From Nitrospirota bacterium (lineage in GTDB: Bacteria; Nitrospirota; Thermodesulfovibrionia; Thermodesulfovibrionales; UBA6898), in the NCBI GenBank assembly GCA_021783515.1, contig JAJXTV010000002.1, positions 1 through 64,000 on the forward strand: a DNA stretch of 64,000 nucleotides, read 5' to 3'. The position numbers were made by a program, and so were the translations under genes. Shown here piece after piece: positions 1-64,000 of the stretch. The stretch's first letter is position 1, and every line of letters begins with the position of its first letter. The notes beneath the pieces are model-generated. The model had not been told where the DNA came from. It searched no databases and worked only from the letters and a program-made list of their open reading frames with translations.

Positions 1-67
1 CGTGGGGGACTTCCTTGATGAGAGAGTATTCTACATCTTCGTCGTGAATGACCGAGATGGTTTCCAT
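1..67 (-). CDS. N-terminal fragment of a CDS running off the left edge; possibly type II secretion ATPase GspE
   Basis: Reverse complement reads METISVIHDEDVEYSLIKEVPH directly downstream of gspD in the same orientation; identity inferred from gspC-D-E order only. Confidence 0.4.
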   Translation of the reverse strand, partial: METISVIHDEDVEYSLIKEVPH

Positions 68-72
68 CGCTC

Positions 73-2310
73 CTACTGCATCTTTATCATATAATTGGGC
101 TCGGCGTACTGGACTTCCGGCAGGGCTGAGAAATCCTCAACCGCCTCTTCGACGGACTGTCCTTTCCTGAGTTTCAGGCGATATACCCCGAGAGCCCGCA
201 GGTATTCCAGGACACCGGCGCCTTCTTTGCCGATGAGCTCATGGGCCTTTTCCTCCGCGACGCCGTCTTTGAACTTTACCATAACTTCGTCTTTCGCGAA
301 GCGTTTATTTGCCACTGCGAACTCCTTTGACTTGCTTTCGGTGATCTCCGCGAGACGGCCCGGCTCCTTGATGATATGAGGGTCAAGGAACACGAGGAGG
401 TTCGTCTTGGACTTCGTGACGTTCTTCGTCTTGAAGAACCAGCCGAGGATCGGGATGTCGCCGAGGACCGGCATTTTCGTGACCTGCTCCTCGTCGTTTT
501 CCTGCATCAGTCCGCCGATGACGACGATCTGGTTGTCCTTGACCACCACCGAGGTCTTGGTGGAGCGCTTGGTGATCGTCGGGCCGAGGCTGACGGTGAG
601 CGCGTCGGACTGGTTCTTCACCTGGGATATCTCCTGGTAGATGTCGAGCTTGACATGGTCGCCTTCGGTGATCTGCGGGGTTATCTTCAGGATGATGCCG
701 ACGTCCTGTCTGACGATCGAATTGACGATCCCCGAGACCGCTGCGTTGCTCCCCGAGCTGGACTGGGCGACGCCCAGCGCGGAGGTGGTCTGGCTCTGCG
801 ATATGAACGGCACGTTCTCTCCCACGAGGATTTCAGCCTCTTTGTTGTCCGAGGTGAGCAGCTGGGGAGACGAAAGGACGTTCACCGTGTCCCTGAAGTC
901 GTTCAGGCTGAACAGCGCGGCAAAACCGGGTATCTGGAGCGTCGTCTGGCTCGGCTGACCGGTGCTCGGATCGACCGACGTGATCGGCACGTTGAGGAAG
1001 TTGCCTATTCCTCCGATGCTCGCTCCCTGGAGCCCCTGCAGGATGCTCTGGAACGTTGAATTGTCGATAGTCCCGAACCCTCCTATCGCGATCGGCGATC
1101 CGCCCTGCACCGCCGTGGCGCGCCACTGGGTCCCGAGATTTCTCAGCTTGTCCATAGAGGCCTCGACGATCATCGCCTCGACGTATACCTGTCTCCTTCG
1201 CTTGTCGAGCCGCTTGATAATCTGGGAGAGGTTCTGATAATCCGCCGGAGAAGCGACCACGACGAGCGAGTTCGACGCCTTGTCCGCGGTGATCGTAATT
1301 CCGCCCGCTGCTTCGAAAGGCGTCACCGGCGCGGCGCCCGGGACGGCTGACGGCCTCGTCGAGGTCTGCATGCCCTTGATCATCCCTTCGAGCACCTTCG
1401 AAAGTTCGGTGGCGTCTGCGTTTTCGAGGAAGTAGACGTTGACCCTGCCCTGGGCCTCGGGGGCCGGGGTGTCGATAAGGGGAATGAGGGCCTTCATCGA
1501 TTCTCTGATGCTCCGGTCGCCGAAGAGGATAACGGAATTGAGCCGGGCGTCGGCGATTGCGGCGGCGCCTTCCGCCGCGGCCTGGGCGGGGACGGCCCGG
1601 GTTTTGATCTTCCCCATCCCCTCGTTGAGGATCTTCGCGACCGCATCCGCGCTCGCGTGATGCAGAGTGATGACCTCCGGCATCTCGGTCGTCGAAGGCT
1701 TGTCGATCAGAGCCGCCAGGGACAGTATCTTGTCCACGTTCGTTCCCGAGTCGATTACGAGCAGGAGATTGCCCGGCCCGAATACCGAAACGTGGCCGTC
1801 GCGGGAGACGAGCGGCTGGAAAAACCGGAGGGCGTCCTCCGCCGAAACGGAAGTGAACGAGACCAGCCGCGCGACGTAGCTCGCATTCAGCGGGGACCCC
1901 TCGGTGAGGATGCGGAGCCCCTGCTGTTTCGCCTCGGCCGAGGGTACGATCTTATACGCGTCGACGCCGGAGGGCACCACGGTAAAGCCCTTCAGGTCGA
2001 GCACGGAGGTGAAAAGGCTGAACGCCTGGTCGATCGAGAGCTTCGTGGGGGCGATGATCGTGATCTTGCCCTTCACCTTGTCATCGAAGATGAAATTCTT
2101 CCCGGTAATTTCACTGATGAACTTCGTGATGACAGGGAGGTCGACATCGACAAAATTAAACGTCACGTTGTTCGACGCTTTTGCCGGCTTTGCCTGCCCG
2201 GTTTCGGAAGCGGCGTAGCAGGCAGGGCCACAGACGGCCGATACGAGAAGCGACAATACGACGCCCGCAAGCAGCCGTCGGAAGGAAGAGGGATTCATGA
2301 AGGTTTTCAT
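73..2310 (-). CDS. gspD: Type II secretion system secretin GspD with extra C-terminal subtilase-propeptide-like domain
   Basis: 745 aa; signal peptide, N0/N1 repeats (VTFNFVDVDLPVITKFISEITGKNFIFDDKVKGKITI), secretin core (VNVLSSPQLLTSDNKEAEILVGENVPF; TNLLVFLDPHII). Confidence 0.95.
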   Translation of the reverse strand: MKTFMNPSSFRRLLAGVVLSLLVSAVCGPACYAASETGQAKPAKASNNVTFNFVDVDLPVITKFISEITGKNFIFDDKVKGKITIIAPTKLSIDQAFSLFTSVLDLKGFTVVPSGVDAYKIVPSAEAKQQGLRILTEGSPLNASYVARLVSFTSVSAEDALRFFQPLVSRDGHVSVFGPGNLLLVIDSGTNVDKILSLAALIDKPSTTEMPEVITLHHASADAVAKILNEGMGKIKTRAVPAQAAAEGAAAIADARLNSVILFGDRSIRESMKALIPLIDTPAPEAQGRVNVYFLENADATELSKVLEGMIKGMQTSTRPSAVPGAAPVTPFEAAGGITITADKASNSLVVVASPADYQNLSQIIKRLDKRRRQVYVEAMIVEASMDKLRNLGTQWRATAVQGGSPIAIGGFGTIDNSTFQSILQGLQGASIGGIGNFLNVPITSVDPSTGQPSQTTLQIPGFAALFSLNDFRDTVNVLSSPQLLTSDNKEAEILVGENVPFISQSQTTSALGVAQSSSGSNAAVSGIVNSIVRQDVGIILKITPQITEGDHVKLDIYQEISQVKNQSDALTVSLGPTITKRSTKTSVVVKDNQIVVIGGLMQENDEEQVTKMPVLGDIPILGWFFKTKNVTKSKTNLLVFLDPHIIKEPGRLAEITESKSKEFAVANKRFAKDEVMVKFKDGVAEEKAHELIGKEGAGVLEYLRALGVYRLKLRKGQSVEEAVEDFSALPEVQYAEPNYMIKMQ

Positions 2311-2379
2311 CGTGTAAGTATCTTAGTAAAAATGCAGAGTCCCGTCAACCTGCGTTCCTTCCCGCGGTTTCCACGCGTC

Positions 2380-3249
2380 TCACCTGATCTGGTACGTCAT
2401 CGTCAGCGGCGAGCCGTGCCGTATGATATCGAGCTGCGCCCTGTCGATCCCTTTCAGCGAGGTGATCGCCTGGAGCGCCGTGTCCGGGGTCGACATGGTA
2501 TAGTCGTTGATCCTGAGGAGGACATCGCCATTTTGGAGCCCCAGGTTCTGGTAGATGCCGCCGGGCTTGATCTCGCGCACCAGAAAGCCCTGCTGTTTGC
2601 CGCCCACGATGTTCGGGATAAACCGTGCGTCCGTCATGAGCTGGTCGGGCCTCGCGAGAGCCTGCTGGACCTGCTGCTGGTCGATCACAAAGGAGGTGCT
2701 GCCCGTGCGCTGCCCGAGAGGCACCGGCGACGCGGCCGCCGAGCCGACGTCTTTCACCACGGCGATGTCGGTGAAGGGGAGCGTGATGTCTTTGCCGCTG
2801 GAGCGTATCACGACACTGTCTTTTTCGACCGTCCTGAGCGTCCCGAGACCGAACACGTTGTCGCCGATCCTGAAGATGTCCTGTTTCCCGGATTTGTCGG
2901 CGAATATCGCATAGCTATGTGCTCTCTGCCCGGCGATGGTGCCTATGAGGGAAAGGTCTGTCTGTGAAATCGAAGGGCCGGACGCCGTCGACAGGGGGGT
3001 CAGCTCCCCTGCGGGGAATCCGAAGGGGTTGTTCTTCATGAGCGCCTCATAGTCCCGCAGCTGATGCCGGGGCGGAGGCTGAAAGGCCTTTTCCGCTGCG
3101 CGCCCGGTCCCCTTCCGCGCGACGGCAAGAGAAAGCGCATCCCGGACAAAGAGCAGCACGGCGGTCAGCAGGAGCAGACCGGCGATGCTGTTGATCACGA
3201 CAAGAGTGCTGCGCTGCTTCAGGAAGTGGTCTGCGCCGTATAGTTTCAT
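2380..3249 (-). CDS. gspC: Type II secretion system protein GspC (inner-membrane, C-terminal PDZ domain)
   Basis: N-terminal TM, GspC homology region (LSLIGTIAGQRAHSYAIFADKSGKQDIFRIGD), PDZ (YQNLGLQNGDVLLRINDYTMSTPDTALQAI); adjacent to gspD. ORF opens at 3264; MKLYGADHF start at 3249 preferred. Confidence 0.88.
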   Translation of the reverse strand: MKLYGADHFLKQRSTLVVINSIAGLLLLTAVLLFVRDALSLAVARKGTGRAAEKAFQPPPRHQLRDYEALMKNNPFGFPAGELTPLSTASGPSISQTDLSLIGTIAGQRAHSYAIFADKSGKQDIFRIGDNVFGLGTLRTVEKDSVVIRSSGKDITLPFTDIAVVKDVGSAAASPVPLGQRTGSTSFVIDQQQVQQALARPDQLMTDARFIPNIVGGKQQGFLVREIKPGGIYQNLGLQNGDVLLRINDYTMSTPDTALQAITSLKGIDRAQLDIIRHGSPLTMTYQIR

Positions 3250-3508
3250 CGACATAAGAAACATAACAGAAATATGAAAAATTAGTCAAAACAGCCTGCC
3301 GCCGAGCGGACGATGCCGGCGGACCCCGCGAGGCGTCGCGGACCGCATGAACGCCTCGCGCCTTATTTTCTTAACTATTTTTGGCAAAAAAAATTATAAT
3401 ATGGTCCAAAAATGGGAATGGCAGGCGGCCTTCATTATTCCTGCGGCTCCCGGATTATGGTGTGAAGTCCCTGTGGATGACATAACCTTTTTGCGAAGGA
3501 GGGAGAAT

Positions 3509-5677
3509 ATGGAAAAGAGAATTCGCGTGATAGGACCGGTTCTGATGGCCCTGGTGGCCTTGGTGTCCGGCTGTGGGGGGGGAGACAGCCGTCCTTCGGG
3601 GGTTGAGAACGTCGGCTCTTCGACCTGCACGAACGTCTGCCACGCCTCGACTGTAGACATCACCGGCAATCAGATCGCGGCTGTTTGGGCAGTTACCGCC
3701 CATACTACCGACGGCAACGTCCAGTGCGAGGATTGTCACGGAGCGGGGGGGGAGCACTACGGTGTCGGGCCGATCCCGTATCCCGCTCCCGATGCGGCGC
3801 GGTGCCAGGCCTGCCACGGCAAGGCGGGGTTCAATGCGACTGCTCACGACAACCAGCATATCCCGGATGGAGTGGGAGGTCCCGACAAGTTCTTTTTCCA
3901 GGGGGACGCTCTCAACAGCGGCCAGGCTACGGTCAGAAGTCAGCCTGAATTCTTCCCTGACGGGGTGACGCCGGTGACCCATGCCCTGCATATCCAGGAA
4001 TGCTCGCGGTGCCACAACCCCAAACAAAGGTTCGAGTTCGCCTCAGGCGGCACAACCGGCGAACTGGTGACCCCCGACCCCAACAACATGCCGAATCCCG
4101 CGGTCGGCTGCGCCGGTTGTCATGACGCCCACCAGACCGAGCGGAAGGTGACGATCCCTCAGAGGACCTCGCCGGTTTCATATCCCCTTTACAGGAAATA
4201 CTTCATCGATCTGGCCACCGGCGCGCAGGTTAACCCGGGCGATCCCAAAGGACAGCGCCTGGCCGGGTTCATATTCCAGCCAAACGGCGCGGCGATGGGC
4301 GGCACAGTGTCGGGGAAAAACAACGAGCTCAACGTGGAGCGTACCTGCGGCTCGTGCCATACGAGGGGGCTGTATCAGTTCAGCCAGTTGCCGACGCACC
4401 AGGAAGACGTCTATTCACAATGGCTGAACTCCGGCCACGGCAGCAGGAACGATCCCGCGTTTGCGGAGTTTTCGGCAAATCCGCCGGCATATACCAATCC
4501 TGCCACCGGGCTGCCCTACGAAACCGGTACGCATTCTCCGTCTTATCCGATCGATATGTCCTTAAGCACGTTCGGTAAGACTGCGGACACCACCCGGAAC
4601 GCGGGTAATAATGTATATGCGTGCTTCCATTGTCACAATGGAATAGGTTCCACCGTCTGGCAGTCCGACCAGCAGGGGACGCCGCAGGCGGATGTCGTCT
4701 TCGGCGACGAACCGGTCACCTGCATCACCTGTCATTCTCCGCATTCGAATCCGACAGGGACGACACATCAGGTCCGCGTGCCGAAGAAGATGACCCAGTA
4801 CTCGGGGGCAATCACGATAAACGGCAATTTCTTCCTTGACGGCACCCCGCTTCCGCCGGTCGAGAAGACCGGCAACGGCACGATCTGCATCTTCTGCCAT
4901 CAGGGAAGGGAGAGCGGCCGGACACTCTACGCGGCGAAGCTTGCGCCGGGCGCGACGATCACCGGCAGCTTCTTCAACCCGCACTACCTCGGCACCGCGG
5001 CCATGGTTTGGGGCGTCAACGGCTATGAATACGCAGGGAAGTCATACAGCTCGAATACGGCCCACCAGGACGCGAACTGCCCCACCTGCCATATGTCTAA
5101 CCCGACTGGCGACAATCTCAACGGGGGGCATACCTGGAGGCCGAACGTGGCGACCTGCAACGTTGCCGAGTGCCACGGCGGCTCCGGTCCCATCCCCGCC
5201 GATCCGGCCTCCGAAAACGGCCCTGCAAGTCCCGATGTCGCAGGCTACAGGGCGCCTTTCGATACAAACAACTATACCGGAGAGGCCGGCGGCGCTTCTC
5301 TTTCCATCGCCGATTCGATCCGGGTGCTGCAGCAGAAGATCATCGCCCTGCTGGATGCGAAGGGGATAGTATATGACGATCTCAGCTATCCCTATTTCTT
5401 CCTTCCCGGCCTGGAGCATACGAGCGCGAACGCTTTCAAGGACTGGACGCCCGAAACGTACAAGGCGGCCTTCAATCTGGCGTACACGGTGAAGGGGCTT
5501 CCCTCAGGCGGGCAGTCACAGGCGAACGTGCCGAATTCTTCGGCAGCGGTGCATGACTATAAATATGTTATCCAGCTCCTGCTGGACAGCTATCAAGACC
5601 TTAACGGCGCCGCCCTGCCGGGCGCGTTCAGACCGGCGGGGACCAGGCCCGCGGCCGTCTACGGCCCCGGGCAGTAG
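3509..5677 (+). CDS. Multiheme c-type cytochrome lipoprotein
   Basis: RBS aaggaggg then MEKRIRVIGPVLMALVALVSGCGGG (lipobox); 9 CXXCH plus one CX3CH and one CX4CH motif by direct count. Confidence 0.9.
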   Translation: MEKRIRVIGPVLMALVALVSGCGGGDSRPSGVENVGSSTCTNVCHASTVDITGNQIAAVWAVTAHTTDGNVQCEDCHGAGGEHYGVGPIPYPAPDAARCQACHGKAGFNATAHDNQHIPDGVGGPDKFFFQGDALNSGQATVRSQPEFFPDGVTPVTHALHIQECSRCHNPKQRFEFASGGTTGELVTPDPNNMPNPAVGCAGCHDAHQTERKVTIPQRTSPVSYPLYRKYFIDLATGAQVNPGDPKGQRLAGFIFQPNGAAMGGTVSGKNNELNVERTCGSCHTRGLYQFSQLPTHQEDVYSQWLNSGHGSRNDPAFAEFSANPPAYTNPATGLPYETGTHSPSYPIDMSLSTFGKTADTTRNAGNNVYACFHCHNGIGSTVWQSDQQGTPQADVVFGDEPVTCITCHSPHSNPTGTTHQVRVPKKMTQYSGAITINGNFFLDGTPLPPVEKTGNGTICIFCHQGRESGRTLYAAKLAPGATITGSFFNPHYLGTAAMVWGVNGYEYAGKSYSSNTAHQDANCPTCHMSNPTGDNLNGGHTWRPNVATCNVAECHGGSGPIPADPASENGPASPDVAGYRAPFDTNNYTGEAGGASLSIADSIRVLQQKIIALLDAKGIVYDDLSYPYFFLPGLEHTSANAFKDWTPETYKAAFNLAYTVKGLPSGGQSQANVPNSSAAVHDYKYVIQLLLDSYQDLNGAALPGAFRPAGTRPAAVYGPGQ

Positions 5678-5704
5678 CGGTCCCCGACCTTCGGCAGTGA
5701 AATG

Positions 5705-5733
5705 GCCCCGGAGAGATCCGGGGCTTTCTTTTT
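5705..5733 (+). terminator. Rho-independent terminator after cytochrome lipoprotein
   Basis: GCCCCGGA-GAGA-TCCGGGGC followed by TTTCTTTTT. Confidence 0.85.
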
Positions 5734-6292
5734 GCCTGATGTTCTTCAACGTATAACCGGCCAAGTATATTGATTAGGCCGCTTTTTTCTCTTTCTGGTG
5801 AATGCGGTTGATTCTGCTTCCCCCCCCCTTGGTGCCCAATTATGCACAAATTTTTTTTTCAGTTATCTCTTGACATGGCCGATATAATCGAGTACAAGTA
5901 CAATATGTGCGAAGAATCTGGGTGGACGCAATCTTTCTGGGGGGGTGGGATTTCCCTTTATTTTTGGCGCATTATATCGGAGAAGCGGCGTTCCTTGTCC
6001 CGTGCCATACCGGTAGTGTCCGAAATGGCATTTTCGCTGATCTGATGAGCCATATGACTCATTTTAAGTCCGGCGGAGTGACAAATAATTTCAGTGTTTG
6101 CTCGATTATCCACTAATTAGGTAGCCTTCATAGTGGGTATTGATATTGCACGTAAAACCAAGGGTCATTATAGAGAGGCCGTTGAAAGGAGGTAGAAGAC
6201 AGAAGGATTTTGTTCCTCGGTCGAGGATGAAGATAAGAGTCAAGGTTCCCTGAATAACAATAGAAATTTCGGAACCATGGAAGGAGGGCTAA

Positions 6293-7513
6293 ATGCGGTG
6301 TTTTTTTCGAAGGTCGTTTGTTGTTTCCGCTGTTTTTCTGATTTTCTTGCTCGCCTCAGCCGTAGCGCAGGCTGAACCGCTGAAATTTTCGTCTTCCACT
6401 CAATTCCTCTGGGGTGACGACCTGCTGGGAGAGAGCCAGCAGATCCTCGCGCAGTATCTGAGGATGAGTTATGCCCCTGAGGGAAAGACGTATTCGCTCA
6501 CCGGTTACGGGCGGGTCTGGAAGGACTTCGGCACCCCCGCGGTGAGGGACAACGATGTGGAGAGCAGGCTTTACTACCTCTATCTCGATTATGCGCCTGC
6601 CAAGCAGATCGCTACCCGCATAGGAAGACAGTTCGTGAACCTCACGGCCGGCACGTCGCTTATGGACGGTGTGCGGCTTGACGTGAGCGACATCGGGCCG
6701 GTGGGCATCACAATCGCAGGGGGAAGAGACGTTATCTACACGCTCGACTCCGAGGTCAACAGGGACGGCAACTACTTCGTCGGCGTGGATGTGCACCTGC
6801 AGGGCGTGCAGAACACGCAGGCGGGAGTAAGCTACGCGAGAAAGTATAACGAGTCGGATCTTGCGAGAGAGGAACTCGGGGCGAACTTCCGTTACAACTT
6901 CAAGATAGCCAGCCCGTACGTCGAGCTTAAGTATGACGTGACGTCCAAGGCCTTCGACGAGGCGACGGTCGGGGTGGAGGTCTATCCGATGGACAAGCTG
7001 ATGCTGAAGGGAGAGTTCTACCACTCCTATCCGACCTTTGACGCAACGTCGATCTACAGCGTCTTTGCGGTCGACAAATACCGGGAATACATGATCTCTG
7101 CGGAATACAAGGTCAGCAGCCCGGTCACCGTCTTTGCGTCCTACGTGAAGCAGACCTATGAAGAAGACTCCAACGCCGACGTGGTGAGAGTCGGGGCGCG
7201 GCTTGTCCCGCTCGAGAAGCTTTCGGTGAATGCCTCGCTGGATTACCGAAACGGTTACGGCGGCAATATCTGGGGCTTCGAGGTCGCAGGCGACTACCGG
7301 CTGACCGAGCAGATCGCGGTGGCGGGGGGAGTGCAGTACGACTCCTACAAGAGGCCTGAGCTTGACGGGACGAACGACGCGCAGCGCTACTGGATCGGCG
7401 GTCGCTGGATCGCAACGAAGAACATCTCCGTGACCGCGAGGGTCGAGGAGAACGTGAATGAGGTTTTTGACCACAGAACGCTGGGCAGGGTTGCCCTGAA
7501 CTGGAACCTGTAA
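6293..7513 (+). CDS. Outer-membrane beta-barrel protein (porin of a porin-cytochrome conduit)
   Basis: Signal peptide; alternating aromatic/polar strands through the C-terminus (RTLGRVALNWNL); RBS ggaaggaggg; flanked by multiheme cytochromes. Confidence 0.78.
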   Translation: MRCFFRRSFVVSAVFLIFLLASAVAQAEPLKFSSSTQFLWGDDLLGESQQILAQYLRMSYAPEGKTYSLTGYGRVWKDFGTPAVRDNDVESRLYYLYLDYAPAKQIATRIGRQFVNLTAGTSLMDGVRLDVSDIGPVGITIAGGRDVIYTLDSEVNRDGNYFVGVDVHLQGVQNTQAGVSYARKYNESDLAREELGANFRYNFKIASPYVELKYDVTSKAFDEATVGVEVYPMDKLMLKGEFYHSYPTFDATSIYSVFAVDKYREYMISAEYKVSSPVTVFASYVKQTYEEDSNADVVRVGARLVPLEKLSVNASLDYRNGYGGNIWGFEVAGDYRLTEQIAVAGGVQYDSYKRPELDGTNDAQRYWIGGRWIATKNISVTARVEENVNEVFDHRTLGRVALNWNL

Positions 7514-7528
7514 AGGAAAGGAGGGGAA

Positions 7529-8227
7529 ATGTACAAGAAGGCCACATTATTCATCATCCTGCTCCTTGTCTGCGGTCTTGCAGTTGCGGCATGGGCCGTG
7601 ACCTCCCATAAGGAATATTCTTCGATAAAGAACATCGAGGAATGTAACGGCTGCCATGAGTCAAGCGGCGTTACGCCGAACCACGGCCCGATGTGGACCA
7701 AGGAGCACAAGCTGTACGCCAACAAGAAGCCGAACAACTGTCAGGACTGCCACCAGCAGTCTTTTTGCCTCGACTGTCACGACGGCGGCGGGATCGACGC
7801 GAACCTGAACTCGTCGCAGTCCGGCCCCGATTACATGCCGAAGTCGCACCGGACCGACTGGATGTCGATCCATCCGATAAAGGCCCAGGACGACCCGAGG
7901 TCCTGCTACCGCTGCCACGATGCGGAGCAGTTCTGCGCAAGATGTCACAGCAAGTTTCCTGCGGGGTCTCTGAATATCAAGTCGCACCTGATGCTGGGGC
8001 CTAACGGCCAGAGATATACCTTTGCGATAGGCGAGCATTCCAGGGAGGCGCGGAGGAACCTTGCGTCCTGCCAGTCCTGCCACCCCGACGGAGACGTCTG
8101 TGTCCAGTGCCATAGCAGCGGGAAGACGAGTCCTCATCCCGACGACTGGGGCAAGGTCTCCGGACGGCTCAAGGACGCCAGCGGCGGAAGGACATGCGTA
8201 AAATGCCATTTACCGGGAACATTTTAA
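7529..8227 (+). CDS. Periplasmic octaheme c-type cytochrome
   Basis: Signal peptide without lipobox; 8 CXXCH motifs (CNGCH, CQDCH, CLDCH, CYRCH, CARCH, CQSCH, CVQCH, CVKCH). Confidence 0.92.
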   Translation: MYKKATLFIILLLVCGLAVAAWAVTSHKEYSSIKNIEECNGCHESSGVTPNHGPMWTKEHKLYANKKPNNCQDCHQQSFCLDCHDGGGIDANLNSSQSGPDYMPKSHRTDWMSIHPIKAQDDPRSCYRCHDAEQFCARCHSKFPAGSLNIKSHLMLGPNGQRYTFAIGEHSREARRNLASCQSCHPDGDVCVQCHSSGKTSPHPDDWGKVSGRLKDASGGRTCVKCHLPGTF

Positions 8228-8256
8228 GAATACTCTACAAAAAGGAGGAAGGAAGT

Positions 8257-10623
8257 ATGCGTACAAGGAAGCTTAGTATCATGATGCTCTGTATGCTGTT
8301 GGCCGCCGGCCTGCTATACGGCTGCGGCTCATCCAACAAAGAGGGGTCGGCAACGGCGACGCCGGACAGCGTCGGCAATGTAGGCGATTCCGCCTGCAGG
8401 CAGTGCCACAGCTCTGTCCTGGACCCGCTCACCAACGAGGGCATAATCGCCCAGTATGACGCTACATCGCCGCACCGGAATTCGTCCCATGCGAACAACG
8501 GAAACGGCTGCGAGGCCTGCCACGGCGGCGGCGCAGAGCACTTCGGCGTGGGGCCTATCCCCTATCCTAACCCGTTTGCGGACAACGGCACCCGTTGCGC
8601 AAGCTGCCATACAGGTCCGTTTGCCACCAACGCGCCGACCAAGTTCGCCGGCTCCAAGCATGCTCAGATAGTGGTGGAGACGCCCAACCCCTGCAGGCGC
8701 TGCCATACGAATGAAGGAGCCATTCTTGGGGCTTTCAACGGCCTGACGGGCCCGAAAACATTGATGGACAATGCGTCTTATCAGGGCGCAGTGCCGGCCG
8801 CGGAGCAGTATACCCAGTTTGAGTGCGGAACCTGCCACGAACACGGAGGCGGGCTGCGCAGGGTCAATACCAGAGATGCCAACGGGAATCTCGTTGTCTG
8901 GAACCCCAGCAAGAGCAATCTTGTCAACGATCAGTTCAACCTCTGCACCGGCTGCCACGGCCTGAAGACCAATGACGGCCAGGTAATGGCCTCCGGTACC
9001 GCAGCCTCCGGCACGGCTCCTGTCGGCCATCATGAGGACGACTGGTTCAGGGTAATCGCTACTACGCACTTAAACAACAGCGACAACGAAACCAATGGTA
9101 TTACGGGCTATGTGCTTCGGACGAATACCCAGTCGCCCTGCTTCGATTGCCACGGACATGAGTGGAGGACCGAGACGAACAACAACCCGAACTCGGCATC
9201 GTACGATCCGACAAGAACTTCTATCTTCAGGGATTGGTCGATGTCGCAACATGGAGGCGGGCTGCTTCAGTCGAAGTACGACGCGGCAGGTACGTCCAGC
9301 AACTCTACGGCCCTGGTTGACACGGTTATGAATACCGCTGCCGGTGAAGCAGAGCCTTGGCAGGCCGAGGACTGGAGCGCAGCAGGTCAGCAGCCCTGCC
9401 AGAGATGCCACACCGCAACCGGCGTATCCAATTTCTTAAAGAGCCCTTCCACCTATAACCCGGCTAACAACGACTACACCCACCTCGCCGGATGGGGCGG
9501 CAGAAGCGGTACCCATACCTCCAAACAGAGGGAGATGCTCTACTGCTGGGGCTGCCACAGGAACACGAGCCAGACCAGAGATGACATCAAGGACCTTCTG
9601 TACGATCCGGGCTCGCTCCAGGCTCTCTATAATTTCCAGGGCGCGAAGGCCCAGTTCCCGAACGTCCAGGCATCCGATGTCTGTATCGCCTGCCACGGAG
9701 GCCGCGAAAGCGGTGAATCTCTGAACACTATTGCAGACTTCACGAATGCAAGTTTCAAAAACTCCCATTACTTGGCTGCCGCGGGTCTCATGTATGTGAA
9801 GATCGGCTTTACCGGCTTCACCGACCCGAACACGCCTATCGGAAGCAGCACCTACGGCAAGTCTCTCACCTCGACCGAGGACGGCGGGGCGCTTTCGAGC
9901 ACCCACCGGAAACTCGGCACGACTGGGATCAACGGCGACAGCCACAATCCGTCGGTCTTTACTCCTGGCAAGTACGATTCGAACGGCCCCTGCGTCACCT
10001 GCCATATGCAGGCTACCGGCGTGCCGACGAGGGCGACGAGCCACAGCCTTGCGATCGACATCAACGCCGCGAACGAGGTCTGCATCAACTGCCACGGCAC
10101 GGAAGTCGACACTCAGGAGCATCTGGACACCTTCCTCGAGGAGCAGTCTGCGGTCTTCCAGGATGCGATCACCCTGGCTTCTACGGTTCTGCTGAACAAG
10201 TACAACATCATGTACAATTCCGCGTCTTATCCGTACTTCTACGACCTGGCCAAGGACCCGAGCGGGGCGACGGCGGTCAAGGACTGGACCCGCGGGACTG
10301 GCGACCAGGCCTTCGGCAAGAAGCTGATGGGCGCATGCTTCAACATCAATGTGCTCAATCGTGAGCCTGCCGCATATGCGCATGCGAGGACGTATGCCCG
10401 CAGGCTGCTCTACGACACCATCGACTTCCTCGATGATGGCATAATCAACCTTTCCGCGAGCGCCACGGCAGTAGCCACTTCACCTTCAGTTTACGGCAAG
10501 GGTGCAAGCGCGTACACCGACGGCACTAGGACGCAGCTCGCCCCCGGTACCACGGACGCTATGATCTATCTGATCAACTGGAGCAGGAGCACCGGCCAGT
10601 GGATCACGCCCGAGCGTCCTTAA
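8257..10623 (+). CDS. Multiheme (12 CXXCH) c-type cytochrome lipoprotein
   Basis: RBS aaaggagga; MRTRKLSIMMLCMLLAAGLLYGCGSSN lipobox; 12 CXXCH; paralogous to the 3509-5677 product (shared GVGPIPYP). Confidence 0.92.
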   Translation: MRTRKLSIMMLCMLLAAGLLYGCGSSNKEGSATATPDSVGNVGDSACRQCHSSVLDPLTNEGIIAQYDATSPHRNSSHANNGNGCEACHGGGAEHFGVGPIPYPNPFADNGTRCASCHTGPFATNAPTKFAGSKHAQIVVETPNPCRRCHTNEGAILGAFNGLTGPKTLMDNASYQGAVPAAEQYTQFECGTCHEHGGGLRRVNTRDANGNLVVWNPSKSNLVNDQFNLCTGCHGLKTNDGQVMASGTAASGTAPVGHHEDDWFRVIATTHLNNSDNETNGITGYVLRTNTQSPCFDCHGHEWRTETNNNPNSASYDPTRTSIFRDWSMSQHGGGLLQSKYDAAGTSSNSTALVDTVMNTAAGEAEPWQAEDWSAAGQQPCQRCHTATGVSNFLKSPSTYNPANNDYTHLAGWGGRSGTHTSKQREMLYCWGCHRNTSQTRDDIKDLLYDPGSLQALYNFQGAKAQFPNVQASDVCIACHGGRESGESLNTIADFTNASFKNSHYLAAAGLMYVKIGFTGFTDPNTPIGSSTYGKSLTSTEDGGALSSTHRKLGTTGINGDSHNPSVFTPGKYDSNGPCVTCHMQATGVPTRATSHSLAIDINAANEVCINCHGTEVDTQEHLDTFLEEQSAVFQDAITLASTVLLNKYNIMYNSASYPYFYDLAKDPSGATAVKDWTRGTGDQAFGKKLMGACFNINVLNREPAAYAHARTYARRLLYDTIDFLDDGIINLSASATAVATSPSVYGKGASAYTDGTRTQLAPGTTDAMIYLINWSRSTGQWITPERP

Positions 10624-10650
10624 GTTGTAGTATCTTTTTGTGATGTGATA

Positions 10651-10717
10651 GTCTCCGCCTCGCAAGAGGCGGGGACCTCTGAAACGAAAAACCCCGGAGA
10701 AATCCGGGGTTTTTTTT
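10651..10717 (+). terminator. Two consecutive hairpins, the second a rho-independent terminator
   Basis: GTCTCCGCCTC-GCAA-GAGGCGGGGAC, then ACCCCGGA-GAAA-TCCGGGGT followed by TTTTTTT. Confidence 0.85.
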
Positions 10718-10762
10718 GCGCGTTTAGCTCTCCCGCAATCCTCTTGCATTATAATAGGTGGT

Positions 10763-12010
10763 ATGAAAGACATGCTCGGAAGAAGCGAGGTGATGACGGC
10801 AGGGGCTGCCCTTGAACTTCTCATCCGCAGTCTGCCGACAAAGACCCCTCCCGGTGATATTATTGCCATCGAAGATTCGCTCGGATTCGTATGCGCGGAG
10901 GATGTCGTCTCGGGCGAGGACCTGCCGCAGTTCGCCCGTTCGACCGTCGACGGCTATGCGGTGAAGGCGGAAGACACGTTCGGCGCGACCGAGGGAATGC
11001 CTGCATATATCGGCCTGGCCGGAGAGATCATGATGGGCGAGATGCCGGCCTTTGCCCTTGCGAAGTCCTTTGCCGCAAAGATCCCCACCGGCGGAATGCT
11101 CCCCGGTGGTTCGGACGCCGTGGTGATGTTCGAGCACGTGCAAGGTGTCGATGCGACGACGATCGAGGTGCTGAAACCGGTGGTGCCGGGCGAGAATGTG
11201 ATCCGGGCGGGCGAGGACGTGAAGAAGGGCGAGCTGGTCGTACGAAAGGGCAGAAGGATCAGGCCGCAGGATATCGGCGCCTGCGCCGGGATCGGGGTCG
11301 CCAAAATAGCGGTCTGCGAGCGGCCGAAGGTCTCGATCATCTCTACAGGCGATGAGATCGTTGCCGCCGCGGCCTCTCCGTCGATGGGACAGGTGAGAGA
11401 CATCAATTCCTACGTGCTTGCGGGAATGATCATGGAGTCCGGCTGTCTGCCTCTTAAGAAGGGGATCATCAGGGACGACTACGCCGCGATCAGGAAGGCG
11501 GTCGAGGAGTCGATGAGGGATTCCGACGCGATCGCCGTTTCGGGAGGGACTTCGGTCGGGACGAAGGACATGATCGCCCGGATAATAGACGATATCGGAA
11601 ATCCCGGGGTGCTATTCCACGGGGTCTCGCTGAAACCGGGCAAACCGATGATAGGCGGGATCGTGAAGGGCGTCCCGATTTTCGGCCTTCCGGGGCATCC
11701 GGCCGCGGTGAGCCTCTGTTTCGAGCTCTTCATCCGCCCGGTGCTCGATCTGCTGTCGGGACTGAAAGAGAAGGGCCTGCAGAAGAACATCGTCAGGGCG
11801 GCGCTTTCGAGGAATATCCCGTCTCCGCAGGGCAGGGAGGAGCATATCAGGGTCGTCATCGAGGAGAAGGAGGAGGGGCTTATTGCCGTGCCGCTGCTGG
11901 CGAAATCCGGCCTCATCACGACCCTGGCGAAGGCTGACGGCACGATCGTGATTCCCCTCAACAGTAACGGTCAGGAGGCGGGGACGATTGTGGACGTAAG
12001 ACTCTTCTGA
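10763..12010 (+). CDS. moeA: Molybdopterin molybdenumtransferase MoeA
   Basis: FARSTVDGYAV, PTGGMLPGGSDAVVMFE, STGDEI, SGGTSVGTKD, FGLPGHPAAV motifs. Confidence 0.93.
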   Translation: MKDMLGRSEVMTAGAALELLIRSLPTKTPPGDIIAIEDSLGFVCAEDVVSGEDLPQFARSTVDGYAVKAEDTFGATEGMPAYIGLAGEIMMGEMPAFALAKSFAAKIPTGGMLPGGSDAVVMFEHVQGVDATTIEVLKPVVPGENVIRAGEDVKKGELVVRKGRRIRPQDIGACAGIGVAKIAVCERPKVSIISTGDEIVAAAASPSMGQVRDINSYVLAGMIMESGCLPLKKGIIRDDYAAIRKAVEESMRDSDAIAVSGGTSVGTKDMIARIIDDIGNPGVLFHGVSLKPGKPMIGGIVKGVPIFGLPGHPAAVSLCFELFIRPVLDLLSGLKEKGLQKNIVRAALSRNIPSPQGREEHIRVVIEEKEEGLIAVPLLAKSGLITTLAKADGTIVIPLNSNGQEAGTIVDVRLF

Positions 12011-12013
12011 GCG

Positions 12014-12895
12014 ATGAAGATCGCCTTATTCACCCGTACCGGATTTCATCATACCTATTTCATCAACAGGCTTCAGGAGAGGTTCCCTGTTTCCTGCGTC
12101 GTGCGGGAGGCCTATCCGCGGGTAAAGAGGGAAGGGCTTGCGTCGTCGCTGCTGAAGCGCATGCCCGGCAGAGGCGTGTCGGATGAAAGAAAGGACGCCG
12201 CCTTCCTCCGCGATTTCCATGAGAGATACTCCGCCGGGTACAGGTATCACCGGATGCTCAAGGATTATCTGAAATCGCCCTTCGACCTCGTCGTCGAGCG
12301 GCCGGGAACGAGGTACGTAAGCCTGGAGTGCGGCGAGGTCAACGAGAGCGGTTTCGCGTCGTTTCTGGAGGAGATCCGGCCGGACCTCGTCGTCGTGCTC
12401 GGCAGCAGCGTTATCACTCCACGGATCATATCTATCCCGTCAGGGGGGATGATCAACATCCATTCGGGGCTTTCGCCTTATTATCGGGGGACCTGGAGCT
12501 ACGGCTGGCCGATCGTCAACGCAGAGCCGGAGTACATCGGGGTCACTGTTCATCGTATCGATCCCGGCATCGATACCGGAGACATCATCTTTCAGGCCAG
12601 GCCGGCGCTCGATCCGAAAGACGACCTCAACAGTATTTTCCTGAAGGTGATCGCCGAGGGGGTGGAGCTTGCGGCCGACGCCATAGAACGTTTTGAAGCG
12701 GCGGCCGCCCGGTTGTATCCCCAGGCGTCTGAAGCCGGCAGACTTTACCTTTCGAAAGACTTCAGCGCCAATGCGGCGCGCCGGTGTCTTGCTCTTCTGG
12801 AAGAAGGCATTATCGGCCGGTATCTCGCAGGGAAGGAACAAAGGGACGCGGCGGCCCCCCTTCTCGGTCATGTCCCGCCGAAACTGTTTGCATGA
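12014..12895 (+). CDS. Formyltransferase family protein (methionyl-tRNA formyltransferase-like fold)
   Basis: NIHSGLSPYYRGTWSYGWPI, GVTVHRIDPGIDTGDIIFQ motifs; 293 aa. Confidence 0.85.
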   Translation: MKIALFTRTGFHHTYFINRLQERFPVSCVVREAYPRVKREGLASSLLKRMPGRGVSDERKDAAFLRDFHERYSAGYRYHRMLKDYLKSPFDLVVERPGTRYVSLECGEVNESGFASFLEEIRPDLVVVLGSSVITPRIISIPSGGMINIHSGLSPYYRGTWSYGWPIVNAEPEYIGVTVHRIDPGIDTGDIIFQARPALDPKDDLNSIFLKVIAEGVELAADAIERFEAAAARLYPQASEAGRLYLSKDFSANAARRCLALLEEGIIGRYLAGKEQRDAAAPLLGHVPPKLFA

Positions 12896-13893
12896 ACAAC
12901 GGCGGGCCTGCAGTCGTCCTTCTTTTCCATTCCGTCGAAGAGCGGGATCGCGCGTCTTTCAGGGGGCTCGGCAATGTCCCGCCTCTGCTCTTTGAAAGGC
13001 TCTGCAGGACCATAAAGAAAGAGTTCGATGTCGTAAGCCTGAAAACGCTCGTTGAGGGCATGCGCGTCGATGCAGGGCTTCCCGCAAGGCCCCTCGCCGT
13101 GACGTTCGACGACGGCGGAAAATCCTATGCCTCCTTCGGCGTCCCGATTGCCGGGTCGCTCGGGGTCCCGACGACCTGCTTTCTTATTACCGACTGCATC
13201 GGCGGCAGATCCCTTTACTGGAGATATCTCTATAATTACTGCGTCCGGTCCGGTCATGGGACGGAGCTCGCCCGCATGATAAGCGCGGAATACGGGCGGC
13301 CTGTCGATGTGAACGACGTCATCAGTTTTACGCGAAGAAATTATGACAGGGCAAAAACGGGGAATGTCATGAGGCGGATCGCGGCGGAGATCGTCACGGA
13401 GGAGGAATACCGCGAGAAAGAGGGCGAGCTTTTCCTGTCGCGTGGCGATATCAGGCGGCTGGCCGCCGACCCGCTCGTCGGGTTCGGCGTGCATACGAAG
13501 ACGCATCCGGTGATGAGGTCGCTTAACGACGACGAAATCAGGGAAGAGATCTCCGGCAGCATCGATTTCTATCGAGAAAGGATAGGGGATACCCTGCCGA
13601 TGTTTAGTGTTCCCTTCGGCAGACTCGGCAGGGACTACGACGAGAGGACGGTGCTTGCGGCCCTGGAACTCGGGCAGCCGGCGGTCCTCTCCGCCTATGG
13701 CGGAGGCAATGACGGGGGCGGGGCGGTCTATAATGTGCGCAGGATACCTGTCACTGATGAACTGCTCGAAGGAAGGGTCGAGGCGTTCGTGCGGTCGCTC
13801 CGCGACCTGAAGGCCCCCGGGGAATATCGAGAAAGGGAAGAGGCCCTTCGGGATGCGGTGAGGAGATGGGAAAAATGTCGGGGGGCGCGATGA
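12892..13893 (+). CDS. Polysaccharide deacetylase family protein
   Basis: VVLLFHSVEERD start, LAVTFDDGG (NodB motif), GVHTKTHPVM; ATGA overlap with preceding formyltransferase. Confidence 0.85.
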   Translation: MNNGGPAVVLLFHSVEERDRASFRGLGNVPPLLFERLCRTIKKEFDVVSLKTLVEGMRVDAGLPARPLAVTFDDGGKSYASFGVPIAGSLGVPTTCFLITDCIGGRSLYWRYLYNYCVRSGHGTELARMISAEYGRPVDVNDVISFTRRNYDRAKTGNVMRRIAAEIVTEEEYREKEGELFLSRGDIRRLAADPLVGFGVHTKTHPVMRSLNDDEIREEISGSIDFYRERIGDTLPMFSVPFGRLGRDYDERTVLAALELGQPAVLSAYGGGNDGGGAVYNVRRIPVTDELLEGRVEAFVRSLRDLKAPGEYREREEALRDAVRRWEKCRGAR

Positions 13894-13962
13894 ATTACGC
13901 CCCAACAACTTGACAGAAGGAGCGTATTTGCGGTTTAATGAATGTCTCCATGTTTTCGATAT

Positions 13963-14037
13963 AGGCTCGTAGCTCAGGGGGAGAGCGCTACCTTGACACG
14001 GTAGAGGTCGGCGGTTCGAAACCGCCCGGGCCTACCA
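13963..14037 (+). tRNA. tRNA-Val (anticodon GAC)
   Basis: Cloverleaf by eye: acceptor AGGCTCG/CGGGCCT, D-arm GCTC..GAGC, anticodon stem-loop CTACC-TTGACAC-GGTAG, T-arm GGCGGTTCGAAACCGCC, CCA encoded. Confidence 0.95.
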
Positions 14038-14046
14038 TATAAAACG

Positions 14047-14090
14047 AGGGGTTACAGTTTCGGTCATGCCGTGACCCCTTCTTTTTTTCT
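14047..14090 (+). terminator. Putative terminator downstream of tRNA-Val
   Basis: GGGGTTAC....GTGACCCC hairpin followed by TTCTTTTTTT. Confidence 0.6.
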
Positions 14091-14287
14091 GCCCCTCAAT
14101 CTTTCCCGATCGCTTTATCCGGGAAGCTGCTTTTCTGTCCGTTTGACAATCAAAAAATAGGTTGCAATTCCCATTAGTTTGTTTTACCATAAGCAGAATG
14201 CTAAAAGTAGCTGGAGCGAGGTCGGCTGCTTAATTGAACGGACCTGGGGGGGTAAACGGAATGCGTCACAACAAAAGTATAAGGGGA

Positions 14288-15037
14288 ATGGCCATGAAAG
14301 CGAAAATGAGTGTGTCGATATTCTTTGCCGTCGCGGCAGCGACCCTGTTGTTCAGTTCTTCAGCCCACGCGATAGCCATGAATGCCGGTGCCTCCATGAC
14401 GGACGGCTTCAGCTCAGCATGGATTGCAGGGGCCCCGGACATCACCACCGTCTCGAGTCTCGGGTTCAAGACGGCTAACGTCAATTACTATCTTGACCCC
14501 AGCGGTGTTTCGGGGGATTTTCTCTGGGACGGCAACGGCTCGCAGCCCGACTACACCATGGACCCCAACGGCGGCGCTACGCAGTATGCCGGCCATATCG
14601 GCGGTGTGACGAATTCTCTCAGCATCGGCAATCTCTCATTTGATCCGAACGGCAACGGCAAGGATTTTTTAACGTGGTACGTGGACGTTCCGAGCGCCGG
14701 TATCGGAACGCAGGACTTAATCCACTTCGACCTTCTCTCAGAGCAGATTATCTCAAAGTCGGTTACGGGCAACTCGCGGAATCTGAGTGTCTATCTTCTG
14801 GGCACGGTATGGGACGCTGCTGGTCATTGGGACGCTTCTCCTGCGTCGATAAACCTGACCGTTAGCCAGACAGGGACCAGTACATACTCGTGGGCCTTGA
14901 CCTGGGCGTCGCCGCCGGCTGATGCCCCCGTACCGGAGCCTTCTTCCCTGTTGCTCTTGGGTTCGGGGTTGATGGCGGCTGTCGTTGTCGTCTCCCGCAA
15001 GGGCAGGAAAGGACAGGGCGCCTTTCAGCTGGTGTAG
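14288..15037 (+). CDS. PEP-CTERM sorting-domain protein, paralog 1 of 3
   Basis: Signal peptide; C-terminus VPEPSSLLLLGSGLMAAVVVVSRKGRK; shares core DFLWDGNGSQPDYTM...SLSFDPNGNGKDFLTWYVDVPS. Confidence 0.88.
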   Translation: MAMKAKMSVSIFFAVAAATLLFSSSAHAIAMNAGASMTDGFSSAWIAGAPDITTVSSLGFKTANVNYYLDPSGVSGDFLWDGNGSQPDYTMDPNGGATQYAGHIGGVTNSLSIGNLSFDPNGNGKDFLTWYVDVPSAGIGTQDLIHFDLLSEQIISKSVTGNSRNLSVYLLGTVWDAAGHWDASPASINLTVSQTGTSTYSWALTWASPPADAPVPEPSSLLLLGSGLMAAVVVVSRKGRKGQGAFQLV

Positions 15038-15110
15038 TGTAGGACCCGATAGGGTTTTTCTCTGTTCGCTTTCAGTATAGTGCAGGCCGGGTGAGCGGCC
15101 GCTGAAGAAG

Positions 15111-15148
15111 GGCGATCAGATCTCCTGAAGATTTGGCGACTGATCGCC
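15111..15148 (+). promoter_or_regulatory. Perfect 9-bp inverted repeat in the leader of PEP-CTERM paralog 2
   Basis: GGCGATCAG (15111-15119) and CTGATCGCC (15140-15148) just upstream of the RBS. Confidence 0.45.
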
Positions 15149-15165
15149 GAGAGGTGAATGAGGCT

Positions 15166-15915
15166 ATGAAAACTCACAGAGGACTGGGTGTCTTTTCTGC
15201 CATTGCGGTAGTAAGCCTGATTTTCACTGCTCCGGCTCACGCGATATCCATGAATGCCGGGGCTTCCATGGCAGACGGCTTTCGAACCAACTGGACAAGC
15301 GGACTTCCGGACCTAATGACGGTCACATCCGTCCAGTTTAAGACATCTACCACCAACTTCAATCTCGATCCCAGTACGGTCACGGGGGATTTTTACTGGA
15401 ACGGCGTCGGTCAGCAGCCCGATTACACCATGAATTCCACCAGCACTAACCTCACTCAGTATGCGGGTCATGTCGGCGGCTCGACAAACTCCCTCGGCAT
15501 AGGCAACCTTACTTTTGACCCAAACGGAAACGGCAAGGATTTCCTGACGTGGTTCGTGGACGTCCCGAGTCTTGGCAAGAATGCTACGGATAAAATCCAT
15601 TTCGACCTTATCTCCGAGCTGATAATCTCGAGGACGACTGTGGGCAACACGCAGAATCTGAGCATCTACCTGCTGGGGACGGGATGGGACGATAGGGCTC
15701 ATTGGGATGCCTCCACGGCTGCCATAAACCTGACGATCAGCAGAAATGGGTCCACATATACATGGGCTGCGAGCTGGGCCGCGCCCTCGTTCGATCCTCC
15801 ATCCCCTGTCGCGGAACCTGCTTCCGTATTTCTCATGGGATTGGGCTTGACCCTGGCAATTGCTATTCCTTTGCTTAAGGCCAGGAAAGGACAGGGTGCC
15901 TTTCGTGCGGTGTAG
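15166..15915 (+). CDS. PEP-CTERM-like protein, paralog 2 of 3 (variant AEP motif)
   Basis: MKTHRGLGVFSAIAVVSLIFTAPAHA signal peptide; C-terminus VAEPASVFLMGLGLTLAIAIPLLKARKG; same core as neighbours. Confidence 0.85.
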   Translation: MKTHRGLGVFSAIAVVSLIFTAPAHAISMNAGASMADGFRTNWTSGLPDLMTVTSVQFKTSTTNFNLDPSTVTGDFYWNGVGQQPDYTMNSTSTNLTQYAGHVGGSTNSLGIGNLTFDPNGNGKDFLTWFVDVPSLGKNATDKIHFDLISELIISRTTVGNTQNLSIYLLGTGWDDRAHWDASTAAINLTISRNGSTYTWAASWAAPSFDPPSPVAEPASVFLMGLGLTLAIAIPLLKARKGQGAFRAV

Positions 15916-16041
15916 GACCAGGCGGGCCTTCATTCCTCATCGCGTTCTGTCGGATGCAAGCCGGGAGATACCTTACGGCAGTACAATTCCGGGGGGATTC
16001 CTGTGCGGTTAGGCAGTACGCAGTACGTTGAAAAATAAGCC

Positions 16042-16890
16042 TTGCAATATAAAAATTTGGGGTGTATAATTATGGGGCGGTGTGTTAAAAAAGCGCGGGA
16101 GGGCAAGTCGATAAAAAATGTTAGGCGGAAGAGTAGAGCCTTAAAAACTCAGAGACATTTAATCGTGTTCTTTGTTGGCGCGGCACTAAGCTTGGTCTTC
16201 GGTACTTCAGCTTACGCGATCCCCATGAACGCAGGCGCAACCATGACAGACGGCTTCCGGGCCACCTGGACTGCCGGACATCCTAACGTAACCACCGTCA
16301 CAAACATAAAATTCAAGACGACTGCCGTCAACTTCTATCTCGATCCGGGTGCGATTTCGGGGGATTTTTACTGGAACGGTCTCGGCCAACAGCCCGATTA
16401 CACCATGGATCCAAATGCTGGCATCACTCAATATTCGGGGCATGTCGGCGGTTCCACGAGCAGTCTCGACATAGGTAATCTCACTTTTGATCCGAACGGC
16501 AACGGCAAGGATTTTATGACGTGGTACGTGGACGTGCCGAGCCTCGGGGCCGGGCAGAGGGATTTGATCCACTTCGACCTTCTCTCGGAACAGATAATCT
16601 CAAAGACGACCGTGGGCAGCACGATGAACCTGAGTATTATGCTGTCGGGTGCGGTATGGGACGAGCTGAACCATTGGACGTCAACCCTGTCCGCTATAAA
16701 TCTGACCGTCAGCGAAACAGTGGCGGGCAGCAACTATATATATTCATGGGCTGCGACCTGGGCGACGCAGGATACCCCATCCGTCCCGGAGCCTTCTTCC
16801 GTGCTTCTCCTGGGTCTCGGGATGACCTTTTTATTTGCCTTTGTCTGGCTGCGCAAGACTAGGACGAACCGCGGCTTCCTCGGCGTGTAA
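16042..16890 (+). CDS. PEP-CTERM sorting-domain protein, paralog 3 of 3
   Basis: C-terminus VPEPSSVLLLGLGMTFLFAFVWLRKTR; same core; true start may be internal. Confidence 0.87.
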   Translation: MQYKNLGCIIMGRCVKKAREGKSIKNVRRKSRALKTQRHLIVFFVGAALSLVFGTSAYAIPMNAGATMTDGFRATWTAGHPNVTTVTNIKFKTTAVNFYLDPGAISGDFYWNGLGQQPDYTMDPNAGITQYSGHVGGSTSSLDIGNLTFDPNGNGKDFMTWYVDVPSLGAGQRDLIHFDLLSEQIISKTTVGSTMNLSIMLSGAVWDELNHWTSTLSAINLTVSETVAGSNYIYSWAATWATQDTPSVPEPSSVLLLGLGMTFLFAFVWLRKTRTNRGFLGV

Positions 16891-17031
16891 GTCCGGTTAC
16901 GTTCCCCCCCTTTGCTCGCGTCGGTTCCCCGAAGAAAAACATTTTTTATTTGACCCGGCAGCTAAAAGCCTGAACTTTGTCGTGCCGGCCGTGGTTCCGT
17001 GCGGCGCTGCCGGAGGCAGTCCGGAGGATTA

Positions 17032-17643
17032 TCAGAAGGATTCGAAGCCGCCCGCAAAATCGACTACACACATGACCTGCCACGCAAGGTGCGGACCCAT
17101 TGCCGCTCCCGCCACCCTAAAATCCCGCCTGAACATATTCGTCCTGTGCGCGCGGTTCGGGACCCCGTCGCCGATAATCCATAGCATCACGATCTGACGA
17201 GGATCGTCGAGGCCATAGGATATATTTTCACCTACGACATGGAGCCACTGCCCGTACGCGTCGACGCGATCGGAGACTCCCCTCCCGTCGGGCGTGTGAT
17301 GCCCTATCTGCGTCGTAGCCCCCTGCAGCTTCACCATCAGTCCAGCGGCCCTGTCCATACCGCGGGAGTGGACAAGCGGCTCGATAGGGGCCCTCTTCTT
17401 CATATACTCTATCGCCTCGTCCACCGCAGGCACGCCCTCCTTCGTCCGGAGGCAGCGGGAATCGGGGAGCTTCACACTGCGTCCCACGTAATGGCTTTTC
17501 CATTCCTGAAGATATTCGACGTATTTCTGCGGGTTCGTGCGTGCGAGGTTTATCTCGTCGATGACCTTCGCCGCCGTGGTGTCGTAGGCGGGAAAGGCGT
17601 TGAGCAGCAGGATTACGACTGAGAGAACGAGAGATTCTTTCAT
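17032..17643 (-). CDS. CAP-domain (SCP/PR1-like) secreted protein
   Basis: Signal peptide; VIDEINLARTNPQKYVEYLQEW, GHHTPDGRGVSDRVDAYGQWLHVVGENISYG, GAAMGPHLAWQVMCVVDFAG. Confidence 0.85.
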   Translation of the reverse strand: MKESLVLSVVILLLNAFPAYDTTAAKVIDEINLARTNPQKYVEYLQEWKSHYVGRSVKLPDSRCLRTKEGVPAVDEAIEYMKKRAPIEPLVHSRGMDRAAGLMVKLQGATTQIGHHTPDGRGVSDRVDAYGQWLHVVGENISYGLDDPRQIVMLWIIGDGVPNRAHRTNMFRRDFRVAGAAMGPHLAWQVMCVVDFAGGFESF

Positions 17644-17652
17644 AGCCGTCGA

Positions 17653-18474
17653 TCAGAAGAGGCCTTCTTTTACGATAATGTAATCGCCCGGCATGAGTTT
17701 GATATTCTGGCTCAGATCGGCATCGTTCATCAGTTTTTTCACCTTCACCGGGATAACCACTTCCTTGCCGTTTTCGCTCCTGTCGATAATAGTGTCGTTA
17801 AGGCTGGCAAATTTGGTAAAGCCGCCGGCCGTAAGGATCGCCTGCATGACCGTCATCCCCTCCTTATATACAATGGCCATAGGGTTGGTCACCGCTCCCA
17901 TGACATACACGGAGTTGTCGTGCCAGGCCGGAATAAAAATGGCGTCGCCCGATTCGATCTCGATATCGTCCCCCATGTCGCCTTTAATAAACAATTTATG
18001 GAAATCCTTCATTATTACCTTCCCCTTGCGCTGCACATAGGCCCGCTTCAGATCGGCATTCGTCACCTCGCCCAGAGAACAGAGGATCTGCAGCAGGGTG
18101 GTCTTCCGATTGAGCTCGTAGACGCCGGACTTTACTCCGGTGCCGAAGATGTATGCCTTGCTGTTGGTGATCTCGGTGACGGTGACGGTAACGATAGGGT
18201 CTTTCACCAGTTCCTTGAGCCTTTCCGTAAGATCGGTCTGCAGCTCCCGGGGCTTGAGTCCGCTGGCGGCCACATCTCCGGGCAGGCCCGGGACTGTTAT
18301 CATCCCGTCGGGACGCACCTTCACCGAGAAATTAAGCCGGTCTACCCCCCAGACCGATATCTGCAGCGTATCCCCTTCTCCTATGACATAATCGGCGGCG
18401 CTGACGATTGCCGGCCAACACAGCAGAAGAAAGAGCATGAGCGATGTCAAGATTGTATTCACGCGAAAACGCAT
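17653..18474 (-). CDS. Polysaccharide export outer-membrane protein (Wza/EpsA-like)
   Basis: ADYVIGEGDTLQISVWGVDRLNFSVKVRPDGMITVPGLPGDVAASG; SLBB-type repeats. Confidence 0.9.
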   Translation of the reverse strand: MRFRVNTILTSLMLFLLLCWPAIVSAADYVIGEGDTLQISVWGVDRLNFSVKVRPDGMITVPGLPGDVAASGLKPRELQTDLTERLKELVKDPIVTVTVTEITNSKAYIFGTGVKSGVYELNRKTTLLQILCSLGEVTNADLKRAYVQRKGKVIMKDFHKLFIKGDMGDDIEIESGDAIFIPAWHDNSVYVMGAVTNPMAIVYKEGMTVMQAILTAGGFTKFASLNDTIIDRSENGKEVVIPVKVKKLMNDADLSQNIKLMPGDYIIVKEGLF

Positions 18475-18477
18475 TCA

Positions 18478-19848
18478 CTACCTCCCTTTTCCGAAAATAA
18501 CTACCCTGAAGGTTTTCATAATGATCATGAGGTCCTCAAGAAGAGACATGTGCTTGAAATAATAGAGGTCGTACTGCATCTTTTCGTACGCGTCCTTTAC
18601 CGAAGCCCCATAGGCGTATTTGATCTGGGCCCATCCGGTGATCCCCGGTTTGATAAAATGCCTTTTGGCATAAAACGGTATCTGCCGGTCGAGCTCCTCG
18701 ACGAATTCGGGCCGCTCCGGGCGCGGGCCGACAAAACTCATATCTCCCTTTAAGACGTTGAACAGCTGCGGGATCTCGTCGAACCGGTATTTTCTGAGAA
18801 ACCTTCCGATAGGCCTTACCCGCAGGTCGTTCTTCTGCGCCCAGACGGCGCCTGTCTCGCGCTCGGCATCGTCGTTCATCGTCCTGAATTTATAGAGGAC
18901 AAAGTTCTTTCCCCATTGGCCCACGCGCGTCTGTGTGAAAAAAATCGGGCCGGGCGAATCGAGCTTTATCAACAGGGCGATAACAGGGAAGAGCGGAAGA
19001 GACAGAATAATGCCGATAACGGACAAAACAATGTCCATCAGCCTCTTTATCGCGACATACACCGGCGGCCGCAAAAACCCGTCCGCATAGATCAGCCAGT
19101 TCATGTCCAGATACTCAAGCATGAGCTTGCCCGTCATCGGTTCGAGAAAGGACGGGGCATCGACGATCTTCACTCCATGCAGCTTGCAGTTCAGCAGGAC
19201 ATGCTGCAGCTCGGCCTGATCCTGCCTGACCTGCTCGGACATGACGACCTGCGACACCCTTTCGCGCCGGACGATCTCCGCGAGATCGTCAACCCTGCCG
19301 ATGATCTGTCTTCCGGAAACGGCGGCGCCGCCGCCATTCCCCCCCGACACATACCCGCTGAGCGTATACCCGAAATTGTTCTTAGGTGACTGCACAAAAT
19401 CGCCGATGGCGAGGGCCGATGCCCCAGTCCCTAATATCAGGATATTTTCGGCCAGGAAGCTCTTGTCGTGCACCATCATGAACACCATGTGCCAGAAATA
19501 CTGATAACAGACAAACAGCGACAGAGAAAGCCCCAACAGCCCTCTGCCGATAATCAGCGGGGGCATCATAAAATAAATGATGGACAGGACGACGAATGAA
19601 ACGCACGCAGCGCTTGCGATATGGGAAAAGATCTCTCTCCTGCTGCCATGTTTTGCCAGGTTGTATATTTCAAAGATATAGGAAGATACCACAAGGACGG
19701 AGAGGAACAGGGCCAGATTCGCGAAAGGTTTTCGCGCAGCCTCGCCTATACTTTGATCATAGCCGAACCGGAGCAGAAACCCGCCGAATAAGGCGGCGAC
19801 TCCAAAGAAAAGATCTCCCGCGATGAGAAAGAGCAGGCGGTATTGCAT
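18478..19848 (-). CDS. Exopolysaccharide polyprenyl glycosylphosphotransferase (initiating sugar transferase)
   Basis: N-terminal TM bundle; PGPIFFTQTRVGQWGKNFVLYKFRTMNDDAE; FNVLKGDMSFVGPRPERPEF; KPGITGWAQIKY. Confidence 0.93.
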   Translation of the reverse strand: MQYRLLFLIAGDLFFGVAALFGGFLLRFGYDQSIGEAARKPFANLALFLSVLVVSSYIFEIYNLAKHGSRREIFSHIASAACVSFVVLSIIYFMMPPLIIGRGLLGLSLSLFVCYQYFWHMVFMMVHDKSFLAENILILGTGASALAIGDFVQSPKNNFGYTLSGYVSGGNGGGAAVSGRQIIGRVDDLAEIVRRERVSQVVMSEQVRQDQAELQHVLLNCKLHGVKIVDAPSFLEPMTGKLMLEYLDMNWLIYADGFLRPPVYVAIKRLMDIVLSVIGIILSLPLFPVIALLIKLDSPGPIFFTQTRVGQWGKNFVLYKFRTMNDDAERETGAVWAQKNDLRVRPIGRFLRKYRFDEIPQLFNVLKGDMSFVGPRPERPEFVEELDRQIPFYAKRHFIKPGITGWAQIKYAYGASVKDAYEKMQYDLYYFKHMSLLEDLMIIMKTFRVVIFGKGR

Positions 19849-19859
19849 ACCTCACCCTA

Positions 19860-22661
19860 TCACCATGTAATCTGCTCCAGCAGTTTACGCGCATCGGCAG
19901 CTTCCGGGAAGTCGCCGAGAGATAATGACCTTCGCAGGCTCGCGGCGGCCTTGTCCGGCATTCCGTTGCCTTTGAGGGCAAGCGCGAGGTGATACTCCAC
20001 CGTGGGATCATTGCGCAAAAGCAGCGAGGATTTTTCCAGGAGCTTCTGCGCCTCCGCGGCACGGCCGTTTTTCAGCAGGGCATACCCGAGGGTGTCCATG
20101 ATCCCGGGGTTTGTCGGCTCCAGATTATAGCCGCGAAACGCCAGCCTCAGCCCCTCCCGGGGATTTCCGTAACCGGTCACGTAAAGATAGGCAAGATTAT
20201 TAAGCGCCGGGACATAATTTTCCGACTTCGTCAGGGCTTCGCGATATTTTGCTATCGCTTCCTTCTTTTTGCCCATTTCCTCCAGCAGCGCACCCTCGGC
20301 AAACAAGACAGGAGGGCTGTCGGGGCTCTTTCGCAGCGCCTCCGCATATGCGGCCATAGCGGATTTGTAATCCTTCATTTTCGTATAAAGGTTGCCCAGC
20401 ATCAGGATCGCCTGAACGTTCTCCGGCTCTGTCTGGATCCCCTTCCTGATTTCCGCGACCGCCCGGTCCAGTTCATGATTGTTCTCATGGATGACGGCAA
20501 GCATCATGTACCCGAGGGCGGACCGGGAATTCAGGATGGTATACCTGCGGGCCTGCTCCAGCGCATGGGGCGTGTCCTTCATCACGATATAGATATTCAC
20601 TTTATCGGTGATGCCCTGCCCGGGGTTGATCGACGCGATATCGTCGCAGACGTCGAGCGCCTCCCTGTATCGTTTATCGGCCAGCAGGATCGACTTCTTC
20701 ATCTCAAGGGCGGCCGCATTCCGCGGTATCGACCGTATGGCCTTATCCAGCACGGAAAGCGCATCGTCGACCTTCTTCTTTCTCATCAGATAATTCGCGA
20801 GGGCAAGATAGGCGGTCCCCTCGTTCGTCTCGACGGCCTTCTTATAATAGCCGTATGCGTCGCCGTCACGCCCTTCAATCTCGAGAAGGGCCGCCAGGCT
20901 CATCAGCGCCCGCGCGTTGCTAGGGTCTTTCTGAAGGACATCGCGGTATTCCTGAAGGGCCTTTTCCGTCTGGTTGCCCGCGGCATAGATCGTGGCGATA
21001 TTGAATGAGGCGGCCAGGTAGGACGGGTCCGACTTTTTCGCCTTCTGAAGATACTCCAGGGCCTCGGCCGGCTTACTTTCGGCGTTCATGACGACCGCCA
21101 TATTGTTGTAGAGGACCGCATCGCTCTTCTTCCCTTCGATTCCCTGATGCAAGAGGGACATCGCTTTCGCATAATCGTTCTGGCGTATGTAAAAAGTCGC
21201 GAGAATGAGTCTGGTGCTCAATAATTCCGGCGACACGCTCACCGCCGTGGCGAAGTCCGTTTCCGCCTCCTTCAGATCGCCGCGCTGCAGATAGAATATT
21301 CCTTTCTTCAGATGCGCGTCCACGATCGAGGGGTCCAGCTCTATCGCCCTGTTGAGCTCTTTCATCCCCTCGTCGTACATCCCTTTTGACATATAGACGC
21401 TGCCCAGGAGATTATGGGCCAGCGCCATTGCGGGGTTAGCGTCGAGGATCTTCCTGAGCTCCGCGACGGAGTCATCAAGCCTTTTCTGCTTTGCAAGGAT
21501 CAATGCCACAAGAAAGCGCGCCCGCTCGGAATACGGATTATTATCAAAGATCATGCGGAACTGGCTCGTCGCCGTCTCCAGCGCCCCCATATAGTAGTTA
21601 CAGAGCCCGAGGTAGTAATAGGCCTCCGGGGAAGGTCCGGCAACGATCGATTTTTGCATCTGGGGGATCGCGTCGCGATAATTTTTCTTGCGGAAGGCGA
21701 TTATGCCTTTCAGCCTACTCCCTTCAGGTCTCCGGGGGAACTTGCCCGCCAGCTCCGCGGAGACCTGGTCCGCCTTGTCCAAATCACCCTTATCCACATA
21801 TAAAAGGCCCTCTTTATAGAGCGCCGCGATATTCGTCGGGTCGATCCCGGAAATTTTGCGGTAGATGGCGAGCGCCTTGTCCTTATGCCCGGAAATAATT
21901 TCCAGTTCCGCAAGAAGCTGAAACGCGCGGGTGTTCCGGGGCTCGGAGGAAATGACCTTCTCAAGCAGGCGCCGGGCTTCGGCCTCTTTGCCAAGGGCAC
22001 TGACGCGCGCGTAAAGCTCGGCAAGTTCGAGCCTGACCCCGGTCTTCGAAGGGTCGGCATCCAGGGACCTCAGGAGATTGCGCTCCGCTTCATGCGGGTC
22101 GCCCTGCACCGCGGAAACGATGCCCGCAAGCTCGAGCGTCTCGGACGTTTCCCCGTGGCCCTGCACATACTCCTGTATTTCCTTCTTTGCCTCGCCGGGC
22201 TTATTAACGAGTATATGAAGCCTCGCCAGCTGCAGTTTTATCTCCACCTGCGAGGGCTTCTGTGCGAGCGCCTTCTGAAATTCCTTTTCGGCCAGATCGA
22301 AGAGGCCCGCCGCCAAATAGGCCTTGGCCAGCTCGTAGCGCGCTTCGTAATAGTTTGTGTCTTTTTCCAGCGCGTTTTTGAAAAAAACTATCGCCCCTTT
22401 GGGGTTGGAGGACTTTATTTCGGCCAGCCCCCCGGCATACAGCTCTTCCTTGGTTTTGCTGCTGCAGGCGACAATGGAAAAAAGCACAATACTAAGCAAT
22501 ATACATATTCGTGGAAACACAATCTCCCTGCTGCGCTCTCGGTTAATGGATGCCGCTATTTTATACTTAAAGCAACAGAAGGCGCAAGCCTGGGATTGTC
22601 TCAAAAAAAAGCGGGGGAGATATCGTATTTTCGTGTGGGTGCGGGAGGCGGTCTGCCCCAT
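19860..22661 (-). CDS. prsT: PEP-CTERM/exosortase system TPR-repeat lipoprotein (PrsT-like)
   Basis: Signal/lipobox region LLSIVLFSIVACSSK followed by about 20 TPR repeats; adjacent to exosortase genes. True start uncertain. Confidence 0.85.
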   Translation of the reverse strand: MGQTASRTHTKIRYLPRFFLRQSQACAFCCFKYKIAASINRERSREIVFPRICILLSIVLFSIVACSSKTKEELYAGGLAEIKSSNPKGAIVFFKNALEKDTNYYEARYELAKAYLAAGLFDLAEKEFQKALAQKPSQVEIKLQLARLHILVNKPGEAKKEIQEYVQGHGETSETLELAGIVSAVQGDPHEAERNLLRSLDADPSKTGVRLELAELYARVSALGKEAEARRLLEKVISSEPRNTRAFQLLAELEIISGHKDKALAIYRKISGIDPTNIAALYKEGLLYVDKGDLDKADQVSAELAGKFPRRPEGSRLKGIIAFRKKNYRDAIPQMQKSIVAGPSPEAYYYLGLCNYYMGALETATSQFRMIFDNNPYSERARFLVALILAKQKRLDDSVAELRKILDANPAMALAHNLLGSVYMSKGMYDEGMKELNRAIELDPSIVDAHLKKGIFYLQRGDLKEAETDFATAVSVSPELLSTRLILATFYIRQNDYAKAMSLLHQGIEGKKSDAVLYNNMAVVMNAESKPAEALEYLQKAKKSDPSYLAASFNIATIYAAGNQTEKALQEYRDVLQKDPSNARALMSLAALLEIEGRDGDAYGYYKKAVETNEGTAYLALANYLMRKKKVDDALSVLDKAIRSIPRNAAALEMKKSILLADKRYREALDVCDDIASINPGQGITDKVNIYIVMKDTPHALEQARRYTILNSRSALGYMMLAVIHENNHELDRAVAEIRKGIQTEPENVQAILMLGNLYTKMKDYKSAMAAYAEALRKSPDSPPVLFAEGALLEEMGKKKEAIAKYREALTKSENYVPALNNLAYLYVTGYGNPREGLRLAFRGYNLEPTNPGIMDTLGYALLKNGRAAEAQKLLEKSSLLLRNDPTVEYHLALALKGNGMPDKAAASLRRSLSLGDFPEAADARKLLEQITW

Positions 22662-22685
22662 CAGGACTTCATGCGGTATTGTCCG

Positions 22686-23396
22686 TCATTTGCGTCTTAT
22701 TCTGAACCTGAGCAGCCCGAGACCGGCAACGCCGGTGGCGACAAGGGCGAAGGTATTCGGCTCGGGAATGGTATCCTCATCCGTACTGCCTCTTTGACGG
22801 AATTGCTCCTCGTCCGTGGCGATATTCTCGACGCTCTGCTCCGAACTGCCGGCAAGGACATAGTCGTTGCAGCAATAGGTGCGCACCCAGCGTTTCCCGT
22901 CGGTTATATACCCGTCTCCCTTGGGCAGCCTGATGACCTTCCGGGTCGTCCGGATCTTTCCGTCCTTCCTGTAGGCGACATGGGTCCATATCGCCTCTTC
23001 GAGATTTCCCATCCGGGCATTCTTCCAGTCGAAATCGGCAAAATGCATGGCCAGGAGCGGGTCGCCGGCGACCAGCTTACGGAAATCCTCGATCGAGCGG
23101 ATGACGTCCCTGGGGCAGAGGCCGAGCCAATTGCCCGGAACAACGCTGGAGACAGCACCCGCGACAGTACTGGAGGCGTCGTCGGGTTCCGCAGCCTTAT
23201 TTAAGGCCTTTCTCTGCGCGACAATTACCTTGTGGTCGACCTTGTGACGCTTGATCAGGCCGAGATTAAGGAGGACAGAGGCAACGAGCAGGAAGGCCGC
23301 CACCAATATCCAGGCTTTCTTTTTGGGCAGATAGCACGAGTGCCCAGACGCTTCCCCCGAGTTTGCTTTCTTTCTTTTTGGAAAATGCCACGCCAA
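22686..23396 (-). CDS. PEP-CTERM protein encoded within the exosortase operon
   Basis: N-terminal TM KKAWILVAAFLLVASVLLNLGL; C-terminus TIPEPNTFALVATGVAGLGLLRFRIRRK. Confidence 0.8.
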   Translation of the reverse strand: MAWHFPKRKKANSGEASGHSCYLPKKKAWILVAAFLLVASVLLNLGLIKRHKVDHKVIVAQRKALNKAAEPDDASSTVAGAVSSVVPGNWLGLCPRDVIRSIEDFRKLVAGDPLLAMHFADFDWKNARMGNLEEAIWTHVAYRKDGKIRTTRKVIRLPKGDGYITDGKRWVRTYCCNDYVLAGSSEQSVENIATDEEQFRQRGSTDEDTIPEPNTFALVATGVAGLGLLRFRIRRK

Positions 23397-23497
23397 TTTG
23401 TTTTTATCCCCTTTTCGCCCGTCCGGCAGTCTGATGATTTCGGTTATCGCATGAGCCTGTCCGGCAAGCGGATAGATATGTTATACCTTAACCCCCG

Positions 23498-24130
23498 CTA
23501 TAAGGGCAAGAAGTTTCTTATCACCGGATAGAAATCTCTGATGAATTGCCTGCCGGAGTCCGAGGACCGTTCTTCATCGGCCCCGATGGGGACGGATATC
23601 CTGATAAATGCGGCGTTGCGGCGTCCGTGCAGAATGGAGCTGCCGATCTGGGCGAGCTTCAGTGAATATTCGTCGGAAAGAGTCCGGTCTCCGACCTGGA
23701 ACCAATAGTAAAAAAGCTCCTTGATTCCACCCTTCTGATACACGGCCCTGACCACGTTGATCTTCCTGCCGCCGACGTCGAGCTGTATCCTCTTATCCGA
23801 ATCCTTGTGCCAGCCGCCTCCGGGCAGACAGTGCTCCGGCGAATGGATTTCACCGCTCTCCTTCCCCCCGCCGTGATAGCCGATGTAAAGCTGCGCGGTC
23901 TGTCCGCCGCGTGCTTCGTATGTCCGCGAAAGATAATCGGTCGGTCTCAGCACATCGATGACGTCCCCGCTCAGCGCCGACTGGGACACCATCCGCCATC
24001 CGTCAAGGGTTATCGGCAACTCCTCGAGGGGCCTGTTCACCGGCACGGTAATGTCGGCATGGAAGTTTATGTAAAGAGACGTCGCTGCGATAAGCAGGTA
24101 AAGGGCGATGAACCTGCCTTTGCTAATCAT
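23498..24130 (-). CDS. epsI: EpsI family protein (exosortase-associated)
   Basis: PLEELPITLDGW, YIGYHGGGKESGEIHSPEHCLPGGGW; overlaps exosortase gene by 8 bp. Confidence 0.88.
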   Translation of the reverse strand: MISKGRFIALYLLIAATSLYINFHADITVPVNRPLEELPITLDGWRMVSQSALSGDVIDVLRPTDYLSRTYEARGGQTAQLYIGYHGGGKESGEIHSPEHCLPGGGWHKDSDKRIQLDVGGRKINVVRAVYQKGGIKELFYYWFQVGDRTLSDEYSLKLAQIGSSILHGRRNAAFIRISVPIGADEERSSDSGRQFIRDFYPVIRNFLPL

Positions 24131-24965
24131 CGGCAGGCCCCTTTTTTACCAGCGTACCGATCCCGTATAGAAGCCCCATTGCCACCACAAATACAAACAG
24201 TCCGGCAAACTCGTGGAAAAAGCCCGCCGCAACCTCCGCTCCCCAGCGCTGGGCCAGGATGCCGGTCACGATCACCCTCATGGAATTGGTGAATATCGCC
24301 ACGGGAACGGCGGACGCGATGATGATCCACCGTCCGCTGATGCTTCTTTTTTCATAAAACGCATACGCGACGGCAAGGGCGATCAGGGAGACGAGCGAAC
24401 GCATGCCGCTGCAGGCGTCGGCGACCTCCAGGGTTATCGAGGGGAACATGATGATGTTTCCTTCCCGGACCACGACGACGCCGACAAGCTTCAATACCCC
24501 CACCGACACCTTGGTCACAAAAAGCTTCAGAGGGAAGGCGGCCGCGTTATAGATGATATAGGGGAGGGGGACCATCAGGAAGAGATAGGCGAGCGACAGG
24601 CGGGTCTGCCTGAATACTTCGCGCCCGAATAAAAACAGCACCGTCCCCGCCAGAAGCACAACCAGCGAAGAGCGCATGGTGAAATATTCCATGGCCAGAC
24701 GCCCCAAGGTCAGCTGAAGGAGAGCGAATGCAACAACAGCCAGGCCGGGGTTCCAGGGCGAGACCCGGGCCGCCTTCAGTTTTTCGCGTCGCTCATAAAG
24801 AAAATATCCCGCAATGAGCGGGACAAAGAAGGCATGTGAATAGTTGTCGTCCGTGTACCACTGCCTTACCATATCAGGGACCACCGCACTATACGCCCAT
24901 GCCATAAGACAGACCATCCCCGCAAGGTAGGCTTTGTGGATCTTCAGTGATTCGGCAAAGGACAT
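24123..24965 (-). CDS. xrtA: Exosortase (XrtA/EpsH type)
   Basis: Multi-TM; catalytic motifs ADACSGMRSLVSLIALAVAYAF (Cys), NSMRVIVTG (Arg), FFHEFAGLFVF (His). Confidence 0.9.
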   Translation of the reverse strand: MSFAESLKIHKAYLAGMVCLMAWAYSAVVPDMVRQWYTDDNYSHAFFVPLIAGYFLYERREKLKAARVSPWNPGLAVVAFALLQLTLGRLAMEYFTMRSSLVVLLAGTVLFLFGREVFRQTRLSLAYLFLMVPLPYIIYNAAAFPLKLFVTKVSVGVLKLVGVVVVREGNIIMFPSITLEVADACSGMRSLVSLIALAVAYAFYEKRSISGRWIIIASAVPVAIFTNSMRVIVTGILAQRWGAEVAAGFFHEFAGLFVFVVAMGLLYGIGTLVKKGPADD

Positions 24966-25191
24966 ATTTTCCCCTCACGCCCCGTGATTTGCTGTCTATC
25001 GATTTCCGGAATCAGCCAAACAGGCCGTATTTTATCAGATAATAGAGAAATTTGCCATGCTCGACAACGCGCTTGTGTAAGCCGTCAGTTACAGGTAAAG
25101 TAGAGCGTATTAACATTATCAAAATTGAATTTACATTATTGGAAAATCGCCCCTCGCCCCGTTGACATGACGTTAGTATATCATCCTGCTT

Positions 25192-25262
25192 TACCGCAAA
25201 GAATTAGCCACAGAAGACACGGAGGGATTTCTTTTATCAGTGACAACTTAACCGACATACTG
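25192..25262 (+). repeat. Left copy of direct repeat flanking the DUF4143 ATPase gene
   Basis: taccgcaaagaattagccacagaagacacggag...ttcttttatcagtgacaacttaaccgacatactg; compare 26791-26860. Confidence 0.7.
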
Positions 25263-25349
25263 CTAGCCTCTGTGATCTCAAACAGCGATTTCCTCCGCGA
25301 ACTCTGCGGTTCATCTGTCATACTTTCTCTTAAGCTGCTGTAAAGAATT

Positions 25350-26669
25350 TTAGGAGCTTTCGCCCAAAAGCCACTCGTAAGCCGGCTGGCTTACCATGCC
25401 TTGCCCAAGGTTTATTGGGATTTGATCGAATGTAAGCATCAAGAGTCGTTGCCGTGCGTGTGGGAAATCGGCAGCAGCATCCCTTAACGCTCTCATCTCA
25501 CGTTCCAGCGTCTCACCTGAGCCTGTATCGGCACAAACCTGTATCAACTCCTCTTCCCCGCCATGAAACCTGGCGTGAAAATCAACCTCATAGCCTCCCG
25601 GCGTCCGCACGTAGCCTATCTCTGCCTTACGCCGCTCAAGTTCATGCAGCACAACTGTTTCCAGTGCATGGCCTACATTTGTGCGGCCTGAGCGGTCGAA
25701 TGCGCCAATTAATCCCGTGTCCACGGGATAGACCTTCCGGGGATTAGAGTTGCGACGTCGCTCAGAATCAGTGGCCAAAGTCACAGTGCTTATGAGGAAT
25801 GCGTCCTGAAGATGTCCCATCATTGCATGAAGGGAGTCCTTGGCAACACCAAGCCCTTGCGCTTTCAAATCCAGATTTAAGCGGTGCACACTCAAACTTC
25901 CAGAGGGATTCCTCAGGCACTGCCTCGTTAGCCATCTTAGCGCAGCAACCTGAGTAATACCGTATCGCTCCACAATGTCCCTGAAAAGCACCGTATCCAC
26001 GTAACCCTGCAGGAGATCCACCCGCAGTTCCTCCGGCAACCCTTGCGCCTCGGGAAATCCTCCTACAGCAAGATATTCCAGAAATTTTTTTTCTATAAGA
26101 GAGCGATCAACAGCTGTAAATTCACGTACGTGTCTCTTCGGCTCCGTGTCGCAGTGCCTCAGAAACTCCCTGAAACTAAACGGCCGGATCACTATCTCCA
26201 TTCCCCGGCCACGCAACGAAGTATGTACCTCACGGCTCAGCATCTTTGCGGACGACCCGGATACCACGATCTCCATTTGCTCTGAGTCCAGTACCCGGCG
26301 AACAAATCTCTCCCATCCCTTGACAAGCTGCACTTCATCAAGCAGCCACCGGACCATCTCGCTACCACGCAGTTGAGGATATCGCCGATAATATTCTTCC
26401 AACAATAGGCCGAGCTGTTCCATTGGCAGGTCAGCCAGGCGGTCGTCATCGAAGCTCAGATAGACAACTCGCTCCGGAGGCATGGAGGTGCGCCACTCTG
26501 TCTGCAGCTGCCGCAGAAAGGTTGTCTTTCCGGCTCGCCGCATGCCGATTACAGCGTATACCTTACCGGCAACAGCCGGCAGCGCCGCGTCCCGTCGCGT
26601 TGCCTTTAGATGTGGACCAGCCAGAACAGCCGCATTCAGCTTCTCATTTAAAACATTATGCAATGCCAT
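25350..26669 (-). CDS. AAA-family ATP-binding protein with DUF4143-type C-terminus
   Basis: Walker A GMRRAGKTTFL, Walker B WLLDEVQ, SGSSAKMLSREVHTSLRGR, C-terminal VVLHELERRKAEIGYVRTPGGYEVDF. Confidence 0.9.
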   Translation of the reverse strand: MALHNVLNEKLNAAVLAGPHLKATRRDAALPAVAGKVYAVIGMRRAGKTTFLRQLQTEWRTSMPPERVVYLSFDDDRLADLPMEQLGLLLEEYYRRYPQLRGSEMVRWLLDEVQLVKGWERFVRRVLDSEQMEIVVSGSSAKMLSREVHTSLRGRGMEIVIRPFSFREFLRHCDTEPKRHVREFTAVDRSLIEKKFLEYLAVGGFPEAQGLPEELRVDLLQGYVDTVLFRDIVERYGITQVAALRWLTRQCLRNPSGSLSVHRLNLDLKAQGLGVAKDSLHAMMGHLQDAFLISTVTLATDSERRRNSNPRKVYPVDTGLIGAFDRSGRTNVGHALETVVLHELERRKAEIGYVRTPGGYEVDFHARFHGGEEELIQVCADTGSGETLEREMRALRDAAADFPHARQRLLMLTFDQIPINLGQGMVSQPAYEWLLGESS

Positions 26670-26790
26670 AATGATTTATAGGGTAATAGCAAGGTGTCCT
26701 TTTGTCAAGGACTGTTATTGCACTAACAGGACGCCTGGAGACACCACCTGAGTAAATCGTGGTTTATCTGCCATCCTTATCTCTTAAACT

Positions 26791-26860
26791 GCCGTAAAGA
26801 ATTAACCCCACAGAGCACAGAGTTTTTTCTTTTATTAATGACAACTTAACCGACATTCTG
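26791..26860 (+). repeat. Right copy of direct repeat flanking the DUF4143 ATPase gene
   Basis: gccgtaaagaattaaccccacagagcacagag...ttcttttattaatgacaacttaaccgacattctg. Confidence 0.7.
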
Positions 26861-26888
26861 TTTCCTTCTCTGTGTCTTCCGTAAAATG

Positions 26889-27122
26889 TCATAGCTTCCC
26901 GCCATTACCGGCGGCATGCTCATCTAATGCCGGTTTCAACCCCAGCACGCCGTATCTTATCAGATAGTAGAAAAATTTAACACGCTCGACAATGCGGCCC
27001 CACACGCCTATGGAATTCGATTTAGCGGGATATACGGAAAGATCGACCGGCAGGCTGGAAAACACTTTCCTGAAAGTCCAGAGCGCCCGCCGCATGTGAT
27101 AATCGGACGTGACGATAATCAA
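26889..27122 (-). pseudogene. 3' fragment of a DUF218 (YdcF/SanA-like) gene
   Basis: IIVTSDYHMRRALWTFRKVFSSLPVDLSVYPAKSNSIGVWGRIVERVKFFYYLIRYGVLG, nearly identical to the C-terminus of the intact copy at 28296-28889. Confidence 0.88.
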
Positions 27123-27315
27123 TCTAACGACGACTGTAAACTCGCAATTGATAGGTATTTCTGCGAGCGCAATCAGGCTTTTTTAGAAAATCCAAGGCGT
27201 GCAGGAAAGAAACTTTGGGGGGAGGAAGGAGTTAACCCAATCTTCAAGGAAAGCAACAATTGCAAAGCCCCCAAGTACAGGTAAAATGGTATAATTTTGA
27301 TAGAGAGGAAAACTG

Positions 27316-27586
27316 CTGCCGACAATCTCAATGTTTTTTGGGATAATCATTTACATGTATTTTTATGACAGCAAGAAGCACAACCTGCCCCACTTCCACG
27401 CATCCTATGGAGAAGGATGACGCCGTTTTTTCAATCGCAGATGGTGAGGTCATCGAAGGGAGTATGCCCAAAAACAAGCAAAAACTGGTTCAGGCGTGGA
27501 TTGAGATTCATCGGGAAGACCTTATGACAGATTGGCGACTTGCGGTAAGCGGGCAAAATCCTATGCCCATAAAACCATTGGAGTGA
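27316..27586 (+). pseudogene. DUF4160-family gene, frameshifted and lacking ATG at its expected start
   Basis: CTG-PTISMFFGIIIYMYFYDSKKHNLPHFHASYGE(G*), then shifted frame DDAVFSIADGEVIEGSMPKNKQKLVQAWIEIHREDLMTDW. Confidence 0.75.
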
Positions 27587-27590
27587 AACA

Positions 27591-27836
27591 ATGAAAAAAG
27601 TAATAAGCGTTAAACCAATTGAAGAAAAAAAAGTCGAGATTGTTTTTTCAGACGGGGTATGCGGAGTCTTTGATGTAACTCCCTATATCAGGAGTGATTT
27701 TTTCAAGCGACTTGAAGACGAAAAATATTTCAGGCAAGTAGGTTTGTTTTTCAATGGTATCGGCTGGCCGGAGGGGCAAGACCTGGGGCCGGATACGATA
27801 GAGGCTGATCTGCAAATAACGTCTCTCTGCCGCTGA
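27591..27836 (+). CDS. DUF2442 domain-containing protein
   Basis: MKKVISVKPIEEKKVEIVFSDGVCGVFDVTPYI...WPEGQDLGPDTI; paired with the upstream DUF4160 gene. Confidence 0.85.
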   Translation: MKKVISVKPIEEKKVEIVFSDGVCGVFDVTPYIRSDFFKRLEDEKYFRQVGLFFNGIGWPEGQDLGPDTIEADLQITSLCR

Positions 27837-27960
27837 TAATAATCTTCTTCAGGCCGTGTTCGAGGGCGTATTGTCTTACTGTCAATGCGTCATGCATCGT
27901 CGAGCTCCCGTGAAGGGGGAGCGTCACTATAGACTTCTGCGGCACACCGAGTTGAGGCGG
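27830..27960 (-). pseudogene. Internal fragment of the same DUF218 gene
   Basis: Reverse strand QLGVPQKSIVTLPLHGSSTMHDALTVRQYALEHGLKKIII matches GVPRERIVKLPFHGSSTMHDALEVKRYVREHGLKKIII of the intact copy. Confidence 0.85.
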
Positions 27961-28256
27961 AGCTTTTTCATGGTGAAATTATCGGCATCAAGGATGTCGT
28001 AATGTTCCAGGGGAAGACCGCAAGGGAGCTCAAGAAGGCATTCAGAGAATAAGTGGACGATTATTTAACCTTTTGCAAGGAGCGAGGCGAGACGCCCGAT
28101 AAGCCCTTTACAGGGAAGTTTGTCGTCCGCATTTCGCCTGAGCTGCACAGAAAGGTGTATCTATCCACGAAGCTCTCCAATGCAAGTATCAACGCCTGGC
28201 TGAACGAGAAGCTGGAAATCGCGGTCAATGAAGAGCTGAACAGATGTGGCGCATAG
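27954..28256 (+). pseudogene. HicB-like antitoxin remnant: 5'-truncated, with in-frame TAA
   Basis: EAELFHGEIIGIKDVVMFQGKTARELKKAFRE*VDDYLTFCKERGETPDKPFTGKFVVRISPELHRKVYLSTKLSNASINAWLNEKLE; TAA at 28050-28052. Confidence 0.75.
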
Positions 28257-28295
28257 TACGGATCGGCGCCTTTGTGTGAGAGAGCGCCAGAGTAG

Positions 28296-28889
28296 TTATA
28301 TTTTCGGTATGGCCCCGAACAGGCCGTATTTTATCAGATAAAAGAAGAATTTGCCATGCTCGACAATGCGGCCCCATAGGCCGATGGAATTCGATTTCGC
28401 GGGATATACGGAAAGATCGACCGGCAGGCTGGAGAACACTTTCCTGAAAGTCCAGAGCGCCCGCCACATGTGATAATCCGACGTGACGATAATAATTTTT
28501 TTCAGCCCGTGTTCACGGACGTAGCGCTTCACCTCAAGGGCATCATGCATCGTCGAGCTGCCGTGGAACGGGAGCTTCACGATGCGCTCCCGCGGTACGC
28601 CCGACTTTATCAGTTCCTGCTCAGCCCACTCTATCTGATAGAGGTTGCGGCCGTATTTCGCCGACCAACCGCCCAAAACGCCGTCGTTGGTCAGCAGGAC
28701 GAGTGGAGCAAAACCTTTGCGAAACAACTCCGCAGCCGCCGGAGCGCGCTCCTCGTAGTCACCGGCAAGAAGGACGATGGCATCCGCTTTCGATAAAGCT
28801 CGATGTTCCTTCGGGTCGACGAATACATTTTCCGACGTATTCCCGACAATGATCAGGAGAAAAAGTGTAATGATGACAAAACGTCGCAT
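28296..28889 (-). CDS. DUF218 (YdcF/ElyC/SanA-like) protein, intact copy
   Basis: ADAIVLLAGDYEERAPAAAELFRKG, HGLKKIIIVTSDYHMWRA; N-terminal TM. Confidence 0.85.
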   Translation of the reverse strand: MRRFVIITLFLLIIVGNTSENVFVDPKEHRALSKADAIVLLAGDYEERAPAAAELFRKGFAPLVLLTNDGVLGGWSAKYGRNLYQIEWAEQELIKSGVPRERIVKLPFHGSSTMHDALEVKRYVREHGLKKIIIVTSDYHMWRALWTFRKVFSSLPVDLSVYPAKSNSIGLWGRIVEHGKFFFYLIKYGLFGAIPKI

Positions 28890-29213
28890 GATTTCATCGC
28901 TAGAGAAAGGCGCTCATGTCACCACAATGACGGTTAAGTAGTCTTTTGCTTCTGCCGGCCATGGGAGTGCTCTGCCCATCTATTTCCGGTGCCAACCCAA
29001 CGTGCCGTATCCTATCGGATAACAGAGAAATCTGCTATGCTCGACAAGATAACGTACGATATTTCTGCATAGTTGAGTCATGGCACCCTCGCATCAAGTA
29101 ATGTCGTTTCGACAAAAACACAAAACATGAGAAAACACACGACGGCTTAGACGTTTGACACAACCGACCGGCAATGGAGAGTGTAGAAGAATTACCATGC
29201 CGGGTTGACGCGG

Positions 29214-29969
29214 TTATGCCACCTGTTTCTCAAAAAGGATATGAATCCAGTTCGGATGTGCAGCGCGAAAATGTTTTTGTACATTGTTCAGATTGAACGC
29301 TATCCTCGTCGATATTTTTTGCAGGATGTTACGTTGAGGTGGCTTTAATAGCTTGGCTCCACAATAAACGCAAGGTTCTTCTTGGTCGTAATCTCCATAA
29401 GGATTTCCAGCAAAGTCAAGGAAGAACTCAGACAATGAGTTGGTGCATTCATCGTTTTTTCCAATAAAAGATATCTTCCTTGTGCAGCATAGAGGAAACA
29501 ACCCTTTTAATTTAAGCTCATCAAAACTATTAACGTGTCCCCATGGAGGATTCCTTCTTCCGCATGTATAGCATCTTGTCCGGCCTACTCTGATATCTTG
29601 TTCGAAAGGGACGCCAATCAGTATATATTTTTTTGAAACACGTTGTAGTTCCGAGCATGCTATTTTGAGTTGCTTCGATGGAATATGTTCAAGGACTTCA
29701 GCACAAAAGACCAAGTCAAATTCATCCGCATCGAAATCCAGACTTGTAATATTCCCTTTAATACTTTTAATTCTTGGATGAGAAATGGCTGGTTTTTCTA
29801 AATCAAGTGCTACCACCTGTTCGAATCTCTCCGCTAGCAAAATTGAAAACCAACCATCTCTGGCCCCAATATCTAGAGCTGTATTTATACAATCATCAGG
29901 AATAAGCGTTATTAGGTCCGCAGTCCTTTCTTTCTCAGTGTCACTATTTCGATAATAGGTTAGATCCAT
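29214..29969 (-). CDS. Class I SAM-dependent methyltransferase
   Basis: ALDIGARDGWFSILLAERF, FDLVFCAEVLEHIPSKQL. Confidence 0.85.
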   Translation of the reverse strand: MDLTYYRNSDTEKERTADLITLIPDDCINTALDIGARDGWFSILLAERFEQVVALDLEKPAISHPRIKSIKGNITSLDFDADEFDLVFCAEVLEHIPSKQLKIACSELQRVSKKYILIGVPFEQDIRVGRTRCYTCGRRNPPWGHVNSFDELKLKGLFPLCCTRKISFIGKNDECTNSLSEFFLDFAGNPYGDYDQEEPCVYCGAKLLKPPQRNILQKISTRIAFNLNNVQKHFRAAHPNWIHILFEKQVA

Positions 29970-30246
29970 TCTTTACTCCACTTTTCCACAAGTATAACGC
30001 ACTCTGAGGCCGTGTGGAAGAGGAAATTGGCCTGGGCGGGTGTCTGTCAAATCCTTCAACACTCCCCGCTAAGGACTGTCTTAAGAAACTTTTACTTGAG
30101 GGTTAGTGGACGCGAATACCCTTTTTGGCATAAACACCTGCAACATTGAAATCCTCTCGGTTGCACGAAGAACAATATATACATGAAAACAAAATTCACA
30201 ATGAGATGCGTAACTCTTGGATCCTTAATAGGTTTTAAAGAGATGG

Positions 30247-31290
30247 TCATTGACGTTTTTGAATTTCGGGGCTGGGTGTAAATTTCGCGCAGATGACACT
30301 ACGCCTGGAGCCGCCACGGGTCATGTCTTTAGCCCGCACAAACTGGTTGACTATCTTGAAAAGAGCTTTCTTTAAGAAATTCTTCTGGAATCGAAATATA
30401 ATTTTACGTTCCTCATCTTCGTTCACGAGATTGCCGTTGGCTTTCAGTACCGGGCCGCGGGTCGGCAGCGAAAGCGACAGCTCACATCGCCGCCTAATAG
30501 GATGAAGGGTACTGTATTCCTTGAAAGCGGTGAAACATACTTCAAAACCCATTCTATTCCCCATATACAATAGGGATTTTTCGGAAAACCACCACAGATG
30601 AACGGGCGGGGTTTCTGTTTGCCATAGAACAGAGTCATGGTAAATAGAGCGGTTCGGAGTAGTTACGATAATGTACCCTCCCTTTCGCAACAGCATCTGC
30701 GCGGCCCTGATAAATCCTACCGGGTCAGGCAGATGTTCTATCACTTCAGTCATTATGATAACATCATAACTGCAAGTCGCATGGCTGCTTAACTCGATTA
30801 AGTCTGCGCATAGGTACATGTTACCGTAATTTCTCGACGCCTCTTCAATAGCTTTACGCGAGATATCCATCCCGGTGGCGCGATAGCCGCGTCGGGAAAT
30901 TGCATAGGTCAAATATCCAAGCCCGCACCCCACTTCCAGAATCCTCGCCTCCCGAGGGACATCTTCAAGATGTTTTCCGATTGCCCAGTAAACATCCTCC
31001 GCTGACGCAAGATAAGCGAGCGGATCCGGTTCCGAAAGCACTCTCTTGCTGTATCCGGCATACCTCATGTATCCAGGCAATCTGTGACTGTTGAGGTAGA
31101 TAAATTCATAAAGGCCGTTATCTATCATCGGTGGCATAGCATAGGCTGTGCCGCAGAAATCGCAATGGACGATTTCGAAGATATCGGGTTCCCGATACCC
31201 GGGCTGTTCCCCCGACATTAGCCTTGCTTGGCGGCCGCACATTGCACAATTGATATTTCTCTTTTTGCCCACCTTACCAATACCCTCCAT
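30247..31290 (-). CDS. Class I SAM-dependent methyltransferase with N-terminal Cys-pair zinc-ribbon-like segment
   Basis: CAMCGRQ...CDFCGTAY; ILEVGCGLGYLTYAISRRGYRATGMDIS; YDVIIMTEVIEHLPDP. Confidence 0.87.
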   Translation of the reverse strand: MEGIGKVGKKRNINCAMCGRQARLMSGEQPGYREPDIFEIVHCDFCGTAYAMPPMIDNGLYEFIYLNSHRLPGYMRYAGYSKRVLSEPDPLAYLASAEDVYWAIGKHLEDVPREARILEVGCGLGYLTYAISRRGYRATGMDISRKAIEEASRNYGNMYLCADLIELSSHATCSYDVIIMTEVIEHLPDPVGFIRAAQMLLRKGGYIIVTTPNRSIYHDSVLWQTETPPVHLWWFSEKSLLYMGNRMGFEVCFTAFKEYSTLHPIRRRCELSLSLPTRGPVLKANGNLVNEDEERKIIFRFQKNFLKKALFKIVNQFVRAKDMTRGGSRRSVICAKFTPSPEIQKRQ

Positions 31291-31502
31291 ACTATTATTG
31301 GCAGAATCGACGCAGCTAACGGGTTGTCTTTCTGAGCTGGATCTTAGATTCCACTGTCAGTACAATTCAGCTAAAGGCAATGCCTGCTTTGTGGCTGGCA
31401 AATTGTAGTTTGCCAAATTGCCCCACGTGTTTTATTCAAAACCAGTAATATGGTAATCATGATTTCGCTTTTTCCATTTTATGAGGCGACCTCTTGTACT
31501 GA

Positions 31503-32306
31503 TCACGTATAGGTCTTAGGGGCTACCATTGAATTCGCCCATTCCTTTATTTCAGGCGAATAGTCGCCGCCGTACAGCATCCCGGTTCCCGCACTTTGCC
31601 CGATGAGGCGGGGGCGAATTGTGAACGCAGAGAAGCCGTTTCTCATCAGCGGCATGAACATCCGATTTTCGAAGGACAGCTCTTTGCGGTCATTCACTGT
31701 CAAATGACAATCGATCAGCTTTTTCCGATAATAATCAATACTGCATTTATAAAAGATAGTCTTGATATATCCTGTTCCCCGGTTGCTTATGATTTGCGCG
31801 ATCGGCGTATTGGCGATAATTCGCCATACTGCTTTCTTCCATCCCTTCATGCAGAGATCGAACACTACATCGTCTGATTCTGCCGAAGTCCGGACTTCGT
31901 CGAAGTTTTCGACGAATACAAGTCCTGTTATTTTAAAGAAAGCCTGCTCGCCTTTTAGCAAAGCACTCTTATCTATAACATGCCTCATTATCTCGCCTTC
32001 TCCATAGCCTTTGCCATACAAGGCAACTCTGTTATGATCTCCTTTGAAACAAAGGACCTCAAGCCTCTTGCCATGTTCTTCCGCGAGCCTGATAAGATCG
32101 ACAAAAACGTCTTCAGAACAAGTATTGTCGCACAGGACAATTTTCTTTACGCGCGTTCGAGTTATCCAGCATAGCATGCTGCAGTATAACTGCGAGAGGC
32201 GCACCCCGTGGTCTTTGATCGTAAGGTATGGGTCTATAGACCGAACGGCTGAAGTTACAATAAGCGCTTGTCCGGCTTCTTGTTTGTTCTTTGGTTCCCG
32301 CATCAC
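31503..32306 (-). CDS. Uncharacterised protein in the polysaccharide locus
   Basis: 267 aa intact ORF; no family recognised with confidence. Confidence 0.65.
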   Translation of the reverse strand: MMREPKNKQEAGQALIVTSAVRSIDPYLTIKDHGVRLSQLYCSMLCWITRTRVKKIVLCDNTCSEDVFVDLIRLAEEHGKRLEVLCFKGDHNRVALYGKGYGEGEIMRHVIDKSALLKGEQAFFKITGLVFVENFDEVRTSAESDDVVFDLCMKGWKKAVWRIIANTPIAQIISNRGTGYIKTIFYKCSIDYYRKKLIDCHLTVNDRKELSFENRMFMPLMRNGFSAFTIRPRLIGQSAGTGMLYGGDYSPEIKEWANSMVAPKTYT

Positions 32307-32418
32307 TCGCTATCACTCTTCACTTTCTCGAAAAAGGAAAATCCTTTCGAAGGAGAGGCGTGGACTTAACTCCTGTCTGGACCAGATCCCGCGGTGCCAA
32401 CGACTGTTCAGAATCATG

Positions 32419-33390
32419 CTAATGGTTACTTGCCGATATCCTGCCCAGCACATAATTGCCCGCATAATTTGACACCTTGGTGAGCGAATAGGCAAAGATG
32501 AAAGAATAGAGGTAAACGCACGCGATGTTATAGGGGAATTGTATCGGTGCCATCTTTATGATTTCAATTATTTTGACATGTACGATAAATACGGCAAGTG
32601 AAGATAGCGCCATTTCCTGCAGGAAAGGAAGAAATCTGCTGACTCCTTTTGCATTGATCGAGGTGGCGAGCATATAAAACGCAATCACAGTAAGGAAATT
32701 AAGGTAGAAATTTATAAAAATGTATTTCTTATCTATCGATAATATATAGTGGTGCATTCCTTGAGAACATAGAATTATTGATGTCGATACGACAGCTATG
32801 ATCAGGCCGTTCTTCCCGGTGAAAGAGCCGACATTCTTCTTGGTTACGTACATACCAAGCAGGAAACTGATAAAAGCAGTTAAAGAAAAGAAAATATCGC
32901 TGGAAGGCAAGCCGGAGGGAATAACACTCAGCGTCCTTGTCCTATAGATAAACAGCATGAAGGCAAAGACCATCAAGAATACAAGCATATTCCTCGTTCC
33001 CGTCACGGTAAGTTTATTTAGTGGCAAAAACAGAAGATACAGCGCCCACAATACCGGGAAAAAAGAGGTCAATTGGTCAACGTCATGCCACGTCAGTATA
33101 TTGAAGCTCGTATCCGCAAAACCTCGCCAATTACCAAGATTCATTACCCCTATGTACATTAATAATGGAATAACTATTTTGATAATCCTTTTCTTCGCCC
33201 AACTGGAGGCGTTTACCGGTTTTTTCAGAAAGCTTAATGTTAACCCTATCCCCGATATGAAGTAAAATATAGAATCTCCCAAATGTCCCCCGAAGTCTAG
33301 GTGCGGGAATGGATAGAGGTCTCCTAAGTGAGCATTCACTATCAGCAATATTGCTAAAATTCTAAGAAAAACAAGATTCGAGATGATCAT
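32419..33390 (-). CDS. Acyltransferase-3-like membrane protein, tandem copy A
   Basis: 323 aa multi-TM; LRILAILLIVNAHLGDLYPF, FYFISGIGLTLSF. Confidence 0.8.
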   Translation of the reverse strand: MIISNLVFLRILAILLIVNAHLGDLYPFPHLDFGGHLGDSIFYFISGIGLTLSFLKKPVNASSWAKKRIIKIVIPLLMYIGVMNLGNWRGFADTSFNILTWHDVDQLTSFFPVLWALYLLFLPLNKLTVTGTRNMLVFLMVFAFMLFIYRTRTLSVIPSGLPSSDIFFSLTAFISFLLGMYVTKKNVGSFTGKNGLIIAVVSTSIILCSQGMHHYILSIDKKYIFINFYLNFLTVIAFYMLATSINAKGVSRFLPFLQEMALSSLAVFIVHVKIIEIIKMAPIQFPYNIACVYLYSFIFAYSLTKVSNYAGNYVLGRISASNH

Positions 33391-33498
33391 AACTTAGATG
33401 TCAGTCTACTGTCTGACCACATTGAGGACGATCTCAAACTCCGCTCCATGTGGGAATGCCAGGCCTTTCAATTGTTCAGTTAGTGTCATTCTTGTCTG

Positions 33499-34470
33499 TC
33501 ACGCTTCTTTTGGCGATATTCTCTTGAGTACATAATTGCCCGCATAATTTGACCCCTTGGTGAGCGAATAGGCAAAGATGAAAGAATAGAGGTAAACGCA
33601 CGCGATGTTATAAGGAAATTGTATCGAGGTTTTCTTCAGGATATCGATTATTTTGCCGTGGACGATAAATACCGCAAGGGAAGACAAAGCGATTTCCTGC
33701 ATGAAGGGAAGAAATTTGTCGATTACCTTCAGATTGACAGAGGTGGTGAGCAGATATAACGCAATGACGGTGAGGAAATTAAAGTAGAAATTCATGAAAA
33801 TATACTTCCTGTCTATCGTGAAGATATAATGATGCATTCCTTGGGAAAAGAGAACGATCGCGATCGACGCGATCGCTACGAGGAAGGTGTGCTTTCTGCT
33901 GAAAAAGCCGTCGTTCTTCTTAATGACGTACATGCCGAGCATGAAGCATATTAGAGCATTCAAAGAGAAAAATATATCGCTGGAAGGCAACCCCGAAGAA
34001 ATATCGCTCGACGTCTTTATCCGATAGACAAACAATATGAATGTGGCAAGCATAAGCACTAATAGCGTGTTCCGTGTCCCTGTTGCGTTGAGTCTGTTGA
34101 TCGGCAAGAACAACAGATAAAGCCCCCACAATACAGGGAGAAACGACGCGACCTGTTTAATATCATGCCAAATTACAAGAAGAAAGACCTCGTCGACAAA
34201 CCCCTTTAAATTGCCGAGATTGACCAGTCCGATATAGATCAGCAAGGGAATGATGATTTTCGTAATTCTTCTTTTTCCCCACTGAAACGCGGGAAGCGGA
34301 TTTCGGTGGAAGCTTGCAGTTAATCCTATGCCCGATACGAAATAGAATAAAGAGTTTCCCAAAGTCCCCCCGAAAGCCATACTTGGGAAAGGATAAAGAG
34401 TTTCCAGATGGGCGTTCACTATCAGCATTATTGCAAGTATCCTCAGGAAAACGAGATTCGATATTATCAT
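33499..34470 (-). CDS. Acyltransferase-3-like membrane protein, tandem copy B
   Basis: 323 aa; co-linear paralog of 32419-33390 at an exact 1080-bp offset. Confidence 0.8.
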   Translation of the reverse strand: MIISNLVFLRILAIMLIVNAHLETLYPFPSMAFGGTLGNSLFYFVSGIGLTASFHRNPLPAFQWGKRRITKIIIPLLIYIGLVNLGNLKGFVDEVFLLVIWHDIKQVASFLPVLWGLYLLFLPINRLNATGTRNTLLVLMLATFILFVYRIKTSSDISSGLPSSDIFFSLNALICFMLGMYVIKKNDGFFSRKHTFLVAIASIAIVLFSQGMHHYIFTIDRKYIFMNFYFNFLTVIALYLLTTSVNLKVIDKFLPFMQEIALSSLAVFIVHGKIIDILKKTSIQFPYNIACVYLYSFIFAYSLTKGSNYAGNYVLKRISPKEA

Positions 34471-34735
34471 GTTTTATGGATTTGCACCCGCCGTCTGAGC
34501 GTGTCGTAAATTTGAGCAGGCATACGTTCTATGAAGATATGCGCGATGTGATGTTTCTGATGGTGTCATTATTGTTCACTGACAGTGATAGTGTGCTCCC
34601 CGTTCATGTAGGTAACCATCCCGAACAAGCCGTATTTTATCAGATAAAAGAAAAAAGTTGCCATGGTCGCCGGCATGGAACGATACGCCGGAAGAATCGG
34701 ATTGTCATGAGAAAGCAACAGGGAACGACCTCCTT

Positions 34736-35686
34736 CTAAAGCATATCTGTGTCGCGCTTAGAGAAAACAAGATCCATGTCCGTCATAACGAGGCCAGTAA
34801 ACCGCCTAGGATTACTATACTGACCGCACGTTATGTATTGTTTAGGGCTATAGTCGTTTTCCAGGCTAAAGGCGTTAAATCCAGCTCGCTTGAAGATAGC
34901 AAAAATATCCTCTGGTGTTTTGCCCTGTCGTTTAAGCTTGTCCGGAGATATCTCAATAATAATTTCTACGTTGTCATGATAGTCGCCAAAATGATCGACC
35001 ATCCCCTTGACTACCATCCATTCTGCCCCTTCAACATCAATCTTGATGATGCGAGTGCGTTTAGCTTCCCCATTTAACAGTATTTGATGTAATGGTAAAG
35101 CGGCTATTTCACATTCTTGCATTCCCTCAAAATCGTTTAAGATCGATGCCCTCCCAATGTTATCAGGTGGTCCGCTGAAAAGAGCGAGACTACCAGGCTG
35201 GTCTGATACCGCTACGTTAACGGCCCTGACGTTAGTAATGTTGTTTCGCGAAAGATGCTCCTTCAATTTGGCAAAAATGCGCGGAGAAGCTTCAATTGCT
35301 ATTACTTTTCCATTTTGTCCCACAAACCTGGAGGCAAGGAGCGTAAAATATCCGATATTAGAGCCTACATCCACAAATACATCCCCAGCTTCCAATCTTC
35401 TAGAAAGGAAATATGTTAAATTCGGCTCCCAAAGACCAAAATAATAGATATATCTCTGAATGAGGTCTTTCGTGTTCCCAGACATGATCGCACCGAATTG
35501 TGTTTTCGTAGTGAACTTGTGTGGGACCCAGCTGAAGAAAGGTCTTATAACGAGATGCCAGCAAAACATTCTGCATCGAATATTCGTCATGTGGGCCAGA
35601 CATAGCTGCGCTAAAGTAATCAACGGGCCCAGTCTCACATAATTCTTTAGTGCTTGTTTGATTCTTCCTGTCACGTTTTCTTTCAC
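34736..35686 (-). CDS. FkbM family methyltransferase
   Basis: GDVFVDVGSNIGYFTLLASRFVGQNGKVIAIEASPRIFAKLKEHL; IIKIDVEGAEWMVVKGM. Confidence 0.88.
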   Translation of the reverse strand: MKENVTGRIKQALKNYVRLGPLITLAQLCLAHMTNIRCRMFCWHLVIRPFFSWVPHKFTTKTQFGAIMSGNTKDLIQRYIYYFGLWEPNLTYFLSRRLEAGDVFVDVGSNIGYFTLLASRFVGQNGKVIAIEASPRIFAKLKEHLSRNNITNVRAVNVAVSDQPGSLALFSGPPDNIGRASILNDFEGMQECEIAALPLHQILLNGEAKRTRIIKIDVEGAEWMVVKGMVDHFGDYHDNVEIIIEISPDKLKRQGKTPEDIFAIFKRAGFNAFSLENDYSPKQYITCGQYSNPRRFTGLVMTDMDLVFSKRDTDML

Positions 35687-35699
35687 AATGCTGGATAAC

Positions 35700-36821
35700 T
35701 CAGAGTTCTAGCAATTCAACAGCGTGACTCAAGTCTGACAACATGCGATCGATACCAAAGTGTCTTTCAGCGAGAATTCTACTATTTGCGCAAAATGTTG
35801 TCAATTTTTCTCTGTCGCGCTCAAATCCTTCTATTATCGATATCCAACTCTCCATGGAAGCGCCTGGCTCTAACAAGTAACCATTGTAGTTGTTAATCAC
35901 CATCTCTTTGATTGCCGCAATATTGTGAGAGACTATGGCCAGACCGGAAGCGGCAGCCTCTTTAAAAACATGCCCAAGCTTGTCGTTCGACGTAGGCAAA
36001 ACAAATAGGTCATTGTTCTGATACAGACTGATAAGCTTCCCGATCTGTTGGTGTGTGATCCCCGCTACTATAGAAACACCTTTAGGAGGCTTGAGACTAG
36101 AGGCAATTGGATCATTTGTGACTATGGTTAATGAGCACTTCTCGCGCAAAGATTTACGAAATGCCTCCAATAAAAAGAAGCCACCTTTGCGGCGCAGGTC
36201 GTTTCCGACAAACAGCAGCCTGATAGGATTCCTTCGGTCTAATCTAGTGGTTTTTGCGGGGGTCCAGCGAGTAAGATCAAGACCGCCGCGGATAACTACA
36301 ATCCTTTTGTCGGATACGTTATAATCATCGCGCAAGGATTGAGCACAGCATTCGGACATCGGCGAAAAAACGGCAATTTGAGAGATAATTGATTTATATA
36401 TTCGGCTCGTTATTAAGTCCTTAGCATAACATTTGACCGCCGCCAAGGAGGATGTGTCGGTCCTTCTTACCAGAGCATGCGACTGTATGTCCGTAGTATC
36501 TGTACATAAGATTGTTTTCTTTCTCCTGACAATTTCTTTGAGTCCATATATGAATTCAAACCCTAGTATAAAAAGTGCTTCATATTTATCGATGTCTACC
36601 CGTTGCAGTTTTTCCCTGAGTGCATAAGCCGACTCGAATTTATTTTTCCATAAATTGTACTTGTTCCATGACCTGAATACAGAATAATCGTTGTTATCGA
36701 AGGACAAAGTGTCATAATCTACGGCGTCAAGTCGGGACATGCAATCGCATAATTGCTGTGCAAATGTCTTATGCCCCAATATCTCTGAGAGAATGAAAAG
36801 AACTCGCGGCTTCCTTCTCAT
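35700..36821 (-). CDS. Glycosyltransferase (GT4-like)
   Basis: IRLLFVGNDLRRKGGFFLLEAF, DLFVLPTSNDKLGHVFKEAAASGLAIVS. Confidence 0.83.
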   Translation of the reverse strand: MRRKPRVLFILSEILGHKTFAQQLCDCMSRLDAVDYDTLSFDNNDYSVFRSWNKYNLWKNKFESAYALREKLQRVDIDKYEALFILGFEFIYGLKEIVRRKKTILCTDTTDIQSHALVRRTDTSSLAAVKCYAKDLITSRIYKSIISQIAVFSPMSECCAQSLRDDYNVSDKRIVVIRGGLDLTRWTPAKTTRLDRRNPIRLLFVGNDLRRKGGFFLLEAFRKSLREKCSLTIVTNDPIASSLKPPKGVSIVAGITHQQIGKLISLYQNNDLFVLPTSNDKLGHVFKEAAASGLAIVSHNIAAIKEMVINNYNGYLLEPGASMESWISIIEGFERDREKLTTFCANSRILAERHFGIDRMLSDLSHAVELLEL

Positions 36822-37102
36822 CTCCGGCTCAAAGTCCTACCTAGCGAGGTATATCTCATTGCAAAAAGTACCGCCTCTACTTTCGAATAGATTCAAAAAG
36901 AGTTAATTAGCGTATATATAGTAACCTTTTGTGAGGCTTCTTTGAAACGGCGGCATTTTGAGTTCCAAATTGCCGCTGACAAAGAATTCTGCGACTCCTT
37001 GAATGTTTTAACTCGATAAATAACGTGAAGATCTGGGAAGTATCCACGGCAGGGCACGAATAACGCATAACATGTTAAAAAGAAACAATAAAAAATGCCT
37101 AT

Positions 37103-39406
37103 TCATAGACTCTCGATCATCGCGGCGAACTTCTTGCAGTAGATCTCCGTGGAATATTCACGCTGCATCTTTTCATATCCCGCCTCGCCCATCCGGCGCC
37201 GCAGGCCACGGTTTGCCAGGAGCTCGCGCATCCTCATAGCTAGCTCTCCCACGTTTTCCGACTCGAAGAGATATCCAGTTATTCCGTGGTCAACGTATTC
37301 TGGGATTCCCCCGACATGTGATGCAACTATCGCCTTGCCACTGGCCATAGCTTCGATAATTACCCGGCCCATCGCTTCCGTTCGGGAGGGAAGGACGAAA
37401 AAGGAGCATTTCTGGAAAAAGGGACGGATGCCGTCATAATGGAGAGGATGGAGGAACTCGATTTGTCCGCACGGCTCGGCCTTCTTGCGATAATTATCCA
37501 GATCGACATTATTGTATCCCATGATAAGCAAACGGTATTCCGGAAACTCATCGGCCAGCAGCTTAAAGGCCCGAATAAGGATATCGACTCCCTTCAGATA
37601 GAACGGGTAGCCGGCAAAGAAAATAAAGTGTTCGTCCTCGTCGCTCTTCCGGAAATAATCCGTTGCAACGTAATCGTGAAAGACGACGCACTTGTCGCGG
37701 CGGGACCCGATTTCCCGGCTGAACTCCTCGATAAGTTTCCCGTTTAGGAACTTGATAAGGTCGGAGGCATGGAGGCTGAGCCGGATGATGCGCCGGTAGA
37801 CGGCCTTCTTTATGAGGTGCCTCAGCCGGTTGCCCCGCAAAAATGAAGCCGTGAGCAGGTGGCCGTTGACCTCGGTTACCAGCCTGGCTCCGGCAATTTT
37901 CTTTGCGATCGCTCCGGCCACGCCCAGCGTCAGAGGATCGCAAGCATGAATGATGTCGACCCGCTCTTTTCGGGTTATCTCCCTGGTAACACGGATCACG
38001 CGTCGTATCATAGCTATGCCCTTTTGCCAGCCTTCCTCGGGGCAGGATACGGTATGGAGCGTAAAATTCCCCATCTTCATCCCGTCGTATTCCTTCCCCG
38101 AGTAGGCGACAATATGTCCTCCGAAATGAGATGACAGCATCTCATATTTTCCGCTGAAGTTGGGAAGATCAGGGCGGTGAACGCGAGGCGCAATAAAAAG
38201 AATAGTTGTTTTCTCCGGGATGGACTGCACGGACACTTGTTGCGCCGCCGTTATCCCATGCAAGACTTCATCGAACAAGTCGGCATATTTCGCAGCCTGC
38301 GTCTCTACATTGAACTGCCGGCGGGCCTTTTCGACTGCGTTTCCCGTCAACAGCGAAACGAGTTCCGGCTCTGATACAAGTTTACGTATTCCTTCCGCCA
38401 GTCCCCGGCTGTCGCCCGGTTCCACAAGGAGTCCCGTTTTTCCGTCCTCGATGAGTTCTGGTATGCCCCCGATGCCGGAGGCGATCACAGGCCGTCCTGA
38501 CGCCATCGCCTCCGCGATGATAAGCCCGAATGCTTCCGCCCAGACGGACGGAACCACCACAATATCCGAGGCCGCAATCAATGTTTCCACGTCGTTGCGT
38601 GTGCCGAGAAATTTGACTCGGTCTGAGATGCCGAGACTTTCAGCAAGCCTTTCGAGTTCCGGCCGATACCATCCCTCGCCGGCAATGAGCAGCAACACTC
38701 CGGCCCCATCTTTATCCCGGGCAAGCAGGGCCACTGCGTCCAGCAGGTGCTGCAGGCCTTTTTCGGGGATCAGCATAGATACGCTTAAAAGCACCTTATG
38801 CTGAAGCGGGATCCCGATGACGCGGCGCGACTCCAATTTGTCGCCGGGTTTGAAGCGCTCAAGATTCACACCATTGTATACAGTCAGTGTTCTTGCGAGA
38901 GGAAGGTTGTGCGTAACTTCCATACGGCGTCGCACGAACTCCGAGACACCAACATAGCCGTCTATCCGGGGGCGGATAGCCATAAGACCTAACCGGGAAA
39001 ACAGCTTCTTCAATCCCCTGCGCCGTTCGGCAATACCCGAAAAGTGATCGGTAAAAACTATCCTGGCCCCACTGAAATATATTCCGAGAAAGGAGATTTG
39101 CGTGATTCCGCTGAGATTGACATGCACCAAATCGATATGGTGTTCGCGGATTGTCCGGCGCAAGTGGCGGGCCTGTCTAAGCTGCGAAAGGGTGCCCGAC
39201 GAAGCGCAGTCGCCGTGGGGGACAGGAAGCAGTCTTATGCCTGCCGCCTTCAGCTTTTCGGCCACCAGCGGCACGGGCGGACTGATTGTCCCGAAGAAAA
39301 GCTCGTGCCCTCTCCGGGACAGCTCTTTCCCGAGAAATAAGACCTGCTCTTCAAGAGAGCCGAACTTGTTGGGATTCAGATTGGCAAGGAAGAGTATGCG
39401 GCTCAT
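37103..39406 (-). CDS. Tandem-domain glycosyltransferase (two GT4-like GT-B units)
   Basis: Unit 1 DIVVVPSVWAEAFGLIIAEAMASGRPVIAS; unit 2 SFFVLPSRTEAMGRVIIEAMASGKAIVAS; MSRILFLANL start at 39406. Confidence 0.87.
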   Translation of the reverse strand: MSRILFLANLNPNKFGSLEEQVLFLGKELSRRGHELFFGTISPPVPLVAEKLKAAGIRLLPVPHGDCASSGTLSQLRQARHLRRTIREHHIDLVHVNLSGITQISFLGIYFSGARIVFTDHFSGIAERRRGLKKLFSRLGLMAIRPRIDGYVGVSEFVRRRMEVTHNLPLARTLTVYNGVNLERFKPGDKLESRRVIGIPLQHKVLLSVSMLIPEKGLQHLLDAVALLARDKDGAGVLLLIAGEGWYRPELERLAESLGISDRVKFLGTRNDVETLIAASDIVVVPSVWAEAFGLIIAEAMASGRPVIASGIGGIPELIEDGKTGLLVEPGDSRGLAEGIRKLVSEPELVSLLTGNAVEKARRQFNVETQAAKYADLFDEVLHGITAAQQVSVQSIPEKTTILFIAPRVHRPDLPNFSGKYEMLSSHFGGHIVAYSGKEYDGMKMGNFTLHTVSCPEEGWQKGIAMIRRVIRVTREITRKERVDIIHACDPLTLGVAGAIAKKIAGARLVTEVNGHLLTASFLRGNRLRHLIKKAVYRRIIRLSLHASDLIKFLNGKLIEEFSREIGSRRDKCVVFHDYVATDYFRKSDEDEHFIFFAGYPFYLKGVDILIRAFKLLADEFPEYRLLIMGYNNVDLDNYRKKAEPCGQIEFLHPLHYDGIRPFFQKCSFFVLPSRTEAMGRVIIEAMASGKAIVASHVGGIPEYVDHGITGYLFESENVGELAMRMRELLANRGLRRRMGEAGYEKMQREYSTEIYCKKFAAMIESL

Positions 39407-40623
39407 GAGATGTTTTTCCCTGCCAACAGGGAGTCGTAATAACCGAGCAGCTTTGAGCCGATTACGTCCCACGAGTAGATTTCTTCCGCCAGCCGCCGCG
39501 CATTCGAGCTGAGCTCATTTCTGAGGCCTTCATTCGACAGAAGTCTGATTACCGCGTCGGAAAACTGCTGCGGCGTGTCCGCAATAATCAGATGTTTTCC
39601 GTTTTGACCTTCGATCCCTTCGCAGCCCAGCGACGTAGAGACTACCGGCCGGCCCATGGCAAAGGCCTCGAGGATCTTGAGCCGCGTGCCGCCGCCGAAC
39701 CGCAGCGGCACGATGAATACCGCAGCATCGGCGACGTAGGGACGAACGTCGTCCACTGTGCCGGTAATGCGGACGGAAGGTAATGCCGCCGACGCGCGCA
39801 CAAGGGTCTCGGGAGGATTCTTGCCGACGATAGAGAGCTTCACATCCGGCAGGACAGCTTGAATGAGGGGGTATATGTCACCCAGGAAATAGAGCATACC
39901 GTCCACATTGGGGAGCCAATCCATCGACCCGACAAACACCAAATGCTTCCCCCCGCTTTGATGCTGCGGATGAAAATACTCCAGATCGACCCCGTTTTCG
40001 AGGAGTTTCACCCTCTCGCCTCCGCCGTATGAAGCCAGATTCTCCCGGTCGTTTGAAGACACCGCGAGGATAAGATCGAATGATGATGCCGCCCGTTTCT
40101 CGAAACGCAGCATCTTGCGATAGTTATTAGAAAGAAAGGCTTTTTTCATGATATTGCCTTCTTGCCGGGCATATCGCTCGGCGATCTGCGACTCGACGTT
40201 ATGGGCATCCAGGACCTTCGGCACGCCGGGAAAGCGGCCGGCGGCATATACCGCCATATGCAGTTGCTCGCAGTGAATGACATCGAACCCATCGGCCATA
40301 AACCCCTCCACTGCTTTTTCCATGAGCGAACATGTGTATTTGGCAACAGTCAGCGGGAGTGGCGAAGTCAGGTTGCGAACTGCGTCGGCAACGCCGGCAG
40401 GGCGGTCTATGCGGGGATTGCCGATCGTGACTACCCTGACCCCCAGCTTCTCTATTTCGTCTGAATAGCCGGAGGCAGTCTCGTTTCCGGAAAGGGCAAG
40501 CAGGGTGGCCTGAAAATGTCCCGCCAGTGTTCGCAGAACGTGATAGGCGCGAATTCTTCCGCCGCTGTCGAGCGGATAGGGAAGGCGTGCGGATAGGACG
40601 AGCACCTTCTTACGATTGATCAC
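39403..40623 (-). CDS. Glycosyltransferase (GT4-like; resembles the PEP-CTERM/EpsH1-associated sugar transferase family)
   Basis: KVLVLSARLPYPLDSGGRIRAYHVLRTL; VFVGSMDWLPNVDGMLYF; RFGGGTRLKILEAFAMGRPVVST. Confidence 0.85.
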   Translation of the reverse strand: MINRKKVLVLSARLPYPLDSGGRIRAYHVLRTLAGHFQATLLALSGNETASGYSDEIEKLGVRVVTIGNPRIDRPAGVADAVRNLTSPLPLTVAKYTCSLMEKAVEGFMADGFDVIHCEQLHMAVYAAGRFPGVPKVLDAHNVESQIAERYARQEGNIMKKAFLSNNYRKMLRFEKRAASSFDLILAVSSNDRENLASYGGGERVKLLENGVDLEYFHPQHQSGGKHLVFVGSMDWLPNVDGMLYFLGDIYPLIQAVLPDVKLSIVGKNPPETLVRASAALPSVRITGTVDDVRPYVADAAVFIVPLRFGGGTRLKILEAFAMGRPVVSTSLGCEGIEGQNGKHLIIADTPQQFSDAVIRLLSNEGLRNELSSNARRLAEEIYSWDVIGSKLLGYYDSLLAGKNIS

Positions 40624-40666
40624 AGAATAAATCCTTTAACAGTTGCACACGACCGCGAGAGGATTG

Positions 40667-41692
40667 TCATCTGTAATCGCACGGCCCGGCCCAGCACCGC
40701 GGCCGTTCCCGCCATATTGTCACGGGAGACGTGCGGCTGACATTGCCGATAGGCTCCATCCGAAAACACATGCGGACATCGCCGTTACTTTCCATGACGA
40801 AGTTCCCTACCGCATGGGGACAGCTTGTTTTCCGAACTTTGTTATCGTGACTCTGGATCGCTGACATCATCGTTTCAGGCTTCTCAAAATAGCTCAAGAA
40901 AAAGTCGAAATCTCCGGCGGTATTGGCAATAACGCCGCCGCCTCGCTCTTTAATCTGCGTCAATGCGCTTATCTCTTTTCTCAGCGACGCTACATCAGTG
41001 ATCCAAAAAGGACTATGACGATACCAGTCTGGACTTGGCTCTTCTCCGTAATTTTGTTCTATGGGCTGGTACTGAACTTCCAGTTTCTGCTCCTTCGCCC
41101 ACAGGGCCACGGCAGTTATTTCATGCAAGTTGTTGGTGCTGATGACGGTTTTCAGCAGTATTCTGAGAAGACGACCCTGCTTCCGCCGCTCCTCGGCCAG
41201 CGACAATATCGCCGCCTTTGTCGCGGCATGAAATCCGGTTTTTCCCCTGAATCGGTCGTGAACTTCGGGTGTCACGCCGTCAAAGGAGATCGTAACCTGA
41301 TCGATACCGGTCGCTACAACCCGGGCCGCCAGCGCGGCATCCAGCATGATGCCGTTGCTCAGCAACTCGACGCGAATGCCAAGTCGCACTGCGTGGGCCA
41401 GTATATCGCACATCTCGTTCCTCAAAAGGGCCTCACCCCCGGTGAAGACCATCCGGAACCGGCCGAGCCAGCTCCGGAGCTCCCGGAGGATACGGAACCA
41501 ATCGTCAGTAGACAACTCCGTCGGGTAGAAATCCATTTTCCATATGTTGCAGTGGGCGCAGCGCGAATTGCAGCGCATCGTCATCTTGGCGCAGATGTAT
41601 GCCGGTTTGTTTAAACTCAGGCCCGTCCTCATGGAGAGCTGGGATGCGGACTTGGCATATAGACGTTTCAAAATCGTTAGTGTTTTCGTCAT
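40667..41692 (-). CDS. Radical SAM protein (SPASM-like C-terminus)
   Basis: KMTMRCNSRCAHCNIWKM (CX3CX2C), FTGGEALLRNEMCDIL, C-terminal Cys residues. Confidence 0.88.
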   Translation of the reverse strand: MTKTLTILKRLYAKSASQLSMRTGLSLNKPAYICAKMTMRCNSRCAHCNIWKMDFYPTELSTDDWFRILRELRSWLGRFRMVFTGGEALLRNEMCDILAHAVRLGIRVELLSNGIMLDAALAARVVATGIDQVTISFDGVTPEVHDRFRGKTGFHAATKAAILSLAEERRKQGRLLRILLKTVISTNNLHEITAVALWAKEQKLEVQYQPIEQNYGEEPSPDWYRHSPFWITDVASLRKEISALTQIKERGGGVIANTAGDFDFFLSYFEKPETMMSAIQSHDNKVRKTSCPHAVGNFVMESNGDVRMCFRMEPIGNVSRTSPVTIWRERPRCWAGPCDYR

Positions 41693-41733
41693 TGGTTATT
41701 ATATATCATGAGTGATTTAGATCTTCTTCGTTG

Positions 41734-43326
41734 TTATCTCAACCCCAGGCATTCAAACAGGAATGCGCGATCGGAATACTCCCAATGACACCCTCTGCGC
41801 AGGATGTTGTAGGGGTCTACCGCGCCGATATTCGTCGCGCCGTACGCCGACAGGCATCCGGCGTATCCGGCTTCTTTGACCAACTCAAGCCGCTGGGGTG
41901 TCATATGCTGCCTGCCGCCGTACGGATAGGCCAGGAGCGGATGGGTAATGCCCAATTCCCGCTTCAAGGCGTCGCGGGATTCGGCCAGTTCGGAGCGCAC
42001 GACCTCCTCCGCTTCGGCCGCGCAGTCTATATGGTGAGCCGTATGGGAGCCGATCGTGAATCCCCACTGGCGCATCATCCGCAGGTGGTCCCATTTCATC
42101 AGGGGAATGCGGGGGTTGCGTCGCTCAACGTCATGGGGAAAGCGGCCGTTCGTGTCTATGATTCCCGTAGATACGAAAAAAGCCCCGGGGATGCCGTGGC
42201 GCAGCATGATCGGGACGGCATTCGTATAATTGTCCAGATAGCCGTCGTCGAAGGTGACGGCGACCAGCGGCTTGCCGGATTTTGGAATAATACGGCTTTC
42301 GAGGACCTCCCCGAGCGACAGCAGCCGGCAGTGCCTGCGCAGAAGGGCCATCTGGCGATCGAACTGCCCGATCCCCACGGTGAGATTGTCGCGCACGTCG
42401 TCGGTGACGCGATGATAGAGCAGGACGATTATGCGCGGGGTCAAGAGCTGTGTCAGTCCCAACCGATGGCCGGCCAATCCCAGCGTCGAGCGGGCGCCCT
42501 TCAGCAATCTCACCGGCAATGAAACGCGCGCGGGCTGCAACCCTTCCAGCCTCCGCGTCAGGTCGGCGACCTGCACCAGCGTCGGTTTCCGATAGGTCTT
42601 TCCGCCGGGCTCCTGCGGATGCCGGCGAGGAGTTCCGAGCAGGATGTCCTTAACCGCCTCGCGCATCAAATCCACGCCTACTTCGTCCAGCGTGAGTTGA
42701 AGTCCGGGTAACGTCGAAAACGCCGCTCTCTCCACGGTCCTCTGGCAAACGATGTCTCCCGTATCGAGTTTCTCTTCGACCCAATGCACCGTGCAGCCGA
42801 CAGACTGCTCGTCGTTCCAGAGCTCCCAGAAGGCTGGCGGCATGCCCCGATAGTCGGGCACCTTCCCCTGGTGCAGGTTGATCGTGCCCAAGGCGGGGAT
42901 CGAGAACAGCGGAGGCCGCAGGACCGGCGCTGCAAGAGACAGTCCGAGGTCCGGCCCGAAGCCTTTCGTAAGGGCGAGAGACGCTTGCGCGTGAATGTCC
43001 TGCACCCGGACGAGGCGCACATTCGAACGTGATTTCAGCGCCCGCAGAGTATATTCACCGCCCGGGCAGGAGGGCGCCGGATCGGCCTCGTTTCGCTCAA
43101 TCAGTCGATGCCGGATGTTGCCAAGCTGATAGGGGACCCAGCGCCAGCCGTTTCTGCGGAGGAGACGCCATTGATTTTTCAGCAGGCGGCCGGCCGACTT
43201 CTTCGGGGAATGGATAAGTATCAGCCAGGATAAACCCGGCAGTTCCCTGTCGATCTCGATGATGGTTTTTCGCAGGAGATATGCCGGATTGCCGGTGAAG
43301 ACTACGGCTCTTTTCTGTGAAGTCAT
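41734..43326 (-). CDS. Bifunctional formyltransferase-polysaccharide deacetylase fusion
   Basis: N-terminal INLHQGKVPDYRGMPPAFWEL and LDTGDIV; C-terminal IIVLLYHRVTDD, VAVTFDDGYLDNYTNAVP, GSHTAHHID, LLAYPYGG. Confidence 0.88.
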   Translation of the reverse strand: MTSQKRAVVFTGNPAYLLRKTIIEIDRELPGLSWLILIHSPKKSAGRLLKNQWRLLRRNGWRWVPYQLGNIRHRLIERNEADPAPSCPGGEYTLRALKSRSNVRLVRVQDIHAQASLALTKGFGPDLGLSLAAPVLRPPLFSIPALGTINLHQGKVPDYRGMPPAFWELWNDEQSVGCTVHWVEEKLDTGDIVCQRTVERAAFSTLPGLQLTLDEVGVDLMREAVKDILLGTPRRHPQEPGGKTYRKPTLVQVADLTRRLEGLQPARVSLPVRLLKGARSTLGLAGHRLGLTQLLTPRIIVLLYHRVTDDVRDNLTVGIGQFDRQMALLRRHCRLLSLGEVLESRIIPKSGKPLVAVTFDDGYLDNYTNAVPIMLRHGIPGAFFVSTGIIDTNGRFPHDVERRNPRIPLMKWDHLRMMRQWGFTIGSHTAHHIDCAAEAEEVVRSELAESRDALKRELGITHPLLAYPYGGRQHMTPQRLELVKEAGYAGCLSAYGATNIGAVDPYNILRRGCHWEYSDRAFLFECLGLR

Positions 43327-43404
43327 ATTCTTCCATCCTCGTCAGGTAACAATATCGGAGGGCAGATCACCCGCCGCTGTCGTCCCCTGACCGGGACCGG
43401 CAAC

Positions 43405-44571
43405 TCAGATCGAATAGAGTTTCTCATACTGCTCCGTCATCGCTTTCACGCTGTATAGCCGTATTGCCTTGAGCCGGTTTTTTTCTCCCATTCCGGCGCG
43501 TAATTCACCGTTTCTTATCAACTGCCGCAACGCCCCTGCCAGGGCGGCCGGATCGGCCGCAGGAACGAGGAACCCGTTTTCACCCTCCTCGATCAATGCC
43601 GGATTGCCGCCGACGCGCGTAGCGACGACCGGCTTGCCGGCGGCCATCGCTTCGAGTATCGAGATCGAAGTGCCTTCGCTGAGGGAGCTGAGCGCAAAAA
43701 TGTCGATTTCGGCCAGCCGCTGAGGCGTGTCCCTCCGGAACCCGAGGAATTGTACCCGATCGGCGATCCCCAGCTCAACAGAGAGCCGCTCAAGGGCCTG
43801 CCGTTCAGGGCCGTCACCGGTCAACTCCAGGGTGGCATTTTCGCCTTCATCCTTGAGGATACGCACGGCCCGTAGCAGCGTTCCCAGGTCTTTTACCTTT
43901 TGGAGGCGCGCAATCGCGCCGATACGGACATGATCCGCCGCTGCCCGCGGCGACACGGCCGAAAACCGCTCAATGTCGACACCGTTGACGATCACCGACA
44001 CCTTCTCCATGGGGATGTGTCCGGAAAGACGAAGCTGCTCCTGCAGATCATGCGAAACGACGACGATCTCGGAAGTGACCTTTGCGGCGATTCTCTCCAT
44101 CAGGCGGAGAGAAAATGTCTTGGCCGACGTAGCTCCGTGCAGGGTATAAATGATCCTGCGCACGCCGCAGATACGGGCGGCCGCCGCCCCCTTGAACCAG
44201 CAGCCGCTGTGCACATGAACGACGTCGGCGCCGCATCGGCGGATCACTTTTATAAGGGCGGCCGGATAGAGAAAAGAGACGACAGGGAGCATCGGCGGAA
44301 GTTCCACAACGGTAACGCCGAGCGCCGTCACCTCTTCGGCCAAGGCGCCGAGCCTTTCCAGACAGATGACCACGGGCTCGAACCTCTTCCGGTCCATTGA
44401 CTTTATCATGTCGACGACTATCTGTTCCATGCCACCGATTACCAGAGAAAGGATGACGTGCGCGACGACCGTCTTCTTGCGATCGGAGGAGCCCTGCGCC
44501 GCACCTGTCAGCTCTGCCGGCGACCGGTCGTTCATCCTCGTGCGGTCTAGCGGTTCCATCGATTCAGTCAA
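43405..44571 (-). CDS. Glycosyltransferase (GT4-like)
   Basis: HVILSLVIGGMEQIVVDMI; DIFALSSLSEGTSISILEAMAAGKPVVATRVGG. Confidence 0.88.
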   Translation of the reverse strand: MTESMEPLDRTRMNDRSPAELTGAAQGSSDRKKTVVAHVILSLVIGGMEQIVVDMIKSMDRKRFEPVVICLERLGALAEEVTALGVTVVELPPMLPVVSFLYPAALIKVIRRCGADVVHVHSGCWFKGAAAARICGVRRIIYTLHGATSAKTFSLRLMERIAAKVTSEIVVVSHDLQEQLRLSGHIPMEKVSVIVNGVDIERFSAVSPRAAADHVRIGAIARLQKVKDLGTLLRAVRILKDEGENATLELTGDGPERQALERLSVELGIADRVQFLGFRRDTPQRLAEIDIFALSSLSEGTSISILEAMAAGKPVVATRVGGNPALIEEGENGFLVPAADPAALAGALRQLIRNGELRAGMGEKNRLKAIRLYSVKAMTEQYEKLYSI

Positions 44572-45689
44572 TGCCCCTGCGCGAGAAGATCGACGTAGAC
44601 ATTCATGATTTTATCCACTCGGGCTATCGGATTGAAATCTCGTTCCGCCCGCGCCTTCCCGGCCTTGCCGAAGGCGCTTCTTTTGTCCGGATTTTCGACA
44701 AAGGACTCAAGGGCCTCTGCCAACGCAGCCGGATCTGCCGGCTCGACGAGGCGGCCGGTTCCACCGTCGATCACGACCTCCGGCACGCCGCCGACACGGG
44801 ATGCGACCACCGGTTTTCCGAACATCATCGCTTCGAGGGCGGCGACGGGCATCCCCTCGGCAAGCGACGGCATGCAAACGATATCGGAGGCGTGATAAAA
44901 AGAAGAGACGTCATCCTGGTAACCGGCAAGGAGGATCTTTGAGGCCAGACCCTTGTCTGAAATCATCCGCTCCAGATTACGGCGCTCCTGACCGTCTCCC
45001 ACAAGGATGGCTGTCACCCTGTCATCACGTTTCGACAGGAGTTCGAATGCCTCTACGAAGTACCGGTGGCCTTTTTCAGGGCTCAGCCTGCCGACGACCG
45101 CAACGACAAGCTGGTCCGGGCCGATGCCGAACAGGCCGCGTATGTCCTTGTACGCCAGACCGGGCTCGACGAGATCGGCCGCATTCGTGAGGGTGGTCAT
45201 CTTGTGGCCCGCCTTGTCTTCCAGATGAAGTTTCTGCCTCAATGCCTCGGAGACCGGGATTATCCTGTCGGCGAAGCGGACGATGAACTTGTCGATTCTG
45301 TTATAGACCTGCACCTTCAGGTCCTCCGCGGTCCACCCGTGCACATAGGCGATCCAGGGAAGACCGGTGCGCTTCTTCAGCGCAAGACAGAGGATATGGG
45401 ACTTGTAGCCGTGGGATTCCAGGATGTCGATCCGGCTTTCGCGCACCAGACGCAGGGCCGCCGGGATCACCGCGGGGTCGAAGCCATGCCGCTGGCGCAA
45501 TACTTCAAAGCGCACACCAAGGGCCTTGACGGCATCGCGAAACGGCCACGGTCTTTCGGCGCCCCGCCAATAACCTGCCACAAGCGGAATGCATTCATCC
45601 CTGCCGCCATACTTTAGAAATTGGAGGATGCACCTGCCGGCTCCGCCGATGTCATACGTATCGATAGTAATGAAGATGCGGGGTTTCAT
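44568..45689 (-). CDS. Glycosyltransferase (GT4-like)
   Basis: VVAVVGRLSPEKGHRYFVEAF; DIVCMPSLAEGMPVAALEAMMFGKPVVASRVGG. Confidence 0.88.
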   Translation of the reverse strand: MKPRIFITIDTYDIGGAGRCILQFLKYGGRDECIPLVAGYWRGAERPWPFRDAVKALGVRFEVLRQRHGFDPAVIPAALRLVRESRIDILESHGYKSHILCLALKKRTGLPWIAYVHGWTAEDLKVQVYNRIDKFIVRFADRIIPVSEALRQKLHLEDKAGHKMTTLTNAADLVEPGLAYKDIRGLFGIGPDQLVVAVVGRLSPEKGHRYFVEAFELLSKRDDRVTAILVGDGQERRNLERMISDKGLASKILLAGYQDDVSSFYHASDIVCMPSLAEGMPVAALEAMMFGKPVVASRVGGVPEVVIDGGTGRLVEPADPAALAEALESFVENPDKRSAFGKAGKARAERDFNPIARVDKIMNVYVDLLAQGH

Positions 45690-45711
45690 GACTGAAATAG
45701 CTTATCGCCCA

Positions 45712-47037
45712 TCAGCGAATATCGTCAAGAATTTCGGCAAGCCGCTGTGTCTGTCTCTTTCTTTCCAATACAGAAATATCCACGTCCCGATAGAAGGCAT
45801 CCGCATCGGACCTGGATTGATACAGCTCCATAATGCCCTTTCTGATTCCTTCGATATCGTCCAGGGGCACGACAACCCCCGCCCTGAATCTGTGTATGAG
45901 TTCGGTCGTAGAGCTGTCCTCTTCAGTAAAGGCGAGTATCGGGCGGCGGGAGGCCATGTAATCGAACGCTTTGCCCGGTATCTGATAATGCTGTCCCGAG
46001 GCGAAGAGCAGGAGGACATGCGATTTCCGCATGAGCTCAATCGCATTTCGATAGGACACCTGGTCAAGGAACCGGACGCTGTCCGTCAATCCTTCCTCCG
46101 CGACAATCTGTTCCAGCGATATTCCCTTGAACTCCTTTCCCGATCCGATAAAATCGATCCTCAGCCTGCGCGCTATTTCAGCGTCTCCTTTTGCCAGCGC
46201 CCCCGCCGCCTTTAGAAAAGAGACGGGGGACCGGTTCAAATATAATTTCCCGAGATAGGTCAGGACAAAGGCATCCTGCGGAGGCTCCGGGCTTTCAGCC
46301 CCGAAATCATCACCGTCATATCCGTTATAGACGGTATGCATCTTATGACTGTTGGCGCCGGATAATTCCCGCAGTCCCTGAGTATATTTTTCGGATGTGG
46401 TCAGTATGCAGGAAGCCCGGTCAAAGACGATACTTTCAAGGGCGTGGTGTATCCGCACGATGGCTTTGCTTTCTCTTCTTCCCGCGCAGAGCGCCCATGG
46501 GTCTCTGTGGTCGATAATCAATTTCTTCCCGGTGAGCCGCGAAACGAGATAGCCGATTAGGTCAACGGAATGGGGGGGAGATGTCGCATAGACATATTTG
46601 ATATCGTATCTTCTTACAAGCGACACTCCTTTGACGACAGCCGTTATCGCCCAGAACAGATGATAATCGGGCAGGTAGATGAATTCGGATATGAATTTTT
46701 TGATCCTCTGGGCCGGCGGCAATACGAAGGCATCGGGAGCCGTCCCGGATGTCCCGGCAGAGGTCTTTTGTGAGGGCCCCCATATCCTGTCGCGCGTCCG
46801 GAAATAGAACCTGAGCGGATTGGGAATAAAGCTGGTCCTGAATGCCGGGACATTTCTAACGTCATCCAGTCTGCTGGCGTCCGTTTGTTCAATATATTTT
46901 TCCTTGATCGTGAGGACATAAGGATTCCAACCGAATTCGGGCAGATATTTGGCGAACTTCTGCGGACGCAGTGCGCCCACCGCCGCATCCGGAGGGAAGT
47001 GGTATGCTATGATAAGTATTTTTTTCTCCCCAGTCAT
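45712..47037 (-). CDS. Glycosyltransferase family protein
   Basis: LIIAYHFPPDAAVGALRPQKFAKYL; LTYLGKLYLNRSPVSFLKA. Confidence 0.82.
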   Translation of the reverse strand: MTGEKKILIIAYHFPPDAAVGALRPQKFAKYLPEFGWNPYVLTIKEKYIEQTDASRLDDVRNVPAFRTSFIPNPLRFYFRTRDRIWGPSQKTSAGTSGTAPDAFVLPPAQRIKKFISEFIYLPDYHLFWAITAVVKGVSLVRRYDIKYVYATSPPHSVDLIGYLVSRLTGKKLIIDHRDPWALCAGRRESKAIVRIHHALESIVFDRASCILTTSEKYTQGLRELSGANSHKMHTVYNGYDGDDFGAESPEPPQDAFVLTYLGKLYLNRSPVSFLKAAGALAKGDAEIARRLRIDFIGSGKEFKGISLEQIVAEEGLTDSVRFLDQVSYRNAIELMRKSHVLLLFASGQHYQIPGKAFDYMASRRPILAFTEEDSSTTELIHRFRAGVVVPLDDIEGIRKGIMELYQSRSDADAFYRDVDISVLERKRQTQRLAEILDDIR

Positions 47038-47089
47038 GTGTTCTTAAGTTGCGCTTATTTCGGTGGCGTTTCCAAATATTGATGCCACA

Positions 47090-48565
47090 TTACGGATTCA
47101 ATTCTTCCGTTACCCCCGGCGGGATGATTTTCTTAGGATTTAACAGTGACAATACCTCACGCAGGCCGTCTTCATTTATCCATCGAGACATACCGAAATA
47201 GACGCCCACGCCTATTGAGATATACAAAGATGTGGCAAGATAACGATTAAGAAAGCTAAAGCCATATCTTTCTACAGCAGATACTGCTATATACATTATT
47301 GCTCCTGACAACAATATTTTTTTTGTTGCATGAAGTATTTCCTTTGCACGTAATCCGACAGCCGGGAGAGATCGATGCGCATTATAAATAAAAACGGTTG
47401 GGAAAAAAACTACCCAAGCCGTACTTACACCTACAATTCCATAATGCGTCCCTAGGAAAAAAGCAAGTGGCATCACGAGGCATGCCGTTGTCAGGTTTTT
47501 GACAGTCAAGTCGGGCCTGCCGAGGCCATCAAGGAGCGGTGTCATCAAAGTACTAAGCATTCTTATTGGGATAATCATCGCGATTAACTGAAATGAAGGT
47601 ACTGCCATCTCCCATCGTGATCCCAGGAAAATTGCAAAGAGTTCCCGTCCCACGCTCGACATGCCCCAGAGAAGTGGTATAAAAAGAAATGCCACTACTC
47701 TAACGGCTTTAATGAAATACCGTGTTGCCAACTCTCTTTCATTCTGTAATTTGGAATAAGCCGGGAGCGCTACCTGCGACAAGATTGCGGATGTCTTGTC
47801 CAGCGGGATAGATGCTAACTGCGCTGCAATTGAGTAATAGCCCAACATGTCTTTGCCGAGGACTTTACCGACGATGAGGATGTCGGCAGAGGTGTAGAAA
47901 AACCATAAAACGCGCGACGTTGTGACTCTTTCGCCATAACGTATCAGCCCACGAATATCTCTCATGGCTAATATTGGACGGTAAGATATGGGTTCTGCCA
48001 AATTAACCCCAATTGCTCTCACAATTAAAATGCCTAAGCTTCCCAGGACCAGCGATGTAGCGCCCAATCCATACAATGCGAAAACGAGCGTTATAATGCC
48101 TCCGCTAATTGCGGAGGTTAAATCGATAAAAGAAAGCACTTTAAACCTCAGCTTCTTTACGATTAAGGCTCGCGGTATTGTAGAGAAAATAAGGACTATG
48201 AATTGCAGCGACATTAATTTCACAAGCCCCGACAGTTTCGGTTCATTATATAGAGTAACGATGAAAGGTGCGGATAAGAATGTCACTAAAGACAGTGCCG
48301 TACAAACCACGATGATAACACTTAATGATTGCCGTAACTTGTTAGAATCAAGATCTTCTGCCTGAATCAAAGCAGGACCAATTCCAAACTCCGACAATAA
48401 CATGGCAAATGAAATAAATACACCTGCCATGGCAACCAAGCCATAATCAGAGGGTTTCAGCAAGCGCATTACGTAAATGGTAAGAGCCCATGTTATCAAC
48501 TGTCCGGCATATAGACTCCCGGCGCTCCACTTGATACTGTGCATAACACTATGTTTAATGTTCAT
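47090..48565 (-). CDS. Lipopolysaccharide/oligosaccharide flippase (Wzx-like, MOP superfamily)
   Basis: SAGSLYAGQLITWALTIYVMRLLKPSDYGLVAMAGVFISFAMLLSEFGIGPALIQ; about 12 TM segments. Confidence 0.88.
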   Translation of the reverse strand: MNIKHSVMHSIKWSAGSLYAGQLITWALTIYVMRLLKPSDYGLVAMAGVFISFAMLLSEFGIGPALIQAEDLDSNKLRQSLSVIIVVCTALSLVTFLSAPFIVTLYNEPKLSGLVKLMSLQFIVLIFSTIPRALIVKKLRFKVLSFIDLTSAISGGIITLVFALYGLGATSLVLGSLGILIVRAIGVNLAEPISYRPILAMRDIRGLIRYGERVTTSRVLWFFYTSADILIVGKVLGKDMLGYYSIAAQLASIPLDKTSAILSQVALPAYSKLQNERELATRYFIKAVRVVAFLFIPLLWGMSSVGRELFAIFLGSRWEMAVPSFQLIAMIIPIRMLSTLMTPLLDGLGRPDLTVKNLTTACLVMPLAFFLGTHYGIVGVSTAWVVFFPTVFIYNAHRSLPAVGLRAKEILHATKKILLSGAIMYIAVSAVERYGFSFLNRYLATSLYISIGVGVYFGMSRWINEDGLREVLSLLNPKKIIPPGVTEELNP

Positions 48566-48843
48566 AAATTATTCAATCAAAACAATATTACTTTCAGTGG
48601 CGTACTAATGAAAAAAGAACTAATGAGGGAAACGCCAAGCCATTAGTGAAGCGCCATATTCTCATCTCTACAAATGCTGCAGGACATGAAGTCAGGTAAG
48701 TCGCGTAGCTGGCGCCTTCATATGCCATCGGGCGCCACGGATACAAGAAATGTGGCGCCTGAGGGGATAGGACGTGAGACGTTCATTTTCTCGTTTCTAG
48801 ACATCGCATTATTATACGCATAATTACCACCGAATTTCTCTGT

Positions 48844-49962
48844 TCACGACAGCTCTTCAAGTACGGCGACGATCCGCTCCGCCGACCGGCCGTCCCAGAA
48901 CTCGGGCATCCGCCCCGATACGGGACCATTGTGAAGGGCCTGCTGGGCCGCCTCGACGATCTCCAAATGCTGGAGGGGGACCAGTCGGTTGGTTCCATGT
49001 GATATCGTCACCGGCCGCTCGGTATTCTCCCGAAGGGTGAGACACGGCACGCCCAGGACGGTGGTTTCCTCCTGGATGCCGCCCGAATCGGTCAGGACGA
49101 GACGGGAATCAGCCATCAGCCTCAGAAAATCGAGGTAGCTGAGCGGCTCGGTCAGCAGGACATTCGGCGACAGGTCCCTTTGCAGGGACCCGATAGCCTT
49201 CCTCGTGCGAGGATGCACCGGAAAGACAATCGGCACGTGCCCGGCCACTTCGTTGAGCGCATCAACTATGGTCTGTAAAGTACCGGGGTGGTCTACGTTC
49301 GAAGGGCGGTGGAGGGTGAGGACCGCATAGTCGGCCGCAGAGTTTTTCCCGTTTGTAAGCCCCAACCTCTTGAGGATGTCGGACTGCCTGGCCTTTTCAA
49401 GATGCTTGAGCAGGGTGTCGATCATCACGTTGCCGACGAAATGGATCTTCTCCGGGGCCACTCCCTCCCGCAGCAGATTTGTCTCCGCACTTATTTCGGT
49501 AATGAACAGAACGTCGGAAATCGCGTCGGTAAGCACCCGGTTGATCTCTTCGGGCATCGTCCGGTCGAAGCTCCTGAGCCCTGCCTCGACGTGGACAACC
49601 CTGATTCCGAGTTTGGCGGCCACGAGCGCGCAGGCGATGGTGGAGTTGACATCGCCTACGACCAGAACGTAATCCGGCCGGTGCTGCAGGAGGAGCGGTT
49701 CGAACCGCCGCATGATCTCGGCCGTCTGAACGGCGTGACTGCCGGAGCCGACGCCCAGGTTGACGTCCGGAGCCGGTATCCCCAGCTCCTTGAAAAAGAG
49801 ATCGGACATCTTCCGGTCATAGTGCTGGCCGGTATGAATGATCAGATGCCCGATAAACGGTTTGCGCGAGGTATTATGAGCATTGATTGCGTCGGCGACG
49901 GAGGCGATCTTCATAAAGTTCGGCCTTGCCCCGACGACGCTGATGATCTTTATGTTCTCCAT
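48844..49962 (-). CDS. wecB: UDP-N-acetylglucosamine 2-epimerase (non-hydrolysing)
   Basis: VVGARPNFMKIASV, HTGQHYDRKMSDLFF, VVGDVNSTIACALVAAKLGIRVVHVEAGLRSFDRTMPEEINR, TDSGGIQEE. Confidence 0.92.
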   Translation of the reverse strand: MENIKIISVVGARPNFMKIASVADAINAHNTSRKPFIGHLIIHTGQHYDRKMSDLFFKELGIPAPDVNLGVGSGSHAVQTAEIMRRFEPLLLQHRPDYVLVVGDVNSTIACALVAAKLGIRVVHVEAGLRSFDRTMPEEINRVLTDAISDVLFITEISAETNLLREGVAPEKIHFVGNVMIDTLLKHLEKARQSDILKRLGLTNGKNSAADYAVLTLHRPSNVDHPGTLQTIVDALNEVAGHVPIVFPVHPRTRKAIGSLQRDLSPNVLLTEPLSYLDFLRLMADSRLVLTDSGGIQEETTVLGVPCLTLRENTERPVTISHGTNRLVPLQHLEIVEAAQQALHNGPVSGRMPEFWDGRSAERIVAVLEELS

Positions 49963-51203
49963 CAGATAGGTCTTTCCTTAGCTATATATGTTGAGACATC
50001 GCTGTGAATGACACCCTCACCAGCCCTGACCGCATTGAGATGGATCTTACGGATGACGATGCACAGGCCGAACATGAAATAAGTGGGGAAAGAATACGCC
50101 CAGGAGAGAAAAATCATGCCGACACAAAGGCCGTAGAAGCCTGCTCTCAATCCTTTAATTATCCAGACTTCCTTCAGAATGTCTTCCGCTTCCCGAAGCG
50201 AAAGAAAAGATTTCCTGATGAGCATGATGAACAGCGCAATGCCCGGCAGCCCCAGTTCCGCGCCGATCTGTATGTAGGAATTATGGGCTGTGTTCCATGT
50301 GCCGCCTTCCATCTTGCCATTGGCCACCGTGAATTGGCCGATGCCAATGCCGACAATGGGATTGTGGAGCATAAGGTTCACACCGCGCTTCCATATCTCC
50401 TCCCGTCCCCCTTTTGCCGTAGTATTGTAGTCTTTGTCGAACATATGGGTCAGACGCTCGATCTGCTGCTGGGGGGCTATAGTCAGCATTACCATAACCA
50501 CGACCGCGATTATGGGAATTCTCTTGAGGGTAAATGAGAGCCCTTTCTCGAAAAAAACGGCGGCGGCCGCGGAAACCAGGGCAAGAAATCCGCCGCGGGA
50601 GCCCGTCTTGATGATAATGAGAAGCGTCAGGAACATTCCGCCTATGAGAAGAAGCTTTTTCCAACCAGCGTAGCGTTCCGCCATATAGTACATCAATGGC
50701 AAGGCTAAAACAAGCGCCAGTGCCATATCGTTGGGGTCGTATGTGCCGCTTGCGTAGACGCGACCGGCCTTCAGGCTGGGGGCAATAATACCTACGAAAG
50801 CTAATATCATCATACAAAGGACAAAAGACCATAATACTTTTACCATATCCTCTTCAGTCGAGGTACACGCTATGAGCAGATAAATGAACAAAAGCAGTTT
50901 CAACAGTCCATTGATGAGATAATCCAGACTGCCGCCGGGCCAGATGCTAAAAGGGATCCCTATCAGACCAAGGATGTAAATCGCCTCCATGATCTTCACC
51001 TGAGGGATCGAGAAAAGGCTGCGGTTGTATGTCCTTAAAGTGTCGGCGGTGAGACCGAGGGCGACGAGGCCTAATATCATTGATATCTTGGCGATGTGCA
51101 GCACGTCGAGATAAGGGACCAGCTCCTGAATCCTGCCGACATAAATAGGCACAAGGATTAGAACGAGACCGAAGGCAAGTGAGGCTCTTCTGTCAGTTGT
51201 CAT
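49962..51203 (-). CDS. O-antigen ligase family protein
   Basis: Multi-TM; GIGIGQFTVANGKMEGGTWNTAHNSYIQIGAELGLPG motif. Confidence 0.85.
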   Translation of the reverse strand: MTTDRRASLAFGLVLILVPIYVGRIQELVPYLDVLHIAKISMILGLVALGLTADTLRTYNRSLFSIPQVKIMEAIYILGLIGIPFSIWPGGSLDYLINGLLKLLLFIYLLIACTSTEEDMVKVLWSFVLCMMILAFVGIIAPSLKAGRVYASGTYDPNDMALALVLALPLMYYMAERYAGWKKLLLIGGMFLTLLIIIKTGSRGGFLALVSAAAAVFFEKGLSFTLKRIPIIAVVVMVMLTIAPQQQIERLTHMFDKDYNTTAKGGREEIWKRGVNLMLHNPIVGIGIGQFTVANGKMEGGTWNTAHNSYIQIGAELGLPGIALFIMLIRKSFLSLREAEDILKEVWIIKGLRAGFYGLCVGMIFLSWAYSFPTYFMFGLCIVIRKIHLNAVRAGEGVIHSDVSTYIAKERPI

Positions 51204-51425
51204 TCAATTTCCCCAGCATTCCAACCTGGCCGGCAAGGCGAACGCTATCCGTGTTGAATGCAATGGGATTATAGAGGTCCCGTCCGGGTAGCATGATGAT
51301 AATGCAGGCAATACTCCCAAACAGGCTGTTGCGTTTTTCTATTTCTCTTATCACCGCGGCCATCTTTAATGCCTCGGGCCGCGCACGGATATTGACAGAA
51401 TCTTCTTCACGAAATTACGGTCTTT

Positions 51426-52592
51426 CTAATGAGTATATCGAATATTATGAGATTCACTTCTCTCATGCGTTCGGTGCCATAAATTATTGCAATCTCCTGT
51501 TATCCAGAACCAGAACCCCCCAAGGGCGGCGGCGTTCATAGCCATGAAGAAAAAGCTCACGTTGATTAGTCTGGCGGCGCGGGTCGCAGGAAAAAGCGCT
51601 CCTATCGCAGCAGAAATGATAAGCAGCGCAACTGCCGCGGAAACTCCGAGATATAAACCACTGGCGATCAAAAGCCCGCTCAGCAAGGTTGTCGCAATCG
51701 CAAAAGGCGCGATAAGCCGCATGACCTTATGAGAGAGGAAACGCAGCCAGAGGGCGTTTTTCCATGGAGATAAGAGCTCGGGATGAAGGCTGAAAAGCTG
51801 CCAGTTGCCTGCCAGGGTCCGCACTTTTCTGCGCCATTCCTGATTCGCATTCTTTGAAATAATGTCAGAGGCCATGGCGGAACCGTCGAAGATGCAGCGA
51901 TACCCCTGGGCCACTATCATCAGAGGAGTGAGTACATCGTCAAGAATCGTATTTGGCGGCAAAGGCCTATAGAGGTCCCTGCGAATGGCATATATGGCCC
52001 CTGTCGCGCCCACCGCGGAGCCGGTGCCGCTCTCCATCTTCCTGATCCATTTCTCGTAGTTCCAGTACGCCCCCATTTCTGTCTGGATAAGACTTGTGTC
52101 GTCATTCATGAAAAGGAGTTCGCCGCTCACGCAGCCCACCTTCGGATCGCCGAAATTGGAGACAAGCCGGGTGACCGCACCCCGCTCGAAGCGCTGTCTG
52201 GCATCCGCGAACACGACGATTTCGCCTCTTGCCGCTGCAACCCCTGCATTCAGGGCAAGCGCTTTGCCCTGCTGGGAGCCGAGGTCCAGAAGACGCACCC
52301 TGCTGTCTGCAAAAGACTTTACCCTCTCGCAGGTCCTGTCGGTCGAGCCGTCCGAGACGACGATGATCTCCAGTTTCTCCTTCGGGTAATTCTGATGAAA
52401 CAGGTTTTCAAGCCGGTCCTTGATTCTCTCTTCCTCGTTGAATACTGCTATTACGACAGAAACGAAAGGCTTAAGATCGCCCCTGTGAACGCCGATCCTC
52501 CTTAACCTGGAAAGCAGCAACAGGAGAAGGGGATACCCTGCATAGGCATAGAAAACGACAAAGAGGGAAGACCAGAACAGCAAGCGGGACAT
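51426..52592 (-). CDS. Glycosyltransferase family 2 membrane protein
   Basis: FVSVVIAVFNEEERIKDRLENL, IIVVSDGSTDRT, FADARQRF, VGATGAIYAIRRDLY; C-terminal TMs. Confidence 0.9.
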   Translation of the reverse strand: MSRLLFWSSLFVVFYAYAGYPLLLLLLSRLRRIGVHRGDLKPFVSVVIAVFNEEERIKDRLENLFHQNYPKEKLEIIVVSDGSTDRTCERVKSFADSRVRLLDLGSQQGKALALNAGVAAARGEIVVFADARQRFERGAVTRLVSNFGDPKVGCVSGELLFMNDDTSLIQTEMGAYWNYEKWIRKMESGTGSAVGATGAIYAIRRDLYRPLPPNTILDDVLTPLMIVAQGYRCIFDGSAMASDIISKNANQEWRRKVRTLAGNWQLFSLHPELLSPWKNALWLRFLSHKVMRLIAPFAIATTLLSGLLIASGLYLGVSAAVALLIISAAIGALFPATRAARLINVSFFFMAMNAAALGGFWFWITGDCNNLWHRTHERSESHNIRYTH

Positions 52593-53953
52593 CAGAACTT
52601 CCAGCCCCGGAAGGTCTTGGTGATGCCGAGTATTACCCTGTTGTTATATGCGTTCGGCAAGTCACCTTCATAGAGGTAGTCTCTGTAACCGTAGGAGCAA
52701 AAAAGCGCAAGGCCCTCTCCCATATCGTAGTTAAGCCCGGTATCAAAAGAGATCAAATGATAGGGGGCTTCGAATCTATTGACGAAATAGGGGAAGTCAG
52801 TGGCGAATGTGGTACCCCGCTCCCTGCTGACGCCTCCTATGGCATAGCCGCGCAGCCTCCCCGAAAAGTCATGTGTGACTTTTAGGGTCAGGCCATAGCT
52901 CTTCTGGTAGACGGAATTTATGAGATAATCTTTTGTCGTGTAATAATAGGCGGAGAGGGTGATGGTGCCCCGGCGATACTCTCTTGTCAGGCCTCCGTTA
53001 ATGGTGCGCCGCTCGGTAATGTTTTGATATGGGTCGGTATTGTAGGTGACCCCGCCGTTTGCGAATGCAACCCACGGCCCGAAGGCATAATTGATCCCTA
53101 CGTTCCAGTAGGGTGAGCCAAAATCGCCGGCCCCGGCGATATTAATCAGGCTGTATCCCCCCTCGATATGAAAGTGGGAGCGATCCGCATAGTTGTAGTC
53201 CAGTCCGGCCGAGGCTGTCCACCTGTCATAACGATAATCTTCGCTTGTGATGGTGTGCGCATAGAGGAGCTGCGCAAAAACGCTGGTCCGGGGCGTCAGC
53301 TCATGAGTTGCACGGGCGAAGACGTCGTGCTCCTGCCAGTCGACTGTATCAGGACGGTCATAGATCACGTTTTTGTAGATATAACCGGTCGTCAGCTCGA
53401 GTCTCCGGAGGGGATGGAACTTGAGATAGGGCGAGACGGTGAGAAAATTCTGGTTCGCCTGGTTTGTGAACAGGGACTCATAGCCGTAGTTGAGGGGGAC
53501 GCGGCTATAACTGTCCGAGACGTCGAGATAGAGGAGATTCCGGATAGGCCTCATGCTGCCCCAAACATTGACAGTTGGATATAATTGGTCGCCTTCGGTG
53601 GCTTTGGCGAAATGGAGATAGCTGATGCTGGCGTCGGCGCGCCATGTCCAGAAAGGCGCACTATAATCGAGTCTGAACCCGGGCGTGACCCGGGTGATGA
53701 AGTCGTACTTCCGATTATTAGCGCTCAGAAATATGTTGTCGTTGAACTCTTCGCTGACCGTTACATAGGGCGTGAGGGTGTTATATTTCGCAGCCGCGTC
53801 GTTTGGCGCAGGGGCCTGATTAGCATTTCCGGCATTCGGCGCGTATGTGCCTTCCGCATTTTCATGCACCTCGGCGGCGGCAGCGCCCTGGAAGAGGCAG
53901 ACAAGCGCGAGCGAAACAAAGAGGATATTAAACCGCGCGAAACAGTTTCGCAA
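52592..53953 (-). CDS. Outer-membrane beta-barrel protein of the exosortase/EPS system
   Basis: Signal peptide; YVTVSEEFNDNIFLSANNRKYDFITRVTPGFRLDY; alternating-strand pattern; C-terminal ILGITKTFRGWKF. Confidence 0.8.
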   Translation of the reverse strand: MRNCFARFNILFVSLALVCLFQGAAAAEVHENAEGTYAPNAGNANQAPAPNDAAAKYNTLTPYVTVSEEFNDNIFLSANNRKYDFITRVTPGFRLDYSAPFWTWRADASISYLHFAKATEGDQLYPTVNVWGSMRPIRNLLYLDVSDSYSRVPLNYGYESLFTNQANQNFLTVSPYLKFHPLRRLELTTGYIYKNVIYDRPDTVDWQEHDVFARATHELTPRTSVFAQLLYAHTITSEDYRYDRWTASAGLDYNYADRSHFHIEGGYSLINIAGAGDFGSPYWNVGINYAFGPWVAFANGGVTYNTDPYQNITERRTINGGLTREYRRGTITLSAYYYTTKDYLINSVYQKSYGLTLKVTHDFSGRLRGYAIGGVSRERGTTFATDFPYFVNRFEAPYHLISFDTGLNYDMGEGLALFCSYGYRDYLYEGDLPNAYNNRVILGITKTFRGWKF

Positions 53954-55112
53954 GGACCCCCCTTTTCCGCTCCTTCTCCCGTTCAGAGGAAAGAGGGGGG
54001 ATATTATGAACCGACTCGCTGGCCTTCACCTCTTGCCCCAGTTCCTCCAATCTCCTGGCCGTGGCTTGTATATGCTCCCGCAAGGTCCGGTCGGACTGTT
54101 TCAACCGCTCGTGAAGATCGGGCTCACTTTCTTGCCGGAGAAGGGCACCTTTCTTTTCGAGCGCATCCACCCGGGAGAGGACCTCTGCAAACAAATCCTT
54201 CATTTCATCGGCATGCGCCGCAAGGGCGGTTTCCGACAACGCGGGGACAGGGGATGCGACAAGATTCCCATCGCCGGCGGGCTGTTCACGCCCCGCCCAA
54301 TACTGGTTTTCAAAGTCGAGCTCGCCTATTACCTCCCGGACGAGCGGCCCTCCGATCTCCCGTTTCTCTTCGGAAAACGCGGTTAGAAGAAGGAAATCGC
54401 AGATGATGTTGATCAGCCGGGGAATCCCCCTGCTGTGGCGGCCTATCAGCTCCAGGGCCTCGGACGAAAAGACGGCGGCCTCCCTGCTGCCGGCAATCTC
54501 CAACCGGTGGAGGATATATCCCTTTACCTCTTCATGATTAAGCGGTTTGAGATGACAGGAAAAGCCTATCCGCTGACGGAACTGAAGGAGGCCGGGGGAG
54601 GCGAGCTTCAGCCGCAGCTCCGGCTGGCCGACCAGGATGACCTGAAGGAGTTTGCCTTTGTCGGATTCGAGATTCGAAAGCATCCTTACTTCCTCAAGCG
54701 CCTCGTGGCTGAGGTTCTGCGCCTCATCTATCAGGAGGACGGGTCTCTTGTCCTGTGCGTACTGATCGATGAGGAATTCGTACAGCGTCCGAAGCAGCGC
54801 GGTCTTGTCCCCGGCTTCCGCCCTGAGCCCGAAATCATCGACCGCCATGGCGATCAGCTGGTCGGCGGTGATATTGGTATTGAATATTTTCGCAAGCACG
54901 AGGTCCCCGCGATGCCTTCTGATCAACTCACGAATGACCGTTGTCTTCCCTGAGCCGATATCGCCCGTCAGCAGCATAAAGCCGGCCCGCTCCTGGAGGG
55001 CATAATCGAGATAGGTGAGCGCCTTCCTGTGGGACCGGCTCAGGAAGAGAAAGTCCGGGTTGGAGAGCAGCTCAAAGGGTTTTGCGCGCAGCCCGAAAAA
55101 AGATCTATACAT
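53928..55112 (-). CDS. ExeA-like AAA ATPase (XrtA/PEP-CTERM-associated)
   Basis: MYRSFFGLRAKPFELLSNPDFLFLSRSHRKAL, TGDIGSGKTTVIREL, VLLIDEAQNLS. Confidence 0.9.
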   Translation of the reverse strand: MYRSFFGLRAKPFELLSNPDFLFLSRSHRKALTYLDYALQERAGFMLLTGDIGSGKTTVIRELIRRHRGDLVLAKIFNTNITADQLIAMAVDDFGLRAEAGDKTALLRTLYEFLIDQYAQDKRPVLLIDEAQNLSHEALEEVRMLSNLESDKGKLLQVILVGQPELRLKLASPGLLQFRQRIGFSCHLKPLNHEEVKGYILHRLEIAGSREAAVFSSEALELIGRHSRGIPRLINIICDFLLLTAFSEEKREIGGPLVREVIGELDFENQYWAGREQPAGDGNLVASPVPALSETALAAHADEMKDLFAEVLSRVDALEKKGALLRQESEPDLHERLKQSDRTLREHIQATARRLEELGQEVKASESVHNIPPLSSEREKERKRGVLAKLFRAV

Positions 55113-55127
55113 TCCGATACCTCATGC

Positions 55128-56012
55128 TCACGTGCGCGGGCGGCGGCGCAGCAGCCGCGAGAGGAGTCCGGTCTTCTGCTCTTCCGGGTCCCTGCCCTGG
55201 TAATTGTAATCGTAGTAGTAGTGATAGCCGCCGTCGAGTCCGGCGGTTGTCGATTTGTTGAACACGACGCCCATGACGTTGCAGGTCTTCAGGGCCTCCA
55301 GCGCGTCGCGGACGTTCCTGGCCGACGTCCCCCCCTCCTTCACGACGAAGACGACCCCGTCGGCCCTGCTGCCGATGATCCGCGCGTCGGCAAAGGGGAG
55401 CACGGGTGAGATATCGATTATGATGAAGTACCCTTCAAATTGCTGCTTCAGGCGTTCGAGAAACCCCGCCATCTTTTCGGAAGACAGAATTTCGACCGGG
55501 TTTGTCACCTCCCTCCCTGCCGGCAGAAGGAGCAGGCTGCCCAGTCCGGTGTTTACCACCACATCCTTGACGTCCACGTCATCCTCGATGCACTCGGCGA
55601 CGCCCGGCAGCCGCTGAAGCCCCAGATAGCGGCAGATGGAGGGGTTGCGCAGGTCGGTGTCGATAAGGAGGACCCGCTGATCGTATTCCTGGGCAAGGCT
55701 GAGGGCGAGATTGAGGGCGGTGACGCTTTTACCCTCTCCGCCGACAGAACTGGTGACCATCAGGGTCTTGCGCTGCCGGTCCTGATTCGTAAGCTGAATT
55801 ACGATCGACCTCAGTTTCCGGTATTCCTCGGAAATGGGCAGATTGTAATTGTTTGCCGCCACCAGCCTCGGGCTGGAGATCTCGATATCCTCGGCAGGTT
55901 TCTGGTGAAGAGAGTGAAGCCCTTTTTCCTCCGCAGCAGCCGCCTGGGCGGCAGGGGCAGCCTTTTCACGCAGCCTTCCTGCCTTCTCCATCGCCTCTTC
56001 TATCTTACTCAT
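55128..56012 (-). CDS. XrtA-associated tyrosine autokinase (CpsD/Etk-like)
   Basis: VTSSVGGEGKSVTALNLALSLAQ, VLLIDTDLRNPSICRYLG, YFIIIDISPVLPFADA; Tyr-rich tail GGYHYYYDYNYQG. Confidence 0.92.
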   Translation of the reverse strand: MSKIEEAMEKAGRLREKAAPAAQAAAAEEKGLHSLHQKPAEDIEISSPRLVAANNYNLPISEEYRKLRSIVIQLTNQDRQRKTLMVTSSVGGEGKSVTALNLALSLAQEYDQRVLLIDTDLRNPSICRYLGLQRLPGVAECIEDDVDVKDVVVNTGLGSLLLLPAGREVTNPVEILSSEKMAGFLERLKQQFEGYFIIIDISPVLPFADARIIGSRADGVVFVVKEGGTSARNVRDALEALKTCNVMGVVFNKSTTAGLDGGYHYYYDYNYQGRDPEEQKTGLLSRLLRRRPRT

Positions 56013-56043
56013 TGCGATATACCCCGGCGCCTTTCTTCACCTG

Positions 56044-57549
56044 CTATAACCTTTCGAAAAACCTGATCACCGCGGAGGGCAGCGGGAGCCTGTTAATGAG
56101 CACGTCCATGAAGGTCACCCCCAGAACTTCCAGCGCCAGTACGGCAAGGATAAGGGAGAAGAATCCGGCGCTCCAGAGATAAATGCGAAAGTCGTTTGTC
56201 TTCTCCCTGCGTATCTCCTCTTCACTCTTGATCAGGGGGATCACCGCAAGGACCGGAAACCCGAGGGTCTTCAGCATGCCGACCGTTTTCACCGAATGGT
56301 CCACATAGTCGAAGGCGAGGAGCAGGCCGAAGCCGGTCGCCAGCCCGGCGGCGATGCCCATGAGAATAATTCTCTTGCGGTTGGGGCTGACCGGGGCTAT
56401 CGGGGTGACGGCCGGGTCGACGATGCGGAAGACGGTGCTCTTGTCCTGCAGCTCCATCTGGTTGGAGATCTCCGACTGGTCCTGCCGCATAGCAAGGAGA
56501 TTATACATATTTTGCTCGTTCGTCTTTTCGCTTTCGAGTTTTTCGATGACCGCCTTTGTATTGGGTATGGAATTAAGCATACTTTTGTTTCCGGCGATCA
56601 ACTGCTGCAGGAGGACCTTATTTTCCTTGATCGCCTTAAGCTCGGCCTCTATCTTCCAAAGCTCCTCGGGCACCAGGACGTTACCATGGCCGGTCTTGCC
56701 GCCGTCTATCTGCTGCTGAAGCGACGCTATCTCCGACTTGACATGAATAACCTCGGGATAATTATCGGTAAACTGGGCGCGCAGGTCATCCAGCCTTTTG
56801 GTGAGGGCGGCCAGTTTTACCTTCAGCGGGTTCGTGGAGTTTACCGCATAGGACTTTTCCTCTTCCAGCTGCTTCTCGCGCAGCCCGAGTTCGGCCAGAC
56901 GCTGCTGCTCTATCTCTATGTCATGCTGCAGCTGGCCGCTGTCGACAGAGGCGACCGTGCCCCTGCTCTCCTTGAACTCGTTGACCATGGACTGTGCCTT
57001 GTCCCGCCGCTCCTTATAGGTCGCGATCTGATCGGCCAAAAACTTGTTCGCGCCGAACGACTCCTCACGTTTGGAGGAGACATTTTGCTCGATGAAGAGC
57101 TGAACGAGGGTATTGACGAAGTCCCGGGCGACCTTCGGGTTGGGATATCTGAAAGACACGATGAACACATTCGGGGACTGCCCGTTCTTATTGATGTCGA
57201 TATGCGTCCGGATCTCATCGAGCAGCATCTCGATCTCCGCGTCGTTTTGCGGCCTCGGATTGAAATCCACGCTGTTCATGGCTTTCAGGAGAAGCGTTCT
57301 GCTGGTCAGGGCATAGTCTATGACCTTGAGGGAGTTGTCTTCCGAGGACGGCCCCGCGATGCCCTTTACGAGGTCGGCAACGACACTCTTTTCGATAAAG
57401 ACGGTGCTCGTGGCCTCGTATCTTTTCGGCAGGAGGTAGCTGATAAGGACAGCAATCGCCATGACCGACAAGGCCGCTGAAAAGAAAAGTTTCTTATGCT
57501 TTTTGAAGAGTCTTAAGTATCTGTGAAAGTCCAGTTCCGAATCAGTCAT
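56044..57549 (-). CDS. Polysaccharide chain-length determinant (Wzz-like, exosortase-associated)
   Basis: MTDSELDFHRYLRLFKKHKKLFFSAALSVMAIAVLISYLLPKRYEATSTVFIEKS; long coiled coil; C-terminal TM; ORF extends to 57735 but MTDSELDF start preferred. Confidence 0.88.
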   Translation of the reverse strand: MTDSELDFHRYLRLFKKHKKLFFSAALSVMAIAVLISYLLPKRYEATSTVFIEKSVVADLVKGIAGPSSEDNSLKVIDYALTSRTLLLKAMNSVDFNPRPQNDAEIEMLLDEIRTHIDINKNGQSPNVFIVSFRYPNPKVARDFVNTLVQLFIEQNVSSKREESFGANKFLADQIATYKERRDKAQSMVNEFKESRGTVASVDSGQLQHDIEIEQQRLAELGLREKQLEEEKSYAVNSTNPLKVKLAALTKRLDDLRAQFTDNYPEVIHVKSEIASLQQQIDGGKTGHGNVLVPEELWKIEAELKAIKENKVLLQQLIAGNKSMLNSIPNTKAVIEKLESEKTNEQNMYNLLAMRQDQSEISNQMELQDKSTVFRIVDPAVTPIAPVSPNRKRIILMGIAAGLATGFGLLLAFDYVDHSVKTVGMLKTLGFPVLAVIPLIKSEEEIRREKTNDFRIYLWSAGFFSLILAVLALEVLGVTFMDVLINRLPLPSAVIRFFERL

Positions 57550-57900
57550 TATCTCCCCAACGGTACAGAGTCCTGATAGTTGTCTTTCGCTGAAGCGGGA
57601 TCGAGTATGTGGCGGCCGCCCATGCAATTTTTTTTTCTTGTAATCCCGCCGGCAGCAGTAAATATCCCTCCAAAAAACGGACTGTGTAAATAGTTGTATA
57701 TGGTAACACTTACTTTCAAAATAAAACAATGACAAACCAGCGCCCCGAAATGTCTTTCCCTTCCCGGAATCGACCCCGCTTCCGCCCCTACAGGTAACAG
57801 CCGACGTAAGAGGGAAGGGGAAGGGAGCAGGCAGCGGGGAGGGGATGAAGAGACGCGGTTTTGGCCGGCGGAAATCCGCCGGCCTTCCGGGATAGCGACG

Positions 57901-59157
57901 TCAGTGCGATTCTTCGAGGTCGAAGACGGGAAAGATCTTGGCGATTACCCAGAACAAAATGAAGGGCAGGACAAATACCGAGAGGGCGCCGAAGAGGCCT
58001 TCTTTGAATGTCTCCCAGTCGGTGGGGATGATAGGCATATGGTAATGCATATATCCCGCGAAGGTGAGCGAGAATGCCTGGCCGCCGATGACGACGTTCC
58101 ACCGCATCATGAAGACGCCGAAGAGCACGAAGATGGTGGCTATGAGGGTCCGCCTGATCGTCAGCCCCGGGACCAGCAGGAGGATGAGAGGCAGGAGGTT
58201 GCCGATCGCGTACTGCAGGATGAAGATGTCGGTAAAGTCCCTCCCGTAGATGACGCTCCTGAGCACGTCCCAGGATTTCACCGCCGTGTAGCCCCGGAAG
58301 ATGAGGTCGAGCAGCTCAAGACTTATCGCAAAGACCATGAAGAACAGGAGATATTTTGCCGTCATCCTGATCACGTTGACCTCCACCCCTTTGAGTTCTT
58401 CAGGCGACCGAAAACGCTGGGTCGGAGACATCCTCCGCTTGGCCAGGAACTTCCGTATCTCCATCGTCACGGTATATGTCAGGATGCAAAGCGCGATGCC
58501 CGATACGATTGCGGACATGATGAAGATGACCGGCATGAGAGGCGTCATCCAGAGGGCGTTGGCCTTGACCGAGCCGAAAATGAACCCCGCGTAGCCGTGA
58601 AGGAAACAGGCGACGGGGATGCCGATCGCGGCCAGGACCTTGATCGCCTTATGGTCCCGCCTGAGCGCCTCCTCGCTGATGTCGTAGACGCCCAGCGTGA
58701 GCGTGCAAAAGAGGATGAACTTCAGCCATTCGCCGACCGACTTGTCCTGCTTTTCCTTCAGGGGGAGGGCCACCTCGACGAAATGCTTCCGGTAGAGGAA
58801 CCAGAGCTCCGAGGCGACGATCGCACCATAGGAAAAGAATACGATGCCGAAGGCGGCGATGGCGGAGGTGAAGTGCGGGGTCATGAAGACGTTGATGCCC
58901 CGGAAGGGGTGCTGCAGGTGCAGCACGATTGGCAGGGGCGCCACAAAGAGCAGGGCGAACGAAAAGACGAGCGCGAACCGCGCCATCTCCTTCAGCTGCT
59001 TGATCCCGAAAACGTGGTAGAGCGACGAGAGCACGAAGGCGCCCGCCACCAGACCCGTCATGAAGGGGTACATCACGATCTGTATGCTCCAGTAGATATA
59101 TTCGTTGGGGTAGACAAAAAGCTCTTTTGCCGTCCAGATCTCACCGTGGACCATCAT
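57901..59157 (-). CDS. NrfD/PsrC-like integral membrane quinone-interacting subunit
   Basis: Multi-TM; YWSIQIVMYPFMTGLVAGAFVLSSLYHVFG; GYAGFIFGSVKANALWMTPLMPVIFIMSAIVSGIAL. Confidence 0.88.
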   Translation of the reverse strand: MMVHGEIWTAKELFVYPNEYIYWSIQIVMYPFMTGLVAGAFVLSSLYHVFGIKQLKEMARFALVFSFALLFVAPLPIVLHLQHPFRGINVFMTPHFTSAIAAFGIVFFSYGAIVASELWFLYRKHFVEVALPLKEKQDKSVGEWLKFILFCTLTLGVYDISEEALRRDHKAIKVLAAIGIPVACFLHGYAGFIFGSVKANALWMTPLMPVIFIMSAIVSGIALCILTYTVTMEIRKFLAKRRMSPTQRFRSPEELKGVEVNVIRMTAKYLLFFMVFAISLELLDLIFRGYTAVKSWDVLRSVIYGRDFTDIFILQYAIGNLLPLILLLVPGLTIRRTLIATIFVLFGVFMMRWNVVIGGQAFSLTFAGYMHYHMPIIPTDWETFKEGLFGALSVFVLPFILFWVIAKIFPVFDLEESH

Positions 59158-59158
59158 G

Positions 59159-59941
59159 CTATTTCACCTCCCTGTCGAGACCGAGATAATAGACCTGCGG
59201 TTTGGTCCCGTATTCTTCCTTTAGTATGCCGACCCGCTCGGTCATGATGACCTTAGTGACGGGGTCGTTGGGGTCTTTGAGGTTTCCGATCTGCCGCGCT
59301 CCGAAAGGACAGGCGTCGACGCAGGCGGTCTTCATCCCTTTGGTGATCCGGTGGTAGCAAAACGTGCATTTCTCGGCGGTGTGGTAGACGGGGTGGAAGA
59401 ACCGTACGCCGTAGGGGCAGGCCATGATGCAGTAGCCGCAGCCGATGCACCAGGTCCTGTCGACCAGCACGACCCCGTCGGGGACCTGGAAGGTGGCGCC
59501 CACCGGGCAGACCTGCACGCAGGGCGGGTTGGCGCACTGGTTGCAGAGCTTCGGCACGAAGAACCCCTTGTCGATGTCCTGGTTCTTGATCTCCTCGTAT
59601 CCGTCTATCCCGAGGTCGATCTTCGAGGTGGTGAATCCGTCCCGCGCGCCCATCGGGGAATCCGCATGAGTCTTTCCGTCTTTCGTGATCACGTACCGCT
59701 CGACCCAGGTCCGGGTCACCTTTGCGTCATAGGGGATCTCGTTTTCGAGCTTGCAGGCCCTGACGCACATGCCGCATCCGACGCACTTATAGGTGTCCAC
59801 GAGAAAGACCCACCGCACCTTTTCCGTGTCGCCGGTAGAGGCCAGGAGCTCCCGGGGGTTGATGATCTTGAAGGCCGTCAGGGGAAGAGTAATTCCGCCG
59901 ATGACTCTCGCCGTATTCTTGAGGAAGTCTCTTCTGTTCAT
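59159..59941 (-). CDS. 4Fe-4S ferredoxin-type subunit with Tat signal
   Basis: MNRRDFLKNTARVIGG; CVGCGMCVRACKLE, CNQCANPPCVQVCPVGA, CIGCGYCIMACPYG, CTFCYHRITKGMKTACVDACP. Confidence 0.93.
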   Translation of the reverse strand: MNRRDFLKNTARVIGGITLPLTAFKIINPRELLASTGDTEKVRWVFLVDTYKCVGCGMCVRACKLENEIPYDAKVTRTWVERYVITKDGKTHADSPMGARDGFTTSKIDLGIDGYEEIKNQDIDKGFFVPKLCNQCANPPCVQVCPVGATFQVPDGVVLVDRTWCIGCGYCIMACPYGVRFFHPVYHTAEKCTFCYHRITKGMKTACVDACPFGARQIGNLKDPNDPVTKVIMTERVGILKEEYGTKPQVYYLGLDREVK

Positions 59942-60408
59942 TTCAGGCCCTCCAGGGGATTATGGGGGTTATGGCACGAGACGCATTCGATGCCGGGGTT
60001 ATGCTTGTCCGGATCGATCGACGGGATGTTCGCCCTTCCGCTCGTCGGATAGGGAAGAGGGTAGTGACATCTGAGACAGAGCTCCCTGCCCTTCTGGATC
60101 TGGAGCTTCGGAGGGTTCTCGGGATGGTCGATCGCCGGGCTGTGGCAGTCCTCGCAGGGGATGATCGCGTGCGGAGACTGCATCAGCTTTGCATAGTTCT
60201 CGCTGTGGCAGTCCTTGCAGTACGCCGAGCCCCTGTACTTAACCTTGAAATTCTTCCAGAACTCGACGTCTCCTTTTCTGTGCCAGCCGTACATATAGCC
60301 CCTCTCGCCGATGCCGAAATCCTTCGGCACGTAAAAAAAACGCGCAATCAGGATGATGGCGATGAGACCCAGTGTTACCCACAATGGCCGATAGACATGA
60401 CTTTTCAT
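59938..60408 (-). CDS. Membrane-anchored tetraheme c-type cytochrome
   Basis: N-terminal TM; CKDCH, CEDCH, CLRCH, CVSCH; overlaps the 4Fe-4S gene by 4 bp. Confidence 0.9.
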   Translation of the reverse strand: MKSHVYRPLWVTLGLIAIILIARFFYVPKDFGIGERGYMYGWHRKGDVEFWKNFKVKYRGSAYCKDCHSENYAKLMQSPHAIIPCEDCHSPAIDHPENPPKLQIQKGRELCLRCHYPLPYPTSGRANIPSIDPDKHNPGIECVSCHNPHNPLEGLK

Positions 60409-60566
60409 TCAGCAATACCTCATCTCTCATCTCAATATTTGTTTTCAGCACAGTATAGTACTACTTGCGCGTCATGTCGATCCCTGCGGCAGGAATACGT
60501 ACGTGCGATTCCGCAGGTGCCCGGCTTCCCCGAAGGCTGCGCGCCGCGCAAGAGAAAAGGTCCGTC

Positions 60567-60863
60567 CTACATGGTGTGACCAGCCGGGGCCTTGGTGTCT
60601 GACCCGTTGCCGGATTTGCCGGCCGGCTTGTCCGTCTTCCGGCCTTCAGCGGGCTGCGGCGCATTGCTTTTTCCCTTTGCCGTGATCTCCGAAAGGTCGT
60701 ACTTTCCTCCGACGCAGAACTTGCAGCCGCTCCCTTCGGAAACGTGGCCGCCTCCGAGAATGCACTGGTTTTCCGTTACTGCCAAGGCGCCCTGGGCGAG
60801 GAAGAGACTGGCGGATATGAAACATATGGCGATGATAGATCTAATCACTGTCGTATTTGTCAT
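60567..60863 (-). CDS. Small secreted protein of unknown function
   Basis: Signal peptide (SASLFLAQGALA), NQCILGGGHVSEGSGCKFCVGGKYDLS, low-complexity tail. Confidence 0.6.
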   Translation of the reverse strand: MTNTTVIRSIIAICFISASLFLAQGALAVTENQCILGGGHVSEGSGCKFCVGGKYDLSEITAKGKSNAPQPAEGRKTDKPAGKSGNGSDTKAPAGHTM

Positions 60864-61220
60864 TCGGTTCTCCCATTAATGAGAATAATCTGAGCGTGCC
60901 CTTTCGCACGTGCCGATAAGAAGTGAAGCGCGCCTCGCTACCTCCTCTCCTGATGGATTTTCAGAGGACCTTCAGCCGGAGGGATGTCCCTTTTTTTATA
61001 TTTCCGAAGCTGAAGATCTCCTGTCGCGTTGTTATCGCATATAGAAAGCTATCATTCGCGCAACCGGCCTGTCAATTTGAAGTTTCAATGAATAACAACC
61101 TTAAAATTTCAGTTATATTGTGGGGATGGCCGCCTTTTTGCGGGGGCGATGCCGGCAGGAAAGAGGCGAGGAGAAAAAAAAGGGGCCGGGAAGGATTTCC
61201 CGGCCCCGGTGATCAACCGG

Positions 61221-62219
61221 TTATGACAGGAACCTCTTGGGGTCCCTGTATTCGTGGCATTTTACGCATTCCTTCTTCGCCTTCTCCGGCGTTACGCGCC
61301 AGATATGGGGTTCGTGACACTGCTTGCACTTCAGGTTCATGCTCTGTATATGCAGCTTGTGCGCTCCCACATCCAGGATGTTCCTGTGGCAGGTCTCGCA
61401 GATACCCCAGTTGGGCCTCACGTTCTGGTGCGGCTTGTGGCACGTATAGCAGAAGAACTGCATCGGCGCGTCCGGGGTGAGTTTTATCTTGATCGCCTTT
61501 TTGATCGTGCTTTCGTCCGGCGTATAGTGCGTCACGTCGAGCGTGCCGTCGGCGAGCAGCTGCTTCCTCACCGCGTCGCTGCCGTGGCAGAAGAGGCATT
61601 TGTTCCGTCCGGGCTTGAGGTCCGGGGTCCTGTCGGTGTGGCAATTGAGGCAGGCCAATCCCGTCATGCCGGTCCCGTGGACCTCCCTGTTCTTATGGCA
61701 CTTGACGCAGAAGCGCGGCTCCGCCGTAAACTCGTGGATATTGTACCCGTGACATTTCACGCATTCGATCTGCTCCATGTAGTAGTGGCGCGCATGAAGA
61801 CGCGAATGGCTGATATTCTTCGCATCGGGATACTTCGGGTTCCTTTCCCAGTGGCACTTGTAGCAGATCTCCCAGGCCACGATGATCTCGCCGTGGCGCG
61901 GCGAGACTTTCCTGACGCCCTCGAAGGCGAACCGGTACATCTGGATCATCTGGTCCTTCTTCGTCGCGTGGTGGCACTCATGGCAGGTGACGCCTTTATG
62001 GACGCTGTGCGCCCATTTCTTGTTCTGCGCGTCATGCACGTGGCATGCGTTGCAGGCGTTCGGGTCATGCTCGAAATAATCGTTGATCCTGTAGGCCGTA
62101 TATCCCATGCCGACGATCATAAAGAGCGCCACCAGTGCGATAATGACCTTTGCTTTGGTCGAAATGCCTTCGCTGAACCAGGTGTAAATCCGGTTCAGGA
62201 GGTTGAACGGATTAAACAT
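61221..62219 (-). CDS. Multiheme c-type cytochrome with NapC/NirT-like N-terminal anchor (11 CXXCH)
   Basis: N-terminal TM; CNACH, CHECH, CYKCH, CVKCH, CVKCH, CLNCH, CLFCH, CYTCH, CETCH, CKQCH, CVKCH. Confidence 0.93.
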   Translation of the reverse strand: MFNPFNLLNRIYTWFSEGISTKAKVIIALVALFMIVGMGYTAYRINDYFEHDPNACNACHVHDAQNKKWAHSVHKGVTCHECHHATKKDQMIQMYRFAFEGVRKVSPRHGEIIVAWEICYKCHWERNPKYPDAKNISHSRLHARHYYMEQIECVKCHGYNIHEFTAEPRFCVKCHKNREVHGTGMTGLACLNCHTDRTPDLKPGRNKCLFCHGSDAVRKQLLADGTLDVTHYTPDESTIKKAIKIKLTPDAPMQFFCYTCHKPHQNVRPNWGICETCHRNILDVGAHKLHIQSMNLKCKQCHEPHIWRVTPEKAKKECVKCHEYRDPKRFLS

Positions 62220-62254
62220 TGTAAAGCCTCCCCTAAAGTCGTTGATTCGCAGTC

Positions 62255-63541
62255 TTATATTTTCTTAAATGCCCTGTATGCCGCCGCTGCGGTATGCCCG
62301 ATGTCTTTGTCGCTGTGCGCCAGAGACATGAACCCCGCTTCGAACTGGGACGGCGCGAGGTTGACGCCCTGCTGGAGCATCTCGGAAAAGAACGCAGAGA
62401 ACTTCCGGGTGTCCGCCGTCTTTGCCGTCGAGTAGTTGCAGACCTCCTTGTCGGTGAAGTAGGTGCAGAACATGGTGCCTGCACGATACAGGCGGGTCTT
62501 GACCCCCGCCCGTTTTGCCGCGTCGGCCAGTCCCTCTTCGAGGGCCGCCGCTTTTCTTTCTATCTTTTTGAAGGTCCCTGCCTTCGATAATTCCCTGAGC
62601 GTCTCTATGCCTGCGGTCATGGCAAGCGGATTGCCCGAGAGCGTGCCCGCCTGGTAGACCGGACCTTCGGGCGAAACCATCTGCATGATCTCTTTCTTCC
62701 CGCCGTAGGCCCCGACCGGCAGTCCTCCGCCGATCACCTTGCCGAGGCAGGTCATGTCAGGCCTGATCCCGTAATGGGCCTGGGCCCCGCCGAAGGAGAC
62801 CCTGAAGCCGGTCATCACTTCGTCGAAGATGAGGACGATACCGTGCTTCGCGGTGAGTTCCCTCAGCGTCTCGAGATATCCCGGGGCGGGGAGCACGCAG
62901 CCGATATTGCCGACCACCGGCTCGATAATCACGCAGGCGAGGGAGCGCCACTGCGCCCTGATCGTCTGTTTAAGGGCTTTTATGTCGTTAAGGGGGAGGG
63001 TGACGGTGTTCTGTGCATACGACTTCGGCACGCCCGGACTGTCGGGAACACCGAAGGTGGTCGCGCCGGACCCCGCCTTCACGAGAAGGCCGTCCGCATG
63101 TCCGTGGTAGCAGCCTTCGAACTTGATGATCTTGTCCCTTCCGGTAAAGCCCCTCGCGACCCTGATGGCGCTCATCGTCGCTTCGGTGCCGGAGTTCACC
63201 ATTCTCACCTTGTCCATCGACGGGTAGGCCTTCAGCACGAGCTCGGCCAGTTCGATCTCACGCGCGGTGGGAGCGCCGTAGCTTGTGCCCTTGTCGACCG
63301 CCTTCTTCAGGGCCTCGGTGACCCTGGGATGCGCGTGGCCGAGGATCATGGGCCCCCACGAAAGCACATAATCGACGTAGGAATTGCCGTCTGCGTCGTA
63401 GATCCGCGACCCCTTCGCCTTTTCGATGAAAAGGGGATTGCCGCCAACCGCCCGGAAGGCCCGGACAGGGCTGTTTACGCCGCCGGGGATTACGGAGAGC
63501 GCCTTAGTGAAGAGTCTTTTCGACTTCGTGAAATTTCTCAT
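62255..63541 (-). CDS. hemL: Glutamate-1-semialdehyde 2,1-aminomutase
   Basis: [80 protein letters not shown]. Confidence 0.97.
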
Positions 63542-63668
63542 ATATACCAACCAAATCTACTTAATTTATCATAATGATTCAGCCCTTGTCAAAAAGCCTG
63601 CAATAACCGATCTTCATGTTATAAAATAAGGTTGGCAACAAAAAATTCGAATCTTTCGGAGGAATTTA

Positions 63669-64000
63669 ATGAAGAGGATTGCGGCAACTTTCTTTTTGAT
63701 TGCGCTGCTGGCTTCCTGCTCACAGAAGACTGCGGAGCAGCAGGCACAGGGGCCTTTCGTGGCGAAGGTCGGCAACGACGTCATCACGCAGGCCGATTTT
63801 GAGCGGGAGTTGGGCTCCCTGCCCGATTATGCGAAACAGATGTTCGAGGGGGAGGCTGGCAAGGAGAAGTTCCTCGATGAGGTCATCAAGAAGGACATCC
63901 TGTACCAGGAGGCGGTGAAGAAGGGGATCGACAAGGAGCCCGATTTTAAGAACAAGATGGAGGAGTTTCGGAAACTGACGCTGGCCTCCATGCTGCTCGA
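63669..64000 (+). CDS. SurA/PpiC-like peptidyl-prolyl isomerase lipoprotein, 5' part (runs off window)
   Basis: RBS tcggagg; MKRIAATFFLIALLASCSQKTAEQQAQGPFVAKVGNDVITQADFEREL. Confidence 0.8.
   Translation, partial: MKRIAATFFLIALLASCSQKTAEQQAQGPFVAKVGNDVITQADFERELGSLPDYAKQMFEGEAGKEKFLDEVIKKDILYQEAVKKGIDKEPDFKNKMEEFRKLTLASMLL

Follow-up and report, generated by a model that had tools for sequence, protein, structure and literature searches.

How type II secretion systems recognise their folded substrates is a long-standing question, and we know of no export signal common to these substrates. At the C-terminus of the secretin GspD, the known S-domain binds the pilotin through a short helix (PMC6532946), the described pairs being EpsD-EpsS and GspD-AspS. 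Prodomains of the fervidolysin and subtilisin type (PF22148; structures 1r6v, 1spb and 3cnq) are located at the N-terminus of a protease precursor. A subtilase partner can also act in trans: in the ASP-ORF2 complex of Aeromonas the chaperone inhibits the protease, its C-terminus being docked at the catalytic site (PMC5638518). Proteins with MYXO-CTERM tails are delivered to the cell surface through type II secretion (PMC11980579).

Here we analysed a stretch of 64,000 nucleotides of a Nitrospirota genome (the window) and find that a complete fervidolysin-type subtilase prodomain is fused to the C-terminus of its GspD. The GspD tail shares sequence family, fold and an E-P-N-Y-type end with the fervidolysin and subtilisin prosegments, but it is placed C-terminally on a secretion pore that contains no protease domain, and a folded prodomain thus stands at the secretin position of the S-domain. 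A docking C-terminus like that of ORF2 (3wqb) may be proposed for the tail by analogy. ORF2 of the Aeromonas sobria serine protease is, however, a separate soluble protein serving a propeptide-deficient protease, whereas the GspD prodomain is fused and the subtilases described below keep their own. In the literature searched, which covered few subscription papers, we found no prior description of a link between a secretin and such a prodomain.

A fervidolysin-type prodomain on GspD

The full-length GspD model TIGR02517 spans residues 51-657 with a score above its cut-off of 351.35 bits, and this equivalog match together with the order gspC-gspD-gspE identifies the protein as a type II secretin GspD (Table 1). 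The remainder of the operon (gspE, gspF, pseudopilins and gspL) lies on contig C27, the right end of which overlaps the left end of the window's contig by about 150 bases with one difference (window 1-150, L025, G000:C27). C27 also bears apparent CRISPR-cas genes. Beside gspC we noted large CxxCH-rich ORFs at window 3347-5677, 7529-8227 and 8194-10623, which probably encode multihaem cytochromes.

Table 1. Features of the gsp locus, with positions in the window
Feature	Position	Strand	Evidence
gspC (294 aa), preceding gspD; its C-terminus looks PDZ-like	2380..3264	-	sequence; same gene order in relatives
gspD, type II secretin with C-terminal prodomain, 745 aa	73..2310	-	TIGR02517 517.8 bits, PF00263, PF03958, PF21305
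Predicted helix joining secretin and prodomain, residues 650-667	310..363	-	AlphaFold model of residues 471-745
Fervidolysin_NPro-like prodomain, residues 660-739	~94..333	-	PF22148 61.7 bits; fold; Foldseek
E-P-N-Y motif, residues 737-740	91..102	-	ranks with the best-conserved domain positions in GspDs and subtilases; conservation biased upward for part of the rows, whose loci were picked by a motif including AEP[ND]Y
Five-residue C-terminal tail MIKMQ, near the predicted prodomain cleavage point	76..90	-	comparison of end points
Beginning of gspE, truncated where the contig ends	1..67	-	contig-end sequence

The preliminary description had likened the end of GspD to a fervidolysin-type subtilase propeptide. 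The C-terminal sequence it quoted is found letter for letter in the protein, and its coordinates for the segment (73-325) are right within a few bases. The likeness itself is borne out by sequence profile, predicted fold and structure search. PF22148 aligns over positions 4-81 of 81 (E 8.6e-17), scoring nearly three times the gathering cut-off of 21 bits, and the 72-residue tail by itself reaches 58.4 bits. GspD contains no S8 catalytic domain and is thus not a subtilase with a propeptide acting in cis. A single-sequence phmmer search of the PDB gave no match, and a profile gave only weak matches there, to subtilisin and fervidolysin prosegments (E 0.24-0.4).

The AlphaFold model of the tail has a mean pLDDT of 85.8, with a core of about 95, and its elements follow the order beta-alpha-beta-beta-alpha-beta of the prosegment fold. 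The top Foldseek matches in the PDB are subtilisin and fervidolysin prosegments (3cnq_P, 1r6v, 3whi and 1spb_P; probability 1.00, E 2e-3 to 9e-3). Next come furin-PC1/3 prodomain complexes and, lower in the list, the ASP-ORF2 chaperone complex (3wqb_B); RRM domains, which have the same general fold, are also among the matches. In the longer model the linking helix (model residues 180-197; overall mean pLDDT only 66.5) possibly corresponds to the first helix of the S-domain.

The position at which GspD ends was compared with that of other prodomains. In 43 of 51 GspDs the terminus lies 3-10 residues past E-P-N-Y, with a mode of 5, as counted by a regular expression with three mis-hits corrected by eye. 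In one subtilase of the same genome (L016:7798-9621) Y124 is the last residue of the motif, and residue 132 corresponds in the alignment to residue 3 of mature deseasin MCP-01. The mature enzyme should therefore begin near residue 130, five residues after the motif, provided that the PDB chain of MCP-01 begins at the mature N-terminus. Judged from these alignments, GspD would end about where a cis prodomain is cut, presenting a product-like C-terminus. Stand-alone prodomain lipoproteins directly beside subtilases (L120, L146) belong to the same family, have the same end of 5-6 residues after EPNY and, like the GspD tail, are additional to a cis prodomain, but they are not fused to a secretin and are known here as loci alone. 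Taken with the ORF2 parallel, the end point is best read as that of a trans-acting, product-like inhibitor or docking element, a role that would be analogous to that of ORF2.

The stand-alone prodomain proteins have 105-131 residues (L120:5700-6089, L146:525-920 and L118:5070-5387), and two of them adjoin a subtilase gene. Two further proteins of about 205 residues (L043:2474-3103 and L042:3599-4207) have a partial C-terminal prodomain match and end in EFAERAY or VFAELAY; the L043 protein also has a weak N-terminal match to the anti-sigma-like zf-HC2.

Distribution of the fusion

A survey of GspD C-termini in relatives, suggested in the preliminary description, showed that the fusion recurs. 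Among 121 genomes sampled from the order, 76 encode a full-length GspD, and the prodomain is present in 64 of the 76. Names attached to relatives assign the group to the Nitrospirota class Thermodesulfovibrionia. Recurrence in dozens of independent assemblies rules out an assembly artefact or a chance resemblance. Beyond the order we used a profile of 191 positions spanning the secretin end and the tail. Other orders of Thermodesulfovibrionia give full-length matches (1-190 of 191); in the other Nitrospirota classes sampled, among the matches listed, the alignment stops at about position 115 and there is no fusion. A wide spread in other phyla was not found: in the phylum of a Desulfobacterales genome (G406) the fusion is present in 2 of 297 genomes, one of which is the sole carrier among five genomes of its genus, and transfer or contamination may possibly lie behind these occurrences.

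In a tree of 147 prodomains, built from a short alignment and with many forks unresolved, the 66 GspD copies need only three label changes and thus form nearly one cluster, a pattern with which a single origin of the GspD prodomains would be compatible. The domain is absent from the GspDs of three genomes (G013, G074 and G075), the GspDs at loci L039, L064 and L065 are tail-less, and the sequence of the domain has decayed in family f3.

In some other orders further residues or a SPOR-like domain follow the GspD prodomain. In two GspDs of one such order (L199:6434-9325 and L205:5994-8585) the SPOR-like match scores 22.2 bits in L199, above the cut-off of 21, and 18.2 bits in L205, below it. One GspD frame (G035:C4:21543-23324) contains two in-frame TAG codons, and those of G357 and G379 have one TAA each.

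Subtilases of the same genomes

As the preliminary description had advised, we searched the genome for subtilases with the same prodomain. Apart from GspD, strong PF22148 matches are confined to two subtilases, encoded on contig C23, a contig other than that of gspD. Both have a lipoprotein-type signal, the prodomain, an S8 domain and an fn3 domain, and the catalytic D, H and S motifs can be recognised by eye. Their C-termini consist of GGGGGGCSVG followed by a hydrophobic segment and a basic end. Between the two lies a myxosortase-group CPBP protease. Most subtilases examined have such a tail, with a Gly-rich Cys motif, a hydrophobic stretch and Arg or Lys at the end. In this arrangement and in the neighbouring myxosortase-group CPBP proteases they resemble the MYXO-CTERM, JDVT-CTERM and GlyGly-CTERM systems, but the tails score below the curated cut-offs of the named CTERM families, to which they were accordingly not assigned; JDVT-CTERM (NCBIfam) on L016:7798-9621 gives 12.9 bits against a cut-off of 27.

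In 11 genomes of three families, prodomain-subtilases lie in or beside the gsp operon at three different positions: flanking the operon (f11), between gspF and the pseudopilins (f4) and upstream of gspC (f2). Chance does not explain this linkage well (binomial P ~7e-9, assuming a per-genome chance of about 2% and ignoring phylogeny). Genomic context thus suggests that the subtilases are exported by this type II system.

Two unusual subtilase ORFs were also noted. In L016:10368-12995 (G000:C23) a metallo-beta-lactamase-fold hydrolase (PF12706/PF13483, residues ~212-415) is inserted within the S8 domain, and G045 and G082 have frames of comparable size (892 and 913 aa). In L032:8178-10826 (G028:C34) the prodomain, S8 and fn3 domains are followed within one ORF, in frame, by a complete pseudopilin, GspG (N_methyl 740-764, T2SSG 767-878), either as a real fusion or through a lost stop codon.

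Co-occurrence of fusion, motif and subtilases was assessed at several levels, from counts compiled by hand out of the individual searches. The fusion is associated with prodomain-subtilases across all 121 genomes (P 7e-8), an association that probably reflects whether a genome possesses the system. Within the set whose GspD is full-length, a prodomain-subtilase is present in 42/64 fused versus 5/12 unfused genomes, a difference that is not significant (P 0.19). In 17 of the 64 fused genomes a search at E<=1e-20 gave no S8 match; two of these (G007 and G023) are rated 100% complete and have an intact EPNY. An obligate pairing of the fusion with subtilases is therefore not supported. With respect to the motif, a subtilase is present in 34 of 42 genomes that kept it versus 7 of 21 that lost it (P 5e-4), a signal mostly from two families. 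In family f4 the Glu is replaced by K, R or L in each of the seven members that lack a subtilase. This pattern is suggestive of coevolution in f4, but phylogenetically independent pairs of motif loss and subtilase absence give no significance.

Proposed function of the secretin prodomain

We propose, with a probability of about 0.5, that prodomains displayed on the GspD ring act in trans, binding folded subtilase substrates at the secretin and inhibiting them for a time. The ring of this class would present copies of the prodomain in the periplasm, which would bind in trans the folded subtilases of the same type II system. The prodomain sheet would pack on the protease, and the free C-terminal strand, i.e. 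EPNY and about five residues, would fill the substrate cleft in the manner of the cleaved end of a cis prodomain. Binding may recruit the protease to the channel and hold it inactive until its departure, so that release would accompany export, and inhibition at this site would protect secretin and periplasm. Docking or inhibition of a secreted protease had already been suggested in the preliminary description. The suggestion gains from genomic context (prodomain-subtilases in the same genomes, their linkage to the gsp operon in three families, and a GspD end that coincides with the predicted cleavage point), and is weakened by the fused genomes in which no subtilase was detected.

Two further points against the trans-acting mechanism are that gspD and the subtilases are on different contigs in the window's own genome, and that in some other orders GspD continues past the prodomain. 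That the subtilases examined have a complete cis prodomain also counts against it. The cis prodomain bears as well on an improbable reading in which the GspD prodomain, instead of inhibiting or recruiting exported subtilases, assists their folding in the periplasm, since with their own prodomain a second one is unneeded for folding. Prodomains are classically folding catalysts, which speaks for such a role, as does the Aeromonas ORF2, described as both chaperone and temporary inhibitor. Prodomains are also eventually degraded by their proteases, and a ring of copies would permit counting, as expected if an exported subtilase cleaved or bound the tail to signal its passage or gate the channel; we consider this the least probable of the readings, as the short conserved end point resembles a product and not an uncut site.

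A serious rival is a structural role like that of the S-domain, given that a helix precedes the prodomain in the low-confidence model. A prodomain fold captured once may now bind a pilotin or neighbouring GspD subunits and aid assembly or placement of the secretin, with no protease partner. Its position, its retention in genomes without a detected subtilase and the near-single cluster of GspD copies are consistent with this, but most GspDs keep E-P-N-Y and the end point, which are parts of the protease-binding strand, subtilases have entered the gsp operon in three families, and the three GspDs without the domain indicate that it is dispensable for the secretin in those lineages. We regard this alternative as less probable than the trans-acting mechanism. 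Replacement of the S-domain, as raised in the preliminary description, is plausible by position, and in view of the preceding helix at most the distal pilotin-binding part would have been replaced. The decayed sequence in f3 and the few losses would also fit a functionless fusion kept by descent, which the conservation of motif and end point across a deep, class-wide divergence makes very unlikely.

If the trans-acting mechanism is true, a binding domain specific to a substrate family on the secretin would be a direct and testable recognition element, and there would be a clear route by which the cell exports a dangerous protease safely. More tentatively, the pore may throughout the class be its own protease handler. 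Its ring of prodomains would capture and silence folded periplasmic subtilases, which would confer selectivity for substrates as well as self-protection, and the recognition signal would be the active site of the protease. Should the protease partner prove wrong, the placement of a folded prodomain where the S-domain otherwise sits still represents a new, class-conserved secretin architecture.
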